Shown one piece after another: positions 1 through 64,000 of a stretch of DNA of 64,000 nucleotides. A program made the translations under genes and the position numbers. Location of the stretch: the NCBI RefSeq assembly GCF_000365025.1, contig NZ_KB823012.1:310001-374000 (forward strand). Direction: 5' to 3'. The first letter of the stretch is position 1. Each line of letters starts with the position of its first letter. This stretch comes from Robiginitomaculum antarcticum DSM 21748 (GTDB lineage: Bacteria > Pseudomonadota > Alphaproteobacteria > Caulobacterales > Maricaulaceae). The notes under the pieces are model-generated. The model was not told the origin of the DNA. It did not search any database and saw nothing but the letters and a program-made list of their open reading frames with translations.

Positions 1-281
1 TCGTCGAGACTATTCACAATATTATCAATACGCTGCGGCGTGAGCGCCAGACGGTCCAGCATAGCGGGGGACAGACCTTTGGTTTTGCCATCTTTCATAT
101 CCAGCGCATTGGCGTCGAGAATGGCGCTGGATTGCGCGCGGATAGACCGGGCCATTGACGCAATCGCTTCCGCTCGGGATTTCCCCGATGAGAGGCGAAG
201 CGCCTTAGCCGCTCTGGCGGCATTCCGGCCCATTTTAGCCATATAATCCGGCAGGTCAGTGATGGTATTCTTAAGAGTCAT
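1..281 (-). CDS. proA: Gamma-glutamyl phosphate reductase, N-terminal part (cut by window edge)
   Basis: Only the first ~93 codons are inside the window; the gene runs off the left edge. ProA reduces gamma-glutamyl phosphate to glutamate-5-semialdehyde with NADPH, the second step of proline synthesis in the cytoplasm. The readable N terminus (MTLKNTITDLPDYMAKMGRN, then an Ala/Arg-rich helix and an 'ALDMKDGKTKGLSPAMLDRL' type segment) matches the start of ProA. The start ATG (279-281 on the minus strand) overlaps the proB stop by four bases (ATGA), which indicates translational coupling in the order obgE-proB-proA. The catalytic aldehyde-dehydrogenase region lies outside the window, so its integrity cannot be judged. 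Identity rests on both sequence and position after proB. Confidence 0.88.
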   Translation of the reverse strand, partial: MTLKNTITDLPDYMAKMGRNAARAAKALRLSSGKSRAEAIASMARSIRAQSSAILDANALDMKDGKTKGLSPAMLDRLALTPQRIDNIVNSLD

Positions 282-1405
282 AGCAAAACAAGATTGTCTC
301 TGTGGATCAGGGCTGCGCCCAAACTATAGCCCAGCGCGCCTGTAATGTCGCCGGATTTGAGGCCTAATATTTGCTGCGTCTCCGCTGCGTCATATCCCGC
401 AAGCCCTTTGGCGATGGCTTTAGCGTTATGCACCACAGTGACGGCGTCTCCGGCGCTAAAACTTCCTGCCGATTTCGTAACGCCAGCGGGGAGCAGACTC
501 TTGCCGCTGCGCAGGGCATGGGCTGCGCCGTCGTCAATATGGAGCTGCCCATGAGAGCGAAGCTGACCTGAAATCCACTGCTTGCGCGCGCTGGCCGGAT
601 CGGCATGGGCGACAAACCAGCTGGCCCGCGCACCGCTTTGCAGTGCCGATAAAGGCCGCTCGACTTCTCCCGATGTAATGATCATATGACACCCCGCTTT
701 GACCGCAATTTGCGCGGCAAGCAGTTTCGTGGCCATGCCGCCGCTGCCCATGGCGGCCTTGGAATTGGGATCGCCGCCCATAGCCAGAATACCGGGCGTG
801 ATCTGTGCAATCACAGGCATGTGCTGCGCGCGGGCATGACGGCGCGGATCTGCAGTATAGAGGCCATCAATATCTGACAGCAGGACCAGCATATCCGCGC
901 CCACCATTTGCGCCGTGCGCGCCGCGAGGCGGTCATTATCGCCATAACGAATCTCATCGGTCGCAACTGTATCGTTCTCATTAATCACCGGGACAGCTCC
1001 CAATTTTAACAGCGCGCGCAATGTGCGGCTGGCATTGATCCAGCGCGTGCGGTCTTCGGTATCGGGCAAGGTGAGCAAAGCCTGCGCCGTCGCAAAGCCG
1101 TGCTGTGCCAGCGCGTCCTCATAAGCCCGGGTCAGTACGGCCTGACCGACTGCGGCGCAGGCCTGTTTTTCTGACAGGCTAAGTTGACGACCGCGAAGAT
1201 TAAGCCGCGTACGGCCCAGCGCAATCGCGCCCGAGGAGACAATAATAACGTCTGTTCCCCGCGCGCGTATATCGGCGATGTCGGTTGCGATGCCGGATAG
1301 CCAAGCCTGGCGCAGCTGCCCGGTTTCAGCATCGACCAAGAGGGCCGATCCTATTTTAACGATAAGAGTTTTAGACTCAGATAGAGCGGTTATGTACTTG
1401 CCCAT
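278..1405 (-). CDS. proB: Glutamate 5-kinase
   Basis: ProB phosphorylates L-glutamate to gamma-glutamyl phosphate, the committed step of proline synthesis, and is normally feedback-inhibited by proline. The 375-residue length fits the two-domain form. An amino-acid kinase domain starts with the VKIGSALLVD nucleotide-binding strand (about residues 16-25) and VSSGAIALGR (about 56-65). It continues through NENDTVATDEIRYGDND and LLSDIDGLYTADPR to GSGGMATKLLAA. A C-terminal PUA domain (about 285-365) follows. The start ATG shares one base with the obgE stop (TAATG) and the stop overlaps proA by 4 nt, so obgE, proB and proA look like one transcript. Nothing in the sequence suggests a defect. Confidence 0.96.
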   Translation of the reverse strand: MGKYITALSESKTLIVKIGSALLVDAETGQLRQAWLSGIATDIADIRARGTDVIIVSSGAIALGRTRLNLRGRQLSLSEKQACAAVGQAVLTRAYEDALAQHGFATAQALLTLPDTEDRTRWINASRTLRALLKLGAVPVINENDTVATDEIRYGDNDRLAARTAQMVGADMLVLLSDIDGLYTADPRRHARAQHMPVIAQITPGILAMGGDPNSKAAMGSGGMATKLLAAQIAVKAGCHMIITSGEVERPLSALQSGARASWFVAHADPASARKQWISGQLRSHGQLHIDDGAAHALRSGKSLLPAGVTKSAGSFSAGDAVTVVHNAKAIAKGLAGYDAAETQQILGLKSGDITGALGYSLGAALIHRDNLVLL

Positions 1406-2448
1406 TACGGGCTCCAGCTTTCCGCTTCCGGCTCGCCTTCTTTTTTCTCGGCGGCGCGGCGCGCATCGACTAATTTAAACACTTCACCCAGAACGTCTCT
1501 GACGCCTTCGCCGGATACACCTGACACATGAAGGGGGGTCTTCCCCGACGCCTTTTTAATCGCCTTGGATACCTTTTTTAGCGTGTCGGCATCCACGGCG
1601 TCAATTTTATTAAGGGCCAGGATTTCCGGCTTCTCGGAAAGGCCGTTTTCATAGGCTGCAAGCTCGCCGCGAATGATTTTATACGCTTCAACAGGGTCTT
1701 TACCGGTGACATCGACCAGATGGACAAGTGCTGCGCAGCGTTCAATATGGCCGAGAAAACGCGTGCCGATGCCCGCGCCTTCGCTCGCGCCTTCGATCAG
1801 GCCCGGAATATCAGCCAGAACGAAACGCGCGGTTTCAGCGTAATCGACCACGCCCAGATGGGGGCGCAAAGTCGTAAAGGGATAGGCGGCGGTTTTCGGC
1901 TTGGCCGCGCTGACTGCGGACAAAAATGTTGATTTTCCGGCATTAGGCAGACCGACCAGCCCGGCGTCTGCAATGAGTTTTAGCCGCAGCCAGACCCAGC
2001 GCTCTTCGCCGTCTTCACCGGGATTGGCGCGGCGCGGCGCTTGGTTGGTCGCCGTTTTAAACCGGGCATTACCCCAGCCGCCATTGCCGCCGCGCGCAAG
2101 AAGAACGCGCTGACCGTCTTCGGAAATATCGATCAGCATATCCTCGCTATCCGCGTCAATGATCTGTGTGCCGATGGGGACGCGGATAATCATATCTTCG
2201 CCCGCCGCACCGGTCATATCGCTGCCCATGCCGGGCGTTCCGGTTTTAGCTTTGAAATGCTGTTTATAGCGAAAATCAATCAGCGTGTTCAAATCAGCCG
2301 TGCCTTCGATATAGACATGGCCGCCGCGTCCGCCATCCCCGCCATTGGGACCGCCAAAGGCGACGAATTTTTCACGGCGAAAGGCGATACATCCGCCGCC
2401 GCCATGGCCGGAGCTAATATAGATTTTGGCTTGGTCTAGGAATTTCAT
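1405..2448 (-). CDS. obgE: Obg/CgtA family GTPase
   Basis: Essential ribosome-associated GTPase that helps 50S subunit maturation and links growth to GTP/ppGpp level. The N-terminal Obg fold is glycine-rich ([19 protein letters not shown], residues 14-43). The G domain has the P-loop GLPNAGKST (166-174), a [16 protein letters not shown] switch region and a NKID specificity motif. At 347 residues it lacks the longer C-terminal OCT domain of some Gram-positive Obg proteins, as is usual in Proteobacteria. It overlaps the upstream phosphoesterase gene by 4 nt and proB by 1 nt. In many alphaproteobacteria obgE follows rplU-rpmA and a GNAT gene; here those genes are 20 kb away on the other strand. 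Confidence 0.96.
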
Positions 2449-3263
2449 GGCTGTGCTTTAGGACGGCTCTGCGCGAGTTGTCCACCTATTCGAATGGGCT
2501 CTACGCGAACCGCGAGGCCTTTTGAGTTCGTTTCGACATATATGCCGCATAATGTGCCCTCGCCGCTGGCAGGTGAAAAGCGGCCCTGTCGCATACGGGT
2601 TTTAAAACGGTGGACAGGTTCTTCTTTGTCCATACCAATGACGCTGTCATAATCACCGCACATACCGGCATCGGTCTGGTAAGCCGTGCCGCCCGGGAGA
2701 ATGCGGGTATCCGCAGTGGGGATATGTTGATGAGTGCCGACCACAAGGCTGGCGCGGCCATCGCAAATCACGCCCATAGCGTTTTTCTCTGATGTCGCTT
2801 CGGCGTGCATATCGACAATAACGGCGTCGGCGACATCGCCCAGCGGAGCATTCGCTAATTCGCGCTCGACGGCGACAAATGGATCGTCGAGCGCGTCCAT
2901 AAACACGCGGCCCAGTACATTGATCACGAGAATTTGGTAGCCGCCTATATCGTAAAGCCCTGCGCCCCGTCCCGGAACTTGGCCTGCGGGGTAATTACAC
3001 GGACGCAATATGCGCTGATCATCATCTATGACAGTAATGCCTTGCGGATTGTCAAAACTGTGATTGCCCAGCGTCAGGACATCGACGCCGCAATCAAACA
3101 GCTCTGCGGCCGTCGCGCGGGTCAGGCCGAAGCCGCCGGCGGCGTTTTCCGCGTTCACAATGACGGCGTCCAGTGACAGGTCTTCACGCAGGCGCGGCAC
3201 ATGACGCGTCACAGCCAGACGGCCTGAACGGCCCACCACATCTCCAAAAAACGCAAATCTCAT
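2445..3263 (-). CDS. TIGR00282/YmdB-family metallophosphoesterase
   Basis: This 272-residue protein has the calcineurin-like phosphoesterase signature of the YmdB family. GDVVGRSGR near the N terminus and NAENAAGG each supply metal ligands, followed by GNHSFDN, a [15 protein letters not shown] stretch, and [10 protein letters not shown] with the late histidines. Characterised Bacillus YmdB hydrolyses 2',3'-cAMP; the substrate here is inferred from family only. The gene ends in a 4-nt ATGA overlap with obgE and begins one base after the fau stop codon, so fau, this gene, obgE, proB and proA may form a single operon. The likely cellular location is the cytoplasm because there is no signal peptide. 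Confidence 0.9.
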
Positions 3264-3264
3264 G

Positions 3265-3831
3265 TTAAAAACGCCTGAATTCTATCTCTGTTAAAATGCC
3301 GTTCAGACGCATATCATGCGGCTCTGTCGGCAGAATTTGGGCTTCTTGCGCAGCATAGGCCACCCCGCAAGCGAAAACGTCATGCGACTCGCGCAACTTA
3401 GCCAATGTTCGGTCATAATATCCGCCGCCATAGCCCAGCCGTTCACCCAAATGGGTAAAGGCCAGAAGCGGCATCAGGATAAGATTTGGGCGTAAAGTCT
3501 CTGAGGATTTAGGCGGCTGCCGCGTGCCATGCGGACCGCGCTCTAACGCATCTCCGATGTGATAGCGGCGAAACTCCAGCGGGTGATTTTTGCGGGTCAC
3601 AGCGGGTAGGGCGATTGTGTGCCCCATCTCTAATAGCGCGCTCATAAGGGGAAGAATGTCGATCTCGTCACCCATTGGCCAGAACCCGCCAATAATTGCG
3701 TTTTGAAAAGTGCCTGCGGGGAAATGGTTGATCAGCTCTATGGACGCACCTGCGTGATTAGACGTAACTGCACCGCGAATAGCTTTGGCCTGAAGGCGCG
3801 CGCGGGTTTTTTCTAGGGCGATGAGGGACAT
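3265..3831 (-). CDS. fau: 5-formyltetrahydrofolate cyclo-ligase
   Basis: This enzyme converts 5-formyl-THF to 5,10-methenyl-THF using ATP, salvaging a storage folate. The open frame extends further upstream, but the extension would run toward the 6S RNA gene and is not family-like. The start was set at MSLIALEKTRARLQAKA, which gives 188 residues, the normal family length. Recognisable elements are GFWPMGDEIDILPLM (substrate region) and LLAFTHLGERLGYGGGYYDRTLA, the strongly conserved GxGGGYYDR block that binds phosphate. There is no convincing Shine-Dalgarno just upstream; that stretch is pyrimidine-rich. Its position directly downstream of a 6S RNA and zapA matches the conserved zapA-ssrS-fau order seen in many Proteobacteria. 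Confidence 0.92.
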   Translation of the reverse strand: MSLIALEKTRARLQAKAIRGAVTSNHAGASIELINHFPAGTFQNAIIGGFWPMGDEIDILPLMSALLEMGHTIALPAVTRKNHPLEFRRYHIGDALERGPHGTRQPPKSSETLRPNLILMPLLAFTHLGERLGYGGGYYDRTLAKLRESHDVFACGVAYAAQEAQILPTEPHDMRLNGILTEIEFRRF

Positions 3832-3910
3832 AGGAAGAGGTGTAAATGATGAGCAGGCGTAGAGATAGCATTTCCGCGTCGATGTAAGTGTGCCCGCGCA
3901 AAGCGCGAGG

Positions 3911-4071
3911 GGCGGCACCACAGAATCCGTGTGCGCGAGTAAACCCCCGTGAACCTAGTTTTTAGGTGGGCGCCGGAATTAACTAGACCACGGCCTAGAC
4001 AGAGCCAGCTCCCGTTCGGGTGTTTAAGGTCCCTGGGGTAAATGCCCATCACGAGACCCGCAGTAACCGCC
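3911..4071 (-). ncRNA. ssrS: 6S RNA (predicted)
   Basis: The gap between zapA and fau (307 bp) has no plausible protein gene. Read on the minus strand it shows hallmarks of alphaproteobacterial 6S RNA: a GGCGCCCACCT segment followed after a few A's by ACTAGGTTCACGGG, and GGCGG/CCGCC ends that can close a terminal stem around a ~160-nt transcript. The 6S RNA of other bacteria mimics an open promoter and holds RNA polymerase with the housekeeping sigma factor in stationary phase. It lies between zapA and fau, the classic location. The ends given are those of the closing stem and could be off by 10-20 nt. Confidence 0.75.
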
Positions 4072-4138
4072 TTAAGCGCTATGTGGGCGCGGGGACGGAT
4101 AAGCGCAAGCGCAAAGACCCTTATAAGGTGAGAAAGAT

Positions 4139-4507
4139 TTAAGCGTCGTCGCGGCGCAGGCCTGCGGCGAGTTTTTCAATTTTTTCAGCCGCGCTGGCCA
4201 GCGCATTTATGGCATCATTTTCCTGACGGACAGCCTTATGTGTGGCGCGGTCGGCATCTTTGCGCAGAGTTTCAGTCATGGCAGCGGCCTGACCTTCCAG
4301 ATCGGTGCGCATTTCGGAAATTTCATCGGACATGGTAATTCCGGCCATGACTAAGAGGCGAACATCGCCGATTTGCCCGAATTGATCGGCCAGCGCTCTA
4401 ACGCGGGTGTCCAGATCATTGCCCAGACGCAAGAGGCGGTCTTCTTCGCCTTCATCACAGCCCAGAGCGTATTTACGTCCGTTAATTTCCAGATTGACCT
4501 TGGCCAT
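4139..4507 (-). CDS. zapA: Cell division protein ZapA
   Basis: ZapA bundles FtsZ protofilaments at the division site. The 122-residue protein has the family's short N-terminal beta region (MAKVNLEINGRKYALGCDEGEE), then 'RLLRLGNDLDTRVRALADQFG' and 'DVRLLVMAGITMSDEI', and finally a long C-terminal helix suited to coiled-coil tetramerisation. It lies 6 nt after a gene for another coiled-coil protein and directly upstream of the 6S RNA, a conserved arrangement that supports the call. No signal peptide or transmembrane segment is visible. Confidence 0.92.
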   Translation of the reverse strand: MAKVNLEINGRKYALGCDEGEEDRLLRLGNDLDTRVRALADQFGQIGDVRLLVMAGITMSDEISEMRTDLEGQAAAMTETLRKDADRATHKAVRQENDAINALASAAEKIEKLAAGLRRDDA

Positions 4508-4513
4508 AGCGCT

Positions 4514-4876
4514 TTATTCCTTGCCCAGAGCCAGCTTGACTTGAGAGATGACCATGTCCATTTCCTGCATGGTTTCCTCAGCCAGCTTTGAGAACTCGGC
4601 CTCACGCTCAAGCAGTTGCTCGGCGCGGGCTTTTGCATCCGCTTCACCTTTTTTGGCCAGATTTGCGTCTGCCATAGCGCTATCAAGCTCGCCGGATAAT
4701 TTGCGGCGATCTTCTTCAAGACGTGACTGCCCTGCATGTTGCGTTTCAAGGGCGTCTATACGTGATTTTATCGGCGTCAGCGCGGCGGATAGCGACGCGA
4801 CAGCCCGCTGCAATCGGTCCGCTGCCCCTTTAACGCTGATGGCGTCGTTATTCTGAATGGTCGAATCTTCGCTCAT
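4514..4876 (-). CDS. DUF4164-like coiled-coil protein upstream of zapA
   Basis: A 120-residue acidic protein, almost entirely helical: from about residue 15 to the end it reads as heptad-rich coiled coil (RLQRAVASLSAALTPIKSRI, ALETQ..., RLEEDRRKLSGELDSAMAD, LLEREAEFSKLAEETMQEMD). Small coiled-coil proteins of the DUF4164 type sit just upstream of zapA in many alphaproteobacteria; a role with ZapA/FtsZ is inference from that linkage. The frame stays open further upstream, but the start at MSEDSTIQNND is preceded by CAGGACATT (AGGA Shine-Dalgarno). The longer version would also run into the palindrome at 4960-4975. The gap to zapA is 6 nt, so the two are surely cotranscribed. Confidence 0.72.
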   Translation of the reverse strand: MSEDSTIQNNDAISVKGAADRLQRAVASLSAALTPIKSRIDALETQHAGQSRLEEDRRKLSGELDSAMADANLAKKGEADAKARAEQLLEREAEFSKLAEETMQEMDMVISQVKLALGKE

Positions 4877-4959
4877 AATGTCCTGATATGGCGCAATTTG
4901 CCTGCATATCCAAGTCTTTGTTGGCCTGTGCGCATTATACGCATATGATAAAACTTTAA

Positions 4960-4975
4960 GTGACAGCGCTGTCAC
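4960..4975. promoter_or_regulatory. Perfect 16-bp palindrome, LacI-family-type operator candidate
   Basis: GTGACAGCGCTGTCAC is perfectly self-complementary with a central CG, the hallmark of LacI-family operators. It sits in the divergent region between the zapA-partner gene and gap, 118 bp before the gap start and 84 bp before the other start. A TTGACA hexamer lies at about 4986 just downstream. The likely target is the gap-pgk-fba glycolytic operon; the regulator is not in the window. Confidence 0.55.
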
Positions 4976-5093
4976 GCGTCAATTTGACATATGGGGTGGC
5001 TAGAACCCATGGCCGCGTCGCTGTAAGTGGACGCGAGATGCGGCACAGCGTATGCAACGCCGTTCGCTTAACGCCCACAAGAAGGCAATTATC

Positions 5094-6098
5094 ATGACAA
5101 TTCGTATTGGTATCAATGGATTCGGACGTATTGGCCGTCTGGTCGTCCGCGCTATTGCAGAGCGCAACATCAAAGATGTTGAGGTGGTTGCAATTAATAG
5201 TCCCGGCGCAATTGAAACCCAAGCGCATTTGCTGCGCTATGACAGTGTCCACGGCGTCTTTTCAAAAACAGTAACATTTGACGCTCATAAAATAATCGTT
5301 GACGGCAAAGCCATACGCGTCACCCATGAGCGAAATCCGGCTGCGATAGACTGGGCAGATCTAGGTGTGGACGTCGTTATGGAATGCACGGGTATTTTCC
5401 GGGACAAAGAAGGCGCGTCAAAACATATTCTCGGCGGCGCAAAGAAAGTTCTTATCTCCGCGCCCGGCGACAAGATTGACCGCACGATCGTTTACGGCGT
5501 GAACCACGAGACCTTGCGCGCAAGCGACACGGTTGTCTCCTGCGCTTCCTGCACGACAAATTGCCTTGCGCCCGTGGCCAAAGTTTTAATGGACACCTGC
5601 GGAATTGCGCGTGGATTTATGACCACCGTGCATAGCTACACCCAGGATCAACGCATACTCGATAACAGCCATAAGGATTTATACCGCGCGCGGGCGGCAG
5701 GCCTGAATATGATTCCGACATCCACCGGCGCGGCCAAAGCGGTTGGCATTGTGCTTCCGGGCCTAGCGGGCAAGCTCTCCGGCTCGGCCGTGCGCGTGCC
5801 CACGGCGAATGTATCTATGGTCGATTTGGCGATACAGCCTGACCGCTCGACCGACGCCGCCGAGATAAATGCGGCCATGAGAGCCGCCGCAGACGGCCCA
5901 ATGAAAGGCGTGTTGCGCTATACCGAACAGGCTCTGGTTAGCTCTGATCTGAACCATGATCCGCATAGCGCCATTTTTGCAGCCCCGCTGACAAAGGTCT
6001 TGCACGGAGATCTGGCGAAAATTGTGGCGTGGTATGATAATGAGTGGGGATTTTCCAATCGGATGATTGATGTGGCGCGCGCGATGATGCAGGCTTAA
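5094..6098 (+). CDS. gap: Glyceraldehyde-3-phosphate dehydrogenase, type I
   Basis: GAPDH oxidises glyceraldehyde-3-phosphate to 1,3-bisphosphoglycerate with NAD(P)+ and phosphate. The start MTIRIGINGFGRIGRLVVRA was chosen over an upstream in-frame ATG because it matches the family N terminus and follows AAGAAGG. Length is 334 residues. The Rossmann NAD-binding motif GINGFGRIGR is at residues 5-14, the catalytic SCASCTTNCLAP is near 150, and the C-terminal WYDNEWGFSNRM is intact. It is followed by pgk 36 nt downstream and a class I aldolase, forming a three-gene glycolysis/gluconeogenesis operon. A palindrome upstream (4960-4975) suggests carbon-source control. Confidence 0.97.
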   Translation: MTIRIGINGFGRIGRLVVRAIAERNIKDVEVVAINSPGAIETQAHLLRYDSVHGVFSKTVTFDAHKIIVDGKAIRVTHERNPAAIDWADLGVDVVMECTGIFRDKEGASKHILGGAKKVLISAPGDKIDRTIVYGVNHETLRASDTVVSCASCTTNCLAPVAKVLMDTCGIARGFMTTVHSYTQDQRILDNSHKDLYRARAAGLNMIPTSTGAAKAVGIVLPGLAGKLSGSAVRVPTANVSMVDLAIQPDRSTDAAEINAAMRAAADGPMKGVLRYTEQALVSSDLNHDPHSAIFAAPLTKVLHGDLAKIVAWYDNEWGFSNRMIDVARAMMQA

Positions 6099-6134
6099 AG
6101 ACTGCTAAACCGGGCTTAGATCTTTGGAGACCCT

Positions 6135-7328
6135 ATGAAATTCCGCCGCCTTGAAAATGCCAGTCTCGATAATAAAACGGCGCTTGTCCGCGTGGATTTT
6201 AACGTGCCGGTGACAGAGGGCGGCGGCATTGCCGATGATACGCGGCTTCGCGCTGCTGTGCCGACGATACAGGCGCTTCAAGAGGCAGGCGCTAAAATTG
6301 TCCTGCTCTCGCATTTCGGCCGCCCCAAAGGCCGGATTGATCCGTCTCTTTCACTTGGATTTCTGACGGATCCGCTGGCGGCTTTGCTGGGCAGTCCCGT
6401 CACATTTTGTGAAGATTTGACAGGGCAGGCCGCGCGCGACGCTGTGAAAGCTTTAAACTCAGGCGACGTCCTGTTAATGGAAAATACCCGCTTTCTGCCC
6501 GGCGAAACTGCCAATGATCCCAAATTGTCAGCGCAAGTGGCGACATTGGGCGATGTATTTATTCAGGACGCGTTCAGTGCCGCGCACCGCGCTCATATGA
6601 GTTCGGCCGGTCTGGCCGATTATTTGCCCGCTTACGCCGGACTGGCGATGGAGCGCGAGCTTGATCATCTGTCCCAAGCGCTCGATCATCCTAAGCCGCC
6701 TGTCATGGCTGTTGTCGGCGGGGCCAAGGTTTCGACGAAAATCGATCTGTTGCAAAACCTTGTGTCCAAATTGGATATTCTTGTCATTGGCGGCGGTATG
6801 GCCAATACATTTCTGGCGGCCAAGGGCGTCAATGTCGGCGCATCATTATGCGAGCATGACCTTGCCGATACGGCGCGGCAAATCATGGCTGCGGCGAGTA
6901 ATGCGTCTTGCGAGATCATGCTGCCCGTCGATGTTGTCGTGGCAAAAGAGTTTAAAGCTTATGCGGCCAGCCGTGTTTGCGCGCCGCAAGACGTCGCCTC
7001 CGACGAGATGATATTGGACGCGGGACCGGAGACGGTTAACGCCATTGCTGACGCCATGGATAGGGCGAAAACGCTCATCTGGAATGGGCCTCTGGGGGCG
7101 TTTGAACTGGAGCCTTTTGATACGGCGACCGTGGAAGCCGCGCAATATGCGGCCAAACGTACGCGCGACGGGAAGTTGATTAGCGTGGCAGGCGGTGGGG
7201 ACACGGTCTCCGCGCTCAACCATGCGGGGGTGGCAGATGATTTTACGTTTATTTCAACAGCAGGCGGCGCCTTTTTAGAGTGGATGGAGGGCAAAGCCCT
7301 TCCCGGCGTCACAGCGATTTCGAATTAG
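6135..7328 (+). CDS. pgk: Phosphoglycerate kinase
   Basis: PGK transfers phosphate from 1,3-bisphosphoglycerate to ADP. The 397-residue length is normal. The RVDFNVPV substrate-binding segment is near the N terminus, followed by LLSHFGRPKG, LLMENTRFLPGE, VVGGAKVSTKIDLL, IGGGMANTFLAAKG, the IWNGPLGAFE hinge region, and the nucleotide-binding GGGDTVSAL with STAGGAFLEWMEG at the end. A GGAG Shine-Dalgarno sits 6 nt before the ATG. It lies between gap and fba and ends 11 nt before the aldolase start, so all three are almost certainly cotranscribed. Confidence 0.97.
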   Translation: MKFRRLENASLDNKTALVRVDFNVPVTEGGGIADDTRLRAAVPTIQALQEAGAKIVLLSHFGRPKGRIDPSLSLGFLTDPLAALLGSPVTFCEDLTGQAARDAVKALNSGDVLLMENTRFLPGETANDPKLSAQVATLGDVFIQDAFSAAHRAHMSSAGLADYLPAYAGLAMERELDHLSQALDHPKPPVMAVVGGAKVSTKIDLLQNLVSKLDILVIGGGMANTFLAAKGVNVGASLCEHDLADTARQIMAAASNASCEIMLPVDVVVAKEFKAYAASRVCAPQDVASDEMILDAGPETVNAIADAMDRAKTLIWNGPLGAFELEPFDTATVEAAQYAAKRTRDGKLISVAGGGDTVSALNHAGVADDFTFISTAGGAFLEWMEGKALPGVTAISN

Positions 7329-7339
7329 TGGAGAGAGTT

Positions 7340-8383
7340 ATGGATATTGAAGCGCTACACAAAGTGGCCGTGAAAATGGTCACCCCCGGTAAGGGTATTT
7401 TAGCGGCGGACGAGTCGACGGGCACAATCGGTAAACGGTTTGATTCCATCAACACAGAGAGCACATTCGACTCGCGTCGTGACTGGCGCGAAATGCTGTT
7501 TTGCACGGAAGCGGCTATGAAGGAGCATATTTCAGGGGTCATTTTGTATGACGAGACTTTGCGCCAAGACGCGGCGGACGGCACGAAGATAGTCGATCTG
7601 ATTAAGAGTCATGATGTCATCCCCGGTATTAAGGTGGATATGGGCACGACGCCTCTGGCGGGCCGTCCGGGCGAGACGATTACCCAGGGACTGGATGGTC
7701 TACGCGAGCGTCTGGCGGAGTATTACAAACTCGGCGCGCGCTTTGCCAAATGGCGCGCTGTTATCGAAATTTCGCATCCCGACCAATATGTCGGATCGAC
7801 GCCAACACGCGGCGGTATCAAAGCCAATACACACGCGCTGGGCCGCTATGCCGCGTTATGCCAGGAAGCTAATATCGTCCCGATTGTCGAACCTGAAGTG
7901 CTGATGGGCGGATATCACTCGATAGAACGCTGCCATGAGGTGACAGAAAAAACGCTGAACTCTTTGTTCACAGAGCTCTATGAGCAAGGCGTTAAACTGG
8001 AAGGCATAATTTTGAAGCCCAATATGGTTGTCTCAGGCAAAAAATGTGCGCAGCAGCCGTGTCGCGAAGAAATTGCCGAGCGCACGATTAAAGTGCTCAA
8101 GGACACGGTTCCGGCCGCTGTTCCGGGCATAGCATTTCTCTCCGGCGGGCAGGAAAATGAAGAAGCCACGCGCAATCTGGATATGATGAATAAAATCGGC
8201 GGTTTTCCGTGGAAGCTGACCTATTCATATGGCCGGGCCTTGCAGCAAAGCGCGCTTAATGCGTGGCAGGGTAAAGCGGAAAATTACGACGCTGCACAGG
8301 CCGCATTTGATCACCGCGCTAAAATGAACGGGCTGGCCAGCATGGGCGAATGGAGCGAAAAAGCCGAGCGTGAAGACGCTTAA
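7340..8383 (+). CDS. Class I fructose-bisphosphate aldolase
   Basis: Schiff-base aldolase cleaving fructose-1,6-bisphosphate to DHAP and glyceraldehyde-3-phosphate. The start MDIEALHKVAVKMVTPGKGI follows GGAGAGAG; a longer reading overlapping pgk is possible but lacks a Shine-Dalgarno and does not match the family. The 347-residue protein has GILAADESTGTIGKRF, IKVDMGTTPL, the FAKWRAVIEI block (Lys/Arg in the active site), IVPIVEPEVLMGGYHSIERC, LEGIILKPNMVVSG containing the Schiff-base lysine, and the LSGGQENEEATRNL phosphate-binding loop. This eukaryote-like class I enzyme is found in only part of the bacteria; no class II aldolase is nearby. It closes the gap-pgk-fba operon. Confidence 0.94.
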   Translation: MDIEALHKVAVKMVTPGKGILAADESTGTIGKRFDSINTESTFDSRRDWREMLFCTEAAMKEHISGVILYDETLRQDAADGTKIVDLIKSHDVIPGIKVDMGTTPLAGRPGETITQGLDGLRERLAEYYKLGARFAKWRAVIEISHPDQYVGSTPTRGGIKANTHALGRYAALCQEANIVPIVEPEVLMGGYHSIERCHEVTEKTLNSLFTELYEQGVKLEGIILKPNMVVSGKKCAQQPCREEIAERTIKVLKDTVPAAVPGIAFLSGGQENEEATRNLDMMNKIGGFPWKLTYSYGRALQQSALNAWQGKAENYDAAQAAFDHRAKMNGLASMGEWSEKAEREDA

Positions 8384-8452
8384 TATCACGCCAAATGGGA
8401 ACCAATTGCCGCGTTAACGATTATGACAGGCTGTAAGTCGAAAGGACTGAAC

Positions 8453-9079
8453 ATGAAAAATTTGTTTATCACAACCGCACTAGGCGCCGCTCTGGCTCTC
8501 ACAGCTTGCGGCAAAAACGATGACACGAAAATGGATGACGGACGGACGGCCAATGTCGAAGTCACTGATATTGATAGCGGCGCTGTTGACGCCGAAACGC
8601 CCACCGCGGAAATTACGGTTGACGAAACACCATCCACGCCGGATGTCGCCGTAACTGGACAAACAGACCTGCAAGAGGCGCAGAAATGGATGCGCGCGAA
8701 TGGTCAACGCGAGGGCGTGATCACAACGCCGTCCGGTTTGCAATATACGATAAGAGAATCAGGTGATGCGAGCGGACCGCTTCCAGCTATGAAACAAAAG
8801 GTTAAAGTTCATTACGAAGGTAAACTTCGCAATGGCGACGTCTTTGACAGCTCAATTGCGCGTAACGAACCGGTCGTATTTCCTGTCGGCGGCCTAATTC
8901 CGGGATGGAATGAGGCGCTTCAAATGATGCGGCCCGGGGATATCTGGACGCTCTATATTCCGCCAGCTTTGGCTTATGGCGCGCAGGGCGTTCCTAACCG
9001 CGGTGCGCCGGGATATCTCATCCCGCCTCATTCGCCCTTGATTTTCCGTTTGGAAATGATTGAGGTTGGTCCCAAATAA
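8453..9079 (+). CDS. FKBP-type peptidyl-prolyl cis-trans isomerase, lipoprotein
   Basis: A 208-residue protein with an N-terminal lipoprotein signal (MKNLFITTALGAALALTACG; lipobox LTAC). A low-complexity Asp/Thr-rich linker (residues ~20-75) follows, then one FKBP domain: SGLQYTIRESGD, KVKVHYEGKLRNGDVFDSS, PVVFPVGGLIPGWNEALQMM, PPALAYGAQGVPN and LIFRLEMIEV. The aromatic pocket residues of FKBP (Y, F, D, W, Y) are visible. It probably isomerises prolyl bonds of periplasmic or outer-membrane proteins. The start was placed at the ATG after AAAGGACTGAAC; an upstream ATG at 8423 would break the signal peptide. A strong terminator follows directly. It is separated from fba by 69 bp with no terminator, so read-through is possible. 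Confidence 0.9.
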   Translation: MKNLFITTALGAALALTACGKNDDTKMDDGRTANVEVTDIDSGAVDAETPTAEITVDETPSTPDVAVTGQTDLQEAQKWMRANGQREGVITTPSGLQYTIRESGDASGPLPAMKQKVKVHYEGKLRNGDVFDSSIARNEPVVFPVGGLIPGWNEALQMMRPGDIWTLYIPPALAYGAQGVPNRGAPGYLIPPHSPLIFRLEMIEVGPK

Positions 9080-9080
9080 C

Positions 9081-9111
9081 AAAAAGCCCCGCAGATATGC
9101 GGGGCTTTTTT
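9081..9111. terminator. Bidirectional intrinsic terminator between FKBP and M16 genes
   Basis: A perfect 8-bp stem GCCCCGCA / TGCGGGGC with a GATA loop is preceded by five A's and followed by six T's, so it can terminate transcription from both convergent genes. Confidence 0.9.
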
Positions 9112-9126
9112 GTGGCTTCCCAGCCG

Positions 9127-11973
9127 CTACTCGTTAGGTTTCGGCAATATTTGAACGCGGTACGCACTCGGCTCGACGAATATCTCTTTTGCGAGCGGTT
9201 TTAAATCCTCCAGCGTCATGTCCTGATAAACCTGTTTGCGGGTGCGCGCATTGTCCAAATCCTGTTCGTCCGTTTGAGCCTGCGCAATGACGCCCCCCCA
9301 ATATGCATTTGATTCCTCGGATTCCTCTATCTGCTCGCGGATCGGTTTAACCGCGCGGTCAAATTCATCGTCTGAGATATTGCCGGCCGCAAAATCGGCT
9401 GCAATTTCATCAATGCGGGCAAACATCGGCGCGATATCCTCGGGGCGAAGATCCAGCGACACGCCCACATATCCATAGCCCGGATAGGTTTGGGGCGAAT
9501 AGCGAAACGCGCTGGGTGAATATGTTGTACTGTCTTCTTCGCGTATCACCTCAACCAGACGGTTCGAAAAAATCTGCTCTAAAACGCCAATGCGGCGCGA
9601 GCGCAAAATATCCGTACCGTCCGGTGCCGGCCAATAAACCTGTAGGGCAGACCGGTTCGCCTCACCTTCGTGTATAAGGGTGACGGGTGTGGACGTTCCA
9701 GCCGGGAAATTCAGAACCCGCGCCTGCGGATAATCAGCTACAATATCATTGCGCATATCCAGAGCCCCGAAAGTAGCCCCGACTTGCGTAATAGCGTCTT
9801 CAATATCAACATCGCCAATGATCGAAATTTCAATCGCGCCTTTGGCCATTTGCGGATCAAGCCACGCGCGCACCTGATCATTATCAATAGCCAGCATTTC
9901 GGCTTCATTGGGGATACCGAAACGGGTATCGCCGCTGCGGATCAAGCGCGGAACGTCGCGTTGTGAGACGCCGCCGGGCGTACTGTCCAGTGTCGGATAC
10001 CAGCTGCGGATGCGTTTGTCATAGCTCGCCTTAGCCTCGGGACGATAGCCTGGCGCCGTGAGATTAGCCGCCATTAAATTGAGCTGATCGCGCAAATTAT
10101 CGGGCGTGGTTCCACCCGATAAGTAAAAAGTTTCAGCCGCAGTGCCAAAGCGGACGCTGACGGATTTACCTGCCATAATGCGGCGTAAGTCATCGGCGCT
10201 GTGTGCGGCGAGGCCTCCGGCGGACATAACATAGTCAGAGAACTCCTGAACATTCACATTATTTTCGGGCAGAGATAAAAAGCCGTCACCAAAGCGCACC
10301 ATGACCCGCAAAGAGCCTTCTTGAAAATCGGTCTTTTTGATGTTTAGGCGGACATTATTGTCGAATTTGACGCGGTGAATATCCAAATCCTCAACATGGT
10401 CGCGGAAGATGATCTCGCCAGGCTCACCCCAAACGGTGTAGGCGAAGTCCGTATTTTCGGTCACCATGGGAGCCGTTACGTCTTTAGCAGCGCTGTCCTT
10501 ATATGCGGCCAGAATTACGGATTCGGGATCGGCGACAGGTTTTGATGTTTGTAAGTAGAGCAGCGGTGCGTCGAGAACGCCGGTCCAGCGCGCTGTCCAG
10601 GCTTTAAACACGGCGTCTGGCGTGATGCTGTCCGCGTAACCTTCAAACCGCTCCAGAGAGCTTTGAGGGGTGGTGAAAACAGATTCATTGCTAAATGAGC
10701 CCACAAGCTGGCTGGCCAGTCCGGGCGTACGGCGCGTACCGGAAGTCTGAACGGACACCTGCAGGCCTTTGCGGTAATTTGCAATCTGCTCATCCATCTC
10801 AGTTTGTGTGAAGCCGAAATTAAGCGCGCGGCGTAGTTCCTGCTCGGCAATATCGAGTCCGTCAGTCCAATTATCCGCCTCGGTTGAGATGGTCAACGTG
10901 CTGATATCTCCGGCGCCGTAAAGCTCCGTCGATTGCGCGCCGCCGCCGATGAATTTTGCATCGGGCTTTTGGGCCAAGGTCGCAATGCGGCGGTTTAGAA
11001 TAGTATTGCCGAAACTGACCAGTAACTCCTGTTTGCGGTGATCCGCTGTATCCGGACGGTCGGTCACGGGGCCCATTTTGGAAATGGTCATACTGGTCTG
11101 GACTTCGGGGTCAGAGAAATACCCCACACGCTGCGTGTTTTTTGAAATCGATCCGGCGTCCAATTTGGCTGCGGCATCGCCCGTAGCCTGCCAGTCGCCG
11201 AAATTATCATTAATTTTTGTCTCAATCTCGGCGGGATCAAAATCTCCAACTACGACAAGGAAGGCATTTTCAGGTCGATAATAGCCTTCATAATAACCGC
11301 GGAACTGCGCACTTTTTATGGCGTCTAAATCCTCGGTTTCGCCAATCGGCAAGCGCGAGGGAATGCGGCTCTCGCCAAGATAAAAATCAAAACTTGCGAG
11401 CTGTGCGCGATAGGCTGCGCTGTCCCGGCGGCGTTTTTCTGATTTAACAACGCCCCGCTCGCGGTCAATCGCATCTTCGGCTAGCGATAGGCGGTCCGCA
11501 GTCTCGCGCATAATGTTGAAGGTGATATCGAACATCTCATCTGTCGTGGACGGAAGCTCCAGCATATACACCGTCTCGTCAAAACTGGTATAGGCATTGG
11601 TATCCGCGCCAAAGGCGAGACCGTAACGCTCCAGCGTCTTGGTCATTTCTCCTTCGGGCATATTCTGCGAACCGTTAAAGGCCATATGTTCGAGGAAGTG
11701 GGCGAGGCCTTGCGTATCATCTGTTTCATTGAGAGAGCCGGTGTCAAAGCGCAGGCGCATGGAGGCACTATTGGTCGGGGTGGCATTAGCCATGATGGCG
11801 TAACGCATGCCATTCTCCAGCTTGCCGTAAAAAACGTTTTCGTCCGGGCTTAAATCGCTGATCTCATGGACAAAATCATAAGTCTGGGTTTCTGGGGCCT
11901 TGCTACAGCCCGTAATCGCAATCAGTGAGGCTCCGGCAAGTAAAATTGCGGCGTGTTTAAAGGTGTTTTTCAC
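9127..11973 (-). CDS. M16 (insulinase/pitrilysin-like) zinc peptidase, lipoprotein
   Basis: A 948-residue protein with a lipoprotein signal peptide (MKNTFKHAAILLAGASLIAITGCS; lipobox ITGC). The inverted zinc motif HFLEH (HxxEH) lies at about residues 92-96 and the downstream glutamate is in the ERGVVKSEKRR segment about 75 residues later, as in active M16 enzymes. Two further M16-type lobes follow (around residues 230-420 and 700-900). The second lobe lacks an HxxEH copy, as usual in single-chain M16 proteases. The likely role is degradation of peptides in the periplasm or at the outer membrane; the substrate is unknown. It stands alone, convergent with the FKBP gene and 27 bp after the methyltransferase-like gene. 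Confidence 0.92.
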   Translation of the reverse strand: MKNTFKHAAILLAGASLIAITGCSKAPETQTYDFVHEISDLSPDENVFYGKLENGMRYAIMANATPTNSASMRLRFDTGSLNETDDTQGLAHFLEHMAFNGSQNMPEGEMTKTLERYGLAFGADTNAYTSFDETVYMLELPSTTDEMFDITFNIMRETADRLSLAEDAIDRERGVVKSEKRRRDSAAYRAQLASFDFYLGESRIPSRLPIGETEDLDAIKSAQFRGYYEGYYRPENAFLVVVGDFDPAEIETKINDNFGDWQATGDAAAKLDAGSISKNTQRVGYFSDPEVQTSMTISKMGPVTDRPDTADHRKQELLVSFGNTILNRRIATLAQKPDAKFIGGGAQSTELYGAGDISTLTISTEADNWTDGLDIAEQELRRALNFGFTQTEMDEQIANYRKGLQVSVQTSGTRRTPGLASQLVGSFSNESVFTTPQSSLERFEGYADSITPDAVFKAWTARWTGVLDAPLLYLQTSKPVADPESVILAAYKDSAAKDVTAPMVTENTDFAYTVWGEPGEIIFRDHVEDLDIHRVKFDNNVRLNIKKTDFQEGSLRVMVRFGDGFLSLPENNVNVQEFSDYVMSAGGLAAHSADDLRRIMAGKSVSVRFGTAAETFYLSGGTTPDNLRDQLNLMAANLTAPGYRPEAKASYDKRIRSWYPTLDSTPGGVSQRDVPRLIRSGDTRFGIPNEAEMLAIDNDQVRAWLDPQMAKGAIEISIIGDVDIEDAITQVGATFGALDMRNDIVADYPQARVLNFPAGTSTPVTLIHEGEANRSALQVYWPAPDGTDILRSRRIGVLEQIFSNRLVEVIREEDSTTYSPSAFRYSPQTYPGYGYVGVSLDLRPEDIAPMFARIDEIAADFAAGNISDDEFDRAVKPIREQIEESEESNAYWGGVIAQAQTDEQDLDNARTRKQVYQDMTLEDLKPLAKEIFVEPSAYRVQILPKPNE

Positions 11974-12000
11974 ACATATCTCCAGGATGGTTATGGTCGC

Positions 12001-12498
12001 CTAAATCCAGCGGCGCGTTGTCATTTTATAGTCTAAATAGTCTTGTCCAAAGCGCCGGGTCAAATAGGCTTCTTCTTTTTTCACGACGGTGAAATACAAT
12101 ATGGCGAGTGTTAGCGGTGCGGCAAGAAGGGCCAGCGGAGCGTTAAGCCCCAGCGCGATACCCAATTGCGCCAAAACAAAAGCCACGTAAATTGGATTGC
12201 GTGAATATCGGAATATCCCGCCGGTCATAAGGTGCGTATTGTGTTTGTGTGGCAAGATAGTCGTCTTGTGGTGCCTGAAGGTCAGAAATGCCCACAGCAA
12301 AATGCCCAGTGCGACGGTTATGAGTGCAATGGCGATGATATCGGAGAGTCTCGGCAGACCGGGCATTGTCAGCCCCAGCTTTTCGTTAAGATATAGTCCG
12401 GCCAACAGCCAGAATGCGGCCGTAAAGGGCGGGGGTATCGTCACGCCAGGATGGTCGTCAGGCGGCGGAATTTCAAAATTGGTCTCTTCGGATTTCAC
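12001..12498 (-). CDS. Isoprenylcysteine carboxyl methyltransferase-like membrane protein
   Basis: A 165-residue integral membrane protein with about four hydrophobic segments (FTAAFWLLAGLYL, IIAIALITVALGILLWAFL, IYVAFVLAQLGIALG, LALLAAPLTLAILYFTVV). The conserved ICMT/PEMT cofactor-binding signature is present: HLMTGGIFRYSRNPIYVAF, then KKEEAYLTRRFGQDYLDYK. Bacterial relatives are annotated as methyltransferases of the NnrU/ICMT/PEMT type, but their substrates are mostly unknown, so only a generic SAM-dependent methyltransferase role is suggested. The proline-rich N terminus (IPPPDDHPGVTIPPP) is cytosolic-looking. It lies 27 bp upstream of the M16 peptidase on the same strand; cotranscription is plausible. 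Confidence 0.82.
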   Translation of the reverse strand: MKSEETNFEIPPPDDHPGVTIPPPFTAAFWLLAGLYLNEKLGLTMPGLPRLSDIIAIALITVALGILLWAFLTFRHHKTTILPHKHNTHLMTGGIFRYSRNPIYVAFVLAQLGIALGLNAPLALLAAPLTLAILYFTVVKKEEAYLTRRFGQDYLDYKMTTRRWI

Positions 12499-12608
12499 GC
12501 TGTCACCTTATAGAGACTATGGCGCGCGTCAAAGCGCATTTGTTCAGCAATTCGTTTGTCTTTCATATAAACGCCCTAATTCAGATTTGACCAGACCGTA
12601 TGAGTAAT

Positions 12609-12625
12609 CTGAACGTTTTGTTCAG
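12609..12625. promoter_or_regulatory. Inverted repeat upstream of the HAD gene
   Basis: CTGAAC-GTTTT-GTTCAG forms a 6-bp perfect inverted repeat. GTTC followed by seven bases and GTTA is one base short of an SOS box, so LexA control is not claimed. A second palindrome-like site (TTAACTCAAGTTAA, 12654-12667) follows 28 bp later and contains two TTAA half sites spaced by 6, close to but not matching the CtrA consensus spacing of 7. Confidence 0.3.
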
Positions 12626-12698
12626 CTTCTGTTAATGTTATGATTGGTTTACCTTAACTCAAGTTAATGATGGCGCAGAATCGTCGTTGCGTTAAGAC

Positions 12699-13352
12699 AT
12701 GTCGAACTGCTGCGGAATATCTATGCCCCGAAAATATAATGGTTGGAACAGCGATCCCGTTGAGTTGATCGCATTTGACTTTGACGGGACAATTACGACC
12801 AAAGATACCTTCGCACTTTTTCTACGCTATTATGCAGGAACGGCTCAATGGCTTCTGAACTTGATATTACTTCTGCCGGGCTTCATCGCTTATGGACTTC
12901 GCCTTATTGACCGCAATGCAGTTAAGAGGCAGGTCGTGAGGCGCTTTTTCGGTGGAGAGTCGCAAACTGAGGTCAAAGCCCGCGCGGAGCAATTTGCCCG
13001 TGAGGTCATACCGGGATTGGTGCGCCCCGCCGCACTGGCTGAAGTGAACGCCAAACTGGCGCGCGGGGAGGCGGTGGCCTTGGTGTCGGCGTCGATTAAT
13101 GATTATCTGGATGTCTGGGCCAAGAGCGCGGGTATACTGAAAGTCATCGCGACCCGCCTCGCTGTCGATGGCGATGTCTTAACAGGCGCGCTTGATGGCC
13201 CGAATTGCTGGGGCGAGGGAAAACTCGCGTCAATTGCGGCAGAAATGGGGTCAAAAAATTATATAATTGCAGAAGCTTACGGGGATTCAGAAGGTGACAA
13301 GCCGATGTTAATCGCGGCAAAGGTGACTTTCTGGCAACCTTTTCGCGTCTGA
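12699..13352 (+). CDS. HAD-superfamily subfamily IB phosphatase
   Basis: This 217-residue protein carries the HAD motifs: DFDGTIT (nucleophile Asp and acid/base Asp) at about residues 28-34 followed by TKDTF, a motif II serine in ALVSASINDYLD, motif III lysine in EGKLASIAAEMG, and motif IV GDSEGDKPML. It fits the HAD-IB (SerB-like, TIGR01490) group, which includes phosphoserine phosphatase relatives with broad or unknown substrates. One hydrophobic segment (WLLNLILLLPGFIAYGL) sits in the cap region, often seen in this group. The start could be the ATG at 12699 or at 12723; neither has a clear Shine-Dalgarno. No stable terminator separates it from the giant gene downstream. Confidence 0.85.
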   Translation: MSNCCGISMPRKYNGWNSDPVELIAFDFDGTITTKDTFALFLRYYAGTAQWLLNLILLLPGFIAYGLRLIDRNAVKRQVVRRFFGGESQTEVKARAEQFAREVIPGLVRPAALAEVNAKLARGEAVALVSASINDYLDVWAKSAGILKVIATRLAVDGDVLTGALDGPNCWGEGKLASIAAEMGSKNYIIAEAYGDSEGDKPMLIAAKVTFWQPFRV

Positions 13353-13408
13353 TACCTTAGTATGTTGATAATGACAGGAATCCATTTATCAATTGCAATA
13401 AGCACTGG

Positions 13409-13432
13409 CCTAACCCTTACCGATTGGTTAGG
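13409..13432. promoter_or_regulatory. Inverted repeat in the leader of the giant repeat gene
   Basis: CCTAACC and GGTTAGG form a perfect 7-bp inverted repeat separated by 10 nt, 72 bp before the chosen start of the giant gene. It could be an operator for a dimeric regulator spanning two helical turns or an RNA hairpin in the leader. No factor can be named. Confidence 0.35.
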
Positions 13433-13503
13433 TTGAAGGTCACTATATGCGTGGACGGTCTACGCATATTTATTTGAAACGAGAGAATTTGGGGGTTTTT
13501 ATA

Positions 13504-16500
13504 ATGAAACGCACTCTCCTACTTGCCGCATCCGTTGTCGCAATCGCCGCACCATCACTGGCTCAAGAGCTTCCGCCGGCGACCGCCCTACCGGGTGAGT
13601 GCTACGCTCGGGTTATTGTTCCCGCACAATACGACTCTTCACAAACGCGCATCGTTAAGCAGCCCGAGTCTGTTTCATACCGTAAGATCCCCGCCCAATA
13701 TAAGACCGTGACCGAGCGCGTCGTTGTGCAGGAAGAAAGTTTTGAGCTTTCGACTGTTCCGGCCACTTATAAAAGTGTCACCGAGACTGTAATTGTTCAA
13801 GAGGCCTCTCAAGAAGTTGTCGTAACTCCCCCAGTTTACGGCACCGTTACAGAGACCGTAACAGTCCAGCCTGCGACCGTTGAGTATCAAACCGTCCCGG
13901 CTGTTTACGAAGATTATTCCGAGACTGTCGTTGTTCAGGAAGCGTCGACGTCACTCGTCGCCGTTCCGCCTGTATATGAGACAGTCACAGAGACCGTCAT
14001 TGCCGAAGAAGGCCGTACAGAACTTGTGACAATCCCCGCGACATTCGAAACTGTTGCTGAAACTGTCATCGTCACGCCCGCGACAAAAGAATATGTATCC
14101 GTCCCGGCTGTTTATGAAGATTACACCGAAAATGTCGTTGTCCAAGAGGCGGCGACGCAGCTTCGGACTATCCCGGCTGTATTTGAGACCGTAAGTGAAA
14201 ATGTTGTTGTCCAAGAGGCGGCAACTGAGCTGGTCACGATTCCGGCCGTATTTGAAACTGTGACTGAAACCGTTATCACGCAGCCTGCCGTTAAAGAGCT
14301 TGTCACTATTCCGGCAACTTTCGAAACTGTTTCGGAAACCGTTGTTGTAACGCCTGCATCCGCTGAGTATGTATCTGTCCCGGCTGTATATGAGACCGTA
14401 AGCGAAAACGTTGTTGTCCAAGAAGCTTCTTCAGAGCTTGTTACTGCTCCGGCTGTCTTTGAAACCGTAACCGAAACTGTCGTTGTGCAAGAAGCGTCCA
14501 CAGAACTTGTGACTATTCCTGCTGTCTTCGGCGAAGTCACTGAAACCGTTATTGCTCAGGCCGCCTCCAGCGAAATGGTCACAATTCCGGCGACGTTTAA
14601 AACCGTGTCCGAAACGATCGTTGTCCAGCCTGCGACTGTTGAATATGTATCCGTTCCGGCCGTCTATGAAGACTACGCCGAAAATGTGGTTGTGCAGCAA
14701 GCGTCGACCGAACTGGTCTCGCTCCCGCCTGTCTTCGAGACCGTATCCGAAACTGTTGTTGTCCAGCCTGCCGGCGTTGATTATGCAACCGTTCCTGCCG
14801 TGTTCGAAGATTACGCCGAAATTGTTGTCGTCCAGCCTGCGACGACAGAGCTTGTCTCCGTCCCCGCGACGTTTGAGACTGTTTCGGAAACTGTTGTTGT
14901 TCAGCCTGCAAGCGCCGACTATGTAACTGTTCCTGCGGTATATGAAACACGCACAGACGCGATCGTCGTGCAAGAAGCGTCAACCGAACTGGTTGCTGTT
15001 CCTGCCGTATTTGAAACTGTATCTGAAACGATCGTGGTTCAGCCCGCTTCCGTAGACTATGTCACGCTTCCGGCTGTCTTTGAGACTGTTGAAGAGGCTG
15101 TCATCGTTCAGGCGGCGTCAACCGAGCTTATCACCATCCCCGCAACATTCGAAACAGTGTCTGAGACAATTGTTGTTCAGCCTGCGACTGTGGAATATGC
15201 AACTGTGCCGGCTGTTTTTGAGACGGTTACCGAGAATATCGTTGTTCAGGCCGCGTCTACCGAGCTTATCACTATTCCGGCGACATTCGAAACTGCATCT
15301 GAAACCGTTGTGGTTCAGCCCGCCTCTGTACAATATGTTTCTGTGCCGGCTGTCTATGAGACAGTTGAAGAGGCTGTTGTTGTTCAAGAAGCGTCTACAG
15401 AACTTCTCGCCATTCCGCCGGTTTATGAAACCGTTACAGAAACCGTTATCGTAACGCCGGCCACTGTCGAATATATCGCCGTCCCGGCCGTATATGAGAC
15501 TATTCAAGAGCCTGTGATTGTTCAGGAAGCCTCATCAGAGCTGGTCACAATTCCCGCGACATTTGAGACGGTGACTGAAACTGTCGTCGTTACGCCTGCG
15601 ACCCGCGAATATGTATCCGTACCTGCAGTCTATGAAGACTACAATGAGACTGTGCTTGTGCAGCAAGCGTCAACTGAGCTTGTTTCCGTTCCGGCCACGT
15701 TCAAAAACGTCACTGAGACGATCGTGGTTCAGCCCGCGACGACTGAGTATGACACTGTTCCCGCTGTGTTTGAAACCGTCGAGCAACCTATCGTGGTTCA
15801 AGCCGCGTCTTCCGAGCTTATCAGCATCCCCGCAACATTTGAGACGGTGACTGAAACTATTGTTGTTCAGCCTGCGACAACCGAATATGTATCTGTTCCT
15901 GCCGTCTATGAAGCGGTTGAGCAGCCTATCATTGTTCAAGCCGCATCCAGCGAGCTTGTCACCATTCCGGCCGTATTTGAAACGGTAACCGAAACTATTG
16001 TTGTGACGCCTGCGACTGTTGAATATGTCGCTGTCCCGGCTGTTTATGAAGACTACGCCGAAACTGTTGTTGTTCAGCAGGCCTCAACCAATATGGTTGT
16101 TATCCCGCCTGTCTTTGAAACCGTGACCGAAACTGTTGTCGTTCAGCCTGCCACGGCTGAGTATGTTGCTGTTCCGGCCGTCTATGAAGATTACGCACAA
16201 ACGGTTGTTGTTCAGCCTGTGACCACCGAAGTGGTCGCGATTCCGGCCACATTTGAAACTGTATCCGAAACTGTTGTTGTCCAGCCTGCCGGCGTTGAAT
16301 ATGTCACCGTTCCGGCCGTATTTGAAACCGTATCTCAGCCTATTATTGTTCAGGAAGCGTCCAGCGAACTGATTAGTATTCCCGCGACATATAAGACTGT
16401 GTCTGAGACGGTCGTGGTTCAAGAAGCGTCCGCTGAGCTGATCTCAACACCGCCGGTCTATGAGACCGTTAGGGAGACAATGATTGTTCAGCCTGCGACG

Positions 16501-19500
16501 ACTGAGTTGGTTGCCGTACCTGCGACGTTCAAAAATGTTACTGAGACCATTATTGTGACGCCCGCGACTGCGGAATACGTATCTGTTCCTGCTGTATATG
16601 AAGATTACCAGGAGACCATAGTGGTCCAAGAGGCATCGACTGAGCTTGTTTCAGTCCCTGCTGTTTTTGAAACCGTTACTGAAGCTGTAATTGTGCAGGA
16701 AGCCTCGACAGAGCTGGTATCTGTCCCGGCCACTTATGAGACTGTAGCGCAGACTGTTATTGATCGTCCGGCGTCAACAGAGCTTGTCGCCATTCCCGCA
16801 ACATTCAAAGATGTCACAGAGACCATCGTCGTGCAGCCTGCCGGCGTTGAATATGTGTCTGTTCCCGCTGTTTACGAAGATTATTCCGAAACTATGGTTG
16901 TGCAGGAGGCTTCGACTGAATTGGTTGCTGTTCCTGCGACATACCGCACCGTGACCGAAACTGTCGTCATGCAGGAGGCCTCCACAGAGCTGGTCACTGT
17001 TCCGGCTGTATTTGATACTGTCACAGAAACGGTCATCGTTCAGCCTGCGACCACAGAATATGTAACTGTACCCGCCAAGTTCCGTACAGAGCAGCAGAAT
17101 TATGTTACCGCTGAAGCGACTGACCCGATGGTTATTATTCCGGCCACATACCGCAATGTGACGCAGACGATTGTTACAGAAGAAGAGTCGACGCAGCTTC
17201 GCGCCATTGCAGCAACATACCGCAATGTGACTGAAACTGTGGTCGTGAAAGCGGCCTCTACGGATGTCGAAATCATTCCGGCTGTCTACGAGACCCGCAC
17301 CGATCAGGTTCTTGTCGAGCCGGCCCGCATTGTATGGAAGCCTGCGACGCAAGCTATGCAGAGCGCCGGTGTCAGTGCGAATAACCAAGGCGATGACGGT
17401 TTGGTCAATTACGATCTTCAGCCCCAGAAATTTACAGTCTTTAACGGCGTAAACGAAATTGTTGTCGAATCAGACGCAACCGTCGTGGATAATACCGGCG
17501 AAATTCTCTGCCGCGTTGAAATTCCGGCCCAGTTCAAAACCATTACGAAGCGCGTTATTAAAACGCCTGCCCGTGTCGTTGAGCGCACAATTCCGGCTGT
17601 CACGCAGCAAGTGACTCGACGGGTTGTTGACCGCGCCGCGTCTACGCAGGAAATCAAAATACCTGCTAAAACCGAAACAATCACGCGCCGCGTTGTTGAT
17701 CGCCAAGTCCGGACAATGAAATTGTCTGAAGCCCGTCGTCTGAACCTTCTGCCAAGTGCGCGGTGGCCCGGTGGGGACGCTGTTGTTGACGCAAGCGGAA
17801 ATGTCCGCTTCCCGAGCGGTATTGTCGGTAACCAAACCATGGGAACTGTTGCGACCCGCGTTGTTGATGAACCGGCCCGTGTCGTTGAGCGCCAAATCCC
17901 TGCCGTGACCAAACAGGTTACGCGCCGCGTCGTGAAAACGCCGGCCCGTGTTGTTGAGCGCGCTATTCCTGCGCAGACGCAGGCCGTTACGCGCCGCGTT
18001 GTGGCAACGCCTGCAACGACGCAAGAGCGCAGCATTCCGGCTGTTACGAAAGTTGAAGCCCGCCGCCGCATCAAAACGCCGTCCCGCACTGTAGAACGCC
18101 CAATTCCGGCCGTGACCAAACAGGTTACCCGCCGCGTTGTGGACCGTCCTGCCAGCACAGCTGAACGTGCTGTCCCGGCTGTGTCCAAGCAAGTCACCCG
18201 GCGCGTCGTGAAAACGCCGGCGCGGACTGTTGAGCGGGCTATCCCTGCGAAAACAGCGACTGTGACACGCCGCGTTGTGAAAACACCGGCCCGCACGGTT
18301 GAGCGCGCGATCCCGGCTGTAACTAAAGTCGAAGCGCGCCGCCGCATCGCAACGCCGGCCCGCACGGCTGAGCGCACAATTCCGGCTGTGACCGCTCAGG
18401 TCACCCGCCGCGTCGTTGATGTTCCGGCCCGCACAGTTGAACGCGCCATTCCGGCTGTGACGAAAGTCCAGACCCGCCGCGTTGTCAAAACACCTGCCCG
18501 CGTTTCCGAACGGTCCATTCCGGCTGTGACCAAAGTTGTCACCCGCCGCGTTGTTGATCGCCCTGCATCTACGCAAGAGCGTTCAATCCCGGCCGTGACC
18601 AAAGTGGAAACACGCCGCGTTGTTAAAACGCCGGCACGCACGGTTGAACGCGCTATACCGGCTGTGACGAAAGTCGTTACCCGCCGCGTCGTCAAAACGC
18701 CGGCTCGGACGGCTGAGCGCACAATTGCCGCAGTCACGCGTCAGGAAACTCTGCGCCGCGTCAAAACGCCGGCCCGCACAGTTGAACGCGCGGTCCCGGC
18801 TGTGACCAAGCAAATTACCCGCCGCGTTGTTAAAACGCCGGGTTCAAGCCGTACGCAGGCTGTTCCGGCTGTTACCAAAGTGGAATCGCGCCGCCGTATC
18901 GCCACGCCGGCCCGCACGGCTGAACGGACGATCCCGGCTGTCACAAAACAGATCACCCGCCGCGTCGTGAAGACGCCGGCCCGTGTGACTGAGCGCGCTA
19001 TCCCGGCTGTCAGTAAGATGGAAACCCGCCGCGTTGTGAAGACGCCGGCGCGCACCGTTGAACGCACTGTTCCGGCGGTAACTGCGACTGTGACCCGCCG
19101 CGTTGTCAAAACACCGGCGAGAGTGACTGAGCGTGCTATCCCGGCTATCAGCAAAATGGAAACGCGCCGCGTTGTCAAAACGCCGGCCCGCACGGCTGAA
19201 CGCACTGTTCCGGCTGTGACCAAAGTGGTCACCCGCCGCGTTGTCGATGTTCCGGCCCGCACTGTAGAGCGCGCAGTCCCCGCGATTACGAAAGTGGAAG
19301 CGCGCCGCCGTATTGCTACGCCGGCCCGCACAGCTGAGCGTACAATCCCGGCGGTAACCGCCCAAGTGACCCGCCGCGTTGTCAAAACGCCGGCCCGCGT
19401 CACTGAACGCGCCATTCCGGCCGTGACAAAAATGCAGACCCGCCGCGTGATCAAAACGCCGGCGAGTACGCGTGAGCGCATGATACCGGCTATAACCGCT

Positions 19501-21975
19501 CAAGTGAGCCGCCGTATCGTTAAGACACCGGCCAGCACTCGTGAACGCGCTATTCCGGCTGTGATGAAAATGCAGACCCGCCGCGTGATCAAAACGCCGG
19601 CCCGTTCGGTTGAGCGCTCTGTTCCAGCTGTGACTAAAGTGGTCTCGCGCCGTATTGTGAAAACACCGGCCCGCGTCACTGAGCGCGCCATTCCGGCGGT
19701 TCTTCGTCCTGAAACACGCCGCGTTGTTAAAACGCCGGCCCGTACAGTTGAGCGCGCCGTTCCGGCAGTGACTAAAGTTGTCACCCGCCGCGTTGTGAAA
19801 ACACCGGCCCGTACAACGGAGCGCGCTATTCCAGTCGTTACGAAGATGCAGGCCCGCCGCGTTGTTAAAACACCGGCCCGCGTTTCTGAACGTGCTGTTC
19901 CGGCTGTGACTAAGGTTGTGTCGCGCCGCGTTGTTAAAACGCCGGCCCGCACAGTTGAGCGCGCTATTCCTGCTGTCATGGGTCAGGAAACGCGCCGCGT
20001 TATCAAGACTCCGGCCCGCACGGTTGAGCGTGCTGTCCCGGCTGTGACTAAGGTTGTGTCCCGCCAAGTCGTCAAAACGCCCGCCCGCACGGTCGAGCGT
20101 AGCGTACCGGCTGTAACCCGTACTGAAACACGCCGCCGCGTTGCCACTCCGGCCCGCACGGTCGAACGGGCTATTCCGGCTGTGACGAAAGTTGTGACCC
20201 GCCGCGTTGTGAAAACACCGGGACGCGTCACTGAGCGTGCCGTTCCGGCTGTTGTGAAACAGGAAACCCGCCGCCGTATCGCCACTCCGGCCCGCACGGT
20301 TGAACGCGCTGTACCTGCCGTTACGAAAGTTGTGACCCGCCGCGTTGTCGATACGCCGGCCCGCGTCACAGAACGTGCCATTCCAGCTGTTATGAAACAG
20401 GAAACACGCCGCGTCGTTAAGACACCGGCCCGCACGGTTGAACGTGCCATTCCGGCGCAAACTGCGACTGTGACCCGCCGCGTCGTCAAAACACCGGCCC
20501 GTGTCTCCGAGCGAACTATTCCGGCAGTGGTGAAGGCGCAAACACGCCGCGTCATAAAGACGCCGGCCCGCACAGTTGAACGCGCAGTACCGGCCGTTAC
20601 GAAAGTTGTGACCCGCCGTGTTGTTAAAACGCCGGCTCGCACAAGTGAACGGACGATCCCGGCGGTGACGAATCAAGTGACCCGCCGCGTTGTTAAAACG
20701 CCGGCCCGCGTCACTGAGCGCGCTATTCCGGCTGTTGTTCAGCAAGTGTCGCGTCAGGTTGTTAAAACACCGTCCCGTACAGTGGAGACAGCCGTGCCTG
20801 CTGTCATTCGCGCGGAAACACGCCGCCGCGTGGCCACACCGGCCCGTACTGTCGAACGTACGGTTCCTGCCGTCACGGCAACAGTGACCCGCCGCGTTGT
20901 CAAAACACCGGCACGCGTTTCGGAACGGACTATTCCTGCGAAAACAGCGACTGTAACCCGCCGCGTTGTGAAAACGCCGGCGTCGAGCCGCACGCAGACT
21001 GTTCCGGCTGTAACCAAAGTCGAGACGCGCCGCCGCATCAAAACGCCGTCGCGCACAGTTGAACGCGCTATTCCGGCTGTCACGAAACAGGTAACCCGCC
21101 GCGTCGTGAAAACGCCATCGCAGGAAAGCATCCGGACAATCCCGGCTGTAAGCCGTCAAGTGACCCGCCGCGTGGTTGACACTCCGGCCCGTCAACAGCG
21201 TGTGGTTATTCCCGCCCGCTATGACACAGTCACCGTTCAGCAGCTCGTTTCTGCTGCGCGCACTGAGGAAGTTGTCACTCCGCCCGTTTTCGAAACAATC
21301 GAGAAGCGTACAGAAACAGCACCTGAGCGCGCTGAATGGCGTCAGGTTCTGTGTGAAGCGAACGCCAATACCCGCGTTATCTCTGCCATCCAGCAGTCTC
21401 TGAGATCACAAGGCTTCTATACAGGCGCCGTTGATGGACAGCTTGGGCGAGATACTTACGCCGCTGTTAAACAGTTCCAGACGTCCCGTGGTCTATCCAC
21501 CGGCGGCCTGACACTGCGCACGGTTGATGCTCTGGGTGTTGATTGGCGCTCTATGGTAAGTGGCGGCATTAGTGCCCGCAATGCCACAAGTTCCTTCGGA
21601 GGCGGAGCTTCGGCTGCCGGAACACAAACCGTAACGGTTAGCGGAATCACATATGTGATAGTGACCAGCACACGCGAAGTTCGCACCGCGAACGGCGTAA
21701 TTGTTGGCCGCCTGACTGAGAGTGGTGATATCGTGACGACTGACGGCCAGGTTCTGGCCCGCGGTATTCGCATTGCAGGTGTTCCAGCTTCTACGACAAC
21801 AAACCGTCTTAACTGGACATTGAATGATAACACACTGGCCGCTGGGGGTCTGACCTTCCCGACAAATGGCACAGTTGTTAATGGTAACGGCGTTGTCATT
21901 GGCCGCGTCGCAGCGAACGGCAATATTATTGACGGTAATGGCCGGGTTATAGGACGCGTTACGCGCTCTAACTAG
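13504..21975 (+). CDS. Giant secreted 23-residue-repeat protein with peptidoglycan-binding domain
   Basis: About 2,823 residues. A signal peptide (MKRTLLLAASVVAIAAPSLA, cleavage after SLA likely) is followed by a Cys-containing entry module (GECYARVIVPAQY, residues 31-43). Block A is 53 exact 23-residue repeats (60-1278; VTVPAVFETVTETVVVQEASTEL-like, acidic). A linker with a second Cys module (LCRVEIPAQF) follows. Then come two repeats, a 56-residue insert, and block B of 50 repeats (1464-2613; AIPAVTKVVTRRVVKTPARTVER-like, basic). A peptidoglycan-binding-1 domain follows (about 2620-2682; IQQSLRSQGFYTGAVDGQLG). A C-terminal region ends in three VIGR/VIVGR motifs. The start at 13504 was chosen because it begins the signal peptide; an in-frame ATG at 13447 would hide it. 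Short relatives with a few such repeats exist in Proteobacteria as periplasmic proteins. The function is unknown; a cell-envelope anchored fibre is an inference. Confidence 0.9.
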   Translation: MKRTLLLAASVVAIAAPSLAQELPPATALPGECYARVIVPAQYDSSQTRIVKQPESVSYRKIPAQYKTVTERVVVQEESFELSTVPATYKSVTETVIVQEASQEVVVTPPVYGTVTETVTVQPATVEYQTVPAVYEDYSETVVVQEASTSLVAVPPVYETVTETVIAEEGRTELVTIPATFETVAETVIVTPATKEYVSVPAVYEDYTENVVVQEAATQLRTIPAVFETVSENVVVQEAATELVTIPAVFETVTETVITQPAVKELVTIPATFETVSETVVVTPASAEYVSVPAVYETVSENVVVQEASSELVTAPAVFETVTETVVVQEASTELVTIPAVFGEVTETVIAQAASSEMVTIPATFKTVSETIVVQPATVEYVSVPAVYEDYAENVVVQQASTELVSLPPVFETVSETVVVQPAGVDYATVPAVFEDYAEIVVVQPATTELVSVPATFETVSETVVVQPASADYVTVPAVYETRTDAIVVQEASTELVAVPAVFETVSETIVVQPASVDYVTLPAVFETVEEAVIVQAASTELITIPATFETVSETIVVQPATVEYATVPAVFETVTENIVVQAASTELITIPATFETASETVVVQPASVQYVSVPAVYETVEEAVVVQEASTELLAIPPVYETVTETVIVTPATVEYIAVPAVYETIQEPVIVQEASSELVTIPATFETVTETVVVTPATREYVSVPAVYEDYNETVLVQQASTELVSVPATFKNVTETIVVQPATTEYDTVPAVFETVEQPIVVQAASSELISIPATFETVTETIVVQPATTEYVSVPAVYEAVEQPIIVQAASSELVTIPAVFETVTETIVVTPATVEYVAVPAVYEDYAETVVVQQASTNMVVIPPVFETVTETVVVQPATAEYVAVPAVYEDYAQTVVVQPVTTEVVAIPATFETVSETVVVQPAGVEYVTVPAVFETVSQPIIVQEASSELISIPATYKTVSETVVVQEASAELISTPPVYETVRETMIVQPATTELVAVPATFKNVTETIIVTPATAEYVSVPAVYEDYQETIVVQEASTELVSVPAVFETVTEAVIVQEASTELVSVPATYETVAQTVIDRPASTELVAIPATFKDVTETIVVQPAGVEYVSVPAVYEDYSETMVVQEASTELVAVPATYRTVTETVVMQEASTELVTVPAVFDTVTETVIVQPATTEYVTVPAKFRTEQQNYVTAEATDPMVIIPATYRNVTQTIVTEEESTQLRAIAATYRNVTETVVVKAASTDVEIIPAVYETRTDQVLVEPARIVWKPATQAMQSAGVSANNQGDDGLVNYDLQPQKFTVFNGVNEIVVESDATVVDNTGEILCRVEIPAQFKTITKRVIKTPARVVERTIPAVTQQVTRRVVDRAASTQEIKIPAKTETITRRVVDRQVRTMKLSEARRLNLLPSARWPGGDAVVDASGNVRFPSGIVGNQTMGTVATRVVDEPARVVERQIPAVTKQVTRRVVKTPARVVERAIPAQTQAVTRRVVATPATTQERSIPAVTKVEARRRIKTPSRTVERPIPAVTKQVTRRVVDRPASTAERAVPAVSKQVTRRVVKTPARTVERAIPAKTATVTRRVVKTPARTVERAIPAVTKVEARRRIATPARTAERTIPAVTAQVTRRVVDVPARTVERAIPAVTKVQTRRVVKTPARVSERSIPAVTKVVTRRVVDRPASTQERSIPAVTKVETRRVVKTPARTVERAIPAVTKVVTRRVVKTPARTAERTIAAVTRQETLRRVKTPARTVERAVPAVTKQITRRVVKTPGSSRTQAVPAVTKVESRRRIATPARTAERTIPAVTKQITRRVVKTPARVTERAIPAVSKMETRRVVKTPARTVERTVPAVTATVTRRVVKTPARVTERAIPAISKMETRRVVKTPARTAERTVPAVTKVVTRRVVDVPARTVERAVPAITKVEARRRIATPARTAERTIPAVTAQVTRRVVKTPARVTERAIPAVTKMQTRRVIKTPASTRERMIPAITAQVSRRIVKTPASTRERAIPAVMKMQTRRVIKTPARSVERSVPAVTKVVSRRIVKTPARVTERAIPAVLRPETRRVVKTPARTVERAVPAVTKVVTRRVVKTPARTTERAIPVVTKMQARRVVKTPARVSERAVPAVTKVVSRRVVKTPARTVERAIPAVMGQETRRVIKTPARTVERAVPAVTKVVSRQVVKTPARTVERSVPAVTRTETRRRVATPARTVERAIPAVTKVVTRRVVKTPGRVTERAVPAVVKQETRRRIATPARTVERAVPAVTKVVTRRVVDTPARVTERAIPAVMKQETRRVVKTPARTVERAIPAQTATVTRRVVKTPARVSERTIPAVVKAQTRRVIKTPARTVERAVPAVTKVVTRRVVKTPARTSERTIPAVTNQVTRRVVKTPARVTERAIPAVVQQVSRQVVKTPSRTVETAVPAVIRAETRRRVATPARTVERTVPAVTATVTRRVVKTPARVSERTIPAKTATVTRRVVKTPASSRTQTVPAVTKVETRRRIKTPSRTVERAIPAVTKQVTRRVVKTPSQESIRTIPAVSRQVTRRVVDTPARQQRVVIPARYDTVTVQQLVSAARTEEVVTPPVFETIEKRTETAPERAEWRQVLCEANANTRVISAIQQSLRSQGFYTGAVDGQLGRDTYAAVKQFQTSRGLSTGGLTLRTVDALGVDWRSMVSGGISARNATSSFGGGASAAGTQTVTVSGITYVIVTSTREVRTANGVIVGRLTESGDIVTTDGQVLARGIRIAGVPASTTTNRLNWTLNDNTLAAGGLTFPTNGTVVNGNGVVIGRVAANGNIIDGNGRVIGRVTRSN
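13681..17337 (+). repeat. Repeat block A: 53 tandem 69-bp (23-residue) units, acidic
   Basis: Counting by hand from R60 gives exactly 53 units with no length change. The pattern is x-x-(I/V)-P-A-(V/T)-(F/Y)-E-T-V-(T/S)-E-T-(V/I)-V-V-Q-(E/P)-A-S/T-x-E-(L/Y). Units 14-39 alternate almost strictly between ...EY (or DY/QY) and ...EL (or M/V) endings, giving a 46-residue super-repeat. A typical unit carries three or four acidic and no basic residues. Confidence 0.95.
17587..21342 (+). repeat. Repeat block B: 52 tandem 69-bp units, basic, with one insertion
   Basis: Two units (17587-17724) are followed by a 168-bp insertion (17725-17892). Then come exactly 50 further units (17893-21342), all 23 residues, of the form A-(I/V)-P-A-V-T-K-x-x-T-R-R-V-V-K-T-P-A-R-T-V-E-R. 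From about unit 6 to 40 the residues before RR alternate (E/Q-T/A versus V/I-T/S), again a two-unit period. Typical units carry five or six basic residues and one acidic residue. The last two units drift back toward the block A style (VTPPVFETIEKR). Confidence 0.95.
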
Positions 21976-22000
21976 AAGCGCCATGTAAATAAGATTTTGA

Positions 22001-22027
22001 AGCTCCGCCTTGTGCGGGGCTTTTATT
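22001..22027 (+). terminator. Intrinsic terminator after the giant gene
   Basis: GCTCCGC / GCGGGGC stem (one G-U pair) with a short CTTGT loop, followed by TTTTATTT, 26 nt after the stop codon. Confidence 0.75.
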
Positions 22028-22100
22028 TGGCTTCATTATAAGCTATAGATATGCCCCTTATTTTGGGTGATAAGAACTGCGAAATAGCGTCATTGCAGCG

Positions 22101-22128
22101 TTGACTCTGTCGACGTGCTGACTATATT
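22101..22128 (+). promoter_or_regulatory. Sigma70-type promoter for rplU-rpmA
   Basis: TTGACT (22101-22106) and TATATT (22123-22128) are separated by 16 bp, leaving a ~105-nt leader before rplU. A leader of this kind could host autoregulation by L21, but no L21 leader motif is clearly recognised. Confidence 0.6.
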
Positions 22129-22238
22129 CCGCGCTTCTTGAAGCAGGCCTGCGCGAGCGGGCTGGCTTTGGTCACCTTATTCACACGCATTGCGCTGCAT
22201 CGCCAAACGGTTTGCGCGCACAAACGAAAGAGACAGCC

Positions 22239-22556
22239 ATGTTCGCGGTAATCCAGACAGGCGGAAAACAGTATAAAGTCAGCAAAGACGATCTGATCAT
22301 TGTTGAAAAATTGGACGGCGATGCCGGCTCCAAAGTTTCATTCGGTGAAGTGCTCGTCTGCGGCGCTGATGACAAAATTAATTTTGGCGCACCTATGGTT
22401 GATGGCGCGTCTGTTGCCGGCGAAATTGTCGAGCAGCGTAAAGGCGATAAAGTTCTGGTCTTCAAAAAGAAGCGCCGCCAAAACTACCGCCGTAAACGCG
22501 GCCATCGCCAGTTCGAAACAGTTGTTCGCATTTTGGACGTCAAAACTAAAAAATAA
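22239..22556 (+). CDS. rplU: 50S ribosomal protein L21
   Basis: L21 binds 23S rRNA (domain I/V region with L20). The start MFAVIQTGGKQYKVSKDDLI is preceded by GAAAGAGA; an ATG nine codons upstream is not family-like. The 105-residue protein shows the diagnostic FAVIQTGGKQYKV N terminus and the basic 'KVLVFKKKRRQNYRRKRGHRQ' RNA-binding segment near residues 70-90. It is followed by rpmA after 38 nt, the universal L21-L27 pair. Confidence 0.97.
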   Translation: MFAVIQTGGKQYKVSKDDLIIVEKLDGDAGSKVSFGEVLVCGADDKINFGAPMVDGASVAGEIVEQRKGDKVLVFKKKRRQNYRRKRGHRQFETVVRILDVKTKK

Positions 22557-22594
22557 TTTTTACCGCTACGCGCGGATAGATAACGGAGCCAATC

Positions 22595-22861
22595 ATGGCA
22601 CATAAAAAAGCAGGTGGTTCATCCAATAATGGTCGCGACAGTGCCGGCCGTCGCCTTGGTCTTAAAAAATCAGGCGGTCAGGCTGTAATCCCGGGTAATA
22701 TCATTATCCGCCAGCGCGGCACAAAATACTTCCCCGGCGAAAATGTCGGCATGGGTAAAGACCACACAATCTTCGCGCTAACCGAAGGCCGCGTGTCTTT
22801 CATTACCAAACGTGACAAGCGCACATATGTCTCTGTCGACATGGCGCAGGCGGCTGAATAA
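22595..22861 (+). CDS. rpmA: 50S ribosomal protein L27
   Basis: L27 reaches toward the peptidyl-transferase centre with its N-terminal tail. The 88-residue protein begins [20 protein letters not shown], the standard mature-type L27 N terminus with no cleavable extension, and continues with [22 protein letters not shown] and '[17 protein letters not shown]'. AACGGAG precedes the ATG. Its end is followed by an intrinsic terminator, so rplU-rpmA is a closed transcription unit separated from the GNAT gene. Confidence 0.97.
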
Positions 22862-22902
22862 AATACGGTGCAGATATTCTGCGCATATAATTTTTAGTTA
22901 AA

Positions 22903-22925
22903 AACGCCCTACCGGGGCGTTTTTT
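22903..22925 (+). terminator. Intrinsic terminator after rpmA
   Basis: AACGCCC / GGGCGTT stem with a TACCG loop, followed by a run of T's; 42 nt after the rpmA stop. Confidence 0.85.
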
Positions 22926-22957
22926 GCGTTTTGGGGTAGGGAATTATTGGAGGCGGC

Positions 22958-23530
22958 ATGACCAATCAATCATACATAAATGTTGATCACATTTATTGCG
23001 ATGTGCCTGATCTCATAACGACAGCGCGTCTTAGCTTGCGCAAACCCGAAATGCGTTATGCCCCCGCTTTTGCTCGCGGCATTAGCGATATAGCGGTGGT
23101 GCGTAACACGGCCAGCTTTCCGCCCTATGTCCCGGCCTTGAGCGCAGAGTTTTGGATATACCGCGCGAGAGCCAATTTTGAACGCGGGATCGCATTTCCC
23201 TATTTGATAACCCATACACAAAGTGGAGAACTGTGCGGTGTCATGGATATATTCACAAATGGCTCCGGCGGACATGAAATAGGCTATTGGATTGCAAGGG
23301 GGTCTTGGGGTCTGGGCTATGCCACCGAAGCGGGGCGGGCTGTTATTGATACCATAGTGCCGTTATTGGACCTGCGCCAAATTGAAGGCGGCGTCTATTA
23401 TGACAATCCTGGCTCCTTTCGCGTTTTAGAAAAGCTGGGATTTAAGCATATCGACGACACACAGCCGCTTTTTAGCCTCGCGCGCGGCCGCGCTGATTCC
23501 GGACGGCTGTATATTTGGACGGCGCCATAA
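22958..23530 (+). CDS. GNAT-family N-acetyltransferase (RimJ/RimL type)
   Basis: A 190-residue protein with the RimJ/RimL-style GNAT fold: TTARLSLRKPEMRYA near the start, IAFPYLITHTQSGELCGVMDIF in the beta-core, EIGYWIARGSWGLGYATEAGRAVID as the acetyl-CoA-binding motif A (Q/R-x-x-G-x-G/A replaced by SWGLGYA), and VYYDNPGSFRVLEKLGFKHI in the C-terminal beta-bulge. The substrate is unknown; RimJ/RimL homologues acetylate N-terminal residues or small amines. In many alphaproteobacteria a GNAT gene sits between rpmA and obgE, and this gene keeps that place although obgE is elsewhere. Confidence 0.88.
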   Translation: MTNQSYINVDHIYCDVPDLITTARLSLRKPEMRYAPAFARGISDIAVVRNTASFPPYVPALSAEFWIYRARANFERGIAFPYLITHTQSGELCGVMDIFTNGSGGHEIGYWIARGSWGLGYATEAGRAVIDTIVPLLDLRQIEGGVYYDNPGSFRVLEKLGFKHIDDTQPLFSLARGRADSGRLYIWTAP

Positions 23531-23635
23531 AAGTAGGGCGCTCTATCGTGAAGTGGCGGGTTGTCGCGACCTGCTTGCTCGGTTAAAACCCGCCCAAATT
23601 AGAGACATTGACGGCTACGGTTTAAGGACGAGATT

Positions 23636-24415
23636 ATGGCAGGACATTCCAAATGGGCAAATATTCAGCATCGTAAAGGACGGCAGGATAAGCTGCGTTC
23701 CAAGCTCTTTTCCAAATTAGCTAAAGACATTGCAATAGCCTCGAAATTGGGCGGGCCGGATCCGGATATGAACCCGCGTTTGCGCCTCGCGATAAGTAAT
23801 GCCAAAGGGCAATCTATGCCCAAAGACAATATTCAGCGCGCCGTCGATAAAGGCGCGGGGGGCGATGGCGCGGATTATTCAGAACTGCGTTATGAAGGCT
23901 TTGGCCCGTCAGGCATTGGCTTGATTGTTGAAGTGTCGACAGACAATACCAACCGCAGCGCTATGGAAGTGCGCACGGCCTTTTCTAAAATGGGCGGCAA
24001 TATGGGCGAGACCGGATCGGTCGCCTTTATGTTCGATCAAGTTGGCAAGATTGAATACGGCTTAGAGACCGCGAGTGAAGACGCCGTTATGGAAGCGGCC
24101 ATTGAAGCCGGCGCGGATGACGTCGAGCATGATGAGCCCAATGATGATCAATGGGCCGAATATGAGCCTGTCCATACAATATGGACTGCGCGCGACGATC
24201 TGGGCGCTGTGAGTTCCGCATTAGAAGCCGTATTTGGTGAGGCTAAATCTGTCAATTTGGTGTGGAAGCCGCAAAATGAGCTGGATGTGCCGGACAAAGC
24301 GGCCACTATCATGCGCCTAGTCGATGCGCTGGAAGATCTGGATGACGTGAATAATGTCTATCACAATATGGAAATGTCCGAAGCGGCCATGGCCGAGTTG
24401 GATAGCGAAGAGTAA
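23636..24415 (+). CDS. YebC/PmpR family protein
   Basis: A 259-residue YebC family member ([18 protein letters not shown] start; [14 protein letters not shown]; '[21 protein letters not shown]'; [26 protein letters not shown]-type region; [14 protein letters not shown]). These are three-domain proteins annotated as DNA-binding regulators; newer work implicates YebC-type proteins in translation of polyproline stretches. Both roles are known only for relatives. In many genomes yebC lies just upstream of ruvC, as here, although three unrelated genes are inserted between them. The ATG follows AAGGACGAGATT. No defect is seen. Confidence 0.93.
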
Positions 24416-24479
24416 TTTATTGCAGGCGCGGAACATGCGTTCTGCATCGGAATTATAAAAACAGTTCACGGAGATTCAA

Positions 24480-24719
24480 ATGGCAAAGACAAGTTTTGAA
24501 CATAAAAATCAAACGTATACTCTGACGGGTAAATGGGACGGCGATGTCTTTACGGCCGTCGCAAAGCAAGACCGCAAACCGGCTTCTGACCCGTTTAAAA
24601 TCGAACGCCCTAAAGGTGACGATGCCGCTAGCGATGATGTTTTGGAAAATGCGGCTTTCAGTGCGCTCAAAGCCGCTATCGAAGACGGATCCGCTCTGTC
24701 CAGCATAGACGGCGCATAA
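24480..24719 (+). CDS. Small hypothetical protein, 79 residues
   Basis: I do not recognise this family. The ATG is preceded by CACGGAGATTCAA, a good Shine-Dalgarno, and codon use resembles its neighbours. The protein (MAKTSFEHKNQTYTLTGKWD...) is hydrophilic, with no signal peptide or membrane segment. It looks like a small beta-rich N-terminal part followed by an acidic helix (SDDVLENAAFSALKAAIEDG). It lies 64 bp after yebC and is followed by a perfect 8-bp hairpin that may end transcription. It could be cotranscribed with yebC. Confidence 0.6.
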   Translation: MAKTSFEHKNQTYTLTGKWDGDVFTAVAKQDRKPASDPFKIERPKGDDAASDDVLENAAFSALKAAIEDGSALSSIDGA

Positions 24720-24740
24720 CATTACTAATACTGCGCAAAA

Positions 24741-24762
24741 TCCACTTATGACTCTAAGTGGA
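24741..24762. terminator. Hairpin between convergent genes, weak terminator candidate
   Basis: TCCACTTA / TAAGTGGA is a perfect 8-bp stem with a TGACTC loop, preceded by AAAA and followed by CTTGATATTTTC. The poly-T tract is imperfect in both directions, so termination is possible but not assured. Confidence 0.45.
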
Positions 24763-24937
24763 CTTGATATTTTCAATGCGATGATGGCCGGCCACGCGCC
24801 TGCTGATCCCGCTATACTCGAGACGATGGGCAGGTCATGAGCAGTGTCGCGTATGGCCAACGCGCTTGCGACATGTTCGGTGTTTTCGCATAAAGCCTGA
24901 GAGAACGCGGCGGCAGTGCAGCCTAAATCCGATAAGA

Positions 24938-25561
24938 TTAAGACGTAAAGTCGGCATTTCCACTGTTTAACTCACCCAATATCATTTGGATTTTATCGGT
25001 TAGAGTTGATGTGTCCTGCGCCTGGGCCGCGCCGTAAATTCGGCCCGAATATGTTCCCACCACAATCGCGGCTAGCATGCCGCTATGGCGCGGCGCGGCG
25101 ATGTCACCGTTCAGGCCCTGCTCCGTGGCCGATATGCCGCCTAAACCCTGATCGTCGGATTGTCCGTAAATAATAACGTGGCTCATGCCCTGACTGGCTG
25201 CGGCGAGCCGGATCTGGTCCACTTTGTTTGCGCTATCAAAACTGTTCGGGGCTATTCGGGCGAGGGCGACCGGACTCACCGGAGCGAAGCTGACCACCGC
25301 TGGATTATGACGCAGTGACATCTGCGCCCAATCATAGAGCGCGTCAAATGACGCCGCGTTTAGGCGTCCGTTAACGACGCGCGCTATTCCGATTTTGGCG
25401 CTGGCGGGCAGGGTCGAGTCATCATAAGCGACGGGCTTAACGCGCGGTGTGGGAATATTGGCATCCGTCGCCCGCGCGCCGGGCGCAAAGGCAATAATGG
25501 CCGCGGCGATCGCCAGCGCGGCCTGTGAGAAAGAGATGGATGTAGTGATATGTTTGGTCGT
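24938..25561 (-). CDS. Secreted protein of unknown function, probable ACG start
   Basis: A 207-residue reading frame with a clear signal peptide: after position 1 it reads TKHITTSISFSQAALAIAAA followed by IIAFAPGARA and a predicted cleavage before TDANIP. The only start that fits is the codon ACG at 25559-25561, with AGGAGG four bases upstream; no ATG, GTG or TTG exists in frame before codon 81 (ATG 25321). The mature part has SFAPVSPVALARIAPNSFDS, ASQGMSHVIIYGQSDDQG and SGMLAAIVVGTYSGRIYGAAQA. I do not recognise the family. Either ACG initiates weakly, or a former ATG has mutated and the gene is silenced, or the base is an error. It is convergent with the small gene at 24480. Confidence 0.6.
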   Translation of the reverse strand, partial: TTKHITTSISFSQAALAIAAAIIAFAPGARATDANIPTPRVKPVAYDDSTLPASAKIGIARVVNGRLNAASFDALYDWAQMSLRHNPAVVSFAPVSPVALARIAPNSFDSANKVDQIRLAAASQGMSHVIIYGQSDDQGLGGISATEQGLNGDIAAPRHSGMLAAIVVGTYSGRIYGAAQAQDTSTLTDKIQMILGELNSGNADFTS

Positions 25562-25738
25562 AAGGCCTCCTGTGTTGAAGGACTTTATGACCGTTAAAAA
25601 GGTCGGAGTTGGGTTTGCTGTGTGACCATTTCGCGGTCATATTCATGAGTTCGCGGCAAATTTATGTTCTACATTAAAAAATAAGGCGGATATGCGCCTT
25701 TATGAGCGCACGGCGGCCTTATTTGAATGCCTGGGCAT

Positions 25739-25933
25739 CTAGTCAAAGCTCTTGTCTGCTACGGTCTGGATCGCATTGGTCGGTTTATCTAAGGTATTAG
25801 AAATACCGTTTCCTATCAGTGACGCGCCCGCAATCACCGAGAGGGAAATCATTGCAGCTATCAAAGCATATTCAATCGCTGTCGCCCCGGACTCGTTACG
25901 GAAAAAGCGTTTCAGGTGTTTCACATATTTCAT
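25739..25933 (-). CDS. Flp-type type IVb pilin
   Basis: A 64-residue prepilin: a short basic leader (MKYVKHLKRFFRNESG), cleavage expected after the Gly, then ATAIEYALIAAMISLSVIAG. This has the Glu-Tyr pair at positions 5-6 of the mature protein, the Flp/type IVb signature. The hydrophobic helix continues to ~residue 45. Flp pilins are processed by a CpaA-type prepilin peptidase and assembled by Tad/Cpa machinery into adhesive pili. No tad/cpa gene lies in the window, so this is an orphan copy depending on machinery elsewhere, or a pseudopilin. It lies between a secreted protein gene and the divergent ruvC. Confidence 0.88.
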   Translation of the reverse strand: MKYVKHLKRFFRNESGATAIEYALIAAMISLSVIAGASLIGNGISNTLDKPTNAIQTVADKSFD

Positions 25934-26052
25934 AATCTTACAGCCCCTGTATAGATGGAAATAAATTACAATTGCTCACTTAATATGACGTGTGGAGACG
26001 CAGTTAATAAATGCTGAAAATTAACGGCATTTTTATTTCCAATCCTTTAAAT

Positions 26053-26067
26053 GTTCACCTAAGGTTC
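26053..26067 (+). promoter_or_regulatory. SOS box (LexA site) at ruvCAB
   Basis: GTTCACCTAAGGTTC matches the alphaproteobacterial LexA consensus GTTC-N7-GTTC exactly. It ends 5 bp before the ruvC start ATG, covering the translation-initiation region, so LexA bound here would block initiation or elongation. Upstream lies the divergent Flp pilin gene. Confidence 0.85.
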
Positions 26068-26072
26068 TAAAT

Positions 26073-26576
26073 ATGACAATGACTCGCACGCGAATTTTGG
26101 GATTGGACCCAAGCCTTGTGGCTTGCGGTTGGGGTATTGTCGACATGTCCGGCAGCAAAATAACTCATATTGGGCACGGCGTGATTCGCCCGCCTAAAAA
26201 AGAGAGCCTCGCTAAGCGCCTGTCCTTTTTATATGCGGCGATAGAGCAGATCATTTCCGATGCACAGCCCGATACAGCAGGGGTCGAAGAGGCTTTTATG
26301 AAAGACAATGCCATGAGCGCGCTCAAGCTGGGTCATGCGCGGGCGGTGTGCCTGCTCGCTCCCTCTCGCGCCGGGCTGTCGGTCGGCGAATATAGTGCGC
26401 GCTCCGTGAAGAAATCTGTCACGGGAACAGGCGCTGCGGATAAGGCGCAGGTTGCCGCCATGATAAACGTGCTTCTGCCGGGCTGCGCGGTGAAGGCCGG
26501 TGACGCGGCGGACGCGCTCGCCATTGCGATTTGCCATGGCCATCACAGGCCGCCGGATTTACGGGCGGTGTCATGA
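26073..26576 (+). CDS. ruvC: Holliday junction resolvase RuvC
   Basis: RuvC cleaves Holliday junctions loaded by RuvAB. The 167-residue protein contains the four catalytic acidic residues in their usual contexts: LGLDPSLVACGWG (Asp), AGVEEAFM (Glu), and GDAADALAIAICH near the C terminus (two Asp), plus the conserved lysine-rich YSARSVKKSVTGTG loop. The stop TGA overlaps the ruvA start (ATGA). The exact GTTC-N7-GTTC box just upstream indicates LexA control, as reported for ruvCAB in Caulobacter. The second Met (codon 3) is a possible alternative start. Confidence 0.96.
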   Translation: MTMTRTRILGLDPSLVACGWGIVDMSGSKITHIGHGVIRPPKKESLAKRLSFLYAAIEQIISDAQPDTAGVEEAFMKDNAMSALKLGHARAVCLLAPSRAGLSVGEYSARSVKKSVTGTGAADKAQVAAMINVLLPGCAVKAGDAADALAIAICHGHHRPPDLRAVS

Positions 26577-27223
26577 TCGGTATGCTCAGCGGAACGTGCC
26601 TGTTTGCGGGTAGCGGCGAGGCGATTATTGATTGCGGCGGTGTTGGATATCTCGTGCTGTGTGGATCACGCACGCTGGCGGGAATGGGCGAGGGCGCGGC
26701 GGCGCGGCTGCACATTGAAACCCATGTGCGCGAAACGGCAATTACGCTTTACGGCTTTGGCACCGAAGAAGAACGCGCCTGGTTTGTGCGTTTGCAAAGC
26801 GTGCAGGGAGTCGGGCCAAAGGCCGCGCTCGCCATTCTCGATATATTGACGCCCGGGCAAATCCTGTCTGCCGCCAGCCTTGAAGATAAAGCCTCCTTTT
26901 CCCGCGCCTCCGGCGTGGGCCCAAAACTTGCGGCGCGCATAGCTATAGAGCTCTCCGGCAAACCTGCACCAACAGGGCGCATGGTCGCGGGGGCTTTCAC
27001 TGCGCCGTCCGCCAGCGCCTCGCAAGGTGAGGCAGCCCGCACTGAAGGGCTATCCGATATGGGTCTGCGCAATGACGCGGTCAGCGCGCTAGTCAATCTG
27101 GGTATTGACCAATCCAGCGCGCTGCGCGCCGTGGCGCAGGCTTATGCCGGCTTTGCCGACGACCCTGCGCTTGATGACTTGATCAAGGCAGCCCTGAAAG
27201 AGATGAGCCGTGAACGCTCGTGA
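26573..27223 (+). CDS. ruvA: Holliday junction branch migration protein RuvA
   Basis: RuvA binds the four-way junction as a tetramer and recruits the RuvB motor. The start MIGMLSGTCLFAG, matching the family N terminus, overlaps the ruvC stop by 4 nt; a longer upstream reading would overlap ruvC extensively. The 216-residue protein has domain I (OB fold, 'GVGYLVLCGSRTL'), two HhH motifs in domain II (VQGVGPKAALAIL, SGVGPKLAARIAIELSGK), a flexible linker and domain III (ALVNLGIDQSSALRAVAQA). It is translationally coupled to ruvC and followed by ruvB after 37 nt. Confidence 0.96.
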   Translation: MIGMLSGTCLFAGSGEAIIDCGGVGYLVLCGSRTLAGMGEGAAARLHIETHVRETAITLYGFGTEEERAWFVRLQSVQGVGPKAALAILDILTPGQILSAASLEDKASFSRASGVGPKLAARIAIELSGKPAPTGRMVAGAFTAPSASASQGEAARTEGLSDMGLRNDAVSALVNLGIDQSSALRAVAQAYAGFADDPALDDLIKAALKEMSRERS

Positions 27224-27260
27224 CCTTGCCCCCCCTTACAAACCAGCCTAAGTCCGCTTT

Positions 27261-28304
27261 ATGACCGATCCGCGCATTGTCAGTCTTGATCCGCAATCCG
27301 GCGATACGCGTGACCGCGCTTTGCGCCCGCTCAGCTTTGTTGATTTTGTCGGACAGGCAGGCGCGATAGATAATCTGAAAGTCTTTGTTAGCGCGGCAGG
27401 CGGACGCGGCGAAGCGCTGGACCACCTGTTGCTGTCCGGCCCGCCGGGACTGGGCAAGACGACATTAGCGCATATTGTTGCGCGCGAACTGGGCGTAAAT
27501 TTCCGGTCCACCTCCGGGCCGATCATTTCCAAGGCCGGAGATCTGGCAGCGCTACTAACCAATCTTGAGCCGCGCGACGTGCTCTTTATTGACGAAATTC
27601 ACCGGCTTAGCCCCGCTGTCGAAGAAGTGCTCTATCCGGCCATGGAAGATTATGAGCTGGATTTGATTATTGGTGACGGCCCCGCTGCGCGCTCAATTAA
27701 AATCGATCTGCCGCCTTTTACGCTGGTCGGAGCGACAACGCGGGCGGGCCTGCTGGCCACGCCTTTGCGCGACCGTTTCGGCATTCCTGTACGGCTTGAA
27801 TTTTACGATGTGACGGAGCTGACCCAGATTGTTGTGCGCGCCGGGCAAAAGCTGGGCGTTGAAATGAGCGCGGACGGGGCGCGCGAGATAGCCCGTCGCA
27901 GCCGAGGCACGCCGCGCGTGGCCGGACGCCTGCTACGCCGCGTACGCGATCTGACCGAATCTGTAGGGGCAGGGCGCATTGACCGTGATAGCGCTGACGC
28001 TGCGCTACGCCGCCTCGATGTGGACGAGATCGGACTGGACGCTCAGGATCGCCGCTACCTTCAAGCCTTATGCGAAATGTTTGGCGGCGGCCCTGTCGGC
28101 GTAGACACACTGGCGGCGGCTTTATCCGAAGCGCGCGACGCGATTGAAGATGTGATTGAGCCCTATTTGATACAGCAAGGCTTTATTATGCGCAGCCCGC
28201 GCGGCCGCATGGCGACGCCGCACGCTTATGACCATATGGGTTTGGCTAAGCCTGCGGAAAATGTTGTCCCGATTCCCACGCTGTTTGGAGGCTCGGGTGA
28301 GTAA
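27261..28304 (+). CDS. ruvB: Holliday junction branch migration ATPase RuvB
   Basis: Hexameric AAA+ motor that drives branch migration. The 347-residue length is standard. [15 protein letters not shown] is followed by Walker [15 protein letters not shown], Walker [16 protein letters not shown], sensor [21 protein letters not shown] with the arginine finger region, sensor [20 protein letters not shown], and a winged-helix domain ending [19 protein letters not shown]. The stop codon lies inside the first codons of ybgC (overlap 28297-28304). It is the third gene of the SOS-box-controlled ruvCAB unit. Confidence 0.97.
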
Positions 28305-28749
28305 ATTTCCCGAACCGGACATGGGCTATTTCGAAGGTCGCGCGCATTATTATCCCGTCCGCGTATTCTATGAGGATACAGATTTTTCCGGCGTGGTCTA
28401 TTACGCTAATTATCTTCGGTTTTTAGAACGCGCGCGAAGCTCTTATTTTCGCCTTGCAGGGATTGGACATGCCGAGCTTTTGGAGCGCGATCCGCCGCTT
28501 GCTTTCGTTATTCGCAAGATTAATCTGGATTATAAAATAAGCGCGAAAATTGACGACGCGTTGACTGTGATGACGACTTATGATGTGTTTAAAGGCGCGC
28601 GCCTCTATGTCAGTCAAAAAGTCTTTCGCGGTGATGATCTGCTTCTAACCGCCGACAGCGAAGCGGCGTGTATCGATCTCACAGGACGTCCGCGCCGCGC
28701 GCCCAAAGAGATGATGGAAAAATTGCGGCCGCGGCTACTAGCCGGGTGA
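28297..28749 (+). CDS. ybgC: YbgC-type acyl-CoA thioesterase
   Basis: Hot-dog-fold thioesterase that opens the Tol-Pal cluster in most Proteobacteria. The start is GTG at 28297, five bases after a strong GGAGG that lies inside the end of ruvB; the first ATG in that region is not supported by a Shine-Dalgarno. This gives 150 residues. The family signature [35 protein letters not shown] is interrupted only by normal variation and has the active-site Asp of the YEDTD motif, followed by the [20 protein letters not shown] core. It overlaps ruvB by 8 nt, so transcription probably continues from ruvCAB. A 200-bp gap separates it from tolQ. Confidence 0.93.
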
Positions 28750-28949
28750 GCGCCTAACGCCCTGTTGTTCACAAGCGGTCAACGGCCTGCTTTTACGAAA
28801 TTTCAGCACTATAGTTAACCCTTTCTTACCGCTCCTGCCTTACCGCATATTCATTGGCTTTATCGGCGTGAGCGCGCTTAAACCTAGGGTCAAACACCTT
28901 TAAAGATTCGCGCGCTGTCAATAGCGCGTGGCCGAAGCAGGATTAGATT

Positions 28950-29711
28950 ATGAGCGATATTGCGCTTTTCACATTGGACTTTATTTATCCCCTTATGCAG
29001 GTCGAAACCAGCGCCCTTGATCCGGTGTCCACCGAGTTCTCGATTCCCAGCCTGTTCCTCAAGGCCGACATTATCGTCAAGCTGGTCATTATATCTTTGG
29101 TCGTGGCTTCGCTGTGGTCATGGGTCATCATTGTCGATAAATTTATTGCCTTTCGCGTCCTTAAAAAACGGGCTGCGGATTTTGAAGAGACCTTTTGGAG
29201 TGGGCGTACACTAGAAGAGCTCGACAGCGGCTTGTCCGGAGAGACCCGCGACCCGATGGGCCGCGTCTTTGCCGCCGCTATGCGTGAGTGGAAAGAAAGC
29301 CGCGCGGCCAGCGGGCGAGTGGATAATGACCTACAAGGCACGCGCGGCCGACTTGACCGCGTCATGAACCTTGTTGTGAACCGCGAACTGACCAAAGCCG
29401 AGAGCGGACTAAGCGTTTTGGCGACGATCGCCTCGGCCTCACCCTTTATCGGGCTGCTGGGGACGGTCTGGGGGATTATGGTCACTTTTCGCGCCATCTA
29501 TACCGCAGGCAGTACCGATCTAATCGTCATTTTGCCCGGTATTGCCGAGGCTTTGTTTGCCACAGCGCTCGGCCTGATCGCCGCTATTCCCGCAGTTGTA
29601 TTCTATAATAAATTCAACGGTGATCTAAACCGTTATGCCAGCCGCCTCGAAGGCTACACTGATGAACTCTCCGCCATATTGTCGCGCAAGCTCGCCAAAG
29701 GCGGCGCGTAA
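28950..29711 (+). CDS. tolQ: Tol-Pal system proton channel subunit TolQ
   Basis: Inner-membrane MotA/TolQ/ExbB-family protein forming the proton channel with TolR and energising TolA. The 253 residues include a first TM helix (LVIISLVVASLWSWVIIVDKF, about 45-65), a long cytoplasmic loop, then two TM helices containing GLLGTVWGIMVTF and ILPGIAEALFATALGLIAAIPAVVFYN (conserved Pro and Thr residues of the family). A distinctive polar N-terminal segment of ~30 residues precedes the first helix. AGGA is found upstream of the ATG. tolR starts 3 bp after the stop codon. Confidence 0.95.
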   Translation: MSDIALFTLDFIYPLMQVETSALDPVSTEFSIPSLFLKADIIVKLVIISLVVASLWSWVIIVDKFIAFRVLKKRAADFEETFWSGRTLEELDSGLSGETRDPMGRVFAAAMREWKESRAASGRVDNDLQGTRGRLDRVMNLVVNRELTKAESGLSVLATIASASPFIGLLGTVWGIMVTFRAIYTAGSTDLIVILPGIAEALFATALGLIAAIPAVVFYNKFNGDLNRYASRLEGYTDELSAILSRKLAKGGA

Positions 29712-29713
29712 TA

Positions 29714-30151
29714 ATGGCGATGATGGGTGGATATAACCGGCAAGGCCGCGGGTCGCGCCGCCGCGCTGCGCCAATGAGCGAGATTAACGTTACGCCCCTT
29801 GTTGACGTAATGCTGGTGCTGCTCATCGTCTTTATGATCAGCGCCTCGGTGCTTGTGTCCGGAGTCAATATTGAGCTGCCCAAGACCGATGCCAAAGCTC
29901 TGCCGACCCAATCCGACCCGCTGACCATAAGCGTCGACCGGGATGGCCGCGTCTTTATTATGGATAGCGAAGTGTCGCTGGATAGTTTGGTGCCGCGCCT
30001 GACCGCAATTGCGCAGAACGGTTATGATGAACGCATCTATCTACGCGGTGACGAAGGCGCGGATTATGGTAATGTGATGAAAGTCATGGCGCGGATTAAT
30101 TCTGCCGGCTTTTCGAATTTGAATTTGGTCACGGATCCCGTCGACAGATAA
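29714..30151 (+). CDS. tolR: Tol-Pal system proton channel subunit TolR
   Basis: ExbD/TolR-family protein: a short basic cytoplasmic N terminus (NRQGRGSRRRAAPMSEINVT), one TM helix (PLVDVMLVLLIVFMISA) with the essential proton-relay Asp in LVDVMLVLLIVF, and a periplasmic domain ending 'RINSAGFSNLNLVTDP'. At 145 residues it has the family length. It sits between tolQ and tolA with very short gaps. Known role: couples proton flow to TolA movement during outer-membrane constriction at division. Confidence 0.95.
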   Translation: MAMMGGYNRQGRGSRRRAAPMSEINVTPLVDVMLVLLIVFMISASVLVSGVNIELPKTDAKALPTQSDPLTISVDRDGRVFIMDSEVSLDSLVPRLTAIAQNGYDERIYLRGDEGADYGNVMKVMARINSAGFSNLNLVTDPVDR

Positions 30152-30165
30152 CAGGATCTTTATTT

Positions 30166-30981
30166 ATGAAATTGGGTCTGCCTATCTCCGTTGTCATCCA
30201 TGTCGCCTTTATCGGCGGCACGGCTCTGCATTGGGGCACAGCAAAGCCGCGAAAAGATGTGTTTCGCGTGATTCCCGTCGAAATTGTCAATGTCTCCGAT
30301 ATCACGCGCGCCCCGGCGCCGCAGCGCGCCGCGCCCGACCCTGCGCCGGACAGAACGCCGCCCGACACGCCGCCTGCTGATGAAGCGTCGCCGCAAATCA
30401 AACCTTCTGAAGCCAATTTGCCGGAGACGAAACCGGCAGATAAGTCTTTGACACCCGCAGAGGTCAAACCTGACAAGACCCCGCCTAAAGACCCGCCCAA
30501 AGCTGAAGCGCCAAAAGGTCTGTCATTTGATGATCTTGAAAATATGGCGCAATCCACAGCGTCGGATTATTCCGAAAAAGGCGGCGGCGGGACAACGCAA
30601 ACACAGTCCGAACAAAACCGCGAAGAGATGCAAATGGCGTCGCGCGATGGTGAGCTGTCAACCAGCTATGAAGATGCCGTCATGCGGCGCGTCTATAATA
30701 GCTGGCAAATCCCGACAGGCGCTCCGGATATGGAGGATCTGGTTGTTACCGTGGAGGTGAAGCTGTCGCGGGACGGGCGCGTGGTATCGGCGCAATTATC
30801 CACAGATAGCGCCGCCAAGGCCGGTAAGGACCCTTTTTATAAAAGCGCGGCCAATAGCGCGGTTCGCGCCGTCAACAAGGCTGAGAAATTTGAATTTTTG
30901 CCTTATGATCAATATAACAAATGGCAGACAATGACGCTGACATTTTATCCCAAAAACGCTCCTGCGGGCATTCCGACTTAA
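30166..30981 (+). CDS. tolA: TolA-like energy transducer (TonB/TolA C-terminal fold)
   Basis: A 271-residue protein with one N-terminal membrane anchor (LGLPISVVIHVAFIGGTALHW) and a Pro/Lys/Glu-rich periplasmic spacer (residues ~50-130: PPDTPPADE, KPAEV..., KPDKTPPKDPPKAEAP). The C-terminal domain (about 165-270) includes SYEDAVMRRVYNSWQIPTGA and 'TVEVKLSRDGRVVSAQL', typical of TonB/TolA C-terminal domains. It is shorter than enteric TolA, as in other alphaproteobacteria. Its place between tolR and tolB identifies it. TolA bridges the envelope to Pal and TolB in response to the proton-motive force. Confidence 0.9.
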   Translation: MKLGLPISVVIHVAFIGGTALHWGTAKPRKDVFRVIPVEIVNVSDITRAPAPQRAAPDPAPDRTPPDTPPADEASPQIKPSEANLPETKPADKSLTPAEVKPDKTPPKDPPKAEAPKGLSFDDLENMAQSTASDYSEKGGGGTTQTQSEQNREEMQMASRDGELSTSYEDAVMRRVYNSWQIPTGAPDMEDLVVTVEVKLSRDGRVVSAQLSTDSAAKAGKDPFYKSAANSAVRAVNKAEKFEFLPYDQYNKWQTMTLTFYPKNAPAGIPT

Positions 30982-31011
30982 TTGCGCTTCGGCAAAAGCA
31001 GAAAGACCTCT

Positions 31012-32319
31012 ATGTTACGAATTCTTATAACCGCCTGTTTATTTGCCGCCGCCTTTGTGATGGCGGTGGTTGGCCATGCGCAAATTTCTATCGATATTAC
31101 CAAAAGCGAAATCGATCCGACCCGCATTGCTATCCCCGAATTTATCGGTCAGGGCGCCGGCGCATCGCCCTATAATGTTGATATCCCAAATGTTATTAGC
31201 GCCGATCTTGAGCGTTCGGGCCTGTTTGAACCGCTGGATCGCGCTGCCTTCATCGAAACACAAAGTACGATTGATTACGAGCCGACATGGCAAAGCTGGC
31301 GCGTAATTAACGCCGAAGTTCTAGTCTCTGGCCGTGTCATTGAGCAGGACGAGATGACTATAACGGTCGAATACCGCCTGTGGGATATATATGGTAACCG
31401 GCAGCTTGATGCAGCGCGTCTGCGCACGCCTAAAGACAATTGGCGGCGCATTGCCCATAAAATTTCTGACCGAATATATACTGCGCTGACAGGTGAAGCC
31501 GGCTATTTTGACAGCCGCATCGTCTATGTCGCCGAAGACGGACCCAAAACACAGCGCCGCAAGCGTTTATCAATCATGGATCAGGACGGTGCCAATCAGG
31601 TTTATCTGGTCTCCGGCTCCGACCTCGTTCTGACGCCGCGGTTTCACCCCAGTGAGCAACGTATCGCTTTCCTGTCTTATGAGACAGGACGTCCTGACGT
31701 CTTTTTAATGGATATTACAACGGGTAACCGTGAACGTCTGGGCCGTTTTGACGGCATGACGACATCGCCGCAATTCTCCCCTGATGGCGATACGCTCCTG
31801 ATGACGCGCATTATTAATGGCGACAGCGATATATTTTCCTACGACCTTTCATCACGTAAATTAACGGCCCTGACCCGCTCTTCGGGTATCGATACGTCGC
31901 CGAGCTATTCGCCGGATGGCCGCAATATTGTGTTCAACTCGTCGCGGGGTGGCTCGCGTCAGCTCTATGTCATGAGCGCTGCGGGCCGTAACGTAAAACG
32001 GATCAGCTTTGGCTCAGGCCAATATACCGCTCCGGCCTGGTCACCGCGCGGGGATAAAATCGCTTTTACAAAGTCTGAGGGCGGGCGGTTTCATATCGGC
32101 GTCATGAACGCGGATGGCAGCAACGAAAAACTTTTGACCAGCAGCTATCTGGACGAGGGCCCAACATGGTCACCTAATGGCCGTGTGCTGTTATTCTCGC
32201 GTGAGCCGCGCGGCGGGCAGTCGGGCATTTACTCTGTTGATCTGACCGGGCGAAATTTACGTCGCGTCGCCACACTTGGCGCAGCGTCGGATCCGGCATG
32301 GGGGCCAACCCTTAAATAG
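31012..32319 (+). CDS. tolB: Tol-Pal system beta-propeller protein TolB
   Basis: Periplasmic protein that binds Pal and TolA. The start [24 protein letters not shown] gives a signal peptide (cleavage after HAQ) and 435 residues; a longer reading from the end of tolA is not plausible. An N-terminal alpha/beta domain ([18 protein letters not shown]) is followed by a six-bladed propeller with repeated [19 protein letters not shown]-type blade motifs ([48 protein letters not shown]). It begins 30 nt after tolA and precedes pal by 116 bp. Confidence 0.96.
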
Positions 32320-32435
32320 TCGTAACTTGGCACTGCCGCATTATTGCCTGAATATGCCTCTATATCCGGCCGTGCAATACGGGGGCAAATCACAAAGGGC
32401 CAGGCCGAGCGCCACCCTAATTTTGGAGACGCATT

Positions 32436-33011
32436 ATGAGCCTTAAAAAACTGTCTATTGTGACCCTCGCGGGCGTAGCTATGACGCTTGGCGCTTGTGC
32501 AACAAAGCCCAAAGAGAAAATTCAAACGGTGCAGCGTCCTGTTCAAAGCGAAGCGCCGAGATCCACTGCTCCGCCCATTATGGAGACCGGCCCCATGCAG
32601 GAGACGCAAATTGCGCCGCCGCTTATGCAAGGCCCGATCCCCGGCAGTATTCAAGATTTCGTTGAGCGCGCCGGCGACCGCGTCTTTTTCGGCTATGACC
32701 AGGATACATTATCGCCGCAAGCTATGCAGGTTTTGCGCGCGCAGGCCAGCTGGCTTCAAAACTATCCGGGCGCTGTAATTATTATTGGCGGACACGCCGA
32801 TGAACGCGGCACACGCGAGTATAACTTGGCATTAGGCGCGCGCCGAGCCGAAGCAGTTAAATCTTTTCTTGTGGGACAAAGCATTGCGCCAAACCGCATG
32901 TCGACCGTATCCTACGGCAAGGAGCGTCCGATTGACGGCCGCTCGACTGAAGAGGCTTGGGCGCTAAACCGAAACGGCCACACCGCTATCGTGTCCGGCA
33001 CAAATAGTTAG
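32436..33011 (+). CDS. pal: Peptidoglycan-associated lipoprotein Pal
   Basis: Outer-membrane lipoprotein with a lipobox LGACA (cleavage before Cys22) after MSLKKLSIVTLAGVAMTLG. It has a proline-rich linker (residues 30-70) and a C-terminal OmpA-like peptidoglycan-binding domain. That domain includes VFFGYDQDTLSPQAMQVLRAQ, IIGGHADERGTREYNLALG and RAEAVKSFLVGQSIAPNRMSTVSYGKERPI, where the conserved Asp and Arg bind meso-DAP. Length is 191 residues. A typical GGAG site is found (TTTTGGAGACGCATT). It ends 10 nt before cpoB. Binds TolB and anchors the outer membrane to peptidoglycan. Confidence 0.96.
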   Translation: MSLKKLSIVTLAGVAMTLGACATKPKEKIQTVQRPVQSEAPRSTAPPIMETGPMQETQIAPPLMQGPIPGSIQDFVERAGDRVFFGYDQDTLSPQAMQVLRAQASWLQNYPGAVIIIGGHADERGTREYNLALGARRAEAVKSFLVGQSIAPNRMSTVSYGKERPIDGRSTEEAWALNRNGHTAIVSGTNS

Positions 33012-33021
33012 AAAGAGTATT

Positions 33022-33852
33022 ATGCGTATTTTGCTGACCTTCTGTCTGGTCTTTCTGACCGTTCTACCTGCTGCCGCGCAAAGCAAACGCGATATGGTGG
33101 CCAAAGATGCCGAGCTGGAACAGCGTGTTTACACGTTGGAGAACCGGTTTCTGACTGGTGACCCCGCTGCGGAGCGACTTTTGCGCCGCATGGACGCGCT
33201 TGAAGCGCAGCAGCGCGCGCAGGAAGGCGAGATTGAGCAACTTCGCTATGAACGTGAAGCCCTTCGCAAAGATGTGAAGATTTTGTCGGAAAAAGTCGAG
33301 CGCTATGAAGCGGTCGCGACGCGTATGCGCCAGCATCTCGACGCGGTGGATCTGGCGGCTACGAAAGGCACGCCAATTATTGTGGACGCGCCCGCCATGG
33401 ACGCACCGGTCGTACTACCTGCACCTGCGCAAACCGCGCCTGCTGCGGGTGAAATGGGCAGTTCAGTCATCGATACGGCCGAGCTGCAAACCATTGGGCG
33501 GGATAAGCTTTTGGCCGGAGATTTCGCCGGAGCGGAGCTGGCTTTTCGTCAATATATCGACATTAACCCCGATGCAACCGACGTGGCGGACGCCTATTTC
33601 TGGCTGGGCGAGAGCTATCTTGTCCGCAACGGGTTTCCCGATGCCTCTACCGCCTATATCCAATCCATGAAAAAAGCGCCAAAAGGGCAATATGCCCCGC
33701 GCGCCCTTGTCGGACTGGCGGCGGCTTTGCGCGGTATGGATAATAAAAGCGGGGCCTGTCAGGCCCTAGATACCTTCCCCGTGCAGTTCCCGAATGCGGG
33801 CGCTGACGTCAAAGCCAAAGCCAAAGCCGAGCGCGCCCGCGCAGGCTGCTAG
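33022..33852 (+). CDS. cpoB: Tol-Pal associated coiled-coil/TPR protein YbgF (CpoB)
   Basis: A 276-residue periplasmic protein with signal peptide (MRILLTFCLVFLTVLPAAAQ), an N-terminal coiled coil (ERLLRRMDALEAQQRAQEGE to about residue 95) used for trimerisation in relatives, a Pro/Ala-rich linker, and TPR repeats: AELQTIGRDKLLAGDFAGAELAF, DVADAYFWLGESYLVRN and KKAPKGQYAPRALVGLAAAL. In E. coli CpoB coordinates PBP1b with the Tol system; the same role here is inferred from position and fold. It is 5 nt upstream of tilS. Confidence 0.93.
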   Translation: MRILLTFCLVFLTVLPAAAQSKRDMVAKDAELEQRVYTLENRFLTGDPAAERLLRRMDALEAQQRAQEGEIEQLRYEREALRKDVKILSEKVERYEAVATRMRQHLDAVDLAATKGTPIIVDAPAMDAPVVLPAPAQTAPAAGEMGSSVIDTAELQTIGRDKLLAGDFAGAELAFRQYIDINPDATDVADAYFWLGESYLVRNGFPDASTAYIQSMKKAPKGQYAPRALVGLAAALRGMDNKSGACQALDTFPVQFPNAGADVKAKAKAERARAGC

Positions 33853-33857
33853 ACGCT

Positions 33858-35138
33858 GTGACCGAAGCGGCGCAGGCGGTATTTGCTACGTGGCTGCGGC
33901 AAACATACCCGAACCCCGCTGAGTCAATTGCGGTCGCTTTTTCCGGCGGCGGTGACAGCCTTGCCTTACTGATTCTCACCTTACGCCATGCCGGTCCGCG
34001 GCCTGTTTATGCGCTCTGCGTTGACCATGCTTTACAAGAGGGTAGCGCGAAAATTATTGCCGCCGCCGCTGCTCAGGCGCAGCGTTTGGGCGCTGTGGCG
34101 CAAACATTTTACTGGCATCACGGCACGATAACATCTGGCGTCCAGGAGGCGGCGCGCAAGGCGCGATACGGCCTAATGGGGGACTTTTGCCGTGAGAACA
34201 GGATGGACAGCCTGCTGGTCGCGCATAGCCGGGATGATCAGGCCGAGACCTTATGGATGCGCAAGCAGTGCGGCGGCGGCTGGCGGGCTATGGCCGGGAT
34301 GAGCGCGAGCAGTTATGCGCCCGTTTGGCCGCAATTGCGCGGCGTCACGTTGCGGCGTCCTCTTCTGGAGTGGGGCCGTGAAGATATTCGGGCGATTTGC
34401 CGTGATGCCGGAGAGCCGTGGTATGACGACCCCGCGAATGAAAATAACGACTATCTTCGCGTGCAGGCCCGTATGGCGCTCGCCTCTGATCCCGTATTAA
34501 GCCCTGTGCTTCTTGAAGAGGGGCGGAAGATGCGCGCCCGCAGAGATGGCGAAGCGCGCGGCGTGCAAGACTGGCTGACCGAGATTGATATAGTGGACGG
34601 CGGCGGGACACATGTCGATCAAGCGGCACTTCACAATATGAGCGCGCCGGCTTTGGCGCGGGTTTTAATGTGCATTTCGGGGCATCCGCACATGGCCGAT
34701 ATGGCGCGTGTTCGAGCCTTAATCGATGCAATGGTCGAACCCGGCTATAACGTGCAAACGTTGGGCGGATGCGCAATTCTTCGCCAGGATAAAGGGTTTA
34801 TAATCGCGCGCGAGACAGGGCGCTGGCTGGCTCAAAACAAACCGGTTAAACTTCCTGCCCATGAGCCGGTCGTTTTTGACGGGCGGTGGGAAATTGTAGT
34901 AGCGCGAAAAGGGCTTCACGCCGCGCCTCTATGGCCTGCGCGCGGGCAGCTCTCCAAACCACAGCGCGCACAGCTTCACAGCTATAACGCCCATATCCGC
35001 CGCGGACTTGTCGGTGTATTTGAGGGCAGGGATATGGTCGCAACACCCTTTATTCCGAATGGCGATGTAACGTACCGTAATCTTGTCAAATCTAGACTCT
35101 TGAAACACAGCGCTAAACTTGGCGCGGCGCCTGCATAG
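33858..35138 (+). CDS. tilS: tRNA(Ile)-lysidine synthetase
   Basis: TilS modifies C34 of tRNA-Ile(CAU) to lysidine so that it reads AUA codons; essential in most bacteria. The start is GTG at 33858, because no ATG precedes the PP-loop. The ATP-pyrophosphatase signature AVAFSGGGDSLALL is at residues 25-38, with VDHALQEGS, HSRDDQAETLWMR and RPLLEWGREDIRAICR also present. The C-terminal lobe (about residues 230-426) is divergent, as in other alphaproteobacterial TilS. Length 426. Position between cpoB and ftsH is conserved in the class. Confidence 0.93.
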   Translation: MTEAAQAVFATWLRQTYPNPAESIAVAFSGGGDSLALLILTLRHAGPRPVYALCVDHALQEGSAKIIAAAAAQAQRLGAVAQTFYWHHGTITSGVQEAARKARYGLMGDFCRENRMDSLLVAHSRDDQAETLWMRKQCGGGWRAMAGMSASSYAPVWPQLRGVTLRRPLLEWGREDIRAICRDAGEPWYDDPANENNDYLRVQARMALASDPVLSPVLLEEGRKMRARRDGEARGVQDWLTEIDIVDGGGTHVDQAALHNMSAPALARVLMCISGHPHMADMARVRALIDAMVEPGYNVQTLGGCAILRQDKGFIIARETGRWLAQNKPVKLPAHEPVVFDGRWEIVVARKGLHAAPLWPARGQLSKPQRAQLHSYNAHIRRGLVGVFEGRDMVATPFIPNGDVTYRNLVKSRLLKHSAKLGAAPA

Positions 35139-35252
35139 CTGCGACAGTGTGGCGGTATTTAATACAGGGATACGGCCTTCCTTTTGGGGTTTTGCATCCC
35201 ATATGTTAATAAAGCCGTATAACGGACAAGCACGACAGCGGAGCCTTTTATA

Positions 35253-37187
35253 ATGCAAAGACGCAATCTTATCATTTGGGCCATGATCATCGGCCTCGCC
35301 GTATTCATGGTAATGTCAACACAAGGCGGAAATGCCGGTGATGGCGAAAAAGTTACGTTTGCGGATATTGAAGCGATGGCTGAGGCCGGGCAGCTTGAGA
35401 AAATCACTCTGGTCGACGATAATATGTATCGCGCGAAAGCCAAAGACGGCAAAATCTATACCGCTCCCGGGGCGCGCCAGATTACCGGTTTCGCAGTCGA
35501 AGAAAAATTCAAACCGATGGGCGTCAGTGTAGATTACGCGCAGGCCTCCAAAGCCGGCAGTTTCATATCCAGCATTTTAGTCGGGCTGATCCCAATCCTC
35601 GTTCTTGTCGGGCTTTACGTTTATTTTATGCGTAATATGCAGGGCGGCGGCGGTGGCCGCGGCGGGGCTATGGGTTTTGGCAAATCACGCGCAAAATTGC
35701 TTAATGAAGAATCAGGTGGCCGCAAAACATTTGATGATGTTGCTGGCGTCGAAGAGGCTAAAGCCGATTTGACTGAGGTTGTCGAGTTTCTCAAAGATCC
35801 AACAAAATTCCAGCGCCTCGGCGCAAAAATTCCCAAAGGCGCGCTTTTAATCGGCCCGCCCGGAACGGGTAAAACCCTGCTGGCCCGCGCGGTCGCAGGC
35901 GAGGCCGACGTTCCATTTTTCACAATATCGGGTTCCGACTTTGTTGAAATGTTCGTCGGTGTCGGTGCGTCGCGCGTGCGTGATATGTTCGAGCAGGCCA
36001 AGAAAAATGCGCCATGTATCATCTTTATTGATGAGATTGACGCCGTTGGCCGTCACCGCGGCGTTGGAACATCCGGCGGCCATGAAGAGCGTGAGCAAAC
36101 GCTTAATCAGCTTTTGGTCGAGATGGACGGCTTTGAAGGCAATGCCGGTATTATACTGATTGCGGCGACAAACCGTCCTGACGTTCTGGATAAAGCGCTT
36201 CTGCGTCCGGGCCGTTTTGACCGCCAGATCGAAGTCCCGCTGCCGGATATTGCGGGCCGCGAAAAAATCCTCAACGTGCATATGCGCGACGTCCCTGTAT
36301 CCAAAGATGTAGATAGCGGCGTGGTTGCGCGCGGTACGCCCGGTTTCTCCGGTGCTGACCTTGCCAATCTTGTTAATGAAGCGGCTTTGCTCGCCGCACG
36401 CCGCAATAAGCGTAAGGTTACGGCGCGTGAGTTTGACGATGCCCGCGACAAAGTGATGATGGGGGCCGAGCGCCGCACATTGTCTATGACCCAAGAAGAA
36501 AAGGCCAATACAGCCTATCATGAAGCCGGTCACGCTATTGTTGGCCTCAATATGCCGGGCAGCCTGCCCATTCATAAGGCCACGATTATTCCCCGCGGCC
36601 GTGCATTGGGCATGGTTCAGTATCTTCCCGAACGCGACCAGATCAGTCAGTCCCGCGAAGAGATGATTGCGCGTATGGCGATGGCCATGGGGGGGCGCGC
36701 CGCAGAAGAGCTTAAATTCGGGCATGACAAAGTCACCTCCGGTGCGTCTTCTGATATTGAACAAGTGACCCGTATTGCGACCGCTATGGTCACTGAATGG
36801 GGTCTGTCTGATGTCATCGGCCCGATTGCCTATAACCATAAAGACCAGAACAGCTTTGTGCCAGGAATTGGCCGTGGCTCGTCGATCTCGCCGGAAACGG
36901 CCAGCAAGATCGAAAATGAGATCAAACGTTTAATCATGGACGCCCATCAAACAGCGACCAGCATTCTGACGAAGAAGAAAAAGCAGTGGCATGCTCTTGC
37001 TGAAGCGCTTCTCGAATATGAAACGTTGACCGGTGAAGAGATTAAAGACCTGATGAACGGGCAGCCGCCCAAACGTGCGCCGTCCGGCGGGGGCAAGCCC
37101 AGCGTCTCGGCTCTGCCGACAATGCCGAAACCTAAGCCTAAGCCCAAGCCGAAACCGCGCAAAGGCGGCGACCCCGCTCCGGCTTAA
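35253..37187 (+). CDS. ftsH: ATP-dependent membrane zinc protease FtsH
   Basis: Membrane-anchored AAA+ protease that removes unassembled or damaged membrane proteins and regulates LpxC and sigma32 in relatives. Two TM helices ([16 protein letters not shown] near residue 10; [20 protein letters not shown] near 115) flank a periplasmic domain. The cytoplasmic part has Walker A GPPGTGKT, Walker [12 protein letters not shown], a second region of homology including LRPGRFDR, and the zinc motif HEAGH ([11 protein letters not shown]). The 644-residue protein ends in a lysine/proline repeat ([10 protein letters not shown]). A long C-terminal PK tail of this kind varies between species. A strong terminator follows. 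Confidence 0.96.
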
Positions 37188-37198
37188 ATCATGACCCC

Positions 37199-37235
37199 AA
37201 ACGCCGCCTCTGAAATCTTCGGGGCGGCGTTTTTG
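37199..37235 (+). terminator. Intrinsic terminator after ftsH
   Basis: AACGCCGCC / GGCGGCGTT stem with a 14-nt loop followed by TTTTTG; it ends the tol-ftsH transcript. Confidence 0.85.
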
Positions 37236-37309
37236 TTAGCTCTCTTAAAACCATTGCGCGCGGCTGCGACGCGGTTTATGTCAGGCTCATTCTTTTCAAT
37301 GGGGCTTTC

Positions 37310-37912
37310 ATGTCAAAAATTCTTACACTTCTCGGCGCAGCCGCGCTTGTTCTTACGCCGGCTCTTGCTGTGCCAACCGCCAGCGCCGGGGATGCGCGCA
37401 TTGGCGTCATGCTTCACGATGTTCAAATCTTTGGCTTAGGCGGCGCGCGCGGTAAGGAAAAAAGCGAATCTATCAGCCTTGAATATGTTTTTGATCAGCC
37501 CCAGTGGCTGGACTGGGCATGGGGCGCGCGGCCTTATGTTGGCGGCTCTGTCAATTTAAGCGGCAATACCAGCCATGGCGGCGCAGGCGTGTTGTGGCGC
37601 AAAGGTTTCTTTGACAGCTTTTACGGCGAAGCCTCATTCGGCCTTGTCGTTCATGACGGCACGATCCGTGTGCCTAATCCGGCTGATGCGACTACGGCTG
37701 AAGAAGTCGCGATTCGCCAGCAGCGTAAACGCACTGAAATCGAATTTGGCTCCCGTGCTTTGTTCCGCACTCAATTTGCCGTCGGCTATGCCTGGACCGA
37801 GGAGTTTTCGACTGAATTTACGGTTGAGCATTTGTCCAATGGCAAAATTCTTGGCAATGATGAAAACGAAGGTGTGGATAGCTACGGGATTCGCTTTAAC
37901 CGCCGCTTCTAG
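37310..37912 (+). CDS. PagL-like lipid A 3-O-deacylase
   Basis: A 200-residue protein with signal peptide (MSKILTLLGAAALVLTPALA ... SAG) and an outer-membrane beta-barrel pattern: alternating hydrophobic strands with many aromatic residues, ending in the C-terminal Phe of outer-membrane proteins (IRFNRRF). The acyloxyacyl hydrolase/PagL hallmark, a His-x-Ser-Asn motif, is seen in EHLSNGKILGNDEN. PagL removes the 3-position acyl chain from lipid A; the activity is inferred from the family. The gene lies between two terminators, so it is probably monocistronic. Confidence 0.85.
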   Translation: MSKILTLLGAAALVLTPALAVPTASAGDARIGVMLHDVQIFGLGGARGKEKSESISLEYVFDQPQWLDWAWGARPYVGGSVNLSGNTSHGGAGVLWRKGFFDSFYGEASFGLVVHDGTIRVPNPADATTAEEVAIRQQRKRTEIEFGSRALFRTQFAVGYAWTEEFSTEFTVEHLSNGKILGNDENEGVDSYGIRFNRRF

Positions 37913-37995
37913 GCCGCATTTTCCTTGCGCTTTAGATTCGCCAAAGGCGGTGAATTTAGCTATGGCATGTAAAAGCCGACAGGATTAAATCTATA

Positions 37996-38029
37996 GGCGC
38001 GAAGCGGGCTCGCTTTGCGCCGCTTTTTT
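37996..38029 (+). terminator. Intrinsic terminator just upstream of purA
   Basis: GGCGCGAAGCG / CGCTTTGCGCC stem (11 bp including one G-U pair), GGCT loop, then GCTTTTTT. It ends 11 bp before the purA ATG, so purA is either transcribed from a promoter inside this region or the hairpin acts as an attenuator. Confidence 0.75.
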
Positions 38030-38040
38030 GTGAGTAAGCT

Positions 38041-39333
38041 ATGGGCAATGTAGTCGTCGTAGGATCCCAATGGGGAGACGAAGGTAAAGGTAAAATCGTT
38101 GACTGGCTGTCCAGCCGCGCCGATGTTGTTGTCCGCTTTCAAGGGGGTCACAATGCCGGTCATACTCTGGTGGTTGATGGCACGACCTATAAGCTCTCCT
38201 TACTGCCCAGCGGCATTGTGCGCGGCAGCAAGATGTCTGTCATCGGCAATGGCGTTGTCATTGATCCATGGGCTTTAAAATCCGAGATCAAGCGCATACG
38301 CGATCAGGGCGTCCATATCGGACCTGACGCTTTGTTGATTTCTGACACTGCGTCACTGATCCTTCCCATACACGGTGAGCTTGATGCAATCCGGGAAAAC
38401 CGCGCTGATGGCGTTAAAATTGGTACGACCCGCCGCGGCATTGGTCCGGCGTATGAAGATAAAGTGGCCCGCCGTGCCATCCGCGTCTGTGATCTCGCCG
38501 ATGAGTCGCATTTGCGCGAGCGCGTAGATAATTTGCTACATCATCATAATGCTCTGCGCATCGGCCTCGGCCACGACGCCGTTGACGCCGCGCAGTTGAC
38601 GCAAAAGCTCCTCGACATCGCGCCGAGCGTTCTGCAATTTGCAGGACCCGTCTGGCATCATCTTGATGAGGCCAGCCGCGCAGAAAAGAAAATCCTGTTT
38701 GAAGGCGCGCAGGGGGCCATGCTCGATATTGACCACGGCACGTACCCTTTTGTGACCAGTTCTAACACCATTGCAGGTCAGGCTGCCGCGGGTTCCGGAA
38801 TGGGGCCGCGCGCACTCAATTACGTTTTGGGCATTACCAAAGCGTATACGACCCGCGTCGGCGAGGGGCCTTTTCCAACAGAGCTTCACGATGAGATCGG
38901 ACAGCGTCTCGGCGAACGTGGCCATGAATTTGGCACAGTTACAGGGCGACAACGCCGCTGCGGCTGGTTTGATGCCGTCATGGTGCGCCAGGCGATCATT
39001 ACGGGTGGAATTGACGGTATAGCCCTGACGAAACTGGACGTCTTGGACGGACTGGCCGAACTTAAAATCTGTACGGGTTATAAGCTGAACGGCAAGATCA
39101 TCCGCCGCTTTCCCGCGGGCATGTCCAATCAGGCGGCAGTGACTCCGATTTATGAGACTATGCCGGGCTGGAGCGGATCAACGCAAGGTGCGCGCAGTTG
39201 GGCTGAACTGCCGGCCGAAGCGGTCAAATATGTCCGGCGTCTTGAAGAGGCGACAGGCTGTCCCGTAGCGGTTCTATCTACATCGCCGGAACGCGAAGAC
39301 GTTATTTTGATCCGCGATCCGTTTAAGGGCTAG
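38041..39333 (+). CDS. purA: Adenylosuccinate synthetase
   Basis: First committed step of AMP synthesis: IMP + aspartate + GTP to adenylosuccinate. The 430-residue protein starts [20 protein letters not shown] with the GDEGKGK P-loop, followed by [49 protein letters not shown], [20 protein letters not shown], [16 protein letters not shown], and the C-terminal aspartate-binding loop [11 protein letters not shown]. Nothing is missing. A terminator sits directly before the start and the leader is very short. Confidence 0.97.
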
Positions 39334-39490
39334 GCTACCCATCGCTGTGCACCAATCTCGCGCGTCTTAGCGTAACCAAGTCTGCGCGATCTTATCACAC
39401 TTACACTTTGACAGGTGACAATTTTGTGTATTTGCGCCGAGTCATGAGACTGATACATTTATAAAAATTTTGATGATTTAAGGTGAAACC

Positions 39491-40660
39491 ATGGACGGAT
39501 ATAACGAAACGATTGCGACGAATGCCGATGTGCGCAGCGATGTCCAGGATCGTTACGGCGCGGGCGCAAAGGAGTTTGAAGCAGCGCTGTGTTGTCCGAT
39601 CGATTATGACCCACAATATCTGAAAATTATTCCCGAAGAAGTCATCGAACGTGATTATGGTTGCGGCGACCCTTCACGGTATGTGCGCGAAGGCGATACG
39701 GTTTTAGACCTGGGCTCGGGCGGCGGTAAAATCTGCTTCATCGCCAGCCAGATTGTCGGACCGGAAGGCAAAGTTATCGGCATTGATATGACTGATGATA
39801 TGCTGGAGCTGTCGCGCCGTATAGCGCCTGTTATTGCCGAGCGCGTGGGCTATGCCAATGTTGAGTTTAAGCGCGGCCATATCGAAGATCTGAAAACCGA
39901 TCTGGATGCGCTTAATAGCTGGCTGGCCAAAAACCCGGTGAAATCCGCCGGCGACATGGAGCGCATGGAAGAAGAGATTTTGCGCATCGGTCAGGACATG
40001 ACAATGGTGCCGGATAATAGCGTCGATGTTATTGTCTCCAATTGCGTGCTTAATTTGGTGTCTGATTCAAAAAAGAAGCAGATGTTTGCCGAAATGTTTC
40101 GCGTTCTTAAAGTTGGTGGCCGCGTGGCTGTATCCGATATTGTGTCTGACGAAGACAGCTCTGAATCGCTTAAAAACGACCCCCGTTTGTGGTCGGGCTG
40201 CATTTCCGGCGCCTTGCGTGAAGACGAATTTTGTACGGCACTGGAAGAGGCCGGTTTCCACGGTGTGTTCGTTGATAAATTCGAATATGAGCCATGGCAA
40301 ATTGTTGAAGGCATCGAATATCGCAGCGCGACCTATCTGGCCTATAAGGGCAAGCACGGCCCGTGTTTTGAAAAAAACCAGGCTGTGATTTACAAAGGCC
40401 CGTTCCGCCAGATTAAAGATGATGACGGGCATACTTTTATGCGCGGCGTGCGTAGTGCTGTCTGTGCAAAGACCTTTGATCTGTTAAAGCGTGAACCTTA
40501 TGCCGATTTATTCTATTTTGTAGAACCCGCTGTCGAAGTGACCGAGACAGTAGATTTTCAGAATAATTGCAGTGTCCGCCGCCGCGATCCGCAGGAAACC
40601 AAACTCGGTAAAGCTAAAATTACCAGCGATCCGAGCCAGCGCGAAGAGAGCTGCTGTTAA
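39491..40660 (+). CDS. ArsM-like SAM-dependent methyltransferase
   Basis: A 389-residue methyltransferase. It has the SAM-binding motif DLGSGGGKICFIASQIVG, GIDMTDDMLELSRR and FRVLKVGGRVAVSDIV. Cysteines are placed as in arsenite methyltransferases: a CC pair at 34-35, YGCGDP (C58), SNCVLNL (C185) and GCISGAL (C237). Known ArsM enzymes use three of these cysteines to bind As(III). A C-terminal RGVRSAVCAKTFDLL region and a terminal SCC tail also match ArsM. Methylation of arsenite is therefore likely, though selenium or other thiophilic substrates cannot be excluded. No arsR, arsB or arsC lies nearby. A TTGACA motif upstream (~39413) may be the promoter. A terminator follows. Confidence 0.8.
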   Translation: MDGYNETIATNADVRSDVQDRYGAGAKEFEAALCCPIDYDPQYLKIIPEEVIERDYGCGDPSRYVREGDTVLDLGSGGGKICFIASQIVGPEGKVIGIDMTDDMLELSRRIAPVIAERVGYANVEFKRGHIEDLKTDLDALNSWLAKNPVKSAGDMERMEEEILRIGQDMTMVPDNSVDVIVSNCVLNLVSDSKKKQMFAEMFRVLKVGGRVAVSDIVSDEDSSESLKNDPRLWSGCISGALREDEFCTALEEAGFHGVFVDKFEYEPWQIVEGIEYRSATYLAYKGKHGPCFEKNQAVIYKGPFRQIKDDDGHTFMRGVRSAVCAKTFDLLKREPYADLFYFVEPAVEVTETVDFQNNCSVRRRDPQETKLGKAKITSDPSQREESCC

Positions 40661-40679
40661 GAGCTATCACCTAAATCAA

Positions 40680-40704
40680 AGCCCCGACATGTTCGGGGCT
40701 TTTT
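40680..40704 (+). terminator. Intrinsic terminator after the ArsM-like gene
   Basis: AGCCCCGA / TCGGGGCT perfect 8-bp stem, CATGT loop, then TTTT. Confidence 0.85.
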
Positions 40705-40801
40705 GTGCTTCGGCCCTTATTGCTAAAAAAACATCATGCCGTCATAGTTTTGCCACGTCGATTAGGTTAAAAGGGAAGAAACCAGCCTTCAGGGGAGAGC
40801 T

Positions 40802-41194
40802 ATGATGAGCCGAAACCTATGCCTTGCCGCCTTAATTGCGTCGATAACTGTGACTGCCGCCTGTAAAACCGTGCCTGAGCCCGAGCCCGCGCCGATCACG
40901 ATTAAGACAGAGGCGATGACATGTACGCCGACTGATACATTAGAGCGTCAGGTTATTCCGGCTGTTATCAAACGCGGATTTTACATCACCGGCGTCGAAG
41001 ACGAACCGCAATATGTGACGGACCCTGAGACAGGTGAAGTGAAAGAAATTCCAGTCGGGGCGCACAATAAAGTCCCATATGAGCGCGTAATTGAGCCTGA
41101 ACAGATCATCTGGGTGAATGCTGACGGCCAAGTCGTCACTGATATTTGCCTGTCCGATGGTGAAACGCCGGAAAGCTCTATCCCGGGGCAGTAA
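40802..41194 (+). CDS. Hypothetical lipoprotein with an IPAV-type motif
   Basis: A 130-residue protein with a lipoprotein signal (LCLAALIASITVTAAC; lipobox TAAC) after MMSRN; start at 40802 or one codon later, both after AGGGGAGAGCT. The mature part is acidic and proline-rich (KTVPEPEPAP), then CTPTDTLERQVIPAVIKRGF. That stretch faintly resembles the (V)ERxIPAVxK repeats of the giant protein in block B. It continues with PETGEVKEIPVG and ends with a NADGQVV strand. I do not recognise a family. It opens a run of four small envelope genes (40802-42524). Confidence 0.6.
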   Translation: MMSRNLCLAALIASITVTAACKTVPEPEPAPITIKTEAMTCTPTDTLERQVIPAVIKRGFYITGVEDEPQYVTDPETGEVKEIPVGAHNKVPYERVIEPEQIIWVNADGQVVTDICLSDGETPESSIPGQ

Positions 41195-41258
41195 ACCGAT
41201 TTAGACCTTTTCGCTTAGGGCTTAAATTGTTACCATTAGGTCTAAAGCGGAGACCGGA

Positions 41259-41579
41259 ATGGACATAATTTTAACCAATACCTCGACCCTACCGGGGCGT
41301 GAGGTAGTCAAACATCTTGGTCTTGTGCAGGGCAATACGGTGCGCACCAAACATTTAGGCCGCGACATTGCCGCCGGTTTTAAAAACCTTGTCGGCGGAG
41401 AACTGCGCGGTTACACCGAACTGCTCGGCGAGGCGCGGGAAGAATGTACGGCCCGAATGTTGACTGAAGCTAAAAATTTGGGTGCGAATGCGGTCATCAA
41501 TATACGCTATGGAACATCATCCGTCGCGAATGGCGCGTCGGAATTATTTGTCTATGGCACGGCAGTGATTGTCGATTAA
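41259..41579 (+). CDS. YbjQ/UPF0145 family protein
   Basis: A 106-residue protein with the YbjQ (UPF0145) signature: NTSTLPGREVVKHLGLVQGNT, GGELRGYTELLGEAREECTARM and LGANAVINIRYGTSS, forming the beta-alpha fold that assembles as a pentamer in crystallised relatives. The family is often called heavy-metal-binding but its function is unresolved. No signal peptide. The next gene begins directly after the stop, encoding a membrane-anchored homologue, so the two likely make a complex. Confidence 0.85.
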   Translation: MDIILTNTSTLPGREVVKHLGLVQGNTVRTKHLGRDIAAGFKNLVGGELRGYTELLGEAREECTARMLTEAKNLGANAVINIRYGTSSVANGASELFVYGTAVIVD

Positions 41580-42062
41580 ATGTCCGGGTGGAATCAGTTT
41601 CAAATAATATTATATATCTGGCCGGTCCTGATACTGGTTCTCGGCTATTTTACGGGTAAAATTATCGCGCAGCGACATCTTGCGCGTCTAGATCAGGCTG
41701 AAGCTGAACTGTCCCATATTCATATTTGGACAAGTCCCGCCTTTCCCGACGCCCTGCGTGGCGATTTGCCAAGAGGTGAAAGCGCACTCGTTGTCGGCAA
41801 TGTCACATTGGGTAATGATGTATTTCGATCCTTGATCGCTGCCTTTCAAAGTGTGTTCGGGCGGAACCTGTCCAGCTTCGAGGGCTTATGTAATAGAGGC
41901 CGTCGTGAGGCGATTATCCGTATGAAAATCCAAGCGGACAATCTTGGAGCAGCGCAAATCCTGCAGGTTCGTTTCGAAGGATATTCAATCCTTGGAGCAA
42001 AGGGCCGCACCGGCGGGATAGAATTTCTGGCGTATGGCACGGCGGTGTGTGCATCCGAATAA
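41580..42062 (+). CDS. Membrane-anchored YbjQ-like protein
   Basis: A 160-residue protein with one N-terminal TM helix (IILYIWPVLILVLGYFTGKI, about 10-30), a short linker, and a YbjQ-like domain: GESALVVGNVTLGNDVFRSL, FEGLCNRGRREAIIRMKIQA and 'LGAAQILQVRFEGYS'. This parallels the preceding cytosolic gene. The start ATG follows the previous stop with no gap. Likely the membrane-tethered partner of the upstream YbjQ; function unknown. Confidence 0.7.
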   Translation: MSGWNQFQIILYIWPVLILVLGYFTGKIIAQRHLARLDQAEAELSHIHIWTSPAFPDALRGDLPRGESALVVGNVTLGNDVFRSLIAAFQSVFGRNLSSFEGLCNRGRREAIIRMKIQADNLGAAQILQVRFEGYSILGAKGRTGGIEFLAYGTAVCASE

Positions 42063-42071
42063 AGGAAAATT

Positions 42072-42524
42072 ATGTTTAAAGTGTTTTATGTATTGCCGGT
42101 TTTAATGCTTTCTGTAGCGGCCTGCGATGCACCGCCTTCCGTACAGAAGGTCATAGATGCCGAAGAGGCAAAAATAGAAGCGGCCAAGCCGCGCCTTGAA
42201 AATCCTGCCCAGACCGCTGCGCAGGAGGCGGGGCGTGAATTCTATGACCTTTATGTGAAAGGCGATTGGGCCGCGCAGGGCGCCTGTGACAGTAGCGCCA
42301 AATGGACGTTTGAGGCTGACAAATTCATCACATCACAAAACCGCACCTGCCGCTTCGCGGTTGCAGAAGAGCTTCCCGACGGCAGTATTGCTGTTGCGGG
42401 ATATTGTCCGCGTATACAGCTTGATGAAGAAGCGGTCGTCATGCGGATTACCCGCACTGCGCCGGATCAAATTGTGATTAATAGCGATTTTGGCGGTGGC
42501 CCACTGGTCAAATGCGCTGGCTAA
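42072..42524 (+). CDS. Hypothetical lipoprotein
   Basis: A 150-residue protein with lipoprotein signal (MFKVFYVLPVLMLSVAACDA; lipobox VAAC), then an alpha-helical acidic stretch (KVIDAEEAKIEAAKPRLENP), followed by a mixed domain with four cysteines (GACDS, RTCRF, GYCPR and the terminal VKCAG). These could form two disulphides in the periplasm. I do not recognise a family. It begins 10 nt after the YbjQ-like gene, and GGAAAATT precedes the ATG, so it is probably in the same operon. Confidence 0.6.
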   Translation: MFKVFYVLPVLMLSVAACDAPPSVQKVIDAEEAKIEAAKPRLENPAQTAAQEAGREFYDLYVKGDWAAQGACDSSAKWTFEADKFITSQNRTCRFAVAEELPDGSIAVAGYCPRIQLDEEAVVMRITRTAPDQIVINSDFGGGPLVKCAG

Positions 42525-42606
42525 TGTGGTCATGCGGCGCGCACAGATTGACCCCGATCGTATAAGAAATTTCCGCGCCTTCATTCAGACTTTGAAGGCA
42601 GGGCAA

Positions 42607-43053
42607 TCACATTTTATGCCGCGTTGCACTCTCAAACGCTAAGACCTCATCCGCTAAAGCTTTATGCAGGGCTGCGGAGCGTGTTTTGATCTCATTTGCA
42701 TCCATCGGCGTCAGCGGTGAATGCCCCCAGACGGCGCCCGGCCAAGCCGGATCTTCTGCCCGCCGGACAATGTGGTGAACATGGAGTTGCGGCGTCATAT
42801 TGCCGAGCGCGGCGACATTCATTTTATCACCGCGAAACACCGCCATCATCGCGCGGCACAGCGCGCGACTTTCCACTGTAAGCTGTCCATGTTGGTTCTC
42901 GCTAAGCTCATAGGCATCTTTAACGCCTTCAAGCCGCGGAACGAGAACGCACCAAGGATAAGCGGCATCATTGATCATTAAAAGCCGCGAGAGCGTAAAA
43001 TCACCCAGCCACAAGCCATCGCGGGACAGATCAGAATGAAGTTTAAATGTCAT
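42607..43053 (-). CDS. HIT-family protein
   Basis: A 148-residue protein with the histidine triad: LGNMTPQLHVHHIVRRAEDP contains the H-x-H-x-H motif in the variant LHVHH, preceded by a strand pair as in Hint/HinT proteins, with DAAYPWCVLVPRLEGVKDAY in the N-terminal half. HIT proteins hydrolyse nucleotide-linked bonds such as AMP-lysine; the substrate here is unknown. It is transcribed from the same strand as the radical SAM gene upstream but separated by 38 bp. Confidence 0.88.
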   Translation of the reverse strand: MTFKLHSDLSRDGLWLGDFTLSRLLMINDAAYPWCVLVPRLEGVKDAYELSENQHGQLTVESRALCRAMMAVFRGDKMNVAALGNMTPQLHVHHIVRRAEDPAWPGAVWGHSPLTPMDANEIKTRSAALHKALADEVLAFESATRHKM

Positions 43054-43091
43054 TTCAAAACCCTAATCTCTAACGGCGTGACTGGCCAGAG

Positions 43092-44234
43092 TTAGATATC
43101 AAATAAATCTTTTTGTCCTGACACCGATGAGGGGATACGAAATTGCGTGCAATCCAGACTATGGCGTGAATGCGCGCTGGACTCCTGGCTGACCAGTCCG
43201 GTGCGGCGCTGACACAGCGCATAGCGTTGCGCGATAAGCTGCGCGAAGGGGGTTTTAACCTCGCCGCCGCGAGACCATGCCGGATCGTAATCCTTGCCGC
43301 CATTCATGGTGCGGATATGGTTCATAATGCGTTTGGCGCGGGCAGGGGCAAACACCTCTAGCCATTCCTGAAATAGCGGACTGACTTCCTGCGGCAAGCG
43401 CAATATTGTATAAGCGCTATAGCTCGCGCCAAGCGAGACGGCTCGCTCCATAATGCTCTCAAGCTCGCTATCGTTAAGTCCCGGTATCATCGGGCCTAGC
43501 ATAATACCCGTAGAAACACCGGCATCGGCCAGTTTTTTTAAGGCTTCAAAGCGGTTCTCCGGCGTTGGGCAGCGCGGTTCCATCGCGCGTGCCAGTGCGC
43601 GGTCTTGCGTCGTGATCGAGATCATACAGCGCGTCAGGTTTTTCTCGCCCATCGGCGCGAGAATATCCAAATCACGCGTAATTAAATCGGACTTGGTTAA
43701 AATAGAAACCGGGTGATGAAAGTCTGAGAGGACTTTCAAAACGTTTCGAATAATTTCCATACGCCGCTCAATCGGCTGGTAGGCGTCCATATTCGTGCCG
43801 ACAGCGATTGAGCGGACTCGGTAATTGGGATTGCACAATTCCTTGATCAATAATTTTGGCGCGTCGGGTTTAGCAAAAAGACGGGTTTCAAAATCCAGAC
43901 CCGGAGATAAGCCGTGATAGGCATGGGTCGGCCGCGCAAAACAATAAATGCAGCCATGCTCACATCCGCGATAGGGATTGATAGACCGGTCAAACCCGAC
44001 ATAGGGACTGGTCACTTTATTGATAATCGTTTTGGGTTTTTCAATTGTGACAGTTGTGCGCCGTCCGATGCGGTCATCATCGGCGAGGCTGTTCCATCCA
44101 TCGTCAAACCGCTGACGCTGCACCGGCTCATAACGGCCGCTGTCATTACTGCGGGCTGCGCGTCCTTTTTCACGTAAAGGGTTTTCGGTGCCGCGCTTTG
44201 GCGGCGTAAATGGTATAAAATGGGGCGAGGTCAT
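43092..44234 (-). CDS. Radical SAM protein of the PA0069/Rv2578c family
   Basis: A 380-residue radical SAM enzyme with the iron-sulphur motif CEHGCIYCFARPTHAY (CxxxCxxC) after FDRSINPYRG, a GLSPGLDFETRLFAKPDAP segment, and a partial TIM barrel including ILTKSDLITRDLDIL and ISITTQDRALARAMEPRCPT. Members of this family are relatives of spore photoproduct lyase; their reaction is unknown. An exact SOS box (44273-44287) lies 39 bp before the start, which suggests a DNA-damage function. A long C-terminal extension after the barrel ends in SVSGQKDLFDI. Confidence 0.88.
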   Translation of the reverse strand: MTSPHFIPFTPPKRGTENPLREKGRAARSNDSGRYEPVQRQRFDDGWNSLADDDRIGRRTTVTIEKPKTIINKVTSPYVGFDRSINPYRGCEHGCIYCFARPTHAYHGLSPGLDFETRLFAKPDAPKLLIKELCNPNYRVRSIAVGTNMDAYQPIERRMEIIRNVLKVLSDFHHPVSILTKSDLITRDLDILAPMGEKNLTRCMISITTQDRALARAMEPRCPTPENRFEALKKLADAGVSTGIMLGPMIPGLNDSELESIMERAVSLGASYSAYTILRLPQEVSPLFQEWLEVFAPARAKRIMNHIRTMNGGKDYDPAWSRGGEVKTPFAQLIAQRYALCQRRTGLVSQESSAHSRHSLDCTQFRIPSSVSGQKDLFDI

Positions 44235-44272
44235 AGGATGATTATCCTAGGACTATAATCCTTATTAGTCTA

Positions 44273-44287
44273 GAACAAAAATAGAAC
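44273..44287 (-). promoter_or_regulatory. SOS box (LexA site) upstream of the radical SAM gene
   Basis: On the minus strand GTTCTATTTTTGTTC fits GTTC-N7-GTTC exactly, 39 bp upstream of the start codon. Also 64 bp upstream of the divergent SemiSWEET gene, so either gene could be controlled. Confidence 0.75.
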
Positions 44288-44350
44288 ACTCTGTGGATAG
44301 ATTTATATATTCAATCTTGCCGTATCCATTCACGCGCCCTAAACAGCCCT

Positions 44351-44683
44351 ATGACCAATGTTGAAATTCTGGGCTATATCGCAGCCGCATTGACCACGGC
44401 CAGTTTTGTACCCCAGGCCGTGCTTGTGATCCGCACGCGCCGTACGGGCGGCATATCGCTTCTTATGTATACGCTGTTTACGTTAGGGGTCGCGCTATGG
44501 CTGGCTTATGGAATAGCGACGCAGGCTATGCCGATTATCGTAGCAAATCTGATCACGCTCATCCTTGCAGGGACAATTTTGTTCATCGCTGCCAAGGCGC
44601 GATTTTCACGTCGCGGCACATTGCAGGCGAGAGCGCCCGGAACGCCGTTAGAGCCCGATCAAAACCCGGATATTCAGATTTAA
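44351..44683 (+). CDS. SemiSWEET family sugar transporter
   Basis: A 110-residue membrane protein with three TM helices: VEILGYIAAALTTASFVPQAVLVI, ISLLMYTLFTLGVALWLAYGI and MPIIVANLITLILAGTILFIAA. It has the PQ motif (FVPQAVL) in TM1 and the Gly/Asn residues typical of SemiSWEET (half-size SWEET) carriers, which form dimers that move sugars down gradients. The C-terminal tail is basic and Pro-rich. Substrate unknown. The gene is divergent from the radical SAM gene and close to its SOS box. Confidence 0.88.
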   Translation: MTNVEILGYIAAALTTASFVPQAVLVIRTRRTGGISLLMYTLFTLGVALWLAYGIATQAMPIIVANLITLILAGTILFIAAKARFSRRGTLQARAPGTPLEPDQNPDIQI

Positions 44684-44737
44684 GTTTCTTAGCTCTGCTG
44701 TGAGGGCTTTTGCAATACTCGGTAGTCGGCGCTTGTT

Positions 44738-45082
44738 TTATACGGACGGCAGCGCGTTATCAGACGGGAATTTGCGTGCAGGATCGGCCAGTATATCCGG
44801 CGTCAATGTATCGCTCAGATCCGCCCATTTTGGATTGAGCAGCTTGATGCGTTTAATCACCTGGGAGCGGTTCCATGTCAGCATATCGGTTTGGCGGTTA
44901 AACGCGCTGCCCAGATCGGGATGGGCTTCGAACCAGACCAGCATTTTGCACGCCATATGTTTAGGGTTGAGATCATCAACCTTGCCGGCCTTGTGCGCGG
45001 CTATAATGGCAGGCAGGTCATCGGCATGACCGAAATACAGTGTGCCCTTGGGGCGGTTGGTCAGAATATAGGTGTAAAACAT
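44738..45082 (-). CDS. Degenerate GIY-YIG domain protein
   Basis: About 114 residues beginning MFYTYILTNRPKGTLYFGHA. This is a GIY-YIG N terminus with YTYIL for GIY and YFG for YIG. The conserved Arg of the family (DLxxRxxxH) is absent (DLPAIIAAHKAG), and the conserved catalytic Glu segment (REKxLKxW in relatives) reads NRQTDMLTW, so Glu is missing. The C-terminal NPKWADLSDTL (NPxWxDL) is intact. It is therefore probably inactive as a nuclease, or has a changed activity. A longer reading (start 45133) would begin in the T-tract of the csp terminator, so the internal start is preferred. Confidence 0.7.
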   Translation of the reverse strand: MFYTYILTNRPKGTLYFGHADDLPAIIAAHKAGKVDDLNPKHMACKMLVWFEAHPDLGSAFNRQTDMLTWNRSQVIKRIKLLNPKWADLSDTLTPDILADPARKFPSDNALPSV

Positions 45083-45130
45083 AGCGGCGTGTAAATCACT
45101 TTCATCATAATAGACAGTCGGTTGTTCTAA

Positions 45131-45167
45131 CAAAAAACGCGCCGCAATCCAAAGATTGCGGCGCGTT
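45131..45167 (-). terminator. Intrinsic terminator of the cold-shock gene
   Basis: A perfect 14-bp stem AACGCGCCGCAATC / GATTGCGGCGCGTT with a CAAA loop; on the minus strand it is followed by a T-tract. It ends the cold-shock transcript 40 bp after the stop. Confidence 0.9.
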
Positions 45168-45206
45168 CATTACATAGTCCGAACTGCAAGAGTCCGGAGA
45201 AAAAGC

Positions 45207-45425
45207 TTAGTCAGCCATTTCGATGTCTTCAACGGCAGTTTTGCCGGAGCGCTCGTTAACAGCCGTGTTGAAGCGAACTTTGTCGCCTTCTTGCAGACCT
45301 TGGAGGCCGCCGCGCTGTACAGCTGAGATGTGTACAAACACGTCGTCGCCGTTTTCTGGTTGAATAAAGCCGAAGCCTTTAGTGGTGTTGAAGAACTTAA
45401 CTGTTCCTGATTTCATTTCTGACAT
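45207..45425 (-). CDS. Cold-shock protein, CspA family
   Basis: A 72-residue single cold-shock domain protein: [20 protein letters not shown] with RNP1 KGFGFIQ and RNP2 DVFVHISAV, and a final [20 protein letters not shown]. CSPs bind single-stranded nucleic acid and melt mRNA structure. The start was chosen at the ATG after GAAAGGAATACAC; the open frame continues upstream but without family similarity. The ~170-nt unstructured-looking stretch upstream (45426-45593) would suit the long 5' leader known for csp mRNAs, although no cold-shock box is recognised. Confidence 0.94.
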
Positions 45426-45593
45426 GTGTATTCCTTTCACGTCATGGTTTTGCGCCGCCTCATTGTGAGACAAAATACGCGTTAGTCGATGTCGGGAGAG
45501 GTAATAACATAGTCCCCGAAACAGAATCTCCTTTGGACGGAGGCTGTCGCGGTTAGTAAGCCGATTGTCTGGCCGTAATATCGATAAACCCAA

Positions 45594-46169
45594 TATGGGC
45601 GAAAAGGGCTGTGATTACAAGGTCTGTAAACAGGAAAGCTGCATATGCTTACCATCGGGTTGATAACGGCTAATCCAGCGTCCTCTCATTTGCCCATGCG
45701 CCATTCTGCGATGGCCCATCGGGTGACCACATGCGCGCCGGGTTGGTCGGCGGCGGCGCGCCGCAAAGTAAGCAGGAAGCCTGCGGGGCGGCAGCTCCGA
45801 AGGCTGCCAAAGAGTTTTCTAGTGTTTACGAAGATGCCATCCCCGCAGCGATATCTCACGGCCGATACGCGGCTCTCGCTAAGGTCACAGTCCACAGCGC
45901 AGTCTGCTCCCAAACCCGTTTGATGTGAGCCGTAACCTCACCTCGCCCAGATCCAATACCGTCTTCTGGCGGGCAAGAGACGTCTTACCTGTCCGGTCCA
46001 AAAGAACAGTTTAAACATAGGGCAAATAGAAGAGGCGGGGATTGTTCTTTTGAAAAGTGCGGTTTTAGCGGGATAAAGGGAGATCGCCGCAGGGATAGAA
46101 GTTAACGCGCGCGGCCACGCGATACATAATACGGATTGATTTTCAGCGCGCAATGGCCATTTAACCCCT
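45594..46169. other. 576-bp region without a convincing protein gene; possible structured RNA
   Basis: Several short frames are open on both strands here, but none has a good Shine-Dalgarno, signal or family motif. A nested hairpin is visible at 45781-45848: CTGCGGGG pairs perfectly with CCCCGCAG, enclosing GGCAGC-TCCGAAG-GCTGCC. This could belong to a small RNA, or to the leader of the flavin oxidoreductase gene at 46170 (321 bp away). The strand cannot be fixed. I see no match to RNase P, tmRNA or SRP RNA signatures. Confidence 0.3.
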
Positions 46170-47171
46170 ATGACTATTCCTTTTTCAATTCTCGATCTCG
46201 CCCGCGTCACTGAGGGCCACACAATTGCGCAAAGTTTCGACGATTGCGTCAGTACGGCGCAAAAGGCCGAGCAGTTGGGCTATAAACGCGTCTGGTATGC
46301 CGAGCATCATAATATGGTCAGCGTAGCCAGCTCGGCCACCTCTGTGCTCATCGCCCATATTGCGACGCAGACAAAAACCATACGCGTCGGCTCCGGCGGC
46401 GTCATGCTCCCCAATCATTCGCCGCTGACCATTGCCGAGCAATTCGGCACGCTCGCCACATTACATCCCGGGCGGATTGATCTGGGGCTGGGCCGCGCGC
46501 CGGGCGGAGACCGCAATGTCATTCGCGCCTTGCGCAAAGATGCGCAGAAGGCGGCCAATCGATTTCCGCAGGATGTCATGGAGCTTTTATCTTATCTTGA
46601 CGAGCCCGGCGGACAGCTGAATGACACAGGCGTGCGCGCCATTCCTGGCGAGGGCACGCAAGTGCCGGTCTGGATCCTCGGCTCAAGCCTGTTTGGCGCG
46701 CAGCTCGCCGCCCATTTGGGACTGCCTTACGCTTTTGCTTCGCATTTCGCGCCGCAACATGTTTTGGAGGCGGCGCAGACTTATCGCCGGGATTTCAAGC
46801 CGTCCAAATATTTGGATAAGCCCTATTTCATGATGGCGTGTAATGTCTTTGCGGCGGACACCGAAGAGGAGGCGCAGTTTCATTTCACAACATTGCTGCA
46901 GGCCTTTATCGGTATTATCACAAACCAGCGCGGCCTTATTCCTGCTCCCGTCGAGAATTTTGAGGTGCCGGCGGAGCTCGGCCCGCATCTGGAGAGCATG
47001 TTGCAATGCAGCGCGGTCGGAACGGCTGAGCAGGTCGCGGAGCAATTGTCGCAGTTTCAGCGCGAACTTTCCCCTGATGAATATATTATCTCCATGCCGT
47101 TTTACGATCAAGCCGCACGGCTAAAGTCGATGGAGCTAACCATGGGAATACGCGAAACGCTAGGGGCTTAA
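46170..47171 (+). CDS. Luciferase-like (LLM) flavin-dependent oxidoreductase
   Basis: A 333-residue bacterial luciferase-family protein (MsnO8-like group): FSILDLARVTEGHTIAQSFDD, YAEHHNMVSVASSATSVLIA, RVGSGGVMLPNHSPLTIAEQFGTLATLHPGRIDLGLGRAPG, and the middle ILGSSLFGAQLAAHLGLPYAFASHFAP. These enzymes use FMNH2 and O2 to oxidise small organic molecules or remove groups; the substrate is unknown. The stop overlaps the stop of the convergent secreted protein gene by 4 nt. No good Shine-Dalgarno is seen before the ATG. Confidence 0.9.
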   Translation: MTIPFSILDLARVTEGHTIAQSFDDCVSTAQKAEQLGYKRVWYAEHHNMVSVASSATSVLIAHIATQTKTIRVGSGGVMLPNHSPLTIAEQFGTLATLHPGRIDLGLGRAPGGDRNVIRALRKDAQKAANRFPQDVMELLSYLDEPGGQLNDTGVRAIPGEGTQVPVWILGSSLFGAQLAAHLGLPYAFASHFAPQHVLEAAQTYRRDFKPSKYLDKPYFMMACNVFAADTEEEAQFHFTTLLQAFIGIITNQRGLIPAPVENFEVPAELGPHLESMLQCSAVGTAEQVAEQLSQFQRELSPDEYIISMPFYDQAARLKSMELTMGIRETLGA

Positions 47172-47569
47172 GGGACAGTAAAGGATCCCGTCGTGGTCTG
47201 ACCTCCGCTGCCTTCGACCGTGAAGTCAGCGGTCATACCGGATGGATCGCCATGAACTGTACGCGCATAGGTCGCCTTGCCCAAATTGCCTGTCGTCATT
47301 AAGCGGGATTTCCCCCACCAGAAGCTGGCTTCGATTTGCGCGCCTTTGACGGGTTTACCTTTACAGGTCACGCTCACATCAAACCGCACATGCCATTGGT
47401 TTCCCGATTTTGCCGTGCTCTTGCCCGCCGCCGTAACGACGGTATCTTCAACGGCGCAGTTTATCGCCGTGACCTTTATTGTGCTGCTCCCATCATCACA
47501 TTTCTGTATGAGCATGGGCACCGCTATGAGTGTCAAAATCAGTGCTTTGGACGCTATGAAAACAGCCAT
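47168..47569 (-). CDS. Hypothetical exported protein
   Basis: A 133-residue protein with an N-terminal hydrophobic segment (FIASKALILTLIAVPMLI) that could be a signal peptide, followed by QKCDDGSS, and a beta-rich domain. The domain reads KVTAINCAVEDTVVTAAG, VRFDVSVTCKGKPVKGAQIEASFWWGKS and GKATYARTV..., an immunoglobulin-like pattern reminiscent of carbohydrate-binding or adhesion domains. Three cysteines are present. I do not recognise a family. The gene is convergent with the LLM oxidoreductase and the two overlap by 4 nt at their stops. Confidence 0.6.
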   Translation of the reverse strand: MAVFIASKALILTLIAVPMLIQKCDDGSSTIKVTAINCAVEDTVVTAAGKSTAKSGNQWHVRFDVSVTCKGKPVKGAQIEASFWWGKSRLMTTGNLGKATYARTVHGDPSGMTADFTVEGSGGQTTTGSFTVP

Positions 47570-47702
47570 AATTCTCTCCCCAATAATTTATAGCATAGTC
47601 GTGCTATACCACATTTTACGTAATTTGTAAATTCCGGTGCGGGGAGGGGTGCTCCGGCCGCCCGGTCGAAAGACAAGGCGACTATGAAAAAGACAGAAGA
47701 GA

Positions 47703-47747
47703 CCTCATCCTGAGGCGACCCGCAGGGTCGGGACTCGAAGGGCGAGG
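47703..47747 (+). repeat. 45-bp palindromic element, copy 1
   Basis: CCTCATCCTGAGG, then a central hairpin CGACCC-GCA-GGGTCG, then GGACTCGAAGGGCGAGG. Ends immediately downstream of the GIY-YIG stop (23 bp gap). Orientation plus. Confidence 0.85.
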
Positions 47748-47770
47748 TTGGTCATTTTGAGAGTTGATAG

Positions 47771-48064
47771 TCAAGCCGGCCCGCGTTTTGACAGCTTTGG
47801 TAACGCCTCCCAATCTCCTCGAATTAAAGCTTCTTTCTTCTTGCGGCTCCAGCCTTTAATCTGTTGTTCAAAGGATATGGCAGGCTCTGCTTCTTCAAAA
47901 CACTCGGTCCAGACCAGTTCGACTGGTAAACGTTTGGCCGTATAGGATTTAGGATAAACCGCATTCTTATGCTCCCACAGCCGTCCGCGCATATCATCAC
48001 CGCGATGGCTGCCCGTGTAATAAGAGCCGTCAGAGCATTTCAAAATATAAACCCAGATGTTCAT
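47771..48064 (-). CDS. GIY-YIG nuclease, flanked by inverted palindromic elements
   Basis: A 97-residue single-domain GIY-YIG protein: MNIWVYILKCSDGSYYTG (GIY = VYI, YIG = YTG), the DMRGRLWEHKNA segment with the conserved Arg and His, and the SFEQQIKGWSRKKKEALI helix with the catalytic Glu. Related small proteins have been linked to DNA repair, but their role is unclear. The gene is bracketed by a 45-bp palindromic element in inverted orientation (47703-47747 and 48133-48177), suggesting the whole 475-bp unit moved together. The active-site residues appear intact, unlike the second GIY-YIG protein at 44738. Confidence 0.85.
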   Translation of the reverse strand: MNIWVYILKCSDGSYYTGSHRGDDMRGRLWEHKNAVYPKSYTAKRLPVELVWTECFEEAEPAISFEQQIKGWSRKKKEALIRGDWEALPKLSKRGPA

Positions 48065-48132
48065 GGGGTTTTATACCGCGCTGTTCGGTAGGTGACCAGA
48101 GGGTCAATAAAGTGATAAGCCAGCGCGCAACA

Positions 48133-48177
48133 CCTCGCCCTTCGAGTCCACGCGCTACGCGCGTCCTCAGGATGAGG
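48133..48177 (-). repeat. 45-bp palindromic element, copy 2 (inverted)
   Basis: Read on the minus strand: CCTCATCCTGAGG, central hairpin ACGCGC-GTA-GCGCGT, then GGACTCGAAGGGCGAGG. The outer 13 and 17 bp are identical to copy 1, while the centre differs but keeps a 6-bp stem and 3-nt loop. Lies 68 bp upstream of the GIY-YIG start. Confidence 0.85.
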
Positions 48178-48274
48178 TGTTGGGTGAGATTGGGGTGTTG
48201 GGGAGAGTTTAAGGTACCTTTGGACAGACTAAACCACCCTAACACTACCCCTATCATCTAAAATCAAAAGCAAG

Positions 48275-48321
48275 CCTCATCCTGAGGGCGCGCCTAAGGC
48301 GCGGGGACTCGAAGGACGAGG
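48275..48321 (+). repeat. 47-bp palindromic element, copy 3
   Basis: CCTCATCCTGAGG, centre containing CGCGCC-TAA-GGCGCG, then GGACTCGAAGGACGAGG (one change in the right end). Same orientation as copy 1. It sits between the GIY-YIG unit and the AT-rich hypothetical gene. Confidence 0.8.
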
Positions 48322-48339
48322 CGGTGGCTTTAGTCAAAC

Positions 48340-48798
48340 TTAATTCTCATCCAGCAAAGTGAAGCTGCACCCTATGCTTGGATATTCTAAATTATTGGAA
48401 ATTTTCATGCAGGCTTGAACGAACTCTTCTCCGACTACATCATTTTTCACATTGCTTTCTTTGTATTCTTTACGCCAAGTGTAATTTTTTGATAGATCAG
48501 ATTGCGCTTTTACACGTAATCCGAACTGGAAAATGACGCCAACATGATTGTAATATTGACAAATAGCGACGCCATACTCTTCGCTATATGGAAAATATTT
48601 TGAATGCGCTGTAACGGCTGTTATCGGAAATTGCCTTTGCACACGAGCTGCAGCGCCCTCTTGGTAAATTGGCCACTCTTGTGCAGCGCCGCTTTCAAAA
48701 TCAGTGCGGGCCAGATCACCATCCGGGCAATTGTAAGTCTCTGCGCTAGCGGCATGTGTAAGGACAAATAATGTTATTAAAATTACAACTATGCGCAT
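48340..48798 (-). CDS. Hypothetical secreted protein, AT-rich
   Basis: A 152-residue protein with signal peptide (MRIVVILITLFVLTHAASA, cleavage before ETYN). The mature protein has four cysteines (YNCPDG, VAICQYYN, QACMK, IGCSF) and many aromatic residues, suggesting a small disulphide-stabilised domain. I do not recognise a family. The codons are more AT-rich than those of the neighbouring genes, and the gene lies 18 bp from palindromic element copy 3, so recent acquisition is possible. It ends a minus-strand series with thiC upstream, 4 nt away from the thiC stop. Confidence 0.55.
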   Translation of the reverse strand: MRIVVILITLFVLTHAASAETYNCPDGDLARTDFESGAAQEWPIYQEGAAARVQRQFPITAVTAHSKYFPYSEEYGVAICQYYNHVGVIFQFGLRVKAQSDLSKNYTWRKEYKESNVKNDVVGEEFVQACMKISNNLEYPSIGCSFTLLDEN

Positions 48799-48801
48799 TT
48801 C

Positions 48802-50900
<2,099 letters not shown>

Positions 50901-51065
50901 TTATGCGGTTAATTTACCCGTAGTGCAAGGCGGGGCTGCGTCTGTGAAAAAATATCTACCGCTCCAATCCCTTCCCCGCGCTCATACGCATATAGAACAC
51001 TCTTAATTTGACTTGCGGGGACGAAGGATAGAGAGTTTTTATCCAAACGGGGAGATGACGAAAAT

Positions 51066-51482
51066 ATGGTATTTAGACTTATTTACGCCTCCAAAGCGGC
51101 CAAGGGCGTCGGAGAATCCGACTTTCGCGCCATCGCGATGTTCAGCGCGATCAGCAACCGCGCCCATGGCATAACCGGCCTGCTTTTGACTTATAATGAT
51201 GAGATCATGCAGATTTTGGAAGGTGATGAGGCGCATGTCCGCGGCTTGTATACAAATATTCAAGCCGATAGCCGTCATCACAGCGTCACTTTGGTGCGCG
51301 AGCAAAACATAAAGTCTCCGGATTTTTCCGACTGGTCCATGGGCTACCGTCCGCTTGCCGCGCCGATCGATATGGATATTTTCTTTAAACTCACGCGCGA
51401 CAGCTTGGCCAATGTTCTGGCGCTGACAGATGATCTTCAAGCGCCAACAGCAGATTTCGCCGATCGGGCCGGACTGGATTAG
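51066..51482 (+). CDS. BLUF-domain blue-light receptor protein
   Basis: A 138-residue protein made almost entirely of one BLUF domain with the known flavin-site residues: Y7 (LIYASK), N31 (ISNRAHGITGLLL), Q49 (IMQILEG), W90 and M92 (FSDWSMGYRPL). BLUF domains bind FAD and switch hydrogen bonding on blue light. There is no attached output domain, so it likely acts through a protein partner. The stop overlaps the stop of the convergent membrane protein gene by 4 nt. A GGAG site is weak (GGGGAGATGACGAAAATATG). Confidence 0.92.
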   Translation: MVFRLIYASKAAKGVGESDFRAIAMFSAISNRAHGITGLLLTYNDEIMQILEGDEAHVRGLYTNIQADSRHHSVTLVREQNIKSPDFSDWSMGYRPLAAPIDMDIFFKLTRDSLANVLALTDDLQAPTADFADRAGLD

Positions 51483-51988
51483 ACCGGCTGCAATATGGCC
51501 GCTAGATGATAGGGATCCGGAACGCGTAATTTTACCACGTCAACAGAGCTGCCGGATGTGAATTTGACGGCCACAACGCGTGCGCCATTGACATAATCCA
51601 GCTTTGCCTCGCGGATATCTTTGCGCGCAATGTCGCGAAACTCACCGCTACTCTGATTGCCAAGTTCTAAAACGTCTGCGCTAACAATGACCTCGTCATA
51701 AGCAGAGAGGTTATATATAGACGCCGCTTTGATAATTGTCGCAGATTTTCGCTTTACCGTTTTGGGGATGAGCCGCAAAAACTGACGCACTATTGCGATA
51801 ATTAATACGCCAATTGAAAGGTATAAAATCTTATCCGGTAAGGTGCCGTCTTGATAATAACTCCATCCGACGATTATGGCCCAGATGAAATACAGCCCCC
51901 AGATTGTCCTGTTGACGACCCGGGAGTCGACCCCCTGTGCGCCGGATAATTTGGCACGACATTCGTACAGCGGTGATGCGTCAGTCAT
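51479..51988 (-). CDS. Hypothetical membrane protein
   Basis: A 169-residue protein with two adjacent TM helices (NRTIWGLYFIWAIIVGWSYY and LYLSIGVLIIAIVRQFLRLI) and a C-terminal cytosolic beta-rich domain (about 90-169; SAYDEVIVSADVLELGN, RKDIREAKLDYVNGARVVAVKFTSGSSVDVV). This is a layout typical of bacterial PH-like or DUF-type membrane proteins. No family is recognised with confidence. It is convergent with the BLUF gene, overlapping by 4 nt. Confidence 0.55.
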   Translation of the reverse strand: MTDASPLYECRAKLSGAQGVDSRVVNRTIWGLYFIWAIIVGWSYYQDGTLPDKILYLSIGVLIIAIVRQFLRLIPKTVKRKSATIIKAASIYNLSAYDEVIVSADVLELGNQSSGEFRDIARKDIREAKLDYVNGARVVAVKFTSGSSVDVVKLRVPDPYHLAAILQPV

Positions 51989-52114
51989 TATACGGCTCCG
52001 TCACTGCGCGATACTGCCATAAGGCGGGTGTATCGGTAAAGAAATTTGTGTGACGTAGCCTTGCCGCCTGTCCTGTTTTGCCTAAACTGAACTCACATGA
52101 CAGGAGCCGCCTCT

Positions 52115-52624
52115 ATGTATATTCGGATTTTTGCTATTGCTCTGGCGATTGGGTTGACCGCTATACCCGTGACCAAAGTTTTAGCGTCTGATAATGACGA
52201 GCCGCGGCCTTATCACTCGACCCGGAATGCCAGCCAGGACGTCGAAGCCGCATTTGACCGCGCGGCGCTGCGCGGCACCCGCGTGCTGCTCGTTATGGGC
52301 GCCAATTGGTGCCATGACAGCCGCGGTTTGGCGGCGCGTTTGGAGCAGCCCGAATTTTCCAGCCTTATCGATCTGAATTATGAATTGGTCTATGTGGATG
52401 TCGGACAGAGAAACCGCAATATTGATATCGCCAAACGTTACGGTATTGAAAATATCGTCGGTACGCCGACGGTTCTGATCCTGACGTCTGACGGCGTATT
52501 GCTCAACCGTGATACCGCGCCGACATGGCGTGATGCGGCCAGCCGCACAGACGAAGAAACCCTGACCTATTTTACGGCATTTGCCTCCGGCGATATGATC
52601 GAAGAGCACGGCGCGCAGGAATAG
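52115..52624 (+). CDS. Thioredoxin-fold periplasmic protein
   Basis: About 169 residues with a signal peptide (MYIRIFAIALAIGLTAIPVTKVLAS) and a thioredoxin-like domain. The active site is ANWCHDSRG, a CxxS variant (WCHDS) rather than CxxC, so disulphide exchange would be altered or the protein may bind rather than oxidise; then YVDVGQRNRNIDIAKRYG and the cis-Pro context VGTPTVLIL. The start at 52115 follows AGGAG by 8 nt; the upstream ATG (52097) precedes the Shine-Dalgarno. Probably a thioredoxin-like protein of unknown partner. Confidence 0.78.
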   Translation: MYIRIFAIALAIGLTAIPVTKVLASDNDEPRPYHSTRNASQDVEAAFDRAALRGTRVLLVMGANWCHDSRGLAARLEQPEFSSLIDLNYELVYVDVGQRNRNIDIAKRYGIENIVGTPTVLILTSDGVLLNRDTAPTWRDAASRTDEETLTYFTAFASGDMIEEHGAQE

Positions 52625-52694
52625 CCTTATAGCTTACGCTGGTCTTCATCCTAAAACCGTATAGATTGATGCTCATATAGAGGAAGATATTATT

Positions 52695-53393
52695 ATGTTC
52701 ATGGGTCATTACGCACCGGCAGTCTGGGATACAAAACGCGGTCACGCGGTTCCGCTTATTCCGCTCTGGCTGGGGTTTTTAGCCGTCCAATTTATTGATA
52801 TAATCTTTGCCAGTCTCGCCATATTCGGGGTTGAGGGCGCGGGAACTATGATAGGCGGCGTGCCGATCTTTGACATTCCATACTCCCACTCTCTGCTCAG
52901 CGCGCTCATTTTATCGATCATTGGCGCCGCGATATTTATGGCCATCGTAAAGCCCAGAAGCCGCAAAGCCTTTTTCGTATTTGCCCTGCTGATCTTTTCG
53001 CATTGGATACTCGATCTGGTCGTGCACCGTCCTGATCTGCCGCTTTATCCGGGCGGGGAGTTGATGCTGGGGTTTGGGGTTTGGAATTATCCGCTGGCGG
53101 CATTTGTGCTTGAAATGGGATTATTGCTGCTCGCCTTTGTCTTCTGGATGCACGTAACTGTGCCCATATCCAGAATCTTTTCGATCGCGCCATGGATATT
53201 ATTCACCCTGATGGGCGCGCTGCAATATTTCGCTATCGTGATGCCGGGGTTGCAGGTTCAAAACGGAACATTTGATATGGCCGCCGCGCCGCAAGGGGTT
53301 TTTCTGGGGATCTCCGCACTATTGGTCTTTGCCTTTATTGCTGGCGCTGTGGCCGCGATCGAGCGCGGCCGGCCCAGCAAATTTAAACGCTAA
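52695..53393 (+). CDS. YdjM-like membrane protein with His motifs
   Basis: A 232-residue polytopic membrane protein (about five or six hydrophobic helices). The first residues MGHYAPA and the later YSHSLLSAL, SHWILDLVVHRPDLPLYPGG segments place His, Asp and Pro as in the YdjM/LexA-regulated membrane-bound metal-dependent hydrolase family. Function unknown. It overlaps the convergent phzF gene by 11 nt at the stops. Confidence 0.65.
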   Translation: MFMGHYAPAVWDTKRGHAVPLIPLWLGFLAVQFIDIIFASLAIFGVEGAGTMIGGVPIFDIPYSHSLLSALILSIIGAAIFMAIVKPRSRKAFFVFALLIFSHWILDLVVHRPDLPLYPGGELMLGFGVWNYPLAAFVLEMGLLLLAFVFWMHVTVPISRIFSIAPWILFTLMGALQYFAIVMPGLQVQNGTFDMAAAPQGVFLGISALLVFAFIAGAVAAIERGRPSKFKR

Positions 53394-54165
53394 TTTCACC
53401 GCGCAGATAGGTCACGGCTTTGCCGGTCAACAGAACCCGATCCTCACTGACCTCCAAGGTTAAATGCCCTCCGCGTTTTGAGGCTTGATGCGCAGTTAAT
53501 TCGGACTTGCCCAGACGCTGCGCCCAATAAGGCCCTAATGCGCAATGCGCGCTGCCTGTAACGGGGTCTTCGTCCAAATCAATAGCCGGAAAAAACATGC
53601 GTGACGTAAAATCATAATCTTCGTCACCGGGCGCGGTCAGGCCGACTCCGTGATCGCCCAGCGCCGCTATTGTGCGAAAATTTGGCTTAAAGTCGCGGAC
53701 AGTGTGTGCGTCCCGGGTAACAATATAGATATTATCGCGCGCCGCAAAGCCGCCCTCTATTTCAATTGGAAAAGCCGATTTGATTGCGTCGGTAATCTCA
53801 ATCTCGCGAAGCGCATAGGCCGGCGCGTCAAGGTGATAGCCTGTCTTATCATAGTTCACAGTTAGCGGCCCAATGGGGGCTTGAAGACGGAGCGGAAATT
53901 TCGCGCCCAATTCTGTACGCAGAATATGAGCTGCGGCCACAGTTGCATGGCCGCAAAACTCAATCTCGACCATTGGCGTAAACCACCGAATATACCATCC
54001 TTCGCTGCGCGGGACAACAAATGCGGTCTCGGATAAATTATTCTCCATCGCGATAGCCTGCATCATGTCAGTCATGGGGAAGGCCTCGCACGGAATGACG
54101 GCTGCGGGATTACCCTTAAAGAGGTCACTGGTGAAGGCGTCGGCTTGATATATGGGGAGTTCCAT
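53383..54165 (-). CDS. PhzF-family isomerase
   Basis: A 260-residue protein with the PhzF signature: YQADAFTSDLFKGNPAAVI, the catalytic Glu in NNLSETAFVV, VEIEFCGHATVAAAHIL, DFTSRMFFPAIDLDEDPVTGSAHCAL, and a TVNYDKTGYHLDAP beta segment. PhzF proteins isomerise dihydro-hydroxyanthranilate in phenazine producers, but most bacterial homologues have unknown substrates. It lies 2 bp downstream of dinB in the same direction, so it may be part of the dinB transcript and hence SOS-influenced, although PhzF is not an SOS function. Confidence 0.9.
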   Translation of the reverse strand: MELPIYQADAFTSDLFKGNPAAVIPCEAFPMTDMMQAIAMENNLSETAFVVPRSEGWYIRWFTPMVEIEFCGHATVAAAHILRTELGAKFPLRLQAPIGPLTVNYDKTGYHLDAPAYALREIEITDAIKSAFPIEIEGGFAARDNIYIVTRDAHTVRDFKPNFRTIAALGDHGVGLTAPGDEDYDFTSRMFFPAIDLDEDPVTGSAHCALGPYWAQRLGKSELTAHQASKRGGHLTLEVSEDRVLLTGKAVTYLRGEISV

Positions 54166-54167
54166 GG

Positions 54168-55601
54168 CTAATCCTGTCCGGGCGTGTGCGGATTGTCTGC
54201 CGCCTTGTGGTCTTTCATCCCTGCGCTGCGGCGCTGGGCCGGGTCGAGCGGTAGTCCCTTCATACCACGCGAGCGCAGCTCGGGCTTGGGCTTGACGGGT
54301 GCGTCTTTATCCGTCGGCGAAGCAGTTTTATTGCCCCGGCTGCGCAGTTTGAGTTCACGGCCTTTCATGACGGCTCCTTTGCCAAATTTGTCTCTGGCCT
54401 TGTCGCTGGCCCGCTCCGCTTGTGCGCGCTTTGCCGCCGCAGGGTCAAGCCAGTCCATGGCGTCGCCTGCAGGGGCCGTCAGGCCGGATATGCCCGCTCC
54501 GATGAGGCGGTAAGCCCCGCCTGTCGCTTCGGCGCGCAGCAGCGGCTCGCAGGTCTTAAAGATCACATCGGCCAATTGAGTCGGGCTGGACAAAGTCCTG
54601 CGCCGCGTAATGGATTTAAAATCTTTGGATTTAAGTTTTAGCGTCACCACAGTTCCGGCAATGCCAAGTGCCTTAGCGTGGTCGGCGGTTTTTTGCGCGA
54701 CATACCATAATTTGTCGAGAAGCTGATCGGGATCGGAAATATCAGTGTTAAAGGTCGTCTCCGCACTACAGCTTTTGCGCTCGCTATCGACTTTGACCGG
54801 GCGGTTATCCTCGGCCCGTGACAGTCGCGCCAGACGCAGCCCGCCTTCGCCAAATTTGGTTGCCATCGCCTTGTCGCCCATGCGCCGGATGTCCGCGATG
54901 GTGTATAGGCCCGACTTGTTCAGGCTCCGGGCAAAACTCGGCCCGACGCCAAAGATAAATTGCACAGGTTTATCGGCCAGAAAGTCCAGCGCCTCGGCCT
55001 GTCCGATCATAGCAAAACCGTTGGGTTTATCCAGATCGCTGGCCGTTTTGGCGAGAAATTTGTTACAAGACAGGCCGACGCTCACAGTAACGCCAATCTC
55101 GTCCAGCACCCGTTTTTGGAGGCGCATGAGCATTACCGCAGGCGGCGCGCTATGCAGGCGCTGGGTCCCGGTAAGGTCGAGAAAGGCCTCGTCAATGGAG
55201 AGAGGCTGCACCAGAGGGGTCAGGTCGCTCATCATCGCTTTGATGCGGCGGCCCTCGGCCGAATATTTGCCGTGATTGCCGCGAATGACAACGGCATGGG
55301 GGCAAAGCTTGAGGGCTTTAAACATGGGCATGGCGCTGCGCACACCGTAAACACGGGCATTATAGCAGGCCGCCGCCACGACGCCGCGCTTGCCGCCGCC
55401 GACAATAACGGGGTGATCGGCCAGCTTAGGATTGTCGCGCTTCTCAACAGAGCAGAAAAAGGCATCGCAATCGACATGGGCGATAGACAGGCTGTCAATT
55501 TCCGCGTGCCGGATTTGGCGCTGTGAGCCGCAGTGCGGGCAGGGGCCGGCCTGTGCCAGCAGCGCTTCGCAATCGCGGCAATATCCTTTTAACTCTGCCA
55601 C
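54168..55601 (-). CDS. dinB: DNA polymerase IV with N-terminal zinc ribbon
   Basis: Y-family translesion polymerase, 477 residues. An N-terminal zinc ribbon CRDCEALLAQAGPCPHCG (CxxC...CxxC, residues ~8-25) is followed by the polymerase core: SIAHVDCDAFFCSVEKRDNP with the catalytic Asp pair, VVAAACYNARVYGVRSAMPM, SIDEAFLDL, HhH-type FGVGPSFARSLNKSG and the little-finger region. A Lys-rich C-terminal tail. Zinc-ribbon DinB variants occur in alphaproteobacteria. An SOS box lies 54 bp upstream. Confidence 0.94.
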   Translation of the reverse strand: MAELKGYCRDCEALLAQAGPCPHCGSQRQIRHAEIDSLSIAHVDCDAFFCSVEKRDNPKLADHPVIVGGGKRGVVAAACYNARVYGVRSAMPMFKALKLCPHAVVIRGNHGKYSAEGRRIKAMMSDLTPLVQPLSIDEAFLDLTGTQRLHSAPPAVMLMRLQKRVLDEIGVTVSVGLSCNKFLAKTASDLDKPNGFAMIGQAEALDFLADKPVQFIFGVGPSFARSLNKSGLYTIADIRRMGDKAMATKFGEGGLRLARLSRAEDNRPVKVDSERKSCSAETTFNTDISDPDQLLDKLWYVAQKTADHAKALGIAGTVVTLKLKSKDFKSITRRRTLSSPTQLADVIFKTCEPLLRAEATGGAYRLIGAGISGLTAPAGDAMDWLDPAAAKRAQAERASDKARDKFGKGAVMKGRELKLRSRGNKTASPTDKDAPVKPKPELRSRGMKGLPLDPAQRRSAGMKDHKAADNPHTPGQD

Positions 55602-55654
55602 AAATAGCCCTTTATCCTTTTAGACACTATGATGCGTTTAGACTCTATTATAAT

Positions 55655-55669
55655 GTTCGTGCTATGTTC
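55655..55669 (+). promoter_or_regulatory. SOS box (LexA site) upstream of dinB
   Basis: GTTCGTGCTATGTTC matches GTTC-N7-GTTC and lies 54 bp upstream of the dinB start (minus strand). It also lies 113 bp upstream of divK on the other strand; dinB is the natural target. Confidence 0.85.
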
Positions 55670-55781
55670 TGTAAACGAAGTGTTACGACCGAACTCACCG
55701 TTGATTAATGATATTCGGGTAAAACACAGTCAATCAAGGCAGGCGTTAAAAAAATGCCGCGAAACTGGTGGATAGGTGATA

Positions 55782-56159
55782 ATGTTGCAAATTATGCCCA
55801 AAAAAGTGCTGATTGTCGAAGATAACGAGCTGAATTTGAAGCTCTTCAACGATCTGCTTCATTCTCATGGCTATGAGACATGCCAGACCCGTGAGGGTCT
55901 GAAAGCGATTGAGCTGGCCAAAACTTATAAGCCCGATTTGATATTGATGGACATTCAGCTTCCGGGCGTGTCGGGACTGGAAGTCACCAAATGGATCAAA
56001 AACGATAAAACAACCAAAGACATCCCCGTCATCGCGGTCACGGCCTTTGCGATGAAGGGTGATGAGAAACGCATTCGCGACGGGGGCTGTCAGGGCTATA
56101 TCAGCAAACCGATCAGCGTGACGGGCTTTCTGTCGACCATCCGTAAATTTGTCCGATAG
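55782..56159 (+). CDS. divK: Single-domain response regulator DivK
   Basis: A 125-residue receiver domain (start at the ATG after GATAGGTGATA; the family-typical start [12 protein letters not shown] is four codons later). The phospho-acceptor Asp is in [17 protein letters not shown], with acidic residues in EDN at the start and the switch Thr/Lys in [13 protein letters not shown] and GYISKPIS. DivK controls CtrA activity and asymmetric division in Caulobacter through PleC/DivJ and DivL. Followed 12 nt later by pleD, the conserved pair. Confidence 0.93.
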
Positions 56160-56171
56160 GGGGCGCGCGCA

Positions 56172-57527
56172 ATGAGTTCGCGTATCCTGATCGTTGACGA
56201 TCTTGTTCCGAATCTGAATCTGCTTGAGGTGAAACTCGCCGCCGAATATTACGATGTCGTTCGGGCCACAAACGGCCTTGATGCTCTAAAAATTGCGCGG
56301 TCTGAAAATGTTGACCTTATCCTGCTTGATGCCATTATGCCGGGCCTAAACGGGTTTGAAACCTGCGCTCAGCTTAAGACTGATCCAGCGACGTGGCACA
56401 TTCCGGTGGTGATGGTGACGGCACTGGAAGAGACGCGCAACCGCATTCGCGGGCTTGAGGCCGGCGCTGATGATTTCGTTACAAAGCCGATTGATGAATT
56501 TAACCTGATGGCACGCGTCCGCTCACTTCTGCGGCTTAAAATGGTCACAGACCAGTTGATGAGTCATACAACGGACTCCGCGCCATCGCGCGATCTGATT
56601 GACCATCTCTCGCGCAAACGCGGTAATGTTCTGATTGTCGATGATCAACAAAATAGCGCCGCACGCATTGAAAACGTTTTGGGCGACAGCCACAATATTA
56701 CTGCGCAAAATGATCCGAAAGAGGCGATTATCGCGGCCACGCGAAATGTCGATCTGCTGATTGTCAGCCTAACCAGTGAAGCCTTTGACGGGCTGCGCCT
56801 GTGCGCGCGCCTTCGGTCCGATCCGCGCACGCAGGATCTGCCGATCCTCGCTATTACCGAAATGGCTGACGAAGACATTATGGTGCGCGCCTATGATACG
56901 GGCATTAACGACACCGTCATGCGCCCGATTGAAGCCGGAGAGCTTCAGGCCCGCGTCAACACACAATTAAAACGCAAATTTTATGCCGACAGCCTGCGCG
57001 ATGATTTTCATGAAAATCTGGAAATGGTCATTTCTGACCCGCTAACGGGACTGGGTAATCGTCGGTTTTTCGACCGCTCCGTTGGCCCGCTCTTAGAAGG
57101 CGTAACCTATGGCCGGACATTCTCGCTCGTCGTGTTTGATGTCGATCATTTTAAACGGGTCAATGATATTTTGGGTCATGATGTGGGCGATGATGTGCTT
57201 AAAGAAATTGCAGCACGGCTTGTGACCAATATGCGCGCCATTGATATTGTCAGCCGCTATGGCGGCGAAGAATTTCTTATCGCTATGCCCGGCGCGACGG
57301 CTGATGAGGCGACGGCTGCGGCCGACCGCATACGCGGACTGATCTCCGGCACGCCAATATTTATTGATGGGGCGGCGCTAAAAGTGTCTGTCAGTGCGGG
57401 AATTGCCGAAGCTCAAAAAGGCGAGAAAGTGCGCGAAATATTCAAGCGCGCCGATGACGCCCTTTATGCGGCCAAAAAGGCGGGCCGAGATCAGGTTATG
57501 CAGTCACAGGTCAAAGTCGCAGCATAA
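56172..57527 (+). CDS. pleD: PleD-type diguanylate cyclase (REC-REC-GGDEF)
   Basis: A 451-residue protein with an N-terminal receiver (VDLILLDAIMPGLNGFETC with the acceptor Asp), a second receiver-like domain whose acceptor Asp position reads LIVSLTSEAFDG (no Asp), and a C-terminal GGDEF domain. The active-site loop is RYGGEEFLIAMPG and an inhibitory RxxD site (RAID) lies five residues before it. PleD makes c-di-GMP for the swarmer-to-stalked change in Caulobacter; the second receiver serves as dimerisation adaptor there. divK-pleD is an operon with 12 nt between. Confidence 0.95.
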   Translation: MSSRILIVDDLVPNLNLLEVKLAAEYYDVVRATNGLDALKIARSENVDLILLDAIMPGLNGFETCAQLKTDPATWHIPVVMVTALEETRNRIRGLEAGADDFVTKPIDEFNLMARVRSLLRLKMVTDQLMSHTTDSAPSRDLIDHLSRKRGNVLIVDDQQNSAARIENVLGDSHNITAQNDPKEAIIAATRNVDLLIVSLTSEAFDGLRLCARLRSDPRTQDLPILAITEMADEDIMVRAYDTGINDTVMRPIEAGELQARVNTQLKRKFYADSLRDDFHENLEMVISDPLTGLGNRRFFDRSVGPLLEGVTYGRTFSLVVFDVDHFKRVNDILGHDVGDDVLKEIAARLVTNMRAIDIVSRYGGEEFLIAMPGATADEATAAADRIRGLISGTPIFIDGAALKVSVSAGIAEAQKGEKVREIFKRADDALYAAKKAGRDQVMQSQVKVAA

Positions 57528-57566
57528 GCCCGGACGAAGCGCGTTTAAAATAAAATCTTTCCAAAG

Positions 57567-57590
57567 AAAAACCCTCCACAATGGGAGGGC
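57567..57590 (-). terminator. Intrinsic terminator of rpmG
   Basis: On the minus strand CCCTCC / GGAGGG 6-bp stem followed by TTTTTC; it ends the rpmG transcript about 28 bp after the stop. Confidence 0.75.
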
Positions 57591-57617
57591 CATTCAGCAT
57601 TAAATAGCGTGAAAGCG

Positions 57618-57785
57618 CTATTTAATCTTGCCTTCTTTGAAATCGACATGTTTGCGCGCAACGGGATCATATTTACGTTTGACCAATTTTTCGGTCATTG
57701 TGCGTGCGTTCTTTTTTGTCACATAGAAAAAACCGGTATCAGCGGTTGAATTCAGACGGATTTTAACTGTGGTAGGCTTAGCCAT
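57618..57785 (-). CDS. rpmG: 50S ribosomal protein L33
   Basis: A 55-residue L33 protein starting [20 protein letters not shown]. The frame remains open upstream for 21 codons without similarity, so the internal ATG is chosen. L33 binds 23S rRNA near the E site. The sequence has no CxxC pairs (zinc-free C-minus type), as [13 protein letters not shown] and [18 protein letters not shown] show. Terminator follows. Confidence 0.93.
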
Positions 57786-57868
57786 AACCAATGCCCCTGC
57801 TGGGATGAATGAAAGCGCGGAACATAGGCATAGGGGGCGTGATGTCAACCTGACTCTAACACCTGAAA

Positions 57869-58621
57869 TCAGGTTTTTGCACTGCCGGGATACGCATCGT
57901 ATTTAAAGCCGCCCCGATGCCAGCGTGAAAACGGGACGCGCGCGGGCGGGGCGTCAGCCTTCAGATATTTACGCAGCTCGCCAATCATGGCTTCGGTAAT
58001 GACATGCATTTTAAGCGCGTCCGCCGTGGCCAGCGGCGCCCACCTGATATCGAGTAGTTCAACACTGTCAGAAACCGGCTGGGCGGCTTCGGCGTCTGTT
58101 AGATGAGTATGGAAAAACCATGTGTCAAATCGTTTGGGACGATAAGGCGGCGTCGTGGCCCGGCCAAATACGGACAGACGGTTAATAGATGGCAGATAGC
58201 CCGCTTTGTGAAAGCCGTCCCAGCCCGGATCGTTCATATTGCGCGGCGAGGGTGCTCTATGTCCGATAATCAGTCCCGTTTCCTCAAAGGTTTCGCGAAG
58301 CCCCGCAAGGAGACAGGCGCGTACCCGCGCGGGCGGCAGGGCCGCGCCCAATATGCGCGCTGTGCGGCGGTCAATCTCTCCGCAATAGGGCGCAAAGCTG
58401 TCTGCGCGGTCAACGCGTCCGCCGGGATAGACGAACACTTCGGGCATGAAATCATGTTTGCGCGAGCGGTAGCCGAGCAAAACCTCTTCCGCGCCTTTTT
58501 CGCCGCGTGTGATCACGACGGTAGAGGCCAGAAACGGGCGCGCCGCGCGGGTCATCATATCCCGTTTGCTGCGATCCTTATCGCTGACCTGGGCACGTTT
58601 GTCATGAATCCACTTTTTCAC
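57869..58621 (-). CDS. NUDIX hydrolase
   Basis: A 250-residue NUDIX protein with the Nudix box in the [20 protein letters not shown] ... [18 protein letters not shown] segment (core REtxEEx[10 protein letters not shown]). An N-terminal region before the fold ([20 protein letters not shown]) is basic. Nudix proteins hydrolyse nucleoside diphosphate derivatives; the substrate is unknown. The gene starts 9 nt after the rnr stop on the same strand, so it may be cotranscribed with rnr. Confidence 0.88.
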
Positions 58622-58629
58622 GATCGCGC

Positions 58630-60951
58630 TTAGGGCCGCTCTTGTCCGGCGGAGCGTTTTTTAGCGTCGGCTTGTTTGCGTTTATGTTTAGGAACGGTTT
58701 TCTTTTTGGTCTTCTTTCGCGGCTGGCTCTGCCCCGCCGGACTTTTGCTGCCGCCTCCTTTTTTAGCTTCGCCGCGTCGCCGCTGCCCGCCGCGTTTACC
58801 CCGTCCGGGCTTGCCGGGCGTTGGCTCGGTGACCATGTCAAAAATCATGCCGCCGCTGATCGGCGTTGCTTCGACGAGTTCCACGACGACGCGCTGACCG
58901 AAATTATAAGTGCCGCCGGTACGCTCTCCGATCAGGGCGCGGGCGCGGTCATCAAAGCGGAAATATTCATTGCCCAGATTGCGGATCGGGACAAGGCCGT
59001 CCGCGCCGGTATCGTCCAGCGCTACAAACAGGCCAATGCCCGTCACGCCGGTAATCCGCGCGCCGAATTTCGCGCCCACACGGTCAGCTAAATGCGCGGC
59101 AATATAGCGGTCTGTCGCGTCACGCTCAGCGGCCATGGCTGTGCGCTCGGTCGTGCTGATATGCTCCGATATTTCCTGCAGGCGCGAGATTTCCTGATCC
59201 GTTAGCCCGTCATCACCCAAATTAAAGGCGCGGATGAGCGCGCGGTGGACGATCAAATCAGCATAGCGGCGAATGGGGGATGTGAAATGCGCATAATGTG
59301 ACAGAGTCAGGCCGAAATGCCCGCCATTATCGGGGCTATAAATAGCTTGGCTCTGGCTACGCAGCACGGCCATGCCAACAATCTCCGACAGATCGCGATC
59401 TTTAGCGGCGCGCAGGAGTTTGTTAAACCGTGTCGGCGTCGCTTTCTCGCCTAATGCCCATTTCATTTTTACGACAGGCAAAAAGTCCGACAGGCTTTGC
59501 AGCTTCTCACGGCTTGGCTCGTCATGGACGCGAAAGACCAGATCCGCCTTCTCCGCAGTCAGCGCTTTGGCCGCCGCAACATTGGCCTGTATCATGAATT
59601 CTTCGACCAATTTATGCGCGTCGAAGCGCTCGCGCACTTCAATGGCTGTGACCTCGCCATTATCGCCGATACGCACGCGGCGCTCGGGCATATCAATCTC
59701 CAGCGGGCCGCGGCGTTCGCGCGACGCGCGCAGCGCCTTGTAGGCGGCGTAAAGCGCTTGCAACTCCGGCACGACTTCGGCAGCCGCCTCGTGCTCGCGG
59801 CCTTCGAAAACCTCTTGGGCTTGCGCGTAGGTGAGGCGCGCGCGGCTACGCATTAATCCGCGCTCAAATTTATATCCGGAGAGGCTACCATCATTGGCAA
59901 AGGACAGCCGCACCGCCATGCAGGCCCGGTCTTCATTTGGCCGCAGCGAGCACATATCCGATGACAGGGCGTGGGGGAGCATGGGCTCGACGCGATCGGG
60001 CAGATAGACGCTATTGCCCTTCTTAAAGGCGGTTGCGTCCAGCGCGCTACCCGGCGTGACATAGGCCGCAACATCAGCGATAGCGACCCATGCCGTGAAA
60101 CCTTTGCCATTCTCATTGGGCATCGCGCAAATGGCGTCATCGAAATCTTTGGCGTCTTCGGGGTCAATGGTCAAAAGCGGGAGATGGCGCAAATCTTTGC
60201 GCGCGCCGCCGACTTTGGGAATAGTGGCTGCCGCCGCTTCTTCCTCAGCCTCTTCGGGAAAGCCCAGGGGGATATTATGCTCGTGCAGCGAGATCAGACT
60301 GGCCGCTTTGGGATCGTCAATTGTGCCGACGACCTCAACAATACGCGCCGGCTTTAGTTCGCTACGCGATGTCTTGCGTCCGCTGGGTAGAGTTTCGAAC
60401 AGCACAAGGTCTTTGGGTTTTAGCTTTGGATCTTCGGTGGCCAGCACAAATTCATGGCGCTCACGTTTAGACACCGCTTTGATCCGCATGCCTCTGCCGG
60501 ATTGCACAATAACGCCGAGCTGGCGCTGCGGCGCGCGGCCGATAACGCGGATAACTTCGGCGCGCGGCGGGCTGGCGTTAAAATCTATGCGGCACAGGGC
60601 GCGGCCTCCCACGCCTAATTTAGCGCCTTCTTTGCCGCGCGTCTTCTCATAGACGATAAATTCCGGCGTTTTGCCATTGCCTTTAACTGCGGCGGGCGAG
60701 CCAATCATGTCGCCATCATCGTCGATACGGTCAATGTGAAGGATCGTAACTTCGGGCACGTCACCGGACAGGCGGTATGTACGACGGTCCGATTTCACAA
60801 TCTCGCCGCGCTGCTCCATATCGCGCAATATCATACGCAGCTCGCGGCGCTGCTCTGCGCTGGCATCGATGATTTTGCTGATCTCACGCTTGCCTAAACG
60901 GTCAGGCTGCTCGCCAATCGCTTTTAAAATGTCTTTGCGGTTTATATCCAT
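58630..60951 (-). CDS. rnr: Ribonuclease R
   Basis: A 773-residue RNase II/R-family exoribonuclease. An N-terminal helix-turn-helix (KDILKAIGEQPDRLGKREIS), two cold-shock domains (about 60-230), the catalytic RNB domain with LLTIDPEDAKDFDDAICA and LTYAQAQEV, and a C-terminal S1 domain (RVGAKFGARITGVTGIGLFVAL) are all present. A Lys/Arg-rich tail (RKKTKKKTVPKHKRK) follows. RNase R digests structured RNA in 3'-5' direction. It is upstream of the NUDIX gene and downstream of the small gene after topA. Confidence 0.96.
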   Translation of the reverse strand: MDINRKDILKAIGEQPDRLGKREISKIIDASAEQRRELRMILRDMEQRGEIVKSDRRTYRLSGDVPEVTILHIDRIDDDGDMIGSPAAVKGNGKTPEFIVYEKTRGKEGAKLGVGGRALCRIDFNASPPRAEVIRVIGRAPQRQLGVIVQSGRGMRIKAVSKRERHEFVLATEDPKLKPKDLVLFETLPSGRKTSRSELKPARIVEVVGTIDDPKAASLISLHEHNIPLGFPEEAEEEAAAATIPKVGGARKDLRHLPLLTIDPEDAKDFDDAICAMPNENGKGFTAWVAIADVAAYVTPGSALDATAFKKGNSVYLPDRVEPMLPHALSSDMCSLRPNEDRACMAVRLSFANDGSLSGYKFERGLMRSRARLTYAQAQEVFEGREHEAAAEVVPELQALYAAYKALRASRERRGPLEIDMPERRVRIGDNGEVTAIEVRERFDAHKLVEEFMIQANVAAAKALTAEKADLVFRVHDEPSREKLQSLSDFLPVVKMKWALGEKATPTRFNKLLRAAKDRDLSEIVGMAVLRSQSQAIYSPDNGGHFGLTLSHYAHFTSPIRRYADLIVHRALIRAFNLGDDGLTDQEISRLQEISEHISTTERTAMAAERDATDRYIAAHLADRVGAKFGARITGVTGIGLFVALDDTGADGLVPIRNLGNEYFRFDDRARALIGERTGGTYNFGQRVVVELVEATPISGGMIFDMVTEPTPGKPGRGKRGGQRRRGEAKKGGGSKSPAGQSQPRKKTKKKTVPKHKRKQADAKKRSAGQERP

Positions 60952-61108
60952 AGGCGCTTCATACGGGGTATCGCCGCAAAAGGGCAGGGGGTATTGCTGC
61001 GTTATTTTGAAAGCGGGTCAGACGTGTTAAATGAAAATTGAGTTTGTAATAAGTCTGTCAAACTTTTCGTTTTACTGAACCGCCTAGATCTAGCGGATTA
61101 CTCTCTTT

Positions 61109-61510
61109 TTATTCGCTCGATCTCTTGCCTAACGGCCTATGTTCAAGGTCTTGATGATGGGGCTGTTGTGTTGCGGGCAATAAATGAACGAGGGTAAGAT
61201 TAGGCGGCAATGATGACTGACCTGTTTCTGACAAATAGGCACTAATTGCATCTTGGTCAATTAATACTTGCCCGCTGCCCGCCCAATGTCGGTCTGCATT
61301 ATTCTTTTTAACACCTGAAATCCAATAATCTTCACCCGACTCAATATCGAAGTAATTCCCACCGATACCGCTTCCTTTTGAGCTTTGGAAGGCTTTTCCA
61401 TTTGAATAAATAGTTGCGCCTGATTTAGACGTCGTCGCAAGTCCAATCCAAGCTGGACCATTGTCCGAATGGCCCGATTTCAGCTCAACATATATAAGTC
61501 TATTTTTCAT
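61109..61510 (-). CDS. Uncharacterised small conserved protein
   Basis: A 133-residue protein beginning MKNRLIYVELKSGHSDNGPA (an upstream ATG five codons before is possible). It contains ATIYSNGKAFQSSKGSGIGG, YFDIESGEDYWISGVKKNNADRHW and AGSGQVLIDQDA. Similar small proteins (roughly 80 residues of this pattern) are, as I recall, widespread in bacteria with no known function. The C-terminal 50 residues (TLVHLLPATQQPHHQDLEHR) look like an extension. It sits between topA and rnr with AT-richer codons than both, so it may be a recent insertion. Confidence 0.65.
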   Translation of the reverse strand: MKNRLIYVELKSGHSDNGPAWIGLATTSKSGATIYSNGKAFQSSKGSGIGGNYFDIESGEDYWISGVKKNNADRHWAGSGQVLIDQDAISAYLSETGQSSLPPNLTLVHLLPATQQPHHQDLEHRPLGKRSSE

Positions 61511-61565
61511 GTCTTTTACAAACATGAAAAACGGCTTTGCTCAATGCTTAAGCTGAAAGATAGGA

Positions 61566-64000
61566 CTACGCCTTTGCTGCCGGTTTATTCTTAGAAGCCG
61601 GTTTTTTCTTTGCGGCGGGCTTTTTTCTCACCGCTGGTTTTTTCTTAGCGGCAGGCTTTTTCTTGGCCGCCGGCTTCTTTTTCTTGCCGCCTTTGGCTTC
61701 TTTTTCCGCGATATATTCCAGCGCCATGTCGATATTTATATCCTCGACATTGGTGCCTTTGGGGATGGTCGCGTTGACTTTCTCATATTTGACATAAGCC
61801 CCGTAGCGACCGTCCATAATCTTGATCGGCTTTTCGGTCGTGGGGTGCATGCCAAGATCTTTGAGCACGGTTCCGCCATTGCGCCCCCGTCCCGGATTGG
61901 CGCGCTTTTCGGCAAGCATAACCACGGCGCGGTTCAGGCCTATTTCAAACATTTCTTCAATAGTAGGCAGGTTCACATAGGTCCCGGCATGAAGAATATA
62001 AGGTCCGAAGCGTCCCAGATTGCCCGCGATTTTCTTACCGTCCTCGGGATGGTCGCCGACATGACGGGGCAGGTCGACAAGCTGTATCGCCTTTTCCAAA
62101 TCAATAGACTCAACCGGCCATGTTTTCGGGATGCCTGTGTTTTTAGGTTTTGGCTCTCTGGCGATTTGCACATAAGGGCCAAAGCGGCCATTTTTGAGGA
62201 AAATATCTTCGCCGGATTCGGGATGCTGACCGAGCAGCTTGTCTTCCACCGCTGCGGCTTCGGCCTCTGCGCCCTGTCCAAACGGACGGGTGAATTTACA
62301 TTCGGGATAGTTGGAGCAGCCGACAAATGAGCCGAATTTGCCCAGTTTCAATGAGAGCTGTCCGTCATCACAGTTCGGGCATTTCCGCGGATCAGTGCCG
62401 TCTTCTTTATCCGGAAAGACCAATGTTCGTAGTGAGTCGTTAAGCGCGTCCAGAACATGTGTGACGCGAAGTTCGCTTGTTTGCTCAATCGCGGCCGCAA
62501 ATTGCGTCCAGAAATCGCGCAGCATGACTTTCCAGTCCAGATCGCCCGCTGAGACCTTATCAAGGCGCTCTTCTACGTCCGCCGTATAGTCATATTGGAC
62601 ATATTTTGGGAAGAAGTTCTCAAGAAATGACGTGACCAAGCGGCCTTTATCATCCGGGGTGAAACGGCGCTTGTCCAAAACGACATAGCCGCGGTCCTGC
62701 AAAACTTTCAGGATGGACGCATAGGTTGACGGACGGCCAATGCCCAGCTCTTCCATTTTTTTGACGAGGCTGGCTTCGGAGTAACGGGGCGGCGGCTGTG
62801 TGAAATGCTGCTCGGGTGTGGCTTTATCGAGCGTCAGCGCATCACCGGCCGCAACGGCTGGCAAGGTGGCGTCATTTTCTTTTTCATCGGATGCGGATTT
62901 GCTTTCCTCGTAAAGCGAGAGAAAGCCGTCAAATCGGATAACTGTGCCGGATGTGCGCAGGCCGACGGTTTTGGCGGCGTCCGCCATTTCAATTGTGGTG
63001 CGCTCCAATTTCGCGCTCGCCATCTGGCTGGCCATAGCGCGTTTATAGATCAGCGCGTAGAGCTTCTCCATATCGCCGGACAGCTTCAGGCTCTCCGGGG
63101 TGCGGGTAAACTCTGTCGGGCGAATAGCTTCATGCGCCTCTTGCGCGTTTTTGGCTTTGGATGTGTAAACCCTCGCCTTGGCCGGAAGATAGCTCTGTCC
63201 GTATTTTGATCCGATTTGTGTGCGACAGGCCGTAATCGCTTCGCCGACCATAGAAACGCCGTCCGTCCGCATATAGGTGATCAGGCCCGTCGTCTCACCG
63301 CCAAGATTAACGCCCTCATAAAGTTTTTGCGCGGTTTGCATCGTGCGCGTTGCGCTAAACCCCAGCTTGCGCGAGGCATCTTGCTGCAATGTTGATGTCG
63401 TGAAGGGCGCGGGCGGATTGCGTTTAAGCGGTTTAGCCTCAACGGATGTAACGGAAAAACTTTTCGCGGCATTTACCGTCGCCATTGCTGCGTCGGAATC
63501 GGCTTGACTGGAGATAGAAAATTTGTCGAGTTTGTCGCCGTTCAAGGTTGTGAGCTTGGCCGCAAATGCGCCTTTGGCGCTGCCCATCATCGCGTCGACA
63601 GTCCAGAACTCTTTCGGATCAAAGGCTTCGATCTCGGTTTCGCGCTCACAGATCAGACGGAGCGAAACGGATTGCACGCGGCCCGCACTGCGCGCGCCCG
63701 GCAGCTTGCGCCACAGCACCGGCGAAAGATTAAAACCGACAAGGTAATCGAGCGCGCGGCGCGCCAGATAGGCTTCGACCAGTTCCATGTCCAGATCGCG
63801 CGGGTTTGCAATCGCTTCGGTGACGGATTTTTTGGTGATCGCGTTAAAGACCACGCGCTGGATATCTTTACCCTTAAGCGCTTTTTTCTTAGTCAGGACT
63901 TCGAGCAAGTGCCAGCTAATGGCTTCGCCTTCTCTGTCCGGGTCGGTCGCGAGGATAAGGCGGTCAGCGCTTTTTAGCGCGGTTTCGATATCTTTGATCC
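61566..64000 (-). CDS. topA: DNA topoisomerase I, N terminus cut by window edge
   Basis: The right window edge removes the N-terminal part (about 811 residues are visible). The reading enters in the Toprim-side sequence 'LILATDPDREGEAISWHLLEVL', with DPDREGEAI matching the catalytic Toprim motif. The active-site tyrosine is in GLITYMRTDGVSM; a 4-Cys zinc ribbon is CPNCDDGQLSLKLGKFGSFVG / CSNYPECKF. Other glycine-rich motifs (KNGRFGPYVQ, LGRFGPYILHAG, MDGRYGAYVK) follow. The C terminus is a lysine/alanine/proline-rich tail (KKKPAAKKKPAAKKKP...), an H1-like DNA-binding extension. TopA relaxes negative supercoils. Confidence 0.96.
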   Translation of the reverse strand, partial: IKDIETALKSADRLILATDPDREGEAISWHLLEVLTKKKALKGKDIQRVVFNAITKKSVTEAIANPRDLDMELVEAYLARRALDYLVGFNLSPVLWRKLPGARSAGRVQSVSLRLICERETEIEAFDPKEFWTVDAMMGSAKGAFAAKLTTLNGDKLDKFSISSQADSDAAMATVNAAKSFSVTSVEAKPLKRNPPAPFTTSTLQQDASRKLGFSATRTMQTAQKLYEGVNLGGETTGLITYMRTDGVSMVGEAITACRTQIGSKYGQSYLPAKARVYTSKAKNAQEAHEAIRPTEFTRTPESLKLSGDMEKLYALIYKRAMASQMASAKLERTTIEMADAAKTVGLRTSGTVIRFDGFLSLYEESKSASDEKENDATLPAVAAGDALTLDKATPEQHFTQPPPRYSEASLVKKMEELGIGRPSTYASILKVLQDRGYVVLDKRRFTPDDKGRLVTSFLENFFPKYVQYDYTADVEERLDKVSAGDLDWKVMLRDFWTQFAAAIEQTSELRVTHVLDALNDSLRTLVFPDKEDGTDPRKCPNCDDGQLSLKLGKFGSFVGCSNYPECKFTRPFGQGAEAEAAAVEDKLLGQHPESGEDIFLKNGRFGPYVQIAREPKPKNTGIPKTWPVESIDLEKAIQLVDLPRHVGDHPEDGKKIAGNLGRFGPYILHAGTYVNLPTIEEMFEIGLNRAVVMLAEKRANPGRGRNGGTVLKDLGMHPTTEKPIKIMDGRYGAYVKYEKVNATIPKGTNVEDINIDMALEYIAEKEAKGGKKKKPAAKKKPAAKKKPAVRKKPAAKKKPASKNKPAAKA

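Follow-up and report, generated by a model that had tools for sequence, protein, structure and literature searches.

Inverted copies of one palindrome bracket the gene for a small GIY-YIG nuclease in the 64-kb window analysed here (the whole stretch, G000:C2:310001-374000, from a host genome of 2.77 Mb whose place in the Alphaproteobacteria is judged from relatives). We favour the view, with a probability of roughly 0.6, that the unit at 47703-48177 represents a palindromic mobile element in its gene-carrying form, and that nuclease and palindromes together constitute a mobile unit working in the manner of the RAYT/REPIN system. Bacterial genomes commonly contain short palindromic repeats, and given that the same arrangement with the same hairpin core recurs in many relatives from other bacteria, this enzyme could be the partner so far missing for their spread. 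The evidence for this reading is that palindromes with a shared core bracket one clade of GIY-YIG genes, that their number follows the presence of the gene, that the cassette varies in site and presence between species of another genus, that the protein is under selection and that insertion junctions gather at the core.

A nuclease gene between inverted palindromes

Two small minus-strand genes (47168-47569 and 48340-48798) flank the cassette; for both, no Pfam match and no NCBIfam match over the cut-off was obtained. Its arms (47702-47748 and 48132-48178; 47 nt, 81% complementary) form the longest inverted pair among the 12 listed across the 64 kb of the window. A preliminary description had proposed both the bracketing by inverted copies and an intact active-site pattern; sequence and repeat search confirm the former, and the presence of Y6, Y16, G18, R28, H32 and E66 confirms the latter. 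The repeat search also found a third copy that this description did not contain (Table 1).

Table 1. Features of the cassette region, in window coordinates
Feature	Position	Strand	Basis
Palindrome copy 1, left bracket, CCTCATCCTGAGG-[hairpin]-CTCGAAGGGCGAGG	47703-47747	+	sequence and repeat search
GIY-YIG nuclease gene, 97 aa	47771-48064	-	ORF, Pfam, active-site residues
Palindrome copy 2, right bracket, inverted relative to copy 1	48133-48177	-	sequence and repeat search
Palindrome copy 3, beyond the cassette, forming a divergent pair with copy 2	48275-48321	+	sequence and repeat search

The active-site residues of the GIY-YIG superfamily are Tyr, Tyr, Arg and Glu, and the 97-aa protein combines these residues with the Pfam GIY-YIG domain (PF01541; E 9e-14, 52 bits against a cut-off of 22.6), its only Pfam match. 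Across 72 close sequences, its own included, Y6, G18, H32 and E66 occur in all 72 and Y16 and R28 in 71, this set being without L055 (same as P0001), L083, L092, L154, L084 and L054. In the copy from Variovorax paradoxus (L044:3001-3261) the second active-site Tyr is replaced by His (YHAG), the sole such change among the 72. The predicted structure (mean pLDDT 85.6) best matches PDB entry 1zg2 (E 4.4e-6), followed by 1ywl (3.3e-3) and Slx1 (0.057). The UPF0213 proteins BH0048 (1zg2) and EF2693 (1ywl) are the nearest solved relatives by sequence and fold, with a likeness that covers the wider family only. Searches for defence systems and NCBIfam families gave no match to the protein; 11 records in a plasmid collection (best 56% identity, Methylobacterium) and 19 in a phage collection (best 44% identity) did match.

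The window copies of the palindrome agree in their outer arms and core, whereas the inner stem differs yet stays self-complementary (judged by eye). The pattern CCTGAG..TCGAAGG occurs three times in the window, against 0.01 expected, and none of 100 shuffles reached three. Genome-wide it has 13 matches against one for the reversed control; a stricter palindrome pattern has six against none, and TCATCCTGAGG has 14 against none for its reversed control, of which the match at C1:175205 lacks a surrounding palindrome, leaving 13 that are not necessarily the same set as the 13 of the first pattern. The genome-wide count suggested in the preliminary description therefore yields about 13 copies, largely in inverted pairs: three such pairs on C1, two on C3 and three copies at the cassette. 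The C1 pairs (L015, L017, L019) are dimers of about 115 bp with tails inward, lying within 3.3 kb (G000:C1:271822-275085), and the first two share CCAAACCCCG in their inner part.

Association of the palindromes with one nuclease clade

The set of close loci comprised 49 alpha-type loci, defined by genome searches at E<=1e-15 and including our own, and 27 named loci (24 from Betaproteobacteria, one from Methylophaga, one from Chloroflexi and one Pedobacter record). The 76 loci were collected from the 289 genomes of a class sample, 29 of them with a close-gene match (E<=1e-15), from a nearer sample of 41 genomes, from second copies in these genomes and from the named loci. Searching 300 bp on either side for TGAG..TCGAA with paired neighbours (both 300-bp flanks being present at 71 of the 76 loci), we found a core palindrome at 69 of them: on both sides at 46, on one side at 23 and on neither at seven. 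At least one was present at 42 of 49 alpha-type and at all 27 other loci, with both sides occupied at 29 and 17, respectively. Where both sides were occupied, the nearest elements formed inverted pairs in 37 cases and direct pairs in nine. Bracketing on both sides is thus not the rule without exception that the preliminary description had proposed to check for. The seven palindrome-free loci are all alpha-type (7/49) and include L085 and L088, which are two of the closest relatives, as well as L083, which lies at a contig end; they count against our reading.

Random placement of the palindromes relative to GIY-YIG genes, the outcome that the preliminary description had named as refuting its view, was not what we found: 69 of 76 close loci had a core palindrome within 300 bp and none of 20 distant GIY-YIG genes did, some of the latter (L098 among them) being cut by contig ends. 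A broken, bracketed gene of the close clade (L084), distant by E-value, was set aside from these 20. Without the stem filter the 20 distant loci together held one core match, and one of them (L171) contained four such palindromes elsewhere in its 3.3 kb. The other six GIY-YIG matches of the window's own genome lack such an element within 1.5 kb, and the palindrome link therefore concerns one clade and not GIY-YIG genes generally. The idea that any GIY-YIG gene attracts palindromes was rejected, since none of the 20 distant genes and none of the six others of the own genome has one within 300 bp. The association of the palindromes with this clade is not due to chance.

Because stem statistics are biased by the stem filter, the form of the element was assessed on unfiltered core matches, of which there were 225 near the 76 loci against a shuffle mean of 8.5. 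Their outer three pairs are Watson-Crick in 194, 192 and 185 cases, and pair 2 is C-G in 117 and G-C in 72. The outer pairs thus hold though their letters change, which indicates that the stem varies with compensation while the core is constant. Moreover, when each of 41 loci was compared with the one encoding the nearest protein in another genome, the palindrome class (inner closing pair plus length) was the same in 28, against a mean of 17.2 in shuffles, 1 of 2000 of which reached this value. In the 17 genomes behind the named loci (17 of the 27 loci were used), short-form counts range from 7 to 216 against 0 to 6 for the control, the weak cases being L028 (7 against 1) and L039 (14 against 5).

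At 17 of the 27 loci L028-L054, the GIY-YIG frame continues into a MeaB-like GTPase, giving one frame of 449-568 aa (L045 is cut by a contig end). Many of these frames pass through LRQAQPER- and VRPEPVEG-like stretches that resemble translated palindromes, and at four of the ten remaining loci a P-loop motif lies downstream and out of frame. Pfam MeaB (PF03308) was confirmed in both frames tested, L030 and L041; the others were recognised by motif.

Repeat number was related to gene presence in two samples; the 289-genome table was transcribed by hand and the nearer counts were tallied by eye. In the class sample, 26 of the 29 genomes that have the close gene contained at least one TCCTGAG..TCGAAGGA, as did 39 of the 260 that lack it; at least ten repeats were present in 15 of 29 against 5 of 260 (p 2e-13). 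Three close-gene genomes are devoid of repeats by this strict pattern, and two of the five repeat-rich genomes without the gene are over 90% complete (G105, G122). In the nearer sample of 41 genomes, at least ten copies of CCTGAG..TCGAAGG were found in 11 of 12 genomes with the gene and in 7 of 29 without; G183, G300, G315 and G318 (listed as 100% complete) and the congeners G290 (76%) and G291 (67%) are among these seven exceptions. The gene itself is patchy: outside the genus, 6 of 19 genomes of the same family have it, and none of five congeners does, some of these genomes being incomplete. All p-values serve as guides only, because the genomes are related and hence not independent.

Might a RAYT, an HUH transposase, move the palindromes while the GIY-YIG gene is a bystander? 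We regard this as highly improbable. A Y1_Tnp match is present in 58 of the 289 class-sample genomes, and at least ten repeats are indeed somewhat more frequent among them (8 of 58 against 12 of 231, p 0.04), but the difference fades at thresholds of at least four (p 0.12) and at least 20 repeats (p 0.35). Of the 50 genomes with a RAYT and no close GIY-YIG gene, two reach ten repeats and none reaches twenty, whereas among genomes without a RAYT-type match at least ten repeats occur in 9 of 21 with the close gene and in 3 of 210 without it. Furthermore, the window's own genome has no Y1_Tnp (RAYT-type, PF01797) match. The counts thus weaken the idea of a RAYT as the mover: repeat number tracks the GIY-YIG gene better than it tracks RAYTs, with the exceptions noted above.

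Cassette variation in another genus

The cassette at L058 recurs in the genus of G280, which belongs to another family of the same class and for which 41 genomes were searched. Nine copies were fetched, 84-93% identical to each other. Those of G280 and G349 share one site, with G351 C251 and G341 C215 within about 2 kb, and for the flanks of five copies (G351 C808, G357 C119, C502 and C236, and G353 C17) no match exists among the other copies, one flank being cut by a contig end in two of the five. Some of the assemblies are fragmented or in part contaminated (G351 has 1030 contigs and 7% contamination, G357 800 contigs), which speaks against our reading.

At two sites the cassette is present or absent depending on the species. 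At the L058 site, G351 and G357 carry a palindrome dimer only, whereas G333 and G353 lack such a palindrome and have other inverted repeats (by eye). At the L215 site, the cassette of G353 lies between dimers and G351 has one dimer within the same unique flanks; G358 has palindromes without the gene, and G333, G280 and G341 have none. G333 does not represent a base-exact empty site, because the whole intergenic stretch is missing there; G340 and G357 also touch this site and lie outside the comparison. What the preliminary description had called a small mobile cassette thus holds in so far as site and presence vary between species of another genus, and does not extend to movement of the window's own copy: no clean empty site was found in its own genus, and in the congener G289 a cold-shock-like gene (by eye) is the next ORF after thiC, a block larger than the cassette being missing. 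That the evidence for movement lies between species, and that repeats also occur without the gene, weighs against our reading.

In the same genus the element has longer ends, and its joins to older palindromes fall at the core. Of 22 extended-end contexts, 12 follow CTGAG and six follow CTCAG or CTTCAG of a truncated palindrome (by eye), with the qualification that the motif was picked after viewing these loci and that some contexts represent one site seen in more than one species. Two related genomes show other inverted repeats at the G280 cassette site (L206:2119-2272 and L207:1548-1712, by eye), one of them with the arm TGTCATCCCGAGC; this site therefore seems to collect several repeat families.

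Alternatively, the cassette may have moved passively, by homologous recombination between palindromes that were spread otherwise, with the protein serving an unrelated task. The additional 506 bp of G353 at the L215 site lie between repeats of a dimer of roughly 109 bp, which G351 has once; such recombination could also give rise to this layout, and the observation counts against our reading. Hitch-hiking is nevertheless improbable, given that the association is specific to one GIY-YIG clade, that the class of the palindrome follows the protein and that the flanks of five copies match no other copy.

The L215 copy has a stop in the YIG motif. Pairwise dN/dS among eight copies (28 pairs), including this one with its stop codon skipped, ranges from 0.08 to 0.21 with a median of 0.13; judged from these sequences, purifying selection acts on the cassette protein in the genus of G280. 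A study from 2025 (Nat Commun) reportedly describes a GIY-YIG family of site-specific single-stranded nucleases, Ssn, that acts on the genomic repeat NTS in Neisseria, and our 97-aa protein, a small single-domain GIY-YIG protein with a many-copy cognate palindromic repeat, shares these features of Ssn; it may be a member of the family. It is conceivable, by analogy, that the nuclease has a host function, in which single-stranded DNA that enters the cell or is exposed would be cut at the palindromes, tuning uptake and recombination. The repeats might then mark the host genome, and movement of the cassette might be a by-product of recombination between them. The likeness to Ssn/NTS, the purifying selection and the in-frame MeaB at 17 of the 27 non-alpha loci are in keeping with such a function, but the patchy occurrence of the gene in the own family, its several sites in one genus and the stop-bearing copy suit an element better than a fixed host gene, and we consider both the uptake role and the marking of the genome unlikely.

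A possible mechanism and its relation to known systems

How might a GIY-YIG protein mobilise palindromes? In the mobile-unit reading that we prefer, binding by the protein, cleavage of a single strand and movement driven by this cleavage are the steps that we infer; the single-stranded state and the cutting are suggested by the palindromic form, by what is reported of Ssn and by the junctions at the core. We envision a scenario whereby the palindrome folds as a hairpin in single-stranded DNA, with a variable paired stem and a constant asymmetric core that has TGAG and TCGAA on opposite sides. This core would be recognised and cut by the cassette-encoded protein. Cuts at two inverted copies would release the complete cassette or else a dimer of two inverted palindromes that lacks the gene, and the freed unit would re-join at another palindrome or at an intergenic site and thus spread. 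Gene-less dimers would then represent a non-autonomous form that uses the nuclease in trans, and the cassette the smallest unit able to hold the nuclease. The Burkholderiales-type gene, mostly found beside meaB, fits such a scheme poorly, since this is unlike a freely moving element. A more far-reaching proposal, which we put forward tentatively and at somewhat less than even odds, is that of a self-moving GIY-YIG REP system that nicks TGAG/TCGAA hairpins, mobilises cassettes and gene-less dimers, and provides the dedicated enzyme which palindromic repeats of a large class, found in Alphaproteobacteria, Betaproteobacteria and Bacteroidetes, were thought to lack.

Mobility of the gene together with its repeats is not known to be part of the description of Ssn. 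Even so, given Ssn and NTS, the idea of a GIY-YIG protein acting on a genomic repeat is less isolated than the preliminary description had supposed. Among the literature matches listed, which cover part of the literature, none joins GIY-YIG to these palindromes, and PMC10319059 holds nothing on Ssn for the terms searched.

The closest parallel in arrangement is that of RAYT/TnpA-REP and REPINs, for which PMC3116915 describes inverted REPs flanking the gene, dispersed gene-less doublets and a patchy distribution; inverted flanking repeats, dispersed doublets and patchiness are likewise present here. RAYTs, however, carry an HUH/Y1 nuclease, and according to the same paper they are single-copy and apparently incapable of self-mobilization, unlike the present cassette with its GIY-YIG fold and its several sites. 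An HUH/Y1 transposase (PF01797) is found neither in the own genome nor in the protein, and the three window copies end in CCTC and GAGG, without the GTAG end of RAYT elements. Owing to the different nuclease fold and the absent GTAG end, the cassette is not a member of the RAYT/REPIN group.

A survey from 2013 (Di Nocera, PMC3733652) sorts most REPs into two super-families. The CGTC-tagged REPs described there are mainly alphaproteobacterial, apparently without a dedicated transposase and mostly arranged as head-to-head dimers, with an end motif that is sometimes CCTC; they are characterised by an unpaired CGTC (TGTC/CCTC) end, an AT stem start, a loop of 4-5 nt and a CCA tail. The window palindromes have the CCTC and the AT, lack the CCA tail and the short loop, and possess a longer inner hairpin, so that they resemble the CGTC class in part. 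If the GIY-YIG protein does move DNA, it would offer a route of REP dispersal without an HUH transposase. A repeat-flanked nuclease clade with one constant core across several phyla supplies a candidate enzyme and a candidate cut site, and thereby makes the question testable.

Two further features of the window deserve mention. A small ORF at 44738-45133 on the minus strand contains YTYILTNRPKGTLYFGHADD and appears GIY-YIG-like by eye; its stretch 44741-45079 gave no Pfam or NCBIfam match, and the ORF is possibly decayed. In addition, a 69-bp repeat array of 45 copies in two families, with a 138-bp step apparent as well, extends over about 13792-21400 and probably codes for a 23-residue protein repeat, because the repeat length is a multiple of three.
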